DNA of 36,174 nt from Neisseriaceae bacterium (lineage in GTDB: Bacteria; Pseudomonadota; Gammaproteobacteria; Burkholderiales; UBA11063), in NCBI GenBank assembly GCA_947446595.1, contig CANFGS010000019.1, forward strand, positions 1-36,174. Reading direction: 5' to 3'. Shown piece after piece: positions 1-36,174 of the stretch. Position 1 is the first letter of the stretch, and every line of letters begins with the position of its first letter. The notes under the pieces were generated by a model, which saw nothing but the letters and a program-made list of their open reading frames with translations, searched no databases and had not been told where the DNA came from. Position numbers and translations under genes: made by a program.

Positions 1-1
1 T

Positions 2-106
2 CTACATTGGTATAATATGAAGCGAGTACATCAACGATTTAACAATAAACTTACGCCATTTGAATATCACTTGGAGCTTACCAAAAATGTTAAAATAGTA
101 GCTTAA
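2..106 (+). CDS. IS transposase, C-terminal end only (cut by window edge)
   Basis: An open frame enters from the left edge and ends at TAA 104-106, giving 34 residues. The segment HWYNMKRVHQRFNNKLTPFE resembles the C-terminal end of rve-type DDE integrase/transposases, where a W-YN-x-R-x-H-x(n)-TP-E motif closes the catalytic core (IS3/IS481-like). The DDE residues lie outside the window, so neither the IS family nor whether the gene is intact can be judged. No terminal inverted repeat could be recognised between 107 and 219. Confidence 0.6.
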   Translation, partial: LHWYNMKRVHQRFNNKLTPFEYHLELTKNVKIVA

Positions 107-182
107 TAAATATAAAATGATTTTCCAGTATGTACTTGGCTCTTACAATAAATAAGTAAATCTGATATCACGGTAAAATATA

Positions 183-191
183 TGATATACT
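183..191 (+). promoter_or_regulatory. Candidate extended -10 promoter for the LysE-oppA pair
   Basis: TGA followed by TATACT forms an extended -10 (TGnTATAnT) 29 bp before the LysE start codon. No good -35 hexamer sits 17 bp upstream, which is acceptable for extended -10 promoters. Inferred from motif and position only. Confidence 0.4.
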
Positions 192-219
192 TTACATCTA
201 AGAACTAATGGGGTTATAA

Positions 220-858
220 ATGATTAAAATCTTTCTAGCGATGATGATGATACAGTTTGGAGCACTTATTCTACCTGGTCCTGATTTTGCCGTTGTATTT
301 AGAACTAGTGTGATTAAAGGCAAACGTGCCGGATTCTTCTGTGCATGTGGTATTACAGTTGCTGTTATGATAAATACTTTAATAACCTATTTTATTGGTA
401 GTACTTTATATTTTGAACATCATATACTCTATTTATGTTTTATTGGCTGCGGTTTACTCTACTTATTTTATATTAGCTTTTCTTTAATTCACAATTTTTG
501 GTTACTACATAAACAAGAAGTCCAAGATATATCTACGATTTCATCTAATATAAACAATAACTCATTTATGAGCGGATTACTAACCAATCTATCTAACATG
601 AAAGCCATTGTTTTCTTTAGTGCTTTATTACCTTTTGCTAACGTCCTTAATACACCTTTCAAAATTTTAGCTTGGCTTGGAATGGCTTTTTCAGCTTTAG
701 TGTGGTTCTCATTTGTAACAATAATGTTTGGCAACAAAAAAGTACGTTTGGCATTTATGGCTAAAATTCATATTTTTGAACTCATAATTGGTATTGTAAT
801 ATTCTTTTTTGCAAGTGCAATTTTTTATCAAGCGATCTATAAATACTTCATACATTAA
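220..858 (+). CDS. LysE/RhtB-family amino-acid exporter
   Basis: A 212-residue inner-membrane protein, the usual LysE/RhtB length. It begins with a hydrophobic helix followed by the family hallmark LPGPDFAVVFRTS (about residues 18-30) and GKRAGFFCACGI; the central SGLLTNLSNMKAIVFF block (about 117-132) matches the conserved G-x-x-x-N-x-x-N-PKA region. Five to six membrane spans are visible. Family members export amino acids or related metabolites by proton antiport; the substrate cannot be read here. The ATG has a GGGG Shine-Dalgarno 6 nt upstream. The next gene, an OppA-like lipoprotein, follows after 22 nt, so the two are probably cotranscribed. That pairing suggests disposal of amino acids released from imported peptides, which is inference. 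Confidence 0.85.
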   Translation: MIKIFLAMMMIQFGALILPGPDFAVVFRTSVIKGKRAGFFCACGITVAVMINTLITYFIGSTLYFEHHILYLCFIGCGLLYLFYISFSLIHNFWLLHKQEVQDISTISSNINNNSFMSGLLTNLSNMKAIVFFSALLPFANVLNTPFKILAWLGMAFSALVWFSFVTIMFGNKKVRLAFMAKIHIFELIIGIVIFFFASAIFYQAIYKYFIH

Positions 859-880
859 ACTAATTTGAAAAGGTATATAA

Positions 881-2485
881 ATGCATAAAAATTTATTTTG
901 TTTATTAATAGTAGGACTTATTAGTATTACTAGCTGCAGTCAAAATAAGAAAGATATAGCAAATACCCTCCTAGTTGATGTTAATGCAGAACCTGCATCA
1001 TTAGACCCTCAAAAAGCTGAGGATGCACAAGAGTTTCGAGTTACCAATGACTTGTTTGCTGGACTTGTTGATTATGACCAAACTAACAAACCAACTCCTG
1101 GTATGGCATCGTCTTGGGATATTAGTGATGATGGTAAAACCTATACTTTTCATTTAAGACCTAACCTAAAATTCTCTGATGGTACGCCCATTACTGCAAA
1201 TGACTTTGTATATACATATGAACGTTTAGTTGACCCAAAAACTGCATCTGCATATAATTTCTTATTAGCTGGAGTTGTTAATGCTAATGCCATTATGAAA
1301 AGCACCAAACCAGCTGATAGTCTTGGTGTTTCAGCTCCAGACCCACAAACTTTTATAGTAAATCTTGAGCACCCAATGAGTGAGTTTTTAACTTACATAA
1401 CTGCTAATGGTGTGTCGGTAGTACCTCAAAAAGCCATTGAACAATTTGGCCCTGCTTGGACAGATCCTAAAAACATTGTGACTTCTGGAGCATATACGCT
1501 AAAAGAGCATGTAGTAAACGGCTATATTGAAGCTGAAAAAAACATCAACTACTATGATGCAGATAATGTACATATTAATAGAGTAAAATATTTCCCATAC
1601 ACTGATACCAACGTAAGCTTATCAAATTATGAAACTGATAGTTTGGACACTACTTGGAAAAATATTCCAATAGATAGATTTGCTTCAATTAAAGATAAAT
1701 ACAAAAATGAACTTCATGTAACTCCATCTGAAAGAAGTATTCATTTAAGTTTTAATCTCAAATTGCCTAAATACGCCGATAATCTAAAACTTCGTAAAGC
1801 TTTATCTATGGCTGTTGATAGAAACGTTCTTACCAAAGAAGTATTAAAATCAGGCCAAAAACCTTTGTATTCTATAGTAACTCCAACTATTGAAAACGGG
1901 AAATATGCTGATACCAAATATGAATGGTCAACTTGGCAACGTGATAAACAAATCAAGGAAGCTAAAAAACTATTTGCAGAAGCTGGATATGGACCAAACC
2001 ATCCACTCAATGTTTCAATTTCAACTTATACTAATGATCAAAACAAGAAAATCTGTCTAGCTATTGCAGCTATGTGGAAATCAGTACTTGGTATTGATAC
2101 TAAACTTGATATTAAAGAGGTTAAATCATGGATTTCTAGTGGGCGTAAGGGGGGGTTTGATATTCGCTTAAGTACTTGGGGTGCTGATTATAATTCGGTA
2201 ACTACCTATACTCCACTTTATCAATGTGGCAACGGTAATAATTTCTCTAATTATTGTAGTACGGAATATGAGGCTAAAATTAGTAATGCCCAAAATACCA
2301 TTGATACTAACGCTCAAACAAATGCTTATAAATCAGCTATCAATACTGTACTTAATGATTATCCAGTAGTACCATTAATAGAACCAACACAGCAGCGTTT
2401 AGTAAAACCTCGCGTACATGGTTATCAAATTGAGGATAATTATCTAGATAATGTGCAAACCAAGTGGATGACTCTAAGCAATTGA
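881..2485 (+). CDS. Orphan OppA-like peptide-binding lipoprotein
   Basis: A 534-residue SBP_bac_5 family protein (peptide/nickel ABC-transporter binding component). The signal peptide ends in a lipobox with acceptor Cys19 (SITSC). The mature protein starts with the typical segment EPASLDPQKAEDA, followed by DLFAGLVDYDQ, a WDIS-DGKTYTFHLRP block (about residues 85-103) and LRKALSMAVDR (about 303-313). It is clearly paralogous to the oppA at 12498-14126, with long identical stretches such as YTFHLRPNLKFSDG, but no permease or ATPase genes accompany it. It probably delivers a different peptide set to the OppBCDF complex encoded downstream in the window. An AAAGG ribosome site lies upstream of the ATG. 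It follows the LysE exporter after 22 nt. Confidence 0.9.
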   Translation: MHKNLFCLLIVGLISITSCSQNKKDIANTLLVDVNAEPASLDPQKAEDAQEFRVTNDLFAGLVDYDQTNKPTPGMASSWDISDDGKTYTFHLRPNLKFSDGTPITANDFVYTYERLVDPKTASAYNFLLAGVVNANAIMKSTKPADSLGVSAPDPQTFIVNLEHPMSEFLTYITANGVSVVPQKAIEQFGPAWTDPKNIVTSGAYTLKEHVVNGYIEAEKNINYYDADNVHINRVKYFPYTDTNVSLSNYETDSLDTTWKNIPIDRFASIKDKYKNELHVTPSERSIHLSFNLKLPKYADNLKLRKALSMAVDRNVLTKEVLKSGQKPLYSIVTPTIENGKYADTKYEWSTWQRDKQIKEAKKLFAEAGYGPNHPLNVSISTYTNDQNKKICLAIAAMWKSVLGIDTKLDIKEVKSWISSGRKGGFDIRLSTWGADYNSVTTYTPLYQCGNGNNFSNYCSTEYEAKISNAQNTIDTNAQTNAYKSAINTVLNDYPVVPLIEPTQQRLVKPRVHGYQIEDNYLDNVQTKWMTLSN

Positions 2486-2506
2486 TTTTGTTGTATATTA
2501 AATAAA

Positions 2507-2608
2507 CTATTTTTTACCATTAGGAATTGTAGTTTCAAGCAACACACTAAAACCAAATATGTTTTGATAAAATTGGCTCACTTTATCAATTTCAATTCTG
2601 GTAAACAT
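2507..2608 (-). pseudogene. VOC/glyoxalase-like N-terminal remnant (33 codons)
   Basis: An ATG directly after the stop codon of the DAACS symporter gene (zero gap) opens a 33-residue frame containing QFYQNIFGFSVLLE. That segment resembles the first beta-alpha unit of vicinal-oxygen-chelate (glyoxalase/bleomycin-resistance/PhnB-like) proteins, where FY-x-x-xFGF-x-x-x-x-E is common. Full VOC domains need about 120 residues, and the frame stops at TAG 2507-2509, 21 bp before the end of the convergent oppA paralogue. I read it as the surviving 5' end of a gene lost by deletion. A real microprotein translated by coupling to the symporter is the alternative. Confidence 0.4.
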
Positions 2609-3829
2609 TTATTTTTCATTTGTTTTTAAAAATTTACTTACAACGATCACTCCACACATATTTCCAAAAATATTAACCATAGTTCTAAATCTATCAATTA
2701 TTCTATCTAATGGTAATAAAATTGAAATTGCTGATAATGGTATATTTACAATTCTAAAGATCACAACTAAACTAACTAAACTAGTTTCTGGAATTCCACC
2801 TTCAGCCATACCGCCTAAAATACATGCCAAAGCAATTAACACTTGATAACCAATTGATAAATGTATTCCTAATATCTGTGAGAAAAATAATGCTGCAGCA
2901 ACTTCATACATCATCATACCACCAATATTAATTGACGCACAAAGTGGTAACATAAACCTAACAACATTTGATTTTGCCTCTAGTTTATCCGCAACATCCA
3001 TAGTAACTGGTAATGTCGCGATTGAACTTGAAGTAGCAAATGCTGTGGTAAACACTGGAATACTCGATTTAAAAATTTTGATTGGACTTTGTTTTGTAAG
3101 CACAACAACTAATAACAACTGCCATAGCGCATGTAATATCAACCCTAACACCAAAACCAAAACAAAACCTAATAACGCTGCAAAGGTATTACTAAGATTT
3201 CCAGCTTGTTCTGACTGAGCTATACCATTACCCACCAAAACAAAAATACCGATTGGGGCAACATTCATTACACCGTGTAAACAAGTAGTTGTTATATCAC
3301 GAACTGATGTAAAGAATTTTATAACTGGACTTGCTTTATCTCCATTAACAGCACAACCAATACCAAACATAATAGAAAAAATCACAACTGGAAGCAAATC
3401 AAATTTTGCTAAGGAGCTAAAAATATTATGTGGAATAATTGAAAGTAAGAAATTTGATAAATTTAAGCTATCTTGATTAAGTGCTTCATATTTTGCACCC
3501 TGTAAAATCAAATTAGGATCAACATTAGTGCCTGGTTTGAAGATATTAAATAAAACTAGTGCAATAGTAACAGCAATAACTTCACTAATTAACATATATG
3601 AAACTGCATTTCTAACCACTGACTTTAATTGCCCTAAATTTTCACCCATACCACCAATTGCCACAATCAAGGCAGAACAAATTAGTGGTAGTGCAAATAA
3701 TTTTAGTAAATTAATAAATATATCACCCAAAACGCTAATTTTAGCAAACAAGCTTGGGGTATAAATACCAAATACAACCGCCAAAATAACACTTAATATA
3801 ATTAAATGGGTTGTATATTTTTTAAACAT
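2609..3829 (-). CDS. Dicarboxylate/amino acid:cation symporter (DAACS family)
   Basis: A 406-residue polytopic protein of the GltP/SstT/DctA superfamily, which imports glutamate, aspartate, serine or dicarboxylates with H+ or Na+. The serine-rich re-entrant loop (TSSSIATLPVTM, about residues 266-277) and the C-terminal D-x-x-x-DR-x-RTM-x-N block (Asp375 to Asn386) identify the family. The usual NMDGT motif of the second half is replaced by SINIGGMMMYE (about 299-309), so the ion or substrate site has diverged and the substrate should not be assumed to be glutamate. An AGGAG ribosome site lies 10 nt upstream of the ATG. The VOC remnant begins immediately after the stop codon. Confidence 0.85.
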   Translation of the reverse strand: MFKKYTTHLIILSVILAVVFGIYTPSLFAKISVLGDIFINLLKLFALPLICSALIVAIGGMGENLGQLKSVVRNAVSYMLISEVIAVTIALVLFNIFKPGTNVDPNLILQGAKYEALNQDSLNLSNFLLSIIPHNIFSSLAKFDLLPVVIFSIMFGIGCAVNGDKASPVIKFFTSVRDITTTCLHGVMNVAPIGIFVLVGNGIAQSEQAGNLSNTFAALLGFVLVLVLGLILHALWQLLLVVVLTKQSPIKIFKSSIPVFTTAFATSSSIATLPVTMDVADKLEAKSNVVRFMLPLCASINIGGMMMYEVAAALFFSQILGIHLSIGYQVLIALACILGGMAEGGIPETSLVSLVVIFRIVNIPLSAISILLPLDRIIDRFRTMVNIFGNMCGVIVVSKFLKTNEK

Positions 3830-3941
3830 GATTGGTTAACTCCTACAATTTATTAAGTACATTTATCCACAAACAGCTCATCGTAAAATCAAACCAGATT
3901 TTATCACACCCAAATCAAAATAAAGTGTATTGCGAGAAGAA

Positions 3942-4790
3942 TTACTTATTTCTTGAAAGAGTAATAATGTTATAAGCCACAATTACTAATAAAACCCATT
4001 TCAATGTATAAGAATCAATAACACTAATTAAAGGAGCCGCGATAAATACACCTAAAACGCCAAATACCGCCATTAATATGGCACTTTTCGAATAAAACAT
4101 TCCTTTTTTAATAAATGTTATTGCAGTTAATGGCATTTGGTACGAGCTTGCGGCAGCCATAATTGGAAAAGCTACTATAGGACTTACACCAAAAAGAAAG
4201 ATACTAGTTTTAACTAAAGAATAGTATCCAACACCAAATGCTGGCAATGTCCCAGCAATTAGCATAAAAAGAGCAAAAAGATATAATCTAATTCCAAATA
4301 TCTCATTACCATTACTTGTAAATTTCAAGATATTTATCTGCATCAAAAATAATAATATACCAGTTACAATAAAAGCCCAAAGCATAACTTTATGTACAAT
4401 ACGCTTTTCAACCCTTGTTGCAACTAGACTTGATAAGAACCCACCTAAAGTTATCATAGCAATTGCAACTAACAATGTTGTTAAATCAGTTTTTATAAAA
4501 TGTAGAAAAATTAACATTTGTGCCAATGCAGTTATAACTGCTTGAATATTCATACTTCCTATCAATTTCACATCATCAGGCATAACACCAAGCATTCTGC
4601 GTAATGCTATAATAACAGCAAAACTACCAATTCCAATAGTATCTAGCAAATTAGAAATAAAGCCAATAAAAGCAATTTTACCCTGTTCCAGTATAGTTAA
4701 TTTTTCCCCTGAAAATCTCTTAAAAAAATAAACTGTTACAATAACTGCAAAAATAATTGCCACAAATTTAATTACATCAAATGCATTCAT
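3942..4790 (-). CDS. TauE/SafE-like inner-membrane permease
   Basis: A 282-residue protein with about seven to eight predicted membrane helices. The first-half segment FISNLLDTIGIGSFAV (about residues 44-59) and the second-half GTLPAFGVGYYSLVK (about 181-195) form the internal two-fold repeat typical of TauE/SafE (sulfite exporter TauE, DUF81) proteins, which move small organic or sulfur anions. The match is moderate and the substrate is unknown. The start is supported by a GGAG site 4 nt before ATG. It is separated from the DAACS gene by 112 bp and preceded by an 87-residue ORF 44 bp upstream, so the two may share a transcript. Confidence 0.7.
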   Translation of the reverse strand: MNAFDVIKFVAIIFAVIVTVYFFKRFSGEKLTILEQGKIAFIGFISNLLDTIGIGSFAVIIALRRMLGVMPDDVKLIGSMNIQAVITALAQMLIFLHFIKTDLTTLLVAIAMITLGGFLSSLVATRVEKRIVHKVMLWAFIVTGILLFLMQINILKFTSNGNEIFGIRLYLFALFMLIAGTLPAFGVGYYSLVKTSIFLFGVSPIVAFPIMAAASSYQMPLTAITFIKKGMFYSKSAILMAVFGVLGVFIAAPLISVIDSYTLKWVLLVIVAYNIITLSRNK

Positions 4791-4834
4791 AATACTCCAA
4801 GCTTTTATAAATTATTAATCATACATATTTACCT

Positions 4835-5098
4835 TTAGTTAAGGTGTTTTAGAACTAGTGCTGTGAATAATTCTTGAGCTTTTTGCTTTGCAGCTTCTTC
4901 GCTGGTATGAAGGCTTGTATTAGTTTCATCGCATTGACCGTTGCTATCAATTAGAGCAAGCTCATAATGATTAGATTCGTTGGTTTGTGTTTTGGGAAAT
5001 GTTATAAAATAAGCATTTTCAAAACCATGCGGTAATGAAAATACGATTCCTTCATTTTCAGATTCCCATTTTAAAGGTGCTACTTTCACTGTATTCAT
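4835..5098 (-). CDS. Small acidic protein of unknown function (87 aa)
   Basis: I do not recognise this protein. It is soluble, without signal peptide or membrane helix, and mildly acidic. The first two thirds look like alternating beta strands (WESENEGIVFSLP, NAYFITFPK, YELALIDSNG) and the end forms an amphipathic helix (TSEEAAKQKAQELFTALVLKHL). It is very probably real because a near-perfect AGGAGG sits 5 nt before the ATG and a promoter-like TTGCAA/TACAAT pair lies about 50 bp upstream. The strand-strand-helix plan recalls small DUF1508/YegP-like or dsRNA-binding-like folds, but that is only a shape resemblance. Confidence 0.6.
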   Translation of the reverse strand: MNTVKVAPLKWESENEGIVFSLPHGFENAYFITFPKTQTNESNHYELALIDSNGQCDETNTSLHTSEEAAKQKAQELFTALVLKHLN

Positions 5099-5147
5099 GT
5101 TTTCCTCCTAAGGTAAAATTTAATTTTATATTCTTCATTAATACGTT

Positions 5148-5177
5148 ATTGTAATTATAAATCAAACAGTCTTGCAA
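5148..5177 (-). promoter_or_regulatory. Candidate sigma70-type promoter for the 87-residue protein
   Basis: On the minus strand TTGCAA (5172-5177) is followed after 18 bp by TACAAT (5148-5153), about 50 bp upstream of the start at 5098. A second TATAAT overlaps the spacer, so the exact -10 is uncertain. Confidence 0.4.
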
Positions 5178-5289
5178 ATTTTTCGATAAACCTTTTTAAC
5201 ATCAGATCTTTTATATACATAGTTTGGCATCAGCTTTATCTCATGAAACTTATTTTATCAGTAGGTATTATATTATAGTAATTTTACTA

Positions 5290-5314
5290 TTTTTTGCGTA
5301 ATGTACGCAAAAAA
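5290..5314. promoter_or_regulatory. Perfect 11-bp palindrome with 3-bp centre (possible operator)
   Basis: TTTTTTGCGTA is followed by ATG and then by its exact reverse complement. It lies in the 343-bp gene-free stretch 5099-5441, about 190 bp upstream of the 87-residue gene and 128 bp past the end of the dehydrogenase. The order T-run, GC stem, A-run is opposite to an intrinsic terminator on both strands, so a dimeric-regulator site is more likely. The rest of the stretch holds a weak AGCATA/TATGCT hairpin near 5405 and nothing else that I can identify. Confidence 0.4.
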
Positions 5315-5441
5315 TCAATGTTTTTCCGCTCTAGAGCCTGGGAATAAAGTGGTAAAAAATAATTGATTAGCTTGCTATCAAACTTTTATAATATATCATA
5401 ATTTCAGAGCATAAAATATGCTGCGCAACTTATGCTGCAAA

Positions 5442-6392
5442 TTATACTAAATTAATCAGTTGATTCTTCTTATACCCTAGCACACAAGCTTCAATTTGAT
5501 TCACCCAACGCTCTAATGAAGCTTCACTATACCATGCAAAATGAGGGGTAAAAATACAATTATCTAGACTAAATAATTGGTGTTTAGCCTTTGGAGGTTC
5601 TTCTTTTAATACATCTAGGGCTGCAGCTGTAATTTGCCCTGTTGATAATGCTTCATACAAATCATCTTCGTTAATTAAAGCTCCACGCGAAGTATTAATT
5701 AGTAAGCAATTATGTTTCATAAGTTTAAATGCAGCTTTATCAATAATATCACGTGTTTGATCATTTACTAAACAATGAAGACTTATCACATCACTATTTT
5801 GTAATAGCTCCTCTTTATCAACAAACTTAACAGCCAAATCAGTATTGTATTTAGCCCTAGCTCCATCACGACTACATACCAAAACATTCATACCTAAAGC
5901 TAATGCGATATTAATTACCTGTCTTGCAATATTACCAAATCCAAAAACACCAAGTGTGAGTCCTGATAATTCTAATATTTTACTTTTAGTTTCAAACCAT
6001 TTACCATTCTTTACTAATGAACTGAGCCTTCCTACATGATTAGTTAATTCAAGAAGTAATGCTATGGTATGCTGGGCTACAGTTATAGTACTATAATCTG
6101 GAATATTACTAACTTGGATGCCATGTTTCTTAGCAGCAGCAACATCCACATTATCATAGCCTGTAGCGATCACAACTATGTATTTAAGATTTGGCAATGC
6201 CTTGATGTGGTCTTCATTTATAACTTCTTTATTAACTAAAATTACTTCTGCATCAATACATCGCTCTACCAAAATATCTATAGAAGTATTGGGATAAGAT
6301 TTGAAGTTACCAACTAAATTTAATCGCTCTTCTATTTGTACATAATTCTTTTTCGGTAATTTTTCTGTATCTATCAAAACCATATTTAGCAT
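5442..6392 (-). CDS. D-2-hydroxyacid dehydrogenase (glycerate dehydrogenase-like)
   Basis: A 316-residue cytoplasmic NAD(P)-dependent oxidoreductase that interconverts 2-keto acids and D-2-hydroxyacids. The catalytic triad is present: Arg236 in NTSRGALIN, Glu265 in DVLKEEPP and His284 in FTPHFAW. The Rossmann motif is GFGNIA (151-156), so the third glycine of GxGxxG is Ala, a tolerated variant. Length and the GYDNVD segment (78-83) match the HprA/GhrB-like branch; the exact substrate is not readable. It lies 106 bp downstream of the MFS gene, with AAAGGA ahead of the ATG. It may form the tail of the opp-dusB-MFS operon or have its own promoter in the repeat-like gap. Confidence 0.85.
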   Translation of the reverse strand: MLNMVLIDTEKLPKKNYVQIEERLNLVGNFKSYPNTSIDILVERCIDAEVILVNKEVINEDHIKALPNLKYIVVIATGYDNVDVAAAKKHGIQVSNIPDYSTITVAQHTIALLLELTNHVGRLSSLVKNGKWFETKSKILELSGLTLGVFGFGNIARQVINIALALGMNVLVCSRDGARAKYNTDLAVKFVDKEELLQNSDVISLHCLVNDQTRDIIDKAAFKLMKHNCLLINTSRGALINEDDLYEALSTGQITAAALDVLKEEPPKAKHQLFSLDNCIFTPHFAWYSEASLERWVNQIEACVLGYKKNQLINLV

Positions 6393-6417
6393 GTTGTTCC
6401 TTTTTCAAAAACATTAA

Positions 6418-6480
6418 GAGCATGGATTCCAGCCTCCTGCTTTCATGAAGGACAATTACATTGATTCCAACTAATGCCTT
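6418..6480. repeat. Possible decayed copy of the 24242-24373 repeat
   Basis: GCATGGATTCCAGCC at 6420-6434 matches the start of the inverted-repeat element at 24242-24373 (GCATGGATCCCAGCC) with one change. The remainder has diverged and no longer forms the internal hairpin. It fills most of the 106-bp gap between the MFS and dehydrogenase genes. The assignment rests on about 15 bp. Confidence 0.3.
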
Positions 6481-6498
6481 GATAAAGAATGCATGAAG

Positions 6499-7755
6499 TT
6501 AATTTTTATAGTTAACTAACTCGTCAGATCTCATTGTGAGTAAGGATATCAAAGCAAATGATGCAAAAACTGCCAAATACACTGACGGTATCCAGAGTAT
6601 GCCTGTAACTTTAATTAGCCACGTCAAAACCAATTGAGAACAACCAGCTACTATACCAAAACTAATATTATATACAAAGGCTACTCCACTATAGCGAACA
6701 GCAACAGGAAAAAATGATGCTGATATCACAGGAAAACGCCCACATATAATCCCTATCCCAAGTAATAAAATTACATGAATTGACAAAATACTACTCAAAC
6801 TTAAAATAGAATAATTATAAAAAAGTAACAACACTGCAACTAAAAATAAAACTATAAAATATATAAAAAATTTACGCCCAAAATATTTATCAAAAAGCCC
6901 AGAGAGTAGCGAACCAATAATAAAAATAATTATTGTATACGTATTAAACTGCATTAAAGTTTTAATTGGCAAATTATAGAATGTAGATAGGTAACTTGGC
7001 ATATAAAAAGCAAATACTGCAATACTACTCGCAAAAAAACTACCCAATCCCAAAAGCTGCAATAATGGCTTTATATGCTTTGCAAATAACAATTTTACTG
7101 GGACTGTCTCGCGACTTAAAAACGTCTTATAATTAATAAATTCTGGGGTTTCAGTAAGACTCTTACGTAAGAAATAGCTAAGGACACCAAAAAGGCCACC
7201 AAGTATAAATGCATAACGCCAACTATCCGTCCTGCTAAAATATGGAGTAAATAAAACAGTACATACAATTGATGCAACAACAAACCCAATATTGGTTCCC
7301 ATAATAACAATTGAAGAATTAAGCGCTTTATGCCGAAGGCTTGATAACTCATAAGCAAATACTATTGATCCTGGCACCTCACCTCCAATAGCAAACCCTT
7401 GAAGTATTCTTAAACTTATTAGCAATACCACTGCCCAAATACCAATTGTTGCAGATGACGGAATAAAAGCTATCAAAAAGGTCGGAATCGCCATTAAAAG
7501 TATTGTGTATAAAAAAGTAAATTTACGCCCACGTGTGTCTCCAATATGAGAAAAAAACAACCCACCTAAAGGACGAAATACTGCTCCAATAGAAAAAATA
7601 GCATAACTTAAAATTAAATTAACAATTTGATTTTTTGCGGGAATAAGACTCATCCCAATCGTTGGTGCTAGATATATAAATATAGCAAAATCATAATATT
7701 CAAGGACTGCTCCTAGACTTACTAAAAATAATAATTTTTTATTATCAACTTGCAC
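6499..7755 (-). CDS. MFS transporter, metabolite:H+ symporter (MHS)-like
   Basis: A 418-residue protein with about 12 membrane helices. The N-terminal LEYYDFAIFIYLAPTIG (about residues 18-34) and the loop-2 segment FRPLGGLFFSHIGDTRGRK (about 60-78) are typical of the MHS/ProP-type major facilitators that import organic acids or osmolytes with protons. LRILQGFAIGGEVPGS matches the following conserved helix. The start codon is GTG, 2 nt after the dusB stop, which indicates translational coupling. Substrate unknown; with the dehydrogenase downstream, a hydroxy- or keto-acid is a reasonable guess only. Confidence 0.85.
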   Translation of the reverse strand: MQVDNKKLLFLVSLGAVLEYYDFAIFIYLAPTIGMSLIPAKNQIVNLILSYAIFSIGAVFRPLGGLFFSHIGDTRGRKFTFLYTILLMAIPTFLIAFIPSSATIGIWAVVLLISLRILQGFAIGGEVPGSIVFAYELSSLRHKALNSSIVIMGTNIGFVVASIVCTVLFTPYFSRTDSWRYAFILGGLFGVLSYFLRKSLTETPEFINYKTFLSRETVPVKLLFAKHIKPLLQLLGLGSFFASSIAVFAFYMPSYLSTFYNLPIKTLMQFNTYTIIIFIIGSLLSGLFDKYFGRKFFIYFIVLFLVAVLLLFYNYSILSLSSILSIHVILLLGIGIICGRFPVISASFFPVAVRYSGVAFVYNISFGIVAGCSQLVLTWLIKVTGILWIPSVYLAVFASFALISLLTMRSDELVNYKN

Positions 7756-7757
7756 AA

Positions 7758-8723
7758 TTATCCCACTAACATTTGTTCAATTAAACTTAACTGCTCTAAC
7801 TTTGATCCACTATCCGATATTTTAGCAAATTTCGCCTGAAAGCCATCAGGAAATAAATTTTGTAAATAATACTTTAGATGTTTTCTAGCATAACGACAAG
7901 CAAGCACCTCTGGATAATGAAGGTAAATATTATTAATATGCTTAATAATTACGGCCAAAATCTCTGTAATTGTAAAAGAGGTGTAACTACCATTTGCCAA
8001 ATAATCTTTTATTTGTCTAAAAATCCATGGCCTTCCAAGACTTCCACGTCCAATATATAAACCATCAGCCTTGGTATAATCTAATACATACTTAGCTTTT
8101 TCTGGAGTATTTATATCACCATTAGCATATACTGGAATTTCTAAAGACTGTTTAACTAAAGCAATCATATCATAGCTTGCTTCCCCGTTATATAAATCAC
8201 AACGGGTACGTCCATGTATCGTAAGACTTTTAACCCCTGAGTTCTGTGCTATTTTACTTATATTTAGAATATTTTTGGTATTATTATCCCACCCAAGGCG
8301 AGTTTTTAGAATTACTGGAATCGATACAGCTTTAACAGCACTATCTAAAATACTAGCAACTAATATCTCATCCCGAAGGAGTGCAGAACCAGCTAAGACA
8401 TTACAGACTTTCTTAGCCGGACAACCCATATTAATTTCTAGAATATCTGCACCGATAGCCTCACATTTTTTGGCTGCATCAACTATAATTTCAGGTGAAG
8501 CTCCAGCAATTTGTAATATCTTAAGCGATGGATTCCATCTATCATCAAGTCTTTGTTTGGTTTTGTAGCTATCCCAAAGATGAAGCTGACTAGTAATCAT
8601 TTCAGAAATAGTATAATCAGCTCCCATTTGGCGGGCAATCTCACGAAATGGCGCATCAGTAACCCCAGCCATAGGAGATAAAACCAAATTACCAGGTAAT
8701 CGAACGTCCCCTATATACGACAT
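7758..8723 (-). CDS. dusB: tRNA-dihydrouridine synthase DusB
   Basis: A 321-residue FMN-dependent TIM-barrel enzyme that reduces specific uridines in the tRNA D-loop with NADPH. Diagnostic segments are LSPMAGVTDAPFR (15-27), the catalytic Cys101 in NMGCPAKKV, LAGSALL, TIHGRT (FMN and substrate side) and the phosphate-binding GIYIGRG-type loop LYIGRGSLGRPW. Length fits DusB. The ATG comes 2 nt after the oppF stop, and the next gene starts 2 nt after its own stop, so it is embedded in the opp operon. In many proteobacteria dusB is followed by fis; no fis is present here. Confidence 0.95.
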   Translation of the reverse strand: MSYIGDVRLPGNLVLSPMAGVTDAPFREIARQMGADYTISEMITSQLHLWDSYKTKQRLDDRWNPSLKILQIAGASPEIIVDAAKKCEAIGADILEINMGCPAKKVCNVLAGSALLRDEILVASILDSAVKAVSIPVILKTRLGWDNNTKNILNISKIAQNSGVKSLTIHGRTRCDLYNGEASYDMIALVKQSLEIPVYANGDINTPEKAKYVLDYTKADGLYIGRGSLGRPWIFRQIKDYLANGSYTSFTITEILAVIIKHINNIYLHYPEVLACRYARKHLKYYLQNLFPDGFQAKFAKISDSGSKLEQLSLIEQMLVG

Positions 8724-8725
8724 AA

Positions 8726-9700
8726 TTAATCTGGGTGGAAGCAGGCAACAAGTGAAGCATCTTCTAAAACACTAACTGGAGGTCTACTCATACGACATTT
8801 ATCATCTGCTTTGGGGCAGCGACTATTAAATACACAACCAGCAGGTGGGTTTATTGATGATGGTAATTCACCTTCTAATAGCTTAATCACTTTTTTTCGT
8901 TCAACATCTGGATTTGCTATTGGTACTGCTGATAATAAAGCACTACTATACGGGTGATGGCTCTTAGTGTACAAGATATTTTTTGTGGATAATTCCATAA
9001 TATTACCCAAGTACATAACTAGCACGCGATCGCATATATGCTTCACGACACTTAAATCATGCGAAATAAATATAATCGTCAAATTAAGTTGTTTTTGTAA
9101 ATCTTTAAGTAAATTTATAATCTGGGCTTTTATTGAAGCATCTAATGCACTAACTGACTCATCACAGATAATTAATTTGGGTTTTAAAATAAGCGCTCTA
9201 GCAATTCCTATTCGTTGGCATTGCCCCCCTGAAAACTCTAATGGATAACGATTGATTTGATTTACCGATAGACCAACTAATTTCATTATCGCAACAACTC
9301 GATTCATAACTTCGACTTTAGTAAGAGTTGGGTTATATATCTCAAGTGGCTCTGCAATAATCTCAGCAACTGTCATTCTTGGGTTAAGCGATGCTACAGG
9401 ATCTTGAAAAATAAACTGAATATCTTCTCGATACTTATGCCATTTAGCTACTGATGCTTTTTCTAAATGTTCATTAGTTAAAAAAACCACTTCACCAGAA
9501 GTTATCTTATTCAGTCCTACTAAGCTTCTTGCTAACGATGATTTACCACACCCAGACTCACCAACTATACCAATGGTTTCACCAGCGTATACATCAAAAG
9601 ATACATTATCAACTGCATATACCACCTGATTTTTAGAGAATAAATTCTTTTTGAGTGGAAAATGCACCTTAAGATTTTTAATTTCTAATAATTTTTGCAT
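8726..9700 (-). CDS. oppF: Oligopeptide ABC transporter ATPase OppF
   Basis: A 324-residue ABC ATPase powering OppBC. Walker A is GESGCGKS (47-54), the signature SGGQ (157-160) and Walker B LIICDE (176-181). The C-terminal oligopeptide-transporter extension carries four Cys (GCVFNSRCPKADDKC plus a late Cys) that in related proteins hold a 4Fe-4S cluster. Two small deviations are seen: SGGQCQR in place of SGGQRQR, and DES instead of DEP after Walker B. Both leave the catalytic glutamate intact. The ATG lies 2 nt after the oppD stop. Confidence 0.95.
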   Translation of the reverse strand: MQKLLEIKNLKVHFPLKKNLFSKNQVVYAVDNVSFDVYAGETIGIVGESGCGKSSLARSLVGLNKITSGEVVFLTNEHLEKASVAKWHKYREDIQFIFQDPVASLNPRMTVAEIIAEPLEIYNPTLTKVEVMNRVVAIMKLVGLSVNQINRYPLEFSGGQCQRIGIARALILKPKLIICDESVSALDASIKAQIINLLKDLQKQLNLTIIFISHDLSVVKHICDRVLVMYLGNIMELSTKNILYTKSHHPYSSALLSAVPIANPDVERKKVIKLLEGELPSSINPPAGCVFNSRCPKADDKCRMSRPPVSVLEDASLVACFHPD

Positions 9701-9702
9701 GC

Positions 9703-10668
9703 TTAACTTCTGCTAAAATCTAAATTACATTTGGTAAAACGCTCATCTCCAAGATTTTGAAGTATAATCTCACCATCCATACATTCTTTATGCACATTTT
9801 GGCACCTACTTTGAAACGCACATCCAGATGGTAAACTCATCAAATTTGGTGGCTCTCCAGGGATAGTTGATAGGCGTTCGACATCTTCAACCAAGCTTGG
9901 AATTGAGGCAAGTAGTGCTCTCGTATAAGGGTGCTTAGCATCATAAAATATATCATTTATTGTACCACTTTCCATCAAGCGCCCAGCATACATAACATTT
10001 ACGCGATCACATAAATTAGCAACAACACCCATATCATGGGTAATCATAATTACCCCCATATTAAATTCAGTTTTTAATTCCCGAATTAATTCTAAAATTT
10101 GGGCTTGAACAGTCACATCAAGTGCCGTAGTTGGCTCATCTGCTATTAAAAGTTCAGGCTTACAAAGTAAGGATATAGCTATCATTACCCTTTGGCGCAT
10201 TCCGCCTGATAACTCATGAGGATATAAAGTAATTCGCTTATTTGCTTCTGAAATTTTAACAACATCAAGCATCTTAATACATTCTACCAATGCATCTTTT
10301 TTACTCATGCCTTTATGTAGCATCAATACTTCTGTCATTTGAGACTCGATAGTAAGATAAGGATTTAATGATGTCATAGGATCTTGGAAAATAATCGATA
10401 ATTTATTCCCACGAATTTTATTAAGTTCTTTATAGCTAAGCTTAGATAACTCTTGCCCCATAAATTTAACCGAGCCATTTATCTTGCCATTATTAGCTAA
10501 TAATCCCATAATCGCTAATACTGTCTGGCTTTTGCCAGAGCCAGACTCACCAACTATCCCAAGCACTTCACCCTTAGCAACACTAAAACTAACATTATCT
10601 ACTGCTTTAACAACACCATCGTGGACTTTGAATTCAACATTTAAATTTTGTACTTCAAGAATTGACAT
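9703..10668 (-). CDS. oppD: Oligopeptide ABC transporter ATPase OppD
   Basis: A 321-residue ABC ATPase, partner of OppF. It has Walker A GESGSGKS (40-47), Q-loop [12 protein letters not shown] (92-103), signature LSGGMRQR (153-160), Walker B LLIADEP (173-179) and the switch His in MITHDMG. The C-terminal region contains the four-cysteine set ([12 protein letters not shown]) expected for the 4Fe-4S site of peptide-transporter ATPases. AAGG lies upstream of the ATG, 15 nt after oppC ends. Confidence 0.95.
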
Positions 10669-10683
10669 ATCTAACCTTTTATA

Positions 10684-11553
10684 TTATCTAGGATCAAGAG
10701 CATCTCGTAGACCATTAGCTACAAAAGCAAATGCCAATAGAGTTGACGTCATTAATAATGCTGGAAATAATAATAACCACCATGAAGTCATGTTTTGAGA
10801 TCCATCACTAATCAATAAACCCCATGATGTCATCGGCTCCATTACCCCAAGACCAAAAAAACTAAGAACTGCCGATAATACTATCATATTAGGTACCACT
10901 AGTGCAGCATACACAATAACTACTCCAATTAAGTTTGGGATGATATGACGAAGAATAATTTGCCAATTACCAACTCCACAAACATGAGCCGCCTCAACAA
11001 ACTCTTTGTGGCGTAGACTTAGTGTTTGCCCTCTAACAACCCTTGCCATATCAAGCCATGAAATAGCAGCTACAGCAACAAATGATAAAATCAAACTTTG
11101 CCCAAATAAAGTTAGTAATAAGATACTAAAAAATAAAAAAGGTATTCCGTATAGTACATCAACAATTCTCATCATTATAGCGTCAATATATCCGCCCATA
11201 AATCCAGCAACCGAGCCATATAAGACACCTATTAGAAGCACCACTAGCGTTGCTGCAAAAGCAATTTCAAAAGTAATGCGCCCACCAATAAATGAGCGTA
11301 CAAATAAATCACGCCCCAAGCCATCACTACCAAAAAAATGTGTCATCCCTGGAGGAACTAGGGAATTTGCAAAATCGGGTGTCGCATAATTATAGCTACT
11401 TAAAAAAGGTACTATAATACATAAAAAAGCTAATAGTAAAATAAAAATAAAGCTTATCATTGATACTTTATTACGACTAAACCTTCGAAAGGCTCCTTGC
11501 CAAAAGCCATTAGCTTTAGGAGATTTTAAAATTTCAGATACTGCACTTGACAT
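10684..11553 (-). CDS. oppC: Oligopeptide ABC transporter permease OppC
   Basis: A 289-residue inner-membrane permease of the BPD transporter family with an N-terminal cytoplasmic segment (WQGAFRRFSRNKVSM), six membrane helices and the EAA coupling loop EFVEAAHVCGVGNWQIILRH (about residues 186-205), which contacts the ATPases. FGSDGLGRD (about 73-81) is typical of OppC/DppC. It is preceded by an AGGG site that overlaps the oppB stop region; the intergenic gap is 8 nt. Confidence 0.93.
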   Translation of the reverse strand: MSSAVSEILKSPKANGFWQGAFRRFSRNKVSMISFIFILLLAFLCIIVPFLSSYNYATPDFANSLVPPGMTHFFGSDGLGRDLFVRSFIGGRITFEIAFAATLVVLLIGVLYGSVAGFMGGYIDAIMMRIVDVLYGIPFLFFSILLLTLFGQSLILSFVAVAAISWLDMARVVRGQTLSLRHKEFVEAAHVCGVGNWQIILRHIIPNLIGVVIVYAALVVPNMIVLSAVLSFFGLGVMEPMTSWGLLISDGSQNMTSWWLLLFPALLMTSTLLAFAFVANGLRDALDPR

Positions 11554-11561
11554 AAAACCCT

Positions 11562-12494
11562 CTACTGTTTAATCTTGGGATCAAGAAAGAAATATAAAAT
11601 ATCTACTAAGAAGTTGAAAATTATCGTTAAGAAACTACCAAAAATAGTAATCCCTAATACTAAATTATAATCACGATTGGTAGCGCCATTAGTAGTTAAA
11701 ACTCCAAGTCCAGGTAGTGCAAATACCTGTTCAGTTACAATTGCTCCAACTAGCACTCCTGCAAACATTGGCCCTAGTAGTGAGACTACTGGTATCAAAG
11801 TTGGGCGAATAGCATGTTTGAATATAACTTTTGAAGTAGGTAGACCTTTGGCTCTTGCTGTTCTGATGAAGTTTGAATTTAGTACATCAATAATACTACC
11901 ACGAGTAACAACCGCAACAGTTGGTAGGTATGCTAATGTCAAAGCTAGTACAGGAAGGCACAAACTTTGAAAACCTCCATCACCCCAACCAGAAGCTGGT
12001 AGCCACCCAAAAGTTACCGCAAAAATTAAGACCATCAATGGTCCAGTTACGATAGTAGGAATAGCACTAAAAACCATATTACTTGCAACAACCACCCTAT
12101 CAAACCATGAGTTACGATTAAGTCCAGAATAGCAACCAATAACAATTCCAAGTGGTACCGTTATTACCATAGAGTATGAAGCTAGGCGAAGAGTAACCCA
12201 AAATCCACCCATATTATCTGGAAATATTAGATTATTAATCGACTGTCCAATAAATTTGTACGACACCCCCAGATTACCATGAAGTAAATCATTTACATAT
12301 AGAAAAAACTGTTTCCATAGCGGTAAATCAAGGCGATATTGATGCAATAACTGCTTCATTACTTCAGGAGATAGTGCTTTTTCACCATCAAATGGGTTGC
12401 CTGGAGTTGCATGAACTAGCAAAAACACCAACAAAACAATTGAAAACATTGTTGGTATTGCAATTAATAAGCGCTTAAAAATGAACTTTATCAT
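11562..12494 (-). CDS. oppB: Oligopeptide ABC transporter permease OppB
   Basis: A 310-residue permease with six helices. The N-terminal FKRLLIAIPTMFSIVLLVFL and HATPGNPFDG segments are hallmarks of OppB/DppB, as is the coupling loop FIRTARAKGLPTSKVIFKHA (about residues 214-233). TEQVFALPGLG (about 264-274) is the conserved late motif. It starts 3 nt after oppA and pairs with OppC to form the channel. Confidence 0.93.
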   Translation of the reverse strand: MIKFIFKRLLIAIPTMFSIVLLVFLLVHATPGNPFDGEKALSPEVMKQLLHQYRLDLPLWKQFFLYVNDLLHGNLGVSYKFIGQSINNLIFPDNMGGFWVTLRLASYSMVITVPLGIVIGCYSGLNRNSWFDRVVVASNMVFSAIPTIVTGPLMVLIFAVTFGWLPASGWGDGGFQSLCLPVLALTLAYLPTVAVVTRGSIIDVLNSNFIRTARAKGLPTSKVIFKHAIRPTLIPVVSLLGPMFAGVLVGAIVTEQVFALPGLGVLTTNGATNRDYNLVLGITIFGSFLTIIFNFLVDILYFFLDPKIKQ

Positions 12495-12497
12495 GAC

Positions 12498-14126
12498 TTA
12501 TTTCAAACTCATCCATTTAGATTGCACATGATACAAACTGTTAGTATTTGAGTCAAATCCAGTAACATATGGTTTAACCAAAACTTGAATAGTGTATTGA
12601 AATAATGGAATAACCGCATAATCATTTAAAGGTATTCTTAGAGCTTCACGATAAAAATCCACTTTATGATCTTGATTGGTATCAGCTTTTGCTTGTTCTA
12701 TGAGTTTATCATACTTTGAATTGCAGTAATGAGAATTATTTTGATCATTCTTGCATTCATATAAGTTAGTATAGCTAGTCACTGAATTATAATCAGCTAT
12801 CCAGCCATCACGAGCAATTTGGTAGCCACCCTTATGTCTAGTTTGAATAAAAGTTTTCCACTCTTGGTTTTGGAGATTAACATTTACTCCCAAAACCGAT
12901 TTCCACATCGCAGCAACCGCTAGAGCTGTCTTTTTATGTAAATCGTTAGTGTTGTAGCTAATAGAAACTGTATATGGATTAGTCGCACTATATCCTGCCT
13001 CAGCGTATAATTTTTTAGCCTCAGCAATTTGTTTGTCACGTGACCAAGATCCCCATTCATAATCAAGCCCCTTATATTTTCCACCTTCAACAGTATCTGT
13101 AGCCGTTGAATACAATGGAACTTGCCCCATCTTTAGAACATCATTAGTTAAAACCTTACGATCAATCGCCATACTAAGAGCTTGACGAAGCTTAGCATTT
13201 TTAGCTAATTCTGGATTGTTCCAGCTAAAATCATAATAATATATGGCTTCTTGTCTAAACAAATGTAACTCTTCAGGATAATCTTTTCTAAGTTGACTAA
13301 ACTGATCAGCTGGTACAGATTGGAACGTCATATCTAGCCCACCTGAACGATATGCTGGAATACTCGCATTTTTATCATCATAAGGTAGGTATTTAACTTC
13401 TTTGATACTGACATTTGCTGCATCCCAAAAATTAGGATTTTTTTCAGCTAAAATATATCCATTTACAACGTGCTCTTTTAGTTTATAAGCACCTGAAGTT
13501 ATCATATTTTGCGGTTTTGTCCAAGCACTACCAAATTTCTCAATATTTTTTTGGGATACAACCATGGTATTAGGCATGGCAATTTCATTTAGAAATGCAT
13601 CGTCTGGTTGATTTAGTTTTGCAACCAAAGTAAGGCTATCTGGGGCATACACCCCAAGATTATCAGGGTTTTGTTTACCATCCATAATCTCACGTGCATT
13701 TACTAACCTAGACAATAAGAAATTGTAGGGAGATGCTACTTTAGGGTCAATTAAGCGTCTCCAGCTATACACAAAATTATTTGCCGTAATAGGGCTACCA
13801 TCAGAAAATTTCAAATTTGGACGTAAATGAAATGTATAAGTTTTAGCATCAGGGCTAATATCCCAAGATGATGCCATCCCCGGAATTATTTTATTACTTT
13901 GATCAAAATCAACTAAACCTGCAAATAAATCATACATTATACGAGTAGAAGAATTATCCTCAGCTAAAGTTGGATCTAAACTTGGCGCTTCAGATCCAAC
14001 ATCAATACGAAATAAATCCTTAGGATGCGAGCCATTGCTAACTGATTTGGAACTTTTGGAACATCCACTTATTGTAATCATACCCAAAAAACCAAGAAAT
14101 AAAATTCTAATTAACTTAATTCGCAT
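12498..14126 (-). CDS. oppA: Oligopeptide-binding lipoprotein OppA
   Basis: A 542-residue SBP_bac_5 lipoprotein that captures peptides for OppBCDF. The signal peptide ends in the lipobox ISGC with Cys22. The mature protein has EAPSLDPTLAEDN, DLFAGLVDFDQ, the WDIS-x-D-x-KTYTFHLRPNLKFSDG block and LRQALSMAIDRKVL. It heads the operon, with an extended -10 promoter about 40 bp upstream and AAGG before the ATG. In Gram-negatives OppA is usually soluble in the periplasm, so lipid anchoring is a mild oddity shared by both copies here. The orphan paralogue at 881-2485 is its closest relative in the window. Confidence 0.95.
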   Translation of the reverse strand: MRIKLIRILFLGFLGMITISGCSKSSKSVSNGSHPKDLFRIDVGSEAPSLDPTLAEDNSSTRIMYDLFAGLVDFDQSNKIIPGMASSWDISPDAKTYTFHLRPNLKFSDGSPITANNFVYSWRRLIDPKVASPYNFLLSRLVNAREIMDGKQNPDNLGVYAPDSLTLVAKLNQPDDAFLNEIAMPNTMVVSQKNIEKFGSAWTKPQNMITSGAYKLKEHVVNGYILAEKNPNFWDAANVSIKEVKYLPYDDKNASIPAYRSGGLDMTFQSVPADQFSQLRKDYPEELHLFRQEAIYYYDFSWNNPELAKNAKLRQALSMAIDRKVLTNDVLKMGQVPLYSTATDTVEGGKYKGLDYEWGSWSRDKQIAEAKKLYAEAGYSATNPYTVSISYNTNDLHKKTALAVAAMWKSVLGVNVNLQNQEWKTFIQTRHKGGYQIARDGWIADYNSVTSYTNLYECKNDQNNSHYCNSKYDKLIEQAKADTNQDHKVDFYREALRIPLNDYAVIPLFQYTIQVLVKPYVTGFDSNTNSLYHVQSKWMSLK

Positions 14127-14166
14127 TTACTTATTACCTTATTTTTAAATTTTATAGTAAGTGATT

Positions 14167-14196
14167 AGTATAACAAACTTTTATGCAATTAGTCAT
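14167..14196 (-). promoter_or_regulatory. Candidate promoter of the opp operon
   Basis: On the minus strand ATGACT (14191-14196) is followed after 18 bp by TATACT (14167-14172), preceded by TGT to make an extended -10. It lies 40 bp upstream of the oppA ATG. Confidence 0.5.
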
Positions 14197-14270
14197 AATC
14201 AGAGTATTGCATCGCAATATAATGTTAAGAACTTTGAATTCAGAGAATTATTATAGTACGGCTTTGTGCT

Positions 14271-14279
14271 TGATATACT
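14271..14279 (+). promoter_or_regulatory. Candidate extended -10 for a small plus-strand transcript
   Basis: TGATATACT is an extended -10, identical to the one at 183-191. There is no convincing -35. It precedes a 34-codon ORF and a strong terminator with no annotated plus-strand gene between. Confidence 0.3.
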
Positions 14280-14343
14280 TTAATTTTTATGACTGGCTAT
14301 TAATGCTCGTTGATAATCTTTATAAATTAGGGTTGATACTGCT

Positions 14344-14448
14344 ATGAAAGCTGGTAATATAAACAAAATAGCTACCGTTGAATACAGTAACTATAGTATT
14401 TTATCTGGTTTATATAGCAAATATTGTACTATAACTTACGGCGAGTAA
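14344..14448 (+). CDS. Possible 34-residue small protein
   Basis: ATG 14344 to TAA 14446-14448 encodes a neutral 34-residue peptide starting MKAGNINKIATVEYS. It has no signal peptide, membrane helix or recognisable motif. A weak AGGG lies about 14 nt upstream, so translation is doubtful. Interest comes from its place between an extended -10 (14271-14279) and an intrinsic terminator that begins 8 nt after the stop. The region 14127-14483 otherwise holds only the opp promoter. It could equally be a non-coding RNA of about 190 nt or a decayed gene end. Confidence 0.25.
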   Translation: MKAGNINKIATVEYSNYSILSGLYSKYCTITYGE

Positions 14449-14455
14449 GAAATTA

Positions 14456-14479
14456 GGAGCAAGGCAGCTTGCTCCTTTT
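14456..14479. terminator. Intrinsic terminator hairpin, stronger on plus strand
   Basis: GGAGCAAG (14456-14463), loop GCAG, and CTTGCTCC (14468-14475) form a perfect 8-bp stem followed on the plus strand by TTTTC. On the minus strand it sits 8 nt after the alcohol dehydrogenase stop, followed by TAATTTCTT, so it can also end that operon. Confidence 0.7.
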
Positions 14480-14483
14480 CTAC

Positions 14484-15530
14484 CTATTTTAGGCTTGCTG
14501 TATCAATCACAAAACGATACTTAACATCACTTTTTATCATTCGTTCATACGCTGTATTGATATCTTTGATATCAATAACTTCAACATCGGATACTATATT
14601 ATGTTTGCCACAAAAATCTAGCATCTCTTGAGTTTCCTTAATACCACCAATTAGTGAACCAGATATTCGCTTACGCCCACCAATAAGACCTAATGTATTT
14701 ATAGCAGGTTCCAGGTCTCCAATTACACCAACGATAACCATTGTTGCATCAAGCTTTAATAAAGATAAATATGGATTAACATCATGTGCTACTGGAATAG
14801 TATTTAATAAGAAATCAAATTTACCAGCGTATTTTGCCATTTGTTCTTTATCAGTTGAAATCAGAACCTCATCAGCACCAAGAGCCATAGCATCTTTAGC
14901 CTTACTCTTTGAAGTCGTAATCATAAATACATGCGCACCTAGTGCATGAGCAAATTTAATTCCCATATGCCCAAGCCCACCAAGACCAATTACTCCAACT
15001 ACATCCCCCTTCTTAACACCCCAAGCTCTAAGCGGTGACCAAGTAGTAATACCAGCACAAAGAAGTGGTGCTACAGCTTTAATATCAAGGTTTTCTGGTA
15101 CATTTACAACAAAGTTCTCATCAACTACAATTCCTTGTGAATAGCCCCCATAAGTTACTCCACCGTGTTTCTTGTCAGGAGAACCATAAGTCCAAGTAGC
15201 ACCTTGGCAAAACTGTTCTAAATCAATTTTGCAACTATGACAAGTCTGACATGAGTCAACCAAACAACCTACACCTACTAAATCACCAACCTTATGTTTG
15301 GTAACACTAGAACCAACACTCACAACACGTCCCACAATCTCATGCCCTGGAACCATAGGATAAATAGATGGCCCCCAGTCACTGCGAACTTGATGAATAT
15401 CACTATGGCAAACACCTGCGTATTTGATTTCAATTTGGACATCATTAGCTCCCACATCACGACGTTCAAATACAAAAGGTTTTAGATTATCAGTTGCCGA
15501 GTCTGCTGCATATGAATTTACTTTAAACAT
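14484..15530 (-). CDS. Zinc-dependent NAD(P) alcohol dehydrogenase (YahK/CAD type)
   Basis: A 348-residue medium-chain dehydrogenase/reductase that oxidises alcohols or reduces aldehydes in the cytoplasm. Catalytic-zinc ligands are Cys41 (AGVCHSD), His63 (GHE) and Cys158. Structural zinc ligands are Cys94, Cys97, Cys100 and Cys108. The nucleotide-binding GLGGLG (182-187) is followed by HMGIKFAHALGA. The pattern matches the cinnamyl-alcohol-dehydrogenase-like YahK group, which usually prefers NADPH and a broad range of aldehydes. AGGAG lies 7 nt before ATG, and the gene starts 9 nt after nadE, so it is cotranscribed. A terminator follows. Confidence 0.9.
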   Translation of the reverse strand: MFKVNSYAADSATDNLKPFVFERRDVGANDVQIEIKYAGVCHSDIHQVRSDWGPSIYPMVPGHEIVGRVVSVGSSVTKHKVGDLVGVGCLVDSCQTCHSCKIDLEQFCQGATWTYGSPDKKHGGVTYGGYSQGIVVDENFVVNVPENLDIKAVAPLLCAGITTWSPLRAWGVKKGDVVGVIGLGGLGHMGIKFAHALGAHVFMITTSKSKAKDAMALGADEVLISTDKEQMAKYAGKFDFLLNTIPVAHDVNPYLSLLKLDATMVIVGVIGDLEPAINTLGLIGGRKRISGSLIGGIKETQEMLDFCGKHNIVSDVEVIDIKDINTAYERMIKSDVKYRFVIDTASLK

Positions 15531-15539
15531 AATGTTCTC

Positions 15540-17129
15540 CTAAAATTTAAATTTGTTTGTTATTGGATAGCGCCAATCTTTTGCGTATGCTTTATTACTT
15601 ATCTTAGGACCAATTGCAGCTTGACGCCTCTTATATTCATTGGTCTTTAATAAATGCGCTACTTTATTAACTGTAGCTTCGTCAAACCCAGATTTTATTA
15701 TATCGCTACTTGCCTCACTACATTCAACCATTTTATGAATTATCGCATCTAGTATTTCATAATCTGGTAACGAGTCTTGATCTGTTTGATTATCACGGAG
15801 TTCTGCTGAGGGCGCTCTTGTAATAATTCTCTTTGGAATAATCTCTGAAATAGAATTTCGATAGTTACTTAAACGATATACATCAGTCTTAAGAATATCT
15901 TTTAGTACCGCATAACCACCTGCCATATCACCGTACAACGTTGCATACCCAGTAGTCATTTCTGATTTATTGCCCGTAGTTAGTACCAAAAATCCTAATT
16001 TATTAGAAACAGCCATTAGTAATGTCCCACGAATTCGAGCTTGTAAATTTTCCTCTGTCGTATCAGAGTCGTGACCACTAAAAATACCTTGAAGTGAATT
16101 TTGGAACTGTTCAAAAATTGGACTAATCACTATTTCTTCATAGCGTACTTGGAGTCTATTAACCATATCTCTAGAGTCAGAAATACTAATATCTGCTGTA
16201 TACTTAGATGGCATCATTATTGCCATTACCCTGTCATGCCCCAAAGCATCAACAGCTATTGCCAAAGTCAGTGCTGAGTCAATACCCCCTGATAAACCAA
16301 GAACTATACCCTTAAAGCCATTTTTGTCAATATAATCTCTAACCCCAACCACTAAAGCCTGATAGATACTTTCAATATCATTAGGATAAGTCGCAATTTC
16401 ATTTGAATATAAGCTACCATTATTATGCTCAAGATAAGATAGTTTTTCTTCAAATACTGGTAACTGCATTGCTATCGCACCATCAGGATTTATCGCAAAA
16501 GATGCGCCATCAAAAACAAGCTCATCCTGAGCTCCATATTGATTAACATATATAAGTGGAGCACCAATATCAGCTACTCTTTGCGCTCCTAAACTCAATC
16601 GTTTTTGATGTTTGTTTCGCTCGAAGGGAGATGCGTTTAATACACAAAGTAAATCCACATCTTTATATAATAAAGACGGATTTTTATGCCACATATCCTC
16701 ACAAACAATCACTCCAACTTTGGTATTTTTAATTTGTAAAATCAGCGATTTAGTTCCTGCAGTAAAGTAGCGTTTCTCATCAAAGACACCATAGTTAGGC
16801 AGACATTGTTTATCATAACGCCCTATGATTTCACCATCAGATATTGCAAATACACTATTATAAATTAACCCATTTTCAGTATAAGGACAACCAATTAGCA
16901 TTGTTATACCATGAATACTTTTGAAACACTCAAGCATTTTAAAACACTCAGTATAAAAGTTATTTCTATAAAGTAAGTCTTCAGGTGGATAACCACAGAT
17001 ACTGAGTTCGGATGTGATAAACAAATCTGAGCCATTAACTTTGGCGGTATGAATTGCAGACATAAGCCTATCAGTGTTGGTGGATAATCCACCAACTATG
17101 GGATTAAACTGATAGACTGCGATTTTAAT
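15540..17129 (-). CDS. nadE: Glutamine-dependent NAD+ synthetase, probable ATT start
   Basis: This enzyme makes NAD+ from deamido-NAD+ using glutamine. The N-terminal nitrilase-type glutaminase has Glu41 (TSELSICGYPPED), Lys107 (YDKQCLPNYG) and Cys143 (VIVCEDMWH). The C-terminal synthetase has the PP-loop LSGGIDSA (about 279-286). The first ATG (17061-17063) would drop the first beta strand, but the frame continues upstream through KIAVYQFNPIVGG, a normal NadE N-terminus. No ATG, GTG or TTG occurs between that ATG and the in-frame stop at 17160-17162, and the only plausible initiators are the two ATT codons at 17127-17132. I chose 17129 (529 residues). The Shine-Dalgarno is weak. The TPR gene ends 14 bp upstream, suggesting coupling. 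Confidence 0.85.
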   Translation of the reverse strand: MKIAVYQFNPIVGGLSTNTDRLMSAIHTAKVNGSDLFITSELSICGYPPEDLLYRNNFYTECFKMLECFKSIHGITMLIGCPYTENGLIYNSVFAISDGEIIGRYDKQCLPNYGVFDEKRYFTAGTKSLILQIKNTKVGVIVCEDMWHKNPSLLYKDVDLLCVLNASPFERNKHQKRLSLGAQRVADIGAPLIYVNQYGAQDELVFDGASFAINPDGAIAMQLPVFEEKLSYLEHNNGSLYSNEIATYPNDIESIYQALVVGVRDYIDKNGFKGIVLGLSGGIDSALTLAIAVDALGHDRVMAIMMPSKYTADISISDSRDMVNRLQVRYEEIVISPIFEQFQNSLQGIFSGHDSDTTEENLQARIRGTLLMAVSNKLGFLVLTTGNKSEMTTGYATLYGDMAGGYAVLKDILKTDVYRLSNYRNSISEIIPKRIITRAPSAELRDNQTDQDSLPDYEILDAIIHKMVECSEASSDIIKSGFDEATVNKVAHLLKTNEYKRRQAAIGPKISNKAYAKDWRYPITNKFKF

Positions 17130-17143
17130 AATATAATTTCTTT

Positions 17144-17935
17144 TTAGGAGTGTGCTTTTTTAAGGCAAACATTATCTTCTTTAGTAAATCTCATTTCTTC
17201 ATATTTACCATCAGTTTCAGGTAGATCCTGCGCTTTTTTACAAGCTGCGTTAGCACTTTCATATTTACCCGCAGCTATATAATATTGCCCTAAAAATACC
17301 CAGTTATTTCTGTATTTTGGAGCAGCATCAGCCGCACCTTTTATAAGAGCTTCCGCTTTTTTCATATCACCGCCAAACATTCCTGGTAACTCCTGGTAAT
17401 AACGCCCAAGAATACGCGAGCTTGCATAACCTTCATATGACGGATCAATAGCTCGAGCTTTCTCAAGTGCTGCCATACCAGGTTTAGCACCTGAAGCTGC
17501 AGCGAATACCCCCTTAGCAAGACCATAGCTACCTAAGTCAACCGCATACCATAAATACCCTTCAACTGCTGTAGGTTTTAAAGTCTGAGCTTGTAAGCCT
17601 GCTTTTGCACCATAGTCAAACAAATCAACACCAGCAATAGTATCAACAAAACGTGATTGCCCAACCCCAAAATTACCAATAAAAGACACCAAACGTGCTG
17701 TTTTCCAAGATGTAGCATAATCTTTTGGCACTTCAGGTTTAGTAATTAAATAATCAGCAATTATTTTCTGATTATCCTCATTTTCACGATTTGCCCAGCA
17801 ACTATCAACCACTGCTTCAGTCAGTGGAGTTCCCGCTGCCAAGGTAAACCCAGCAGCTTTATCTTTAGCATAACCACTAAAAATTGAGCCAGCTAGTACA
17901 GCAGCTAAAAGCGTATTTTTATTAATAATGTTCAT
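17144..17935 (-). CDS. Exported TPR protein, TRAP-transporter TatT-like
   Basis: A 263-residue protein with a cleavable-type signal sequence (about residues 1-23, ending SGYA). The middle (GYLWYAVDLGSYGLAKG, then IDPSYEGYASSRILGRYYQELPGMFGGDMKKAEALI) matches the TatT/TAtT tetratricopeptide family of periplasmic proteins, including the characteristic LGRYY-x-LPG-x-xGGD turn. A last TPR-like helix pair is at about 203-232 and two Cys near the C-terminus (with one near 46) may form a disulfide. The ATG lies 14 nt inside the end of the RND pump gene, with AAGGAG 8 nt upstream, so its synthesis is coupled to the pump. TatT proteins are usually linked to TRAP transporters, none of which is here. 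Confidence 0.65.
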   Translation of the reverse strand: MNIINKNTLLAAVLAGSIFSGYAKDKAAGFTLAAGTPLTEAVVDSCWANRENEDNQKIIADYLITKPEVPKDYATSWKTARLVSFIGNFGVGQSRFVDTIAGVDLFDYGAKAGLQAQTLKPTAVEGYLWYAVDLGSYGLAKGVFAAASGAKPGMAALEKARAIDPSYEGYASSRILGRYYQELPGMFGGDMKKAEALIKGAADAAPKYRNNWVFLGQYYIAAGKYESANAACKKAQDLPETDGKYEEMRFTKEDNVCLKKAHS

Positions 17936-20900
17936 GATTTGACTCCTTCTTAGGCGATTCTTTTTTGGAAAAATTCATCACCGTAATAAAAAATAATGGT
18001 ACAAATAAGGTAGCAATACAAGTTGAACCTATCATACCCCCGATAATACCAAGACCTACTGAATGTTGTGAATTAGCTCCTGCTCCAGTTGCTGTAACAA
18101 GTGGTACAGCTCCCAAAATAAAAGCAATTGACGTCATAATAATCGGTCTAAACCTAATTCGTGCGGCATGAATTGCTGCCTCACGATATGTCATACCTTC
18201 ACCACGTACCCCATCAATTGCAAACTCAGTTATTAAGATCGCATTTTTGGCAGATAAGCCAATGAGGGTCAACATACTTACTTGGAAATAAATATCATTT
18301 GGTTTATTAAATATCAATAATGTAATTGCAGCACCAAGTAACGCAAATGGTAGTGCCATCATAATAGCTAAAGGTAATGCCCATAACTCATAAAGTGCAG
18401 CTAAAATTAAAAACACCATTATTATACCCAAACTAAAGGCAATAACTGCGGTATTACCAGCAATAGCCTGCTGGTAAGACGGGCCAAACCAACTAACTGT
18501 ATAAGTTTTACCAAGCACCTTAGGTACAGCATCACGAATTATATTCATAATCTCACCTGAGGTGTACCCCTTAGATGGGTTAACTACTATTTGACTTGCT
18601 AAGAAATCGTTAAGTCTAGTAACAACTTCAGCACTATTTCTATATTGTAGTGTTGCAACACTGCCTGCTGGGATTATCTTACCTACTGTGTTTTTGATAT
18701 ATGTAGTATTTAGCATTTCTGGAGTATTTCTAAACTTATAATCACCCTGTAAAATCACCCACCATAAGTCTTGCCACTTAGTGAAATAATTTATATAATA
18801 AGTTCCAAAAACCGATTGTAAAGTATTAAATACTTGAGCATAAGTCAAACCATAGAGATATACTTTTGCTGGATCAATTTTTACATCCATTTCTGGAGTG
18901 GCAATATTATAAAACTGTGCTGCCATAGCAACTTCTGGATAGTTTTTTTGTAGATATTGAGTTAGCTTTACCGAATCAGCATAAATTTGTTCAACTGTTA
19001 GTGGTAAATTTGCTTGAAGATAGAAAGTAACACCACCAGTAGTACTCATCCCACGAATTGGGGGCTGATTAAATGCAAAACCCGTAATATTTTTATTTGC
19101 AGCGACAATTTTATTAGTTGCTGCAATCATATCATCAACACCACTATCTTTAGCTGGGCGTTTGGTATAGTCATCTAAAATAATACTTAGAGTCGAAGTA
19201 TTGGTCTTAGTAGCACCATTATCAACAGTATCAATCCCACCTAAAATCGCAACACGATTAACTGCCGGTAATTTTAGTATTTGACGTGACACTGACTCTG
19301 CTTGTTGTAAATTATATGCCATAGAACCAGCATTATTGACATGCTGAGTATTATAATAATACCCCATATCTTCAAGAGGCACTAGAGCTGTTGGAATATG
19401 GATAAATGCAGCTATAACAGCTATTACTACGCCAAACCAGATTGAGAGTGCAATTTTGGAATTATCAATAACAAATGTTACCACTATCATGTATTGATTA
19501 AGAAGTTTTTCGAAATAGATATTAAATTTATCAAAGAATATTTGTAATAACGCCAACGGTTTGAATTTTGGCATAACTTTATCACTGCCATGTTTGGAAT
19601 TTTTTAGCATTAAAGCACAAAGAGTTGGAGTCAAAGTTAATGCTACTACACCCGATAGTAGAGTTGATACCGCAATTGTAACTGCAAACTGTTTCATGAG
19701 TACGCCACTAAAGCCACCTAAGAACGCAACTGGCACAAATACTGCATTTAATACTGCAACCACCGCAATTACTGGAGAAGCCACCTCTACCATACATTTA
19801 ATTGCTGCATCAACCGAATTTAGTCCTTCTTCCCGCATTAAACGTTCAACATTTTCTAGCACTACGATTGCATCATCAACAACAATACCAATAGCTAATA
19901 CCATCCCAAATAGTGTTAGGGTATTAATTGAAAATCCAAGAGCGTAAGTTCCGGCAAAAGTACCAATAATTGCTACAGGTATTGCAAGAACAGGGATAAT
20001 AGTACCTTTAAGGTTTTGCATAAATAACATCACAACCATGAATACCAGTATAAAGGCTATTAATAGCGTTTCAATCACAGCCTGAATTGATAAAAGCACA
20101 AAATCTGAAGAATCATAATGATAATAGTATTTTATCCCGGCAGGCAAATGCTTACTTATAGAGTCAAGAGCGGCATTAACATTATGTTTAACTTCAATTT
20201 GATTAGCACCTGGTACAAGATAAATGGCAATACCAACAGCATTATGTTTTTCCATCTTACCAGTTTCCAAGTTACGCGAGAATGGTTCAAAAAAAGTACT
20301 ATATGATTGTGCATCTAGTGATACTCGAGCTACATCCTTAAGCCTCACCACTTGAGCACTACTTTCAGTAGCTTTTAAAACAATATTTTGAAATTGTGAC
20401 TCGTCAGTCATATAGCCTGGAGAATTAATCATATAGTTATATTTTTGATCCAATCCAACCATTGGCTCCATAGCATTCATACCAATTGCCCATGGCCAAT
20501 TTTGGTCATTGATAGCATTTTTAATATCAGCAACACCAATACCATAATAAGACATTTTATTTGGGTCAAGCCAAGCACGCATAGCAAACTGACGTTGCCC
20601 TACAATGGTAATAACACCAATACCTGGAATTTGTAATAAAACTGGATAGATATAGCGTTGAACATAGTTACTAATATAGAGTAAATCAGGATTGCCATCT
20701 TCAGAATAAAATGGTATCACCAAAAATAGATCGGGATTTTTCATCCGCATTACAACACCTTGAGCTTGTACTTGAGTAGGTAATTGAGGTAATGCTGTAT
20801 TAATTCGGTTTAGAGCATCAGCTTCTACTGATTTTAAATCGGTTCCTACTTGGAAATAAACATTTAGGGATATTGAGCTACTACCATTAGCACTTGCTGA

Positions 20901-21140
20901 TTGCATATAAATCATTCCAGGAACACCTGACATCTGATCTTCTATTGGTGCTGCAACAGCATTAGCTATCGTTTGGGCATCAGCTCCAGGGAAATTTACA
21001 GATATGTTTAAGCATGGCGGAACAATATTTGGATATTGCTCTATGGGAGATGCGTACATAGAAACTAGACCAGCTATCATAATGACAATTGATATAACTA
21101 CTGACAGAACTGGTCTTAAGATAAAAAATCGGCAAAACAT
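17922..21140 (-). CDS. RND multidrug efflux pump, AcrB/HAE1 family
   Basis: A 1072-residue inner-membrane proton-driven pump. It begins FFILRPVLSVVISIVIMIAG, a typical HAE1 first helix, and has the porter-domain SPIEQYPNIVPP segment. The proton-relay pair Asp422-Asp423 lies in GIVVDDAIVVLENVERLM, with the partner Lys in LTLIGLSAKNAILITEFA late in the sequence. FRPIIMTSIAFILGAVPL and the long periplasmic loops complete the family pattern. It exports lipophilic compounds with the adaptor encoded 25 bp upstream; an outer-membrane TolC partner is not encoded nearby. An AAGG site precedes the ATG. Confidence 0.95.
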   Translation of the reverse strand: MFCRFFILRPVLSVVISIVIMIAGLVSMYASPIEQYPNIVPPCLNISVNFPGADAQTIANAVAAPIEDQMSGVPGMIYMQSASANGSSSISLNVYFQVGTDLKSVEADALNRINTALPQLPTQVQAQGVVMRMKNPDLFLVIPFYSEDGNPDLLYISNYVQRYIYPVLLQIPGIGVITIVGQRQFAMRAWLDPNKMSYYGIGVADIKNAINDQNWPWAIGMNAMEPMVGLDQKYNYMINSPGYMTDESQFQNIVLKATESSAQVVRLKDVARVSLDAQSYSTFFEPFSRNLETGKMEKHNAVGIAIYLVPGANQIEVKHNVNAALDSISKHLPAGIKYYYHYDSSDFVLLSIQAVIETLLIAFILVFMVVMLFMQNLKGTIIPVLAIPVAIIGTFAGTYALGFSINTLTLFGMVLAIGIVVDDAIVVLENVERLMREEGLNSVDAAIKCMVEVASPVIAVVAVLNAVFVPVAFLGGFSGVLMKQFAVTIAVSTLLSGVVALTLTPTLCALMLKNSKHGSDKVMPKFKPLALLQIFFDKFNIYFEKLLNQYMIVVTFVIDNSKIALSIWFGVVIAVIAAFIHIPTALVPLEDMGYYYNTQHVNNAGSMAYNLQQAESVSRQILKLPAVNRVAILGGIDTVDNGATKTNTSTLSIILDDYTKRPAKDSGVDDMIAATNKIVAANKNITGFAFNQPPIRGMSTTGGVTFYLQANLPLTVEQIYADSVKLTQYLQKNYPEVAMAAQFYNIATPEMDVKIDPAKVYLYGLTYAQVFNTLQSVFGTYYINYFTKWQDLWWVILQGDYKFRNTPEMLNTTYIKNTVGKIIPAGSVATLQYRNSAEVVTRLNDFLASQIVVNPSKGYTSGEIMNIIRDAVPKVLGKTYTVSWFGPSYQQAIAGNTAVIAFSLGIIMVFLILAALYELWALPLAIMMALPFALLGAAITLLIFNKPNDIYFQVSMLTLIGLSAKNAILITEFAIDGVRGEGMTYREAAIHAARIRFRPIIMTSIAFILGAVPLVTATGAGANSQHSVGLGIIGGMIGSTCIATLFVPLFFITVMNFSKKESPKKESNHEHY

Positions 21141-21165
21141 ATTTAAACCTTAGATGGTTATATTT

Positions 21166-22302
21166 TTATTTAATTACTGAAGTTACACTTTGATCATTAG
21201 TTGAATCAATAACAATTTTATCGTCAACATTGACTTTTAGTCCACCATTAACAACAATTTTTTCACCATCAGCAAGTCCGCTATCAACGATCCATAGATC
21301 GCCAACCATTTTACCGGTTACTACACGTTTTTTAAATATTTTATTTTGGCTATTAACCTCATAAACAAATGGCCCAGCATCATCACGGAATATCGCCACT
21401 TGTGGAATAGCATAAGCGTTTTTATATATTGCACCATTAAGATAAATATGGATAAATTGCCCCGCTAATAATTTATGTTTTAATGAAATATTATCTACGT
21501 AAGCCCGTAAATTCCATACTCCATTTTGTAAGCTAATACGGGTATCAGCAAATTGAACATAGCCTTCATTTTTTATCATATGACCATCAGCTAGTTGTAA
21601 ATCAGTCCTAAACTTATATCCTTTTGGAACTGACATTTTACCATCAATAACACCTTGCTCAATATTTAAGCGATCATTTTCAGGCATAGAAAACAATATA
21701 TACATATCATTAACTGAATTAATCTGATTAAGTGTAGTTTGAAACGCACTCACCATATCACCAACAGTTACCTGACGTTCTGATATATACCCATCAGCAG
21801 GCGCTCTAACTTTACAGTACTCGATATTTAGTTTTTGTTGGTTTATATTTGCTATATCAGTCTTAACATTTCCAAGCCCTGCTTTATAATTAATATTGGC
21901 AGTTTCTACATCTTGTAACGATACTGCATTTACTTTGTATAATCTTTCATAACGTTCATAAATTAGCTTGTAGTTATCAAGTGCTGCTTGGTCTCTTACC
22001 AAATTACCTTCATACGTCTTTAAATCAAATTCATAAGGACGTGGGTCAATTTCATAAAGAACTGCATCTTTTTTAACATATGTACCCTCAGTATAATATT
22101 GCTTAAAAATTGCACCACTAATTCGAGGAATAACTGGATAATCAACAACACCTTGAACCATAGCTGGATAATCAAATACATAAGGTACGTCATATGCCTT
22201 AGTTACCATAACATCCACGTGCTTATCTGCTACTTTAGGCATCTCTTTTTTACCGCAAGAGATAATAGCTAAACTTACACAAGCAATTAATAATCTTTTC
22301 AT
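21166..22302 (-). CDS. RND periplasmic adaptor (membrane fusion lipoprotein)
   Basis: A 378-residue HlyD/AcrA-type adaptor. The signal peptide ends in the lipobox AIISC with Cys16. YPAMVQGVVDYPVIPRISG starts the lipoyl half, followed by a short alpha-hairpin (about residues 78-150, QAALDNYKLIYERYERLYK onward) and the second lipoyl half with VRAPADGYISERQVTVGDMV. The beta-barrel and membrane-proximal domain follow. It links the pump to an outer-membrane channel. It is the first gene of the pump operon, transcribed away from pglL. Confidence 0.92.
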   Translation of the reverse strand: MKRLLIACVSLAIISCGKKEMPKVADKHVDVMVTKAYDVPYVFDYPAMVQGVVDYPVIPRISGAIFKQYYTEGTYVKKDAVLYEIDPRPYEFDLKTYEGNLVRDQAALDNYKLIYERYERLYKVNAVSLQDVETANINYKAGLGNVKTDIANINQQKLNIEYCKVRAPADGYISERQVTVGDMVSAFQTTLNQINSVNDMYILFSMPENDRLNIEQGVIDGKMSVPKGYKFRTDLQLADGHMIKNEGYVQFADTRISLQNGVWNLRAYVDNISLKHKLLAGQFIHIYLNGAIYKNAYAIPQVAIFRDDAGPFVYEVNSQNKIFKKRVVTGKMVGDLWIVDSGLADGEKIVVNGGLKVNVDDKIVIDSTNDQSVTSVIK

Positions 22303-22384
22303 CTACAAAAAACCCAAAAAAAAGTTAAACGCAGCTACACTTATACTACAATGCATATTAAATACCATAAAATCTCAGGACTGA

Positions 22385-22414
22385 TTGTATCATATATTAT
22401 ACCTATGGTACAAT
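22385..22414 (+). promoter_or_regulatory. Candidate promoter of pglL
   Basis: TTGTAT (22385-22390), 18 bp, TACAAT (22409-22414), with TGG just before the -10 (extended -10). It lies 63 bp ahead of the pglL ATG in the region shared with the divergent RND operon. Confidence 0.45.
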
Positions 22415-22476
22415 AATCACTTATAAATTTAATAAGTTATTTATATTACTTCAAAAACTCACCCCAAGGAAATAAA

Positions 22477-24225
22477 ATGTCCCACAAATATTACTGGATA
22501 ATTGCTCTAAATATTATTATATTATTAGCATTACCACAACTAAGCCCATTTCACTATGACCCACTACCTGAATTCTTTGCAGAGTCTACATTTGCATGGG
22601 CATCAATAAGTATTTTTCTAATAACATTATTTGCTTATAAACATATCTCTATACCTCGAATAACCATCCCTCTAGCTTTACTAGCAATTTTTATATTTAT
22701 TCAAAATAAATTCGTGAATATTGACTATGTAGGGTTATCATATGTCGCTGGGATGGAGCTAATACTCTGCATCATGATCGCAGTTAGTTTTAGTACACTT
22801 ATTGAAGAATTTGGTATACAAACTATCGTAACTACAGTTTGTGTAGCATTACTCATAGGCGCAATACTACAATCCGCTATTGGATTTTTACAATATAGCG
22901 GTATGTATAAAATATTGGGGGACTTTATATTCTATGATAGCCTTCATCCAAGCACTAACATCTTTGGGCATTTTGGGCAGCGCAATCATTACTGTCACTA
23001 TCTTAGCTGGGCACTCTTTGGATTAATTTATTTATTTCATAAAAATAACATCAAACTTCCGGTGTTTTTAATTATTGGTGCATGGTTGATTTTTAGTATT
23101 ACTATTGCAGCTTCTCGTAGTGTATTTATATATTTTGCACTAGCAAGTCTCATATCATTGGTTTATTTCATCAAAAATCGTAATCGCGAATCTAGAAATT
23201 TATTTATTTTGATTATAACTGCTAGCATAACATTAGTTTTAATAGAGTCTCTGTACCCAATGATTTCTAATATGGTTAGCCACACATCCCATATCAGTTC
23301 TGGATTACAAAGAATTGCTGATAGTACTGACAATGGCTTATCAAATAGACGTTTTACTGAATGGCAAAAAGCTTGGATAGTATTTAAAAATAATCCTATT
23401 TTTGGATATGGTCTAAATGAATATGCCAAACAAAGTATAAACCTTCAAATTTTATTCCCTAATGCACCTCTAAATAGTGGGCTATTTACTAATTGCCATA
23501 ATCTAATCTTACAATTACTAGCTGAAACAGGGGTTATTGGAGCTCTTATTGTCGTTATTGGTCTAATTTATTCAATTTATGCAATAATCAAATATAATAA
23601 TGCTGAATGTGTAATGATTTTATGCATGATTTTTACGACACTAGCTCACAGTATGGTTGAATACCCTCTTTGGTACATATACTTTCTTGGACCATGGATG
23701 ATATTTTTATCAATTGACAAACCTATTTTTAAACTAAGTAGCAATGTAGCTTCAGGAATAGCCATCATACCTCTTGTTTGCATGGTATATCTACTATTCA
23801 AAGCTAGTTTTATAATGAATGCTCTTGTAAGCTATGTAGATGCTCCAAGTAACAAGACTTACTTTGTACCACAAGAACAGTATTTGGAAAGCTTGGTGAA
23901 TAATAATGTACTTTGGGCATACCCTGCTATGTATACTCTAGATAACTATATAAATATTGATGATGCTAATACCAATAGTGTAATGTCAGCTCAAACCCAA
24001 CTAAACTATGAGAATCACTTTAGTGGCTTTCACCCATATCCTGACAATATGATTAAACAAGCACAATTATATTGGAATATGGGAGATAAAGCTGAAGCTA
24101 GGCGGTATGTAAGACTAGCACTAATATCATATCCGGTATATAAATCAAGCTACTTATCATCTTTGAAAGATAAGAAATATTCTGAACTAGCTAAGATAGT
24201 TAAAGATTATCAATATAAGAAATAA
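22477..24225 (+). CDS. pglL: O-oligosaccharyltransferase, PglL/O-antigen ligase family
   Basis: A 582-residue inner-membrane protein with about 12 helices that transfers lipid-linked glycans to proteins, or to lipid A core in the ligase branch. The PglL_A signature is seen in GHFGQRNHYCHYL (164-176). The Wzy_C domain follows, with the family Arg in AASRSVF (210-216), NPIFGYGLNEY and the likely catalytic His340 in NCHNLILQLLAETG, corresponding to the essential His of Neisseria PglL. AHSMVEYPLWYIYFLGPW and a soluble helical C-terminal tail match the Wzy_C_2 region. These features favour PglL over WaaL. No pilin gene lies nearby. A CCAAGGAAA site precedes the ATG. Confidence 0.85.
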   Translation: MSHKYYWIIALNIIILLALPQLSPFHYDPLPEFFAESTFAWASISIFLITLFAYKHISIPRITIPLALLAIFIFIQNKFVNIDYVGLSYVAGMELILCIMIAVSFSTLIEEFGIQTIVTTVCVALLIGAILQSAIGFLQYSGMYKILGDFIFYDSLHPSTNIFGHFGQRNHYCHYLSWALFGLIYLFHKNNIKLPVFLIIGAWLIFSITIAASRSVFIYFALASLISLVYFIKNRNRESRNLFILIITASITLVLIESLYPMISNMVSHTSHISSGLQRIADSTDNGLSNRRFTEWQKAWIVFKNNPIFGYGLNEYAKQSINLQILFPNAPLNSGLFTNCHNLILQLLAETGVIGALIVVIGLIYSIYAIIKYNNAECVMILCMIFTTLAHSMVEYPLWYIYFLGPWMIFLSIDKPIFKLSSNVASGIAIIPLVCMVYLLFKASFIMNALVSYVDAPSNKTYFVPQEQYLESLVNNNVLWAYPAMYTLDNYINIDDANTNSVMSAQTQLNYENHFSGFHPYPDNMIKQAQLYWNMGDKAEARRYVRLALISYPVYKSSYLSSLKDKKYSELAKIVKDYQYKK

Positions 24226-24241
24226 GGATAATTAAACAAAT

Positions 24242-24373
24242 TTAGGGCATGGATCCCAGCCTTCGCTGGGATGACTGAATAGAATGCTGGTATAACGTAA
24301 TAAAACGCTCTATGCCGTCATTCCAAACAAAAACATTTTGCTGTTCGTATAGCGCTTGGAATCCAAGCCCTAA
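24242..24373. repeat. 132-bp inverted-repeat element with two hairpins
   Basis: The outer arms TTAGGGCATGGATCCCAGC (24242-24260) and the complement of 24354-24373 match at about 16 of 19 positions. Inside, ATCCCAGC-CTTC-GCTGGGAT (24253-24272) is a perfect 8-bp hairpin, and ATTCCAA (24320-24326) pairs with TTGGAAT (24356-24362). This is the architecture of REP/BIME or small MITE elements. It lies between the convergent pglL and GT39 genes and may act as a two-way transcription stop. No clear target duplication is visible. Confidence 0.75.
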
Positions 24374-24375
24374 TA

Positions 24376-25911
24376 TTACTGTTGAAATGAGTGGAAGTTA
24401 TCACATTTATACAAATGTAATACCATCTCAGTACGCCCATGACGAGTAATCGGAACATCATCTACTTTTCGTAAATTAGAACAATAATTATGCGTATCTT
24501 CTAAAACCTTGTCAGTATTGTCACGTGTCACAAAAATTAGATCTTGACCAAGATAATCATTATCATTAAAATAATAACTATAATTACGCTGCTCTTCAAA
24601 TGAACGAACTGGTATCTTACCTTTTAGCGCCCAATCAACCTTACCAGAGATTAGCCAATGTGAAGCACCTACAAATAAATTCGGTTGATTTAATAATCCA
24701 TGCGTCTCAAAATAAGTTAGTAAATCAGTATAATCATATCCATCCATAGTTGGTTCAACTATTTGGTCTTTTGGCGTACCTGGGTTAGTTACTTCAGCTA
24801 ACTGCTTAGGGCCATAACTTTGCCAAAAACCAGTTTCTTCCTGCACACCAGCAAGAAATAAAATACCATAGGCAAATACGAAAGAAAAAACAATCCATTT
24901 AAGTGTACGACCTCTAGTTGGGCTATTTAGTCGTTTTTCAACCATAGCACCAAGTGGTACAAATAATATCATATAGCCTACTGATTGCCAGTGGAAATGA
25001 TACGATAAGTCAGCCCAAAGTGTTGAGGCTGTAAAAAACACTATCGGAAATAAAGCCATACAAAAGAAGAACCAGTATTTATTATCAGTTTTACCCAAGC
25101 GATATGAACGAACAAACTCAACTACTATAGGCACCCAAATCCAAGGCAATAACCATAAAGCCTGACCTAGAAAGCTTCTAAAAAACCAGTCAAAGTGTAA
25201 ATGAAAATTATCAGTAAACTCACGAGAGGATTGGAAACGAATAGATACCCAATCATGCTGATAATTCCATATAAAAATTGGTAAAAAGAATATCAAGCAT
25301 ATAACCCCAGCAAGATAAAACCCAGGATTTTTAAATACTCTACGTTCACGGGTAATAATATACAATAAAACACCTAAAGCAAAAAATACTACATGATATT
25401 TAGATAAGCCAGTTAATCCCATATCCACACCTAGTAGTATCCATAAGTACAACTCATTTTTACATGTTAGTGGTGCTTTTGGAAAAAACAACCTAACCAT
25501 TATATATAAACCAACTGACCAGAAGAATAAAAGTGGTGCATCAGGTTGAAACCAAATTCCATCAATTATATATAAAGCACTTAAATTAAAAATTAAAACA
25601 GTATAAAACCCAGCTTTTTCACTAAAAAACCATTTAGCAATTAAATATAGCATAAAGCTAGTACCTGAGAACAACATCACATCAGGTAATCTAAGCCCAA
25701 AAGTATTGGTACCAAAAATCTTAAGCGATACATGGCTTAACCAAAAAAACAAAGGTGGTTGGTCAACATAGCTAAGCGCAATGTCATGCGCTCCACGGAA
25801 GTAATACGACTCCCCCGTACCTAACCCAGTAGTTGCAGCAATAATAATCCGCACTAAAAAAAATGCTAAGATCAAGTAAATAGTATTTTTGGTTATATTA
25901 GATGTTTTAAT
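24376..25911 (-). CDS. GT39/ArnT-like membrane glycosyltransferase, probable ATT start
   Basis: A polytopic GT-C fold enzyme of the PMT_2/ArnT type using polyprenyl-phosphate sugars. The first periplasmic loop shows GTGESYYFRGAHDIALSYVD and PPLFFWLSH; the usual Asp-Glu pair reads Gly-Glu, so the candidate catalytic acid differs. About 10-11 helices precede a soluble C-terminal domain (about 345-511). The first conventional start, TTG at 25873-25875, has no ribosome site. Upstream in frame there is no ATG, GTG or TTG before a stop at 25927-25929, but an AGGGGAA site sits 6 nt before ATT 25909-25911, which I take as the start (511 residues). It follows the beta-barrel gene pair after 29 nt. Confidence 0.75.
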   Translation of the reverse strand: MKTSNITKNTIYLILAFFLVRIIIAATTGLGTGESYYFRGAHDIALSYVDQPPLFFWLSHVSLKIFGTNTFGLRLPDVMLFSGTSFMLYLIAKWFFSEKAGFYTVLIFNLSALYIIDGIWFQPDAPLLFFWSVGLYIMVRLFFPKAPLTCKNELYLWILLGVDMGLTGLSKYHVVFFALGVLLYIITRERRVFKNPGFYLAGVICLIFFLPIFIWNYQHDWVSIRFQSSREFTDNFHLHFDWFFRSFLGQALWLLPWIWVPIVVEFVRSYRLGKTDNKYWFFFCMALFPIVFFTASTLWADLSYHFHWQSVGYMILFVPLGAMVEKRLNSPTRGRTLKWIVFSFVFAYGILFLAGVQEETGFWQSYGPKQLAEVTNPGTPKDQIVEPTMDGYDYTDLLTYFETHGLLNQPNLFVGASHWLISGKVDWALKGKIPVRSFEEQRNYSYYFNDNDYLGQDLIFVTRDNTDKVLEDTHNYCSNLRKVDDVPITRHGRTEMVLHLYKCDNFHSFQQ

Positions 25912-25940
25912 GATATATTCCCCTAATTATAAAAGAAAAA

Positions 25941-26768
25941 TTAATAAGTTAAACCAATTGATACTTGAACTCCATAAGTATCGGTTGGGGTATACATTAA
26001 CCCTGAGATATTGGATTGGGGTTGATAGCTATTCCAAAACGTATTGGCACCAAGCTCTAAATCTTTATATACTTTGAACTTCGCACCCAATGTGGAAGTC
26101 AATGTGTAATTAGTTGCCGCATATGTTTTACCATATAAATCCGGACTTGTTTGAATACTCTTTACAGCTCCCGAGTTATCCCAGTTATAGGCGTATATTT
26201 CATCAAGGTACAATAAAATGCTATTATTTATTTTATAAGAAACCTTACCACCCAAGCCACCTGTATAGAAAAAATCACTGGCTAGATTATCACCACCGTT
26301 AGCGTTTACTGTAGATGTAGCCCAGTTATATGATCTTCCAAGCATTGCATATGGAGTTAATTGTAATTTACCTGGAATAATTTGAAATGCATAGCCACCT
26401 TTGAGTAATAAGCTAAACATAAAAGGATACTGACCAAACTGTGAACCATAGTTAGCACAATTTGATCCAGTACATACATTACTACTACCATTGCCGCCGT
26501 TTAGTGGCTCAAGGTTTGGTTGACTATAGTTGGTAACCATATTATAATTACCATCAATCCAAATACCATCATCAAATAAGCGTTCAATTTCTATACTAAG
26601 GGTCTGAGCTGAGAAACTACTTTTATGATCATACCCATCTACCAGGGTACCAGACATATCCCCATACCCTACATTATATTGATTCTCAAACCGCTGGAAC
26701 TCAATATTATTAGCAAATACTGTTCCAGAACTTGCTAGAACCAAGGCAACAACGAACTGTTTGAGCAT
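25941..26768 (-). CDS. Outer-membrane beta-barrel paralogue 3
   Basis: A 275-residue protein with a signal peptide (cleavage near TVFA-NN) and alternating amphipathic strands ending SIGLTY, whose terminal Tyr fits the BAM recognition signal. Conserved with its two neighbours are IEIERLFDDGIWID (about 52-65), LQLTPYAMLGRSYNW, FFYTGGLGGKVSYKINNSI and YNWDNSG. It is distinguished by a Cys pair in one loop (CTGSNC, about 98-103) that could form a surface disulfide. Function unknown; about 8-10 strands are predicted by eye. The ATG follows the stop of paralogue 2 with no gap. Confidence 0.75.
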   Translation of the reverse strand: MLKQFVVALVLASSGTVFANNIEFQRFENQYNVGYGDMSGTLVDGYDHKSSFSAQTLSIEIERLFDDGIWIDGNYNMVTNYSQPNLEPLNGGNGSSNVCTGSNCANYGSQFGQYPFMFSLLLKGGYAFQIIPGKLQLTPYAMLGRSYNWATSTVNANGGDNLASDFFYTGGLGGKVSYKINNSILLYLDEIYAYNWDNSGAVKSIQTSPDLYGKTYAATNYTLTSTLGAKFKVYKDLELGANTFWNSYQPQSNISGLMYTPTDTYGVQVSIGLTY

Positions 26769-27599
26769 TTAATAAGTAAGTCCAATACTAATTTGTGCAC
26801 CTATACTAGATTGAGGTTGATAAATTGTATATAGCCCTCCAGTAGCAGATGAACCACCATTATTTGTTGGTGTTGCACTAGGAGGTGAAGCCTGTGCTTG
26901 ATAGTTTGTATAGAACCCTTGTAATCCAAGTTGAAGACTCTTATATGGATTAAATTTAGCACCTACTGTCGAGGTCCATACCATATTATTTTGTGGAGGA
27001 ATTCCACCGATCGGAGCAGATTGGTCCCAATTATAAGCAGCCAACTGATCACCATATACTAAAATATTTTTATTAATACGATATTCAATACGTGCACCAA
27101 CTCCACCTGTATAATAGAAATTATTGGTCACATTATTAAAGTTATTCGAAACAATTGTTGACATAGAAAGATTTGTATTACGTCCAACTAATCCATATGG
27201 TGTCACTTGCAACCGTTCTGGAAGAATAGGAAAAGCATAACCTATCTTAGCATTTACACCGCCTAAATCTTCGTCTTGTGAAGCAGGCATTCCAGGATAG
27301 TTGTCAACATCACTAGGAGCCATACCAGTACCCTGTGCTTGAGTACCTAGATTATTTTGGGATAATACTAAATTTGCATTTATGTCAAACCATAGACCTA
27401 AGTCAAATAAACGTTCTACACCCAAACTCATATATTGACTTTGCAATAATGACTGCTGATTTCCACCATTATATAATGTGATATTATTTACACCTAAACC
27501 AGCATTATACTGGTTATCAAATTCTTGAAATGCACCATTGTTTACAGCAAAAACTGAACCAGTACTAATTGTTAGCAAAGTTATTAACATTTTACGCAT
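26769..27599 (-). CDS. Outer-membrane beta-barrel paralogue 2
   Basis: A 276-residue protein with a signal peptide (cleavage near SVFA-VN), the core motif LGVERLFDLGLWFDINANLV, RLQVTPYGLVGRNTN, FYYTGGVGARIEYRINKNI and YNWDQS, and the C-terminal SIGLTY. It differs from paralogue 1 mostly in loops, for example the Ser/Thr/Pro-rich stretch around residues 233-256. It starts its own transcript: TTGCAT-18-TATAAT lies 31 bp upstream with GGGGA before the ATG. Family and ligand unknown. Confidence 0.75.
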   Translation of the reverse strand: MRKMLITLLTISTGSVFAVNNGAFQEFDNQYNAGLGVNNITLYNGGNQQSLLQSQYMSLGVERLFDLGLWFDINANLVLSQNNLGTQAQGTGMAPSDVDNYPGMPASQDEDLGGVNAKIGYAFPILPERLQVTPYGLVGRNTNLSMSTIVSNNFNNVTNNFYYTGGVGARIEYRINKNILVYGDQLAAYNWDQSAPIGGIPPQNNMVWTSTVGAKFNPYKSLQLGLQGFYTNYQAQASPPSATPTNNGGSSATGGLYTIYQPQSSIGAQISIGLTY

Positions 27600-27629
27600 T
27601 GTTGTTCCCCATCAAAATTTAACTAGTGG

Positions 27630-27659
27630 ATTATATGCTAATAAAGTTAAACCATGCAA
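27630..27659 (-). promoter_or_regulatory. Promoter for beta-barrel paralogues 2 and 3
   Basis: On the minus strand TTGCAT (27654-27659) is separated by 18 bp from a consensus TATAAT (27630-27635), 31 bp upstream of the start at 27599. Confidence 0.55.
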
Positions 27660-27737
27660 ATTTAATGTATATGCATCGCAACATCCAATTACTTCTCACA
27701 CCATTTAAGAACAAGCATAAATAAGCCATTGTAAGAT

Positions 27738-27768
27738 AAAAAAGCAGCAATAAGTTGCTGCTTTTTTT
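27738..27768. terminator. Bidirectional intrinsic terminator after beta-barrel paralogue 1
   Basis: AAAAAAGCAGCAA, loop TAAG, and TTGCTGCTTTTTT form a 13-bp stem flanked by A and T tracts on both strands. It starts 23 bp past the stop at 27791 and isolates paralogue 1 from paralogues 2 and 3. Confidence 0.85.
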
Positions 27769-27790
27769 ATCCGTAAAAACGGAAGGTAAA

Positions 27791-28585
27791 TTAGTAAGTA
27801 AGACCTAGTGTTACTAAACCACCAATACTAGATTGTGGCTGCGGGTAAGCACCTGTTCCAGTTGGGTTACCAGAACTAGCATCCATTTGATCATTTTGAT
27901 AAAAGCCTCTAACACCAAGTTGGAAATCTTTAACTAAATTAAACTTAGCACCAAGCGTTGATGTAAAAGCATATAAATTTTGTGGTTGAACTCCGTTAGC
28001 ATAACTTGTTTGATCCCAGTTATATGTAACTGATTGATCAGCATATACCTCTATAGTCTTATTTATACGATATTCAAGACGAGCACCAGCACCAGCAGTA
28101 TAGTATAATTGATTGGCAGTAGTACCCAAAGCACCCTTTTCACCTACATTAGCACCATTTACTTGACCTGCAATCGCATTATTATTTAAACCTGCAGTTC
28201 CATAAGGAGTAAGCAATAAGTATTGACCAACCAGAGGGAATGCATAACCAACTTTTCCATTAAAGCCATAGTTACTTTGTACTGGTTGCTGCTGTTGAGG
28301 AAAAGCACCAGCATATCCATTACCTGCACTTGTCGGACCTTGACCAAACACCATTTGGGCATCTAAATTAATCCATACACCATTATTTAATAAACGTTCG
28401 CCCTCAAGTTGCACTATATTACTTGTTGAATAATTGTTATTCCCGCCGCCATAAGCAGTCGTATCCTGACTTTGCATTCCATAACCAACACTAATTTGAT
28501 TATCAAAATCTTGAAACTGACTATAATCAGTCGCAAAAGCAGATGAACCACTAAGAGCTAACAAAGATACTAAAAGTTTTTTCAT
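27791..28585 (-). CDS. Outer-membrane beta-barrel paralogue 1
   Basis: A 264-residue protein with a clear signal peptide (MKKLLVSLLALSGSSAFA) and C-terminal LVTLGLTY. Shared core segments are LEGERLLNNGVWINLDAQMV, LLLTPYGTAGLNNN, LYYTAGAGARLEYRINKTI and YNWDQTSY. Loops are rich in Gly, Asn and Gln (PQQQQPVQS). AGAGGAAA sits before the ATG. It follows dedA after 28 nt and ends at a strong terminator, so it may be the last gene of the ftsH-glmM-dedA transcript or be driven from within dedA. Its role, porin-like or structural, is unknown. Confidence 0.78.
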   Translation of the reverse strand: MKKLLVSLLALSGSSAFATDYSQFQDFDNQISVGYGMQSQDTTAYGGGNNNYSTSNIVQLEGERLLNNGVWINLDAQMVFGQGPTSAGNGYAGAFPQQQQPVQSNYGFNGKVGYAFPLVGQYLLLTPYGTAGLNNNAIAGQVNGANVGEKGALGTTANQLYYTAGAGARLEYRINKTIEVYADQSVTYNWDQTSYANGVQPQNLYAFTSTLGAKFNLVKDFQLGVRGFYQNDQMDASSGNPTGTGAYPQPQSSIGGLVTLGLTY

Positions 28586-28613
28586 ATATTTTCCTCTAAA
28601 ATTAAAATAGTTT

Positions 28614-29237
28614 TTAGTCTTTAATAGATTTTTTTATATACTTGTAAATTAAAAAACCCACCAAAGCTATTATAATTGCGCCCAAAATAAAGTGTTCACA
28701 TTTTCTAACATATCTAATAACATCACCAATATCATAAGCAAAAAAATACCCTAGATATACCAATGCCGGAACACTTATTAATGCAGCACTTCCATCCATA
28801 ATTACAAATTTTAATAATGATACTCTATGGCTGATACCAGAAATAATAAATATTGGCGCCCGAAGTACAGGTAGAAATCTTGCTACAAACAATATCTTAT
28901 CACCATGTTTATGAGTTTTTTCCTGAATTTTGGCATAATTTTCTGGAGTAATAATATTTTTCAATCCTGGTAATCTAGTAACCCTTGGCCCCAAATACCT
29001 ACCCAAACTAAATATTATGCCATCACCTATAAGAACACCCAACAAGGAAACAACTATCATATAATTAACATTGACTGCATAAGGCGTTCCAACTGACAAT
29101 CCACAAATAACACCACCTGCAACAATAGCGATATCCTCTGGTATTGGAATTCCTAAACCGCAGGCGATAAGAACACAAAATACCGCAATATAGTCATATT
29201 GTGCAAAAATACTAATTAAATGTGTCAATACAACCAC
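28614..29237 (-). CDS. DedA-family inner-membrane protein
   Basis: A 207-residue polytopic protein with the DedA/SNARE-associated pattern: CGLGIPIPEDIAIVAGG (about residues 25-41) with its buried acidic residue, GDGIIFSLGRYLG (about 71-83), and FVARFLPVLRAPIFIISG (about 116-133) with the conserved Arg residues. DedA proteins are thought to flip undecaprenyl-phosphate or phospholipids and support envelope homeostasis. The start is GTG, 9 nt after glmM, so expression is coupled to peptidoglycan precursor synthesis. Confidence 0.88.
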   Translation of the reverse strand: MVVLTHLISIFAQYDYIAVFCVLIACGLGIPIPEDIAIVAGGVICGLSVGTPYAVNVNYMIVVSLLGVLIGDGIIFSLGRYLGPRVTRLPGLKNIITPENYAKIQEKTHKHGDKILFVARFLPVLRAPIFIISGISHRVSLLKFVIMDGSAALISVPALVYLGYFFAYDIGDVIRYVRKCEHFILGAIIIALVGFLIYKYIKKSIKD

Positions 29238-29246
29238 AATTACAAC

Positions 29247-30563
29247 CTAAGAATTTATTTTATTTGCGATCAAATTTGCCCACTTAGATGCTTCATCTTG
29301 ATCTTTAGCTTCAACCATTACCCTAACTAATGGTTCAGTTCCAGACGCTCGCACAATAACTCGACCGTTTTCACCCAAAGCTAACTCGGCTTTTTTTATT
29401 TCAGACTTTATCTTATCACACCAATTACTTGACTGTGGATTCAATTTAACATTAATCATAACCTGCGGGTAATCTTCCCAATCAACAATTTGTTTTAGTG
29501 ATTTTTTCAATTGGATAACAGCTGATACTACCTGTAATGCTGAAATAATTCCATCCCCAGTAGTGTGCTGCTCTAAGCATAAAAGATGACCTGAAGCCTC
29601 TCCACCCAATACCCAACCTTGAGTATTTAGAGCCTCAACCACATATCTATCACCCACCTTAGCACGAACTAATTTTACCCCAAGCTTTGATAGTGCAACC
29701 TCCATGGCTATGTTAGTCATAATAGTACCAACAATACCCTCGATATTTTTATGCTTCAAAAGATATTCTTGTAGTATCACATAAAGTAACTTATCACCAT
29801 TATATTGCGTGCCTTCATTATCGACAAATAAAACTCTATCACCATCTCCATCAAAAGCAATTCCGAAATCAGCTTTATTATCTTTTACTGCTTTGATTAG
29901 ATTTTCAGGATGCATAGAACCACAGTCTTTGTTGATATTAATACCATTTGGCTCACAAGATAACTTAATTACTGTTGCTCCAAGTTCCATAAATACACTA
30001 GGGGCTACTTTATATGTAGCACCATTAGCACAATCAAGTACAATAGTAAGATTTTTTAAATTTATACCTTTGGGAAAGGTGCTTTTACAAAACTCAATGT
30101 AACGACCACTTGCATCATCCAAGCGTTTTACTTTGCCCAATCGTTTGGCAACCTTCATTTCTTTATCTAGCTCTTTTTCAATTAAACGCTCAACCTCATC
30201 TGGTAGCTTAGCCCCATCACTAGAAAAAAATTTAATTCCATTATCAGTATATGGGTTATGTGAAGCACTAATAACAACTCCAGCCGATAAATTTAGTGCG
30301 GTTGTCAAATAGGCAATAGCTGGAGTTGGAATAGGCCCTGCCATATAAATATCAACCCCAGCATATGAAAAACCTGCTTCAAGACTAGACTCAAATAAGT
30401 ACCCAGATAACCTTGTATCTTTACCAATTATTACTGCTGGATTTTTGCCCATATTACCAAGAACTACCCCAGCTGCATAACCTAAACGAAGTGCAAAGTC
30501 TGGAGTTATCGGAAACTCTCCAACAACACCCCGGACTCCATCTGTACCAAAATATTTTCGCAT
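29247..30563 (-). CDS. glmM: Phosphoglucosamine mutase
   Basis: A 438-residue enzyme converting glucosamine-6-phosphate to glucosamine-1-phosphate for UDP-GlcNAc, hence peptidoglycan and LPS. The N-terminal KYFGTDGVRGVVG, the phosphorylated Ser101 in ISASHNPYTDNG, the metal loop FDGDGDRVLF, the sugar-specificity GGEASGHLL and the C-terminal phosphate site RASGTEPLVRVMVE are all present. Length is normal. It starts 10 nt after ftsH. In many proteobacteria folP lies between these genes; it is absent here. Confidence 0.97.
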   Translation of the reverse strand: MRKYFGTDGVRGVVGEFPITPDFALRLGYAAGVVLGNMGKNPAVIIGKDTRLSGYLFESSLEAGFSYAGVDIYMAGPIPTPAIAYLTTALNLSAGVVISASHNPYTDNGIKFFSSDGAKLPDEVERLIEKELDKEMKVAKRLGKVKRLDDASGRYIEFCKSTFPKGINLKNLTIVLDCANGATYKVAPSVFMELGATVIKLSCEPNGININKDCGSMHPENLIKAVKDNKADFGIAFDGDGDRVLFVDNEGTQYNGDKLLYVILQEYLLKHKNIEGIVGTIMTNIAMEVALSKLGVKLVRAKVGDRYVVEALNTQGWVLGGEASGHLLCLEQHTTGDGIISALQVVSAVIQLKKSLKQIVDWEDYPQVMINVKLNPQSSNWCDKIKSEIKKAELALGENGRVIVRASGTEPLVRVMVEAKDQDEASKWANLIANKINS

Positions 30564-30573
30564 TATTTATACT

Positions 30574-32424
30574 CTATTCTATTGAAATAGCTACTTCTGG
30601 ATTGAAACTAGGGTTCATGATTTGATTAATTTCATTCATATCTAGTGTCTCTTGCTCCAATAACATCTGTGCCATTTTTTCTACTTTATCACGGTTATCG
30701 GATAAGAGTTTTTTAGCAAGTTTATATTGTTTGTCTAAAATACCACGAATAGTATCATCAATTTTTTGCATAGTTGCTTCAGATATATTTTTATTTGAGC
30801 CAAAATTAGCACCCATAAATGCTTCAGACTCATTCTCACCATAAATAACAGGCCCCATCTCATCAGTCATTCCAAAGCGAGTAACAATCTTTCGTGCAAG
30901 ATCTGTAGCACGCTCAAAGTCATTACTTGCTCCAGTTGTCATTTGATTCATAAATAGCTCTTCGGCTACTCTGCCGCCAAATAAAATAGTAATTTGATCA
31001 ATTAGATAATCTTTAGTATATGAATAACGATCTTCTTCTGGTAACTGCATAGTTACCCCAAGAGCCCGACCGCGCGGAATAATAGTTACTTTATGAACCG
31101 GATCTGAATTTGGTAATAAACGTGCAACCACAGCATGACCTGACTCATGATAGGCAGTATTTCTTTTTTCTTCTTCTTTCATAACCATACTTTTTCGTTC
31201 AGCACCCATAATAATCTTATCTTTAGCATCTTCAAAATCATGCATATCAACTAGCTTTTTATTATGTCTTGCCGCGAAAAGTGCTGCTTCATTTACCAAA
31301 TTTGCCAAATCAGCACCAGAAAATCCCGGAGTACCTCGTGCAATTACGTTCGCATCAATATCTGTTGCTACCGGAATCTTCCTCATATGCACACCCAAAA
31401 TTTGCTCACGACCTTTAATATCAGGTAGTGGCACTACAACTTGTCTATCAAAACGCCCCGGCCGCATAAGAGCTGGATCTAGTACATCAGGTCTATTAGT
31501 TGCTGCAATTATAATCACTGTAGTATGGGTATCAAAACCATCCATCTCTACTAACATTTGATTAAGTGTTTGCTCCCGCTCATCATTACCACCACCAAGT
31601 CCTCCACCACGCTTTCGCCCAACAGCATCTATTTCATCTATAAATATAATAGCTGGTGCAGTTCTTTTGGCTTGTTCAAATAAATCCCGTACCCGAGACG
31701 CTCCTACACCTACAAACATTTCCACAAAATCAGAACCAGAAATGCTATAAAATGGTACATTAGCTTCACCAGCAATTGCCTTAGCTAATAGGGTTTTACC
31801 AGTTCCAGGTTGACCACTTAGTAATACACCTTTAGGGATATGCCCACCCAAATCTAAATACTTGGTTGGATCTTTTAAATAATCGACAATCTCAACAACA
31901 TCCTGCTTGGATTCTTCACAACCAGCAACATCACTAAAACGCACCATATTTTCTTTTGGGTCAATCATTTTGGCACGGCTTTTCCCAAAGCTAAATACTC
32001 CGCCAATACCGCCACCACCTTTACCACCGGCAGCTCCACGCATAAAGTATATCCAAACTCCGATTAATAGCAACATCGGGAACCAAGATACAAAAATACT
32101 CATTAGAAGTGAATCTTCCAATGGTTTGGCACTAAAACTAACTTTATTTTTAATTAGATCATTCACTAGCTCAGGATCAAATGGTGCATAACTTGCAAAT
32201 TTACTACCATCTTTACGCTCTCCACGTAGCCATTGGCTTGACTTAGCTCCACCTTCTATAACCAGGCTTTTTATCTGACCATTTTCTACTTCAGAAATAA
32301 GCTGCGAATATGCCACATTATTTTTATTTTCACTTTGATCATTAAACTTATTAAATACTATCATTAAACCAAGTCCAACCATCACCCAGATAATTAAACT
32401 TTTAAATATATTTCCATTTCGCAT
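30574..32424 (-). CDS. ftsH: ATP-dependent zinc metalloprotease FtsH
   Basis: A 616-residue membrane-anchored AAA+ protease for membrane-protein quality control and LpxC or sigma-factor turnover. Two N-terminal membrane helices (about 7-24 and 106-127) flank the periplasmic domain. Walker A is GQPGTGKT (204-211), Walker B IIFIDE (259-264), the second region of homology contains RPGRFDR, and the zinc site is HESGH (426-430) with the third ligand Asp in [11 protein letters not shown] glycine-rich linker ([10 protein letters not shown]) follows the second helix. An extended -10 TATAAT lies 35 bp upstream. Confidence 0.97.
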
Positions 32425-32458
32425 AAATCAAATTTCCAAAAAATAGGTAATAAACATT

Positions 32459-32467
32459 ATTATAGCA
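32459..32467 (-). promoter_or_regulatory. Extended -10 promoter of ftsH
   Basis: On the minus strand TGC precedes a consensus TATAAT in the 50-bp gap after rlmE, 35 bp upstream of the ftsH ATG. No clear -35 is present. Confidence 0.5.
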
Positions 32468-32474
32468 CAACTAA

Positions 32475-33095
32475 TTAAATCTTATTCTTACAGAGCATAT
32501 AGGTTTCACTGCTAGCACTTCGTGAAGCACTTGGTTTATGAATAACCACTTGATTAAATAATGAACGAGCTAGTTTCACCAAATTATCAAATTCTCCACC
32601 ATGAAAAATTTTAATTATACAGTTCCCTCCGACTTTGAGATACTCCCTTGCAAAGTCAAGTACTAATTCTATTAGATAAGCACCGCGTGCTTGATCAACA
32701 CCACGTATACCACTTAAATTTGGTGCCATATCAGAAATAATCAAGTCAACCTGCTTATTATCGATCGTCTGTACTAGTTTTTTTAGTATCTCATCAGTAG
32801 TAAAATCACCATGAATAAATTCTAAACCATGTATTGGCGTAATCTCTAATAAATCTATCCCAATAACTATACCATTAACGCCAACTTTTTTGACTGCATA
32901 TTGCGACCAGCTCCCCGGAGCACAACCTAAATCTACCACTACTTGAACGTTTTTAAATAAATTAAGCGCCTCATCAATTTCAATTAATTTATAAGCAGCA
33001 CGGGAGCGATAATTATCCTTTGCTGCCATATGTACATAATGATCAGTAACATGTTGATTAACCCATGCCTTTACTAGTTTATTTTTTTTGGGCAT
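32475..33095 (-). CDS. rlmE: 23S rRNA 2'-O-ribose methyltransferase RlmE (FtsJ)
   Basis: A 206-residue SAM-dependent enzyme that methylates the 2'-OH of U2552 in 23S rRNA and aids 50S assembly. The SAM motif is VVDLGCAPGSWSQ (53-65). The K-D-K-E catalytic tetrad is seen as Lys36, Asp122 (SDMAPNLSG), Lys162 and Glu197 (SSETYML). Its ATG lies 17 nt inside the end of the upstream transporter gene, so translation is coupled. ftsH follows after 50 bp, the classical rlmE-ftsH arrangement. Confidence 0.96.
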   Translation of the reverse strand: MPKKNKLVKAWVNQHVTDHYVHMAAKDNYRSRAAYKLIEIDEALNLFKNVQVVVDLGCAPGSWSQYAVKKVGVNGIVIGIDLLEITPIHGLEFIHGDFTTDEILKKLVQTIDNKQVDLIISDMAPNLSGIRGVDQARGAYLIELVLDFAREYLKVGGNCIIKIFHGGEFDNLVKLARSLFNQVVIHKPSASRSASSETYMLCKNKI

Positions 33096-34470
33096 TAGAT
33101 GGCTTTTTAAAAAACGAGATAAATAATATTAATAATAAAGGCACAATAAATACCCATATAATCAATTTGATAAATAGTAATAAATCATAATTAATATATA
33201 AGAAATATGACAACGCCAAACCAACACCAGTAAAACCTACGATAAATACTTGAAGAGACCATAACTCACCGATTTTTCCGTATTTAGCGATTAGACCCAA
33301 AGGAATTAAAATATTATTAACAGTAACACGTCCAAGATTCATCATATAGCTTGATATCGATAGCATAAATCCTGCAAAAACCATTAGAAGACTTAAAATC
33401 ATTACTGATTGTGGTAAATAATGCCTAAAAACTACAATATTAGCAAGATTATAGTTATACTGGTTTGGAGTCAAAAGATTAGTTTTGGTATTAAGTAGTG
33501 GTGGAATTATCCCAGGTGTAGTGTCAGCCTTGGTATCTGTACTATCAACCGCTTTAACTACATATCCCGTTTGCCCATCTGGTAATTCTGCCATAACAGT
33601 AACTATTTTTTTACCATCAATCACATTACCACTAGAAACAGTAGCAAGAGCTATGATGCCAGGTAAAATTAATAATGTCGTAAGTAATAAACTAATCCCA
33701 CGACTTTTGGATTGTGGCACTAATTTATAAGATATCAATCGAAAACCACCAAGTCCAAGAGTAATAATGGCTATTAAATAAGCATTTGAGGATGTAAATT
33801 TTGGGGTAGAATAATAATCGGCACTGAGATTTTGAGAAATAGCTAAATTACTTAGATTATGATTAAGATTTGCTATACCACCTATTTGGTGAATCCCAAG
33901 AACTATAATTGCTATAAATGAAATAAAAATTATAGCAAAGTATAAGAGTTTAGTATATACTAGGCCTATTCTACCGCCTATCAATAAGCACATTACAGTA
34001 AAACCAAGTAGCCCCATAACATTATTAATAAATCCATAGCCCATTAAAGATTGCAATAATTTAAAAGCTGTACTAATAACTACGGCAATACATACTAATA
34101 ACAACAATATATTTAAAATCGAAGTTATAGTTGCTACAGTTTTGTTTTGGGTAATGGCAATATAATCGTTGAAATTATTAACCTTAGCCACTAAATACTT
34201 TTTGGATAATATTTTTTGGATTATTGAGTAGATAATTAAAGCGATAAAAACATAATATATCGCATTAAAACCATAAATAGCCCCAGCAACTCCAGATAGA
34301 ATAATCTCAACAAGCCCAAACTCTATAGATGAATCAAAGCGAGTCTTCGCAGTTAAAAAAGAATCGTAATCTGGGTTTTTACGTCTATTGACGTATGCAA
34401 TCACAAACACTATTGCCAAAAAAACAGTGATAATAAAATAATCTTGATTAGTGAGGGACATTAAGTACAT
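33079..34470 (-). CDS. Sodium:solute symporter (SSS)-like membrane protein, divergent
   Basis: A 463-residue protein with about 12-13 membrane helices. NRRKNPDYDSFLTAKTR (about residues 29-45) resembles the first cytoplasmic loop of SSS transporters, and LPQSVMILSLLMVFAGFMLSISSYMMNLGRV resembles their helix 8 region, where serines help bind Na+. A soluble extracytoplasmic insert of about 70 residues (about 275-345, rich in Asp and Thr) is less usual. The family call is tentative and the substrate unknown. AAAGG lies 7 nt before the ATG; it sits 18 nt after nupC and overlaps rlmE, making a nupC-transporter-rlmE unit. Confidence 0.6.
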   Translation of the reverse strand: MYLMSLTNQDYFIITVFLAIVFVIAYVNRRKNPDYDSFLTAKTRFDSSIEFGLVEIILSGVAGAIYGFNAIYYVFIALIIYSIIQKILSKKYLVAKVNNFNDYIAITQNKTVATITSILNILLLLVCIAVVISTAFKLLQSLMGYGFINNVMGLLGFTVMCLLIGGRIGLVYTKLLYFAIIFISFIAIIVLGIHQIGGIANLNHNLSNLAISQNLSADYYSTPKFTSSNAYLIAIITLGLGGFRLISYKLVPQSKSRGISLLLTTLLILPGIIALATVSSGNVIDGKKIVTVMAELPDGQTGYVVKAVDSTDTKADTTPGIIPPLLNTKTNLLTPNQYNYNLANIVVFRHYLPQSVMILSLLMVFAGFMLSISSYMMNLGRVTVNNILIPLGLIAKYGKIGELWSLQVFIVGFTGVGLALSYFLYINYDLLLFIKLIIWVFIVPLLLILFISFFKKPSNAQKK

Positions 34471-34488
34471 AATTTAACCTTTTAAAAT

Positions 34489-35799
34489 TTAACCTAAAAT
34501 TCCATACCAAAAACCAGCAACTGTAGCAGTCATAAACCCAGCCAATACAGCTCCAAACAAGCATTTCCAGGCCATACCAGAGAGTTCCGCTTGACGACTA
34601 GGGGCTAAAACGCTAAATGCTCCTAAAGATATACCAATTGAAGAAAAATTAGAAAAACTAGCTAATGCAAAAGTAGATATAAAAATAGCATGCTCTGATA
34701 AAATATTAGCAGCTTTCATTTGCCCAAGATTCACATACGCTACAAATTCATTAATAGCAACCTTCTGCCCCAATAGACTTCCAACGCTAAGCGTTTCAGC
34801 CCAATTAATTCCCATGAAAAAAGCAAATACTCTAAATAACTGCCCTAGAATATACTCTAGAGATAAGTCTTTAAATACCCCATTAGTAGAGGAATTGATA
34901 TAACCATTAATATGAACTAGACCACCTATGCCAGATAAAATACCATCAACCAAATGAATTAGAGAAATCACAGCAAGTAAAACTGCAATCATAGCTGCAG
35001 CTACTTTTAGCCCAGTCATAGCCCCTTGAAATATACTATCCAAAAAGTTTGCACTAAAATGGGCTCCAACTTCAATTTTTTCTGAAGATACGTTATCAAA
35101 ATCAGTTTCTGGGAAAATAAGTTTGGCAAATATAATTGCTGAAACTGCATTCATGAAGCTTGCAGTTACTAGGTAATTAGCAAATACAACTGTTTGCTTA
35201 GGGTCTCCAGCAGCTAAAAATGTCAGATACATCCCCAATGTCGAACCAGAAATATTAGCAAGGCCTGCGGTAAAGGCACAAGCTAGTTCTGAACGGGTCA
35301 TACTTTTGATATATGGGCCAATTACTAGAGGGCCTTCAGTTTGTCCAAGAAAAATATCAGCAATAACGATAAGGCTTTCGACACCTGATAATTTGACTGT
35401 TTTTCTAAGCACAAAAGCCATAATAGCAATTAAACGCTGGATAATTCCAAAGAAATATAGGGCACCAATTAGACTACCAAAAAAAATCAAAGTTGGAAGT
35501 ACCACAATCAGAAATACAAATCCGTATTTTTTCATATCAACAAAATCACCAAATATAAATTTGGCTCCATCTGATGCATAGTTTAATAAACTAACTAGTC
35601 CTGCTGATAAGTAACCAAGCCCATGATTAATAAAAGGTACGTATCGAATTAGAAGAAATAATATATTTTGTAATACAAAAGCACTTAAAATCAAGCGCCA
35701 ATTTATTGCCTTTTTATTTTCTGAAAATAAAAATGGTAATAATATCAAAAACCCAAAACCACATAAAGCCTGGATTGTAGTAGAAGGTATATTATGCAT
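34489..35799 (-). CDS. nupC: Concentrative nucleoside transporter (NupC/CNT family)
   Basis: A 436-residue nucleoside:cation symporter. The nucleoside-binding GQTEGP (152-157; Gln153, Thr154 and Glu155 align with the base-contacting trio of CNT structures), SMTRSELACAFTAGLANISGS (166-186) and FSSIGISLGAFSVLAPSRQ near the C-terminus identify the family. Length is slightly above the usual 400-425. GAGG lies upstream of the ATG. It is probably the first gene of the run towards rlmE and provides salvage nucleosides. Confidence 0.9.
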   Translation of the reverse strand: MHNIPSTTIQALCGFGFLILLPFLFSENKKAINWRLILSAFVLQNILFLLIRYVPFINHGLGYLSAGLVSLLNYASDGAKFIFGDFVDMKKYGFVFLIVVLPTLIFFGSLIGALYFFGIIQRLIAIMAFVLRKTVKLSGVESLIVIADIFLGQTEGPLVIGPYIKSMTRSELACAFTAGLANISGSTLGMYLTFLAAGDPKQTVVFANYLVTASFMNAVSAIIFAKLIFPETDFDNVSSEKIEVGAHFSANFLDSIFQGAMTGLKVAAAMIAVLLAVISLIHLVDGILSGIGGLVHINGYINSSTNGVFKDLSLEYILGQLFRVFAFFMGINWAETLSVGSLLGQKVAINEFVAYVNLGQMKAANILSEHAIFISTFALASFSNFSSIGISLGAFSVLAPSRQAELSGMAWKCLFGAVLAGFMTATVAGFWYGILG

Positions 35800-35846
35800 A
35801 TTAATTGAACCTCAAATAGTGTGATATAGCAAGAGTATTGTATTTT

Positions 35847-36010
35847 ACAGTATTCCAGGTACTGAAGCTTATTTTTTACAATCTTTATATCGGGCTAAAT
35901 GCATATTAAAATTACTTTAAATAGCTAAAGTTATAGTGATGTAGTTGCTTTTAGGAGTAACTATATGAAGAATGTATTTTTTAGAATACTTATATTACCT
36001 GGAATAACAG
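35847..36010. mobile_element. MITE-like element with 11-bp terminal inverted repeats and ACAG target duplication
   Basis: TATTCCAGGTA (35851-35861) is repeated in exact inverted form at 35996-36006, enclosing 156 bp. Immediately outside, ACAG occurs at 35847-35850 and again at 36007-36010, as expected for a 4-bp target-site duplication. The interior has no transposase, only a 19-codon ORF. The element sits between the nupC start and the end of an unidentified gene. Confidence 0.6.
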
Positions 36011-36024
36011 ACTTCACAGTATAG
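35965..36024 (+). CDS. 19-codon ORF with strong ribosome site inside the MITE-like element
   Basis: ATG 35965 to TAG 36022-36024 encodes 19 residues starting MKNVFFRILILPG. AGGAG is spaced 7 nt from the ATG, better than most genes here. The peptide is short and hydrophobic and reads through the right repeat into flanking DNA. It may be a captured 5' gene end or a chance frame; no function is proposed. Confidence 0.25.
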   Translation: MKNVFFRILILPGITDFTV

Positions 36025-36027
36025 AGT

Positions 36028-36174
36028 TCATAAATAAACAAGTTCCGAGTATGCTAATCGCTCTTTTATGCCACAAATCATACGCCCTGTTTCACATATA
36101 ATTACCCAAGAGAGCTCTGCCTCTTCTAAAGATGCTTTATATTTATGAATCAATTGCTTAGGAAAACCATACAA
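36028..36174 (-). CDS. Unidentified protein, C-terminal 48 residues (cut by window edge)
   Basis: A minus-strand frame is open from the right edge to TGA 36028-36030. The segment contains LEEAELSWVIICETGRMICG and KERLAYSELVYL. The mix of charged and hydrophobic residues looks like real coding sequence, but I do not recognise the family. It ends 18 bp outside the MITE-like element, which therefore inserted just downstream of it. Confidence 0.4.
   Translation of the reverse strand: MYGFPKQLIHKYKASLEEAELSWVIICETGRMICGIKERLAYSELVYL

Follow-up and report, generated by a model that had tools for sequence, protein, structure and literature searches.

The window analysed here, a stretch of 36,174 nucleotides, is contig 19 of a draft genome of 1.74 Mb. 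Its nadE region comprises the features listed below, in which G001 and G010 denote the two species nearest by NadE protein identity (91% and 88%, respectively).

15540..17129, reverse strand: nadE, predicted to encode glutamine-dependent NAD+ synthetase (529 codons plus stop), as judged from frame, profile matches and structural model
17127..17129, reverse strand: ATT codon, most likely the nadE start; identical in G001 and G010 and directly 5' of the conserved K-I-A
17130..17132, reverse strand: second Ile codon, a candidate alternative start; ATT in the window and G001, ATC in G010
17061..17063, reverse strand: ATG, the first canonical start in the NadE frame (codon 23); ATT in G010, and within a structured stretch
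17160..17162, reverse strand: upstream in-frame stop TAA
17130..17143, reverse strand: A+T-rich spacer of 14 nt from the stop of the upstream gene to ATT 17129, with no Shine-Dalgarno sequence (-0.9 kcal/mol) and little predicted local structure
17144..17935, reverse strand: upstream gene for a TAtT/TPR-like protein, with matches slightly under the Pfam cut-offs; a possible source of re-initiating ribosomes

From TAA 17162-17160 to the first canonical start the NadE frame reads KSTLLKRNYIIKIAVYQFNPIVGGLSTNTDRL, with no ATG, GTG or TTG before ATG 17063-17061, and 5' of this ATG it encodes IIKIAVYQFNPIVGGLSTNTDRL. The second ATT of the pair ATT ATT (17132-17127) directly precedes the lysine of K-I-A-V. 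The original prediction, which had placed the stop, the ATT pair and the ATG at these positions and had seen no canonical codon between stop and ATG, was correct on both counts. A short ORF in the third frame, MFALKKHTPKKKLYY (window 17125-17172, reverse strand), begins with an ATG 43 nt 5' of the nadE ATT, and its stop shares one base with that codon (ATTAA); the stop of its G010 counterpart, MRALKKHIPKKK, begins 7 nt before the ATT. This arrangement is possibly a coupling device, or due to chance.

The protein started at ATT contains the glutaminase and synthetase domains expected of NadE, PF00795 (CN_hydrolase, 96.4 bits) and PF02540 (NAD_synthase, 244.6 bits), and the NCBIfam model NF010588 matches its residues 1–528 with 743 bits against a cut-off of 479. 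Position 1 of the Pfam CN_hydrolase profile falls on residue 2, which bears out the claim that a normal NadE N-terminus is encoded upstream of the first ATG, and a complete N-terminus directly before K-I-A is obtained only with a start at the Ile codons. By its sequence matches, the window protein is an ordinary glutamine-dependent NAD+ synthetase. In an AlphaFold2 model built with 17 sequences (mean pLDDT 84.3), residues 2–7 form a strand and residues 15–31 a helix.

ATG 17063-17061 is the first canonical start in frame, and translation from it would yield a NadE shortened by 22 residues and devoid of KIAVYQFNPIVGG, the upstream frame being a relic. According to the structural model such a protein would lack the strand 2–7, which the original prediction had likewise seen removed, as well as part of the helix 15–31 and the first ~21 residues of the Pfam domain. 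The codons upstream of the ATG moreover look constrained as protein: for codons 2–22 pN/pS is 0.10, 0.10 and 0 in the three species pairs, small numbers that rest on three synonymous and 1, 1 and 0 non-synonymous differences per pair, compared with 0.13–0.16 for codons 24–530, and we regard codons 2–22 as behaving like coding sequence. In G010 the ATG is replaced by ATT, codons 52 (TTG) and 65 (ATG) being the next canonical ones, both downstream of the invariant Glu41. Finally, Shine-Dalgarno pairing at the ATG is weak (-2.4 kcal/mol), and a 60-nt span at this site is structured (ensemble energy -15.3 kcal/mol). A start that is not conserved, lies in structure and cuts the fold was rejected as quite improbable. 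A pseudogene was rejected in view of the full-length frame, the low pN/pS in three species and the single NadE match in the window's genome.

The proposed check whether relatives keep the ATT was positive in both G001 and G010, neither of which has ATG at this site. The ATT before AAA is identical in all three members of the clade, and the codon preceding it is ATT in the window and in G001 and ATC in G010. Because the G001 contig begins 6 nt upstream of the Ile codon pair, and a search for a further contig covering the stretch upstream of nadE found none, the full stretch free of canonical starts is visible only in the window and G010; G001 was checked for canonical codons in the two codons that it holds before the pair. 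Draft assemblies (those of G001 and G010 are 58% and 89% complete) and the single base that separates ATT from ATG could point to a sequencing or assembly error for ATG. However, the identical ATT stands in separate assemblies of three species, whose proteins differ from that of the window by 9% and 12%. Since the two nearest species carry the identical ATT before AAA, an error is so very unlikely as to be nearly negligible. In a tree of 18 NadE sequences the window, G001 and G010 form one clade (support 100/100), and the trait changed once; several deeper forks are weak, and the state before loss of the canonical start is therefore poorly placed.

In-frame canonical codons are present in all 13 other members of the genus for which a NadE N-terminus was obtained. 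One of these members, G006, reads ATG ATT AAA, its ATG aligning with the first Ile codon (17132-17130). NadE was matched with an E value of 1e-30 or lower in 17 of the 23 genomes of the genus searched. The six without one at this threshold (G002, G007, G011, G012, G018 and G020), among them G007 with 93% completeness, may lack the glutamine-dependent enzyme, or the gene fell in gaps. G021 carries downstream of nadE a second copy of only the last ~37 NadE residues (L005:154-264, reverse strand; about G021:C232:9793-9906), a partial duplication. A search of the collection of named genomes, which may omit records near the window, yielded no close relative (best identity 54%), and a search of a plasmid collection gave no match.

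A wider survey covered 111 nadE loci pooled from two collections with duplicates retained (112 were given; L094, with no N-terminal match, was left out). By a lenient test, 108 of them have at least one in-frame canonical codon between the upstream stop, or the end of the locus, and the fourth codon after the one aligned with the window's ATT; the three that have none are the window and its two closest relatives. The codon aligned with ATT 17129-17127 is ATG in 30 loci, TTG in nine and GTG in one; in the remaining loci, these three excepted, an in-frame canonical codon lies further upstream or no more than four codons downstream. No report of nadE or a NAD synthetase starting with ATT or AUU was found in the open-access literature searched.

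The situation of nadE is also uncommon within the genome. A screen of 276 kb (the window and 12 other 20-kb stretches) gave 212 non-overlapping ORFs of at least 120 codons, of which 17 are open for 12 or more codons ahead of their first canonical start. A Pfam scan of all 17, one of which has no Pfam hit, and of two further ORFs with shorter leads found only nadE with a domain reaching upstream of the first canonical start; the test is partial and insensitive, as it misses genes whose domain starts far from the N-terminus. infC, which lies outside the screened 276 kb, would be caught by such a screen, because its ATA is 19 codons upstream of the first canonical codon and the IF3_N match begins 8 codons after the ATA. 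Over its length, the genome's own IF3 aligns with the solved IF3 8jsg_A (E 5.4e-56), and discrimination against near-cognate starts is therefore presumably intact. A general loss of start-codon discipline was rejected, given that only nadE stood out in this partial and insensitive 276-kb screen and that IF3 looks ordinary. A glycosyltransferase-like ORF of the PMT family (window 24376-25926, reverse strand) has as its first canonical start a TTG 17 codons after the upstream stop.

The near-cognate starts described in the literature consulted usually, if not by strict definition, have a strong Shine-Dalgarno sequence that compensates for the weak codon. Such a sequence is absent at nadE, where the predicted pairing at the ATT amounts to -0.9 kcal/mol versus -7.7 kcal/mol for infC of the same genome, as computed with assumed anti-Shine-Dalgarno letters, not with those of this genome's 16S rRNA. 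Pairing is weaker still in three of 26 window genes, all of which start with ATG, and in three of ten ATG-started nadE genes of the genus (10 of the 13 mentioned above, with G009, G016 and G019 omitted and the starts chosen by us). Poor Shine-Dalgarno pairing is thus common for nadE in this genus.

The region from -30 to +30 around the ATT, at -0.87 kcal/mol, is the most open among the same 26 window genes (the next has -3.35 kcal/mol), a comparison that omits two likely genes, one with a TTG start (24376-25875) and one with GTG (28614-29237), as well as any ORF lying antisense to a longer gene. The corresponding region of G010 has an ensemble energy of -0.67 kcal/mol, and the ten ATG-started nadE genes range from -5.0 to -9.0 kcal/mol. 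Against dinucleotide shuffles, a 66-nt span at the nadE start lies 1.2 standard deviations above the mean, and spans of 106–111 nt from the window and G010 fold like the shuffles (z of 1.13 and -0.39). The open structure is no strong signal and should not be overrated. A known RNA family was considered and rejected, no Rfam match being obtained at 13000-19000 at E up to 1, and a promoter scan returned 5 sites versus 2.6 expected, an uninformative excess.

The TAtT/TPR-like gene ends 14 nt before the nadE ATT. It is also located directly 5' of nadE in G003, G004, G008 and G014, and in G006 a gap of ~570 nt separates the two genes; it was not found in the fetched stretches of eight other NadE loci of the genus (G001, with its cut contig, apart). 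Based on this short distance and the recurrence of the gene pair in relatives, re-initiation at nadE is possible. In E. coli, re-initiation that proceeds without a Shine-Dalgarno sequence is inefficient and lowered by excess IF3 (PMC2268962, in excerpt), and raising IF3 reduced fMet re-initiation at AUU in vitro (PMC10158994, in excerpt), an observation that fits but was not made on nadE.

A fusion protein might also arise if ribosomes or transcripts slip from the upstream gene into the NadE frame at an AAAAAAG run near 17156-17161. The run is kept in G010, where, as in the window, the NadE frame is open from there to the ATT. Yet only about 14 codons are open, and A AAA AAG, the classical frameshift heptamer, is out of phase with the upstream reading frame. 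Judged from its N-terminus, the upstream protein looks exported, unlike NadE, which works in the cytoplasm. In the four relatives that have the same gene pair, nadE has its own ATG. With the heptamer out of frame and these ATG starts in relatives, a fusion with the upstream gene was rejected as highly improbable.

Taken together, we consider it likely, with a probability of roughly four in five, that this clade starts nadE translation at a near-cognate Ile codon, by weak but sufficient initiation. Near-cognate initiation at ATT, as originally proposed, is well supported by comparison, in that the relatives have no ATG at the site and the downstream ATG is not conserved. Within the Ile codon pair AUU 17129-17127 is most likely the start; ATT 17132-17130, which is ATC in one relative, may serve instead. 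The initiator tRNA would read AUU 17129-17127 as methionine to give a normal NadE of 529 residues. The canonical start would have been lost once, probably before the three species split. Lacking a Shine-Dalgarno sequence, initiation would be favoured by the locally open A+T-rich start region and possibly helped by ribosomes that terminate on the upstream gene, whose stop is 14 nt from the ATT.

A site with a poor codon and no Shine-Dalgarno sequence is expected to be a very weak start; it follows that the cell makes do with very little NadE or that the site receives help of another kind. The ATT may be used but neutral, the product of start-codon decay in a lineage with little need for NadE, and would then have no part in regulation. 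Such decay is compatible with near-cognate initiation, differing only about its meaning, and we consider it an even bet. It is in keeping with the lack of a Shine-Dalgarno sequence, with the absence of an Rfam family at 13000-19000 and with the poor pairing common among nadE genes of the genus. Against it speak the rarity of the switch, as only one of 61,358 ancestral AUG starts changed to AUU in a published reconstruction (PMC5622118, in excerpt), and the retention of ATT over 0.34–0.43 differences per synonymous site although one base would revert it.

The original prediction had further suggested IF3-dependent control of nadE, an idea made plausible by the AUA start of infC in the same genome. 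Non-canonical starts are opposed by IF3, and infC fidelity alleles reportedly raise expression from them 3- to 15-fold (PMC5472188, in excerpt). IF3 likewise acts against re-initiation that lacks a Shine-Dalgarno sequence; if both effects apply to nadE, we infer that the gene would be doubly sensitive to IF3. Decay in a gene that needs little product explains the sequence about as well as this double sensitivity. It is rather doubtful that the AUU start throttles NadE deliberately, works only via the open leader and upstream re-initiation, two steps against which IF3 acts, and makes NAD synthesis follow IF3 and the supply of ribosomes. If true, this would be a kind of native AUU start that dispenses with a Shine-Dalgarno sequence and serves a metabolic enzyme the cell needs.

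The literature consulted describes only a small number of native bacterial genes whose near-cognate starts are established, and points out that gene callers, which assume ATG, GTG or TTG, leave others hidden. To infC, pcnB, sigR and cvfC1 nadE would be a predicted addition, a case well supported by comparison alone and on a central metabolic enzyme.

The start of infC is ATT in E. coli, ATC in Streptomyces (PMC5472188, in excerpt) and AUA in S. aureus (PMC13009471, in excerpt). In the genus, 21 of 24 IF3_N loci (among L112-L134; three partial ones were left out) were read, and infC starts with ATA in 17 and ATT in two (G005, G020), the other two being divergent copies; most starts stand behind an AGGAG-type site. 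In G000 and G010 the ATA follows AGGAG, with a stop three codons upstream. One of the loci read is L128:1207-1734 (reverse strand), and G012 and G020 each hold a divergent second IF3_N copy. Like nadE, infC has a near-cognate start conserved between species; it differs in its AGGAG Shine-Dalgarno sequence (-7.7 kcal/mol) and its known feedback logic, nadE having no demonstrated one. The AUU start of E. coli pcnB, an enzyme gene as is nadE, reportedly limits its expression, to go by the title of Binns and Masters 2002, cited in PMC13009471. The enzyme is unrelated to NadE, and all 16 pcnB-like loci of the genus examined (30 were fetched) have an in-frame ATG ahead of the conserved domain; pcnB is therefore no parallel here. 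The likening of nadE to infC and pcnB thus held for infC, albeit with ATA in most cases and an AGGAG-type site, and failed for pcnB.

The GTC start of Streptomyces sigR, which is repressed by IF3, is likewise non-canonical, conserved in a lineage and missed by annotation, but it has a strong AGGAGGTG site and experimental proof (PMC5472188, in excerpt), whereas the nadE start has no such site and is predicted from sequence. Conserved near-cognate starts also occur in cvfC1 (AUU) and ccpN (AUA) of S. aureus, which differ from nadE in extended Shine-Dalgarno pairing and proof by ribosome profiling. All AUU and AUA starts described for S. aureus have such extended motifs, and they reach about 10% of the AUG level, one of them as much as 30% in rich medium (PMC13009471, in excerpt). 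As the nadE site lacks the strong ribosome-binding sequence of the reported cases, what such starts need becomes testable.
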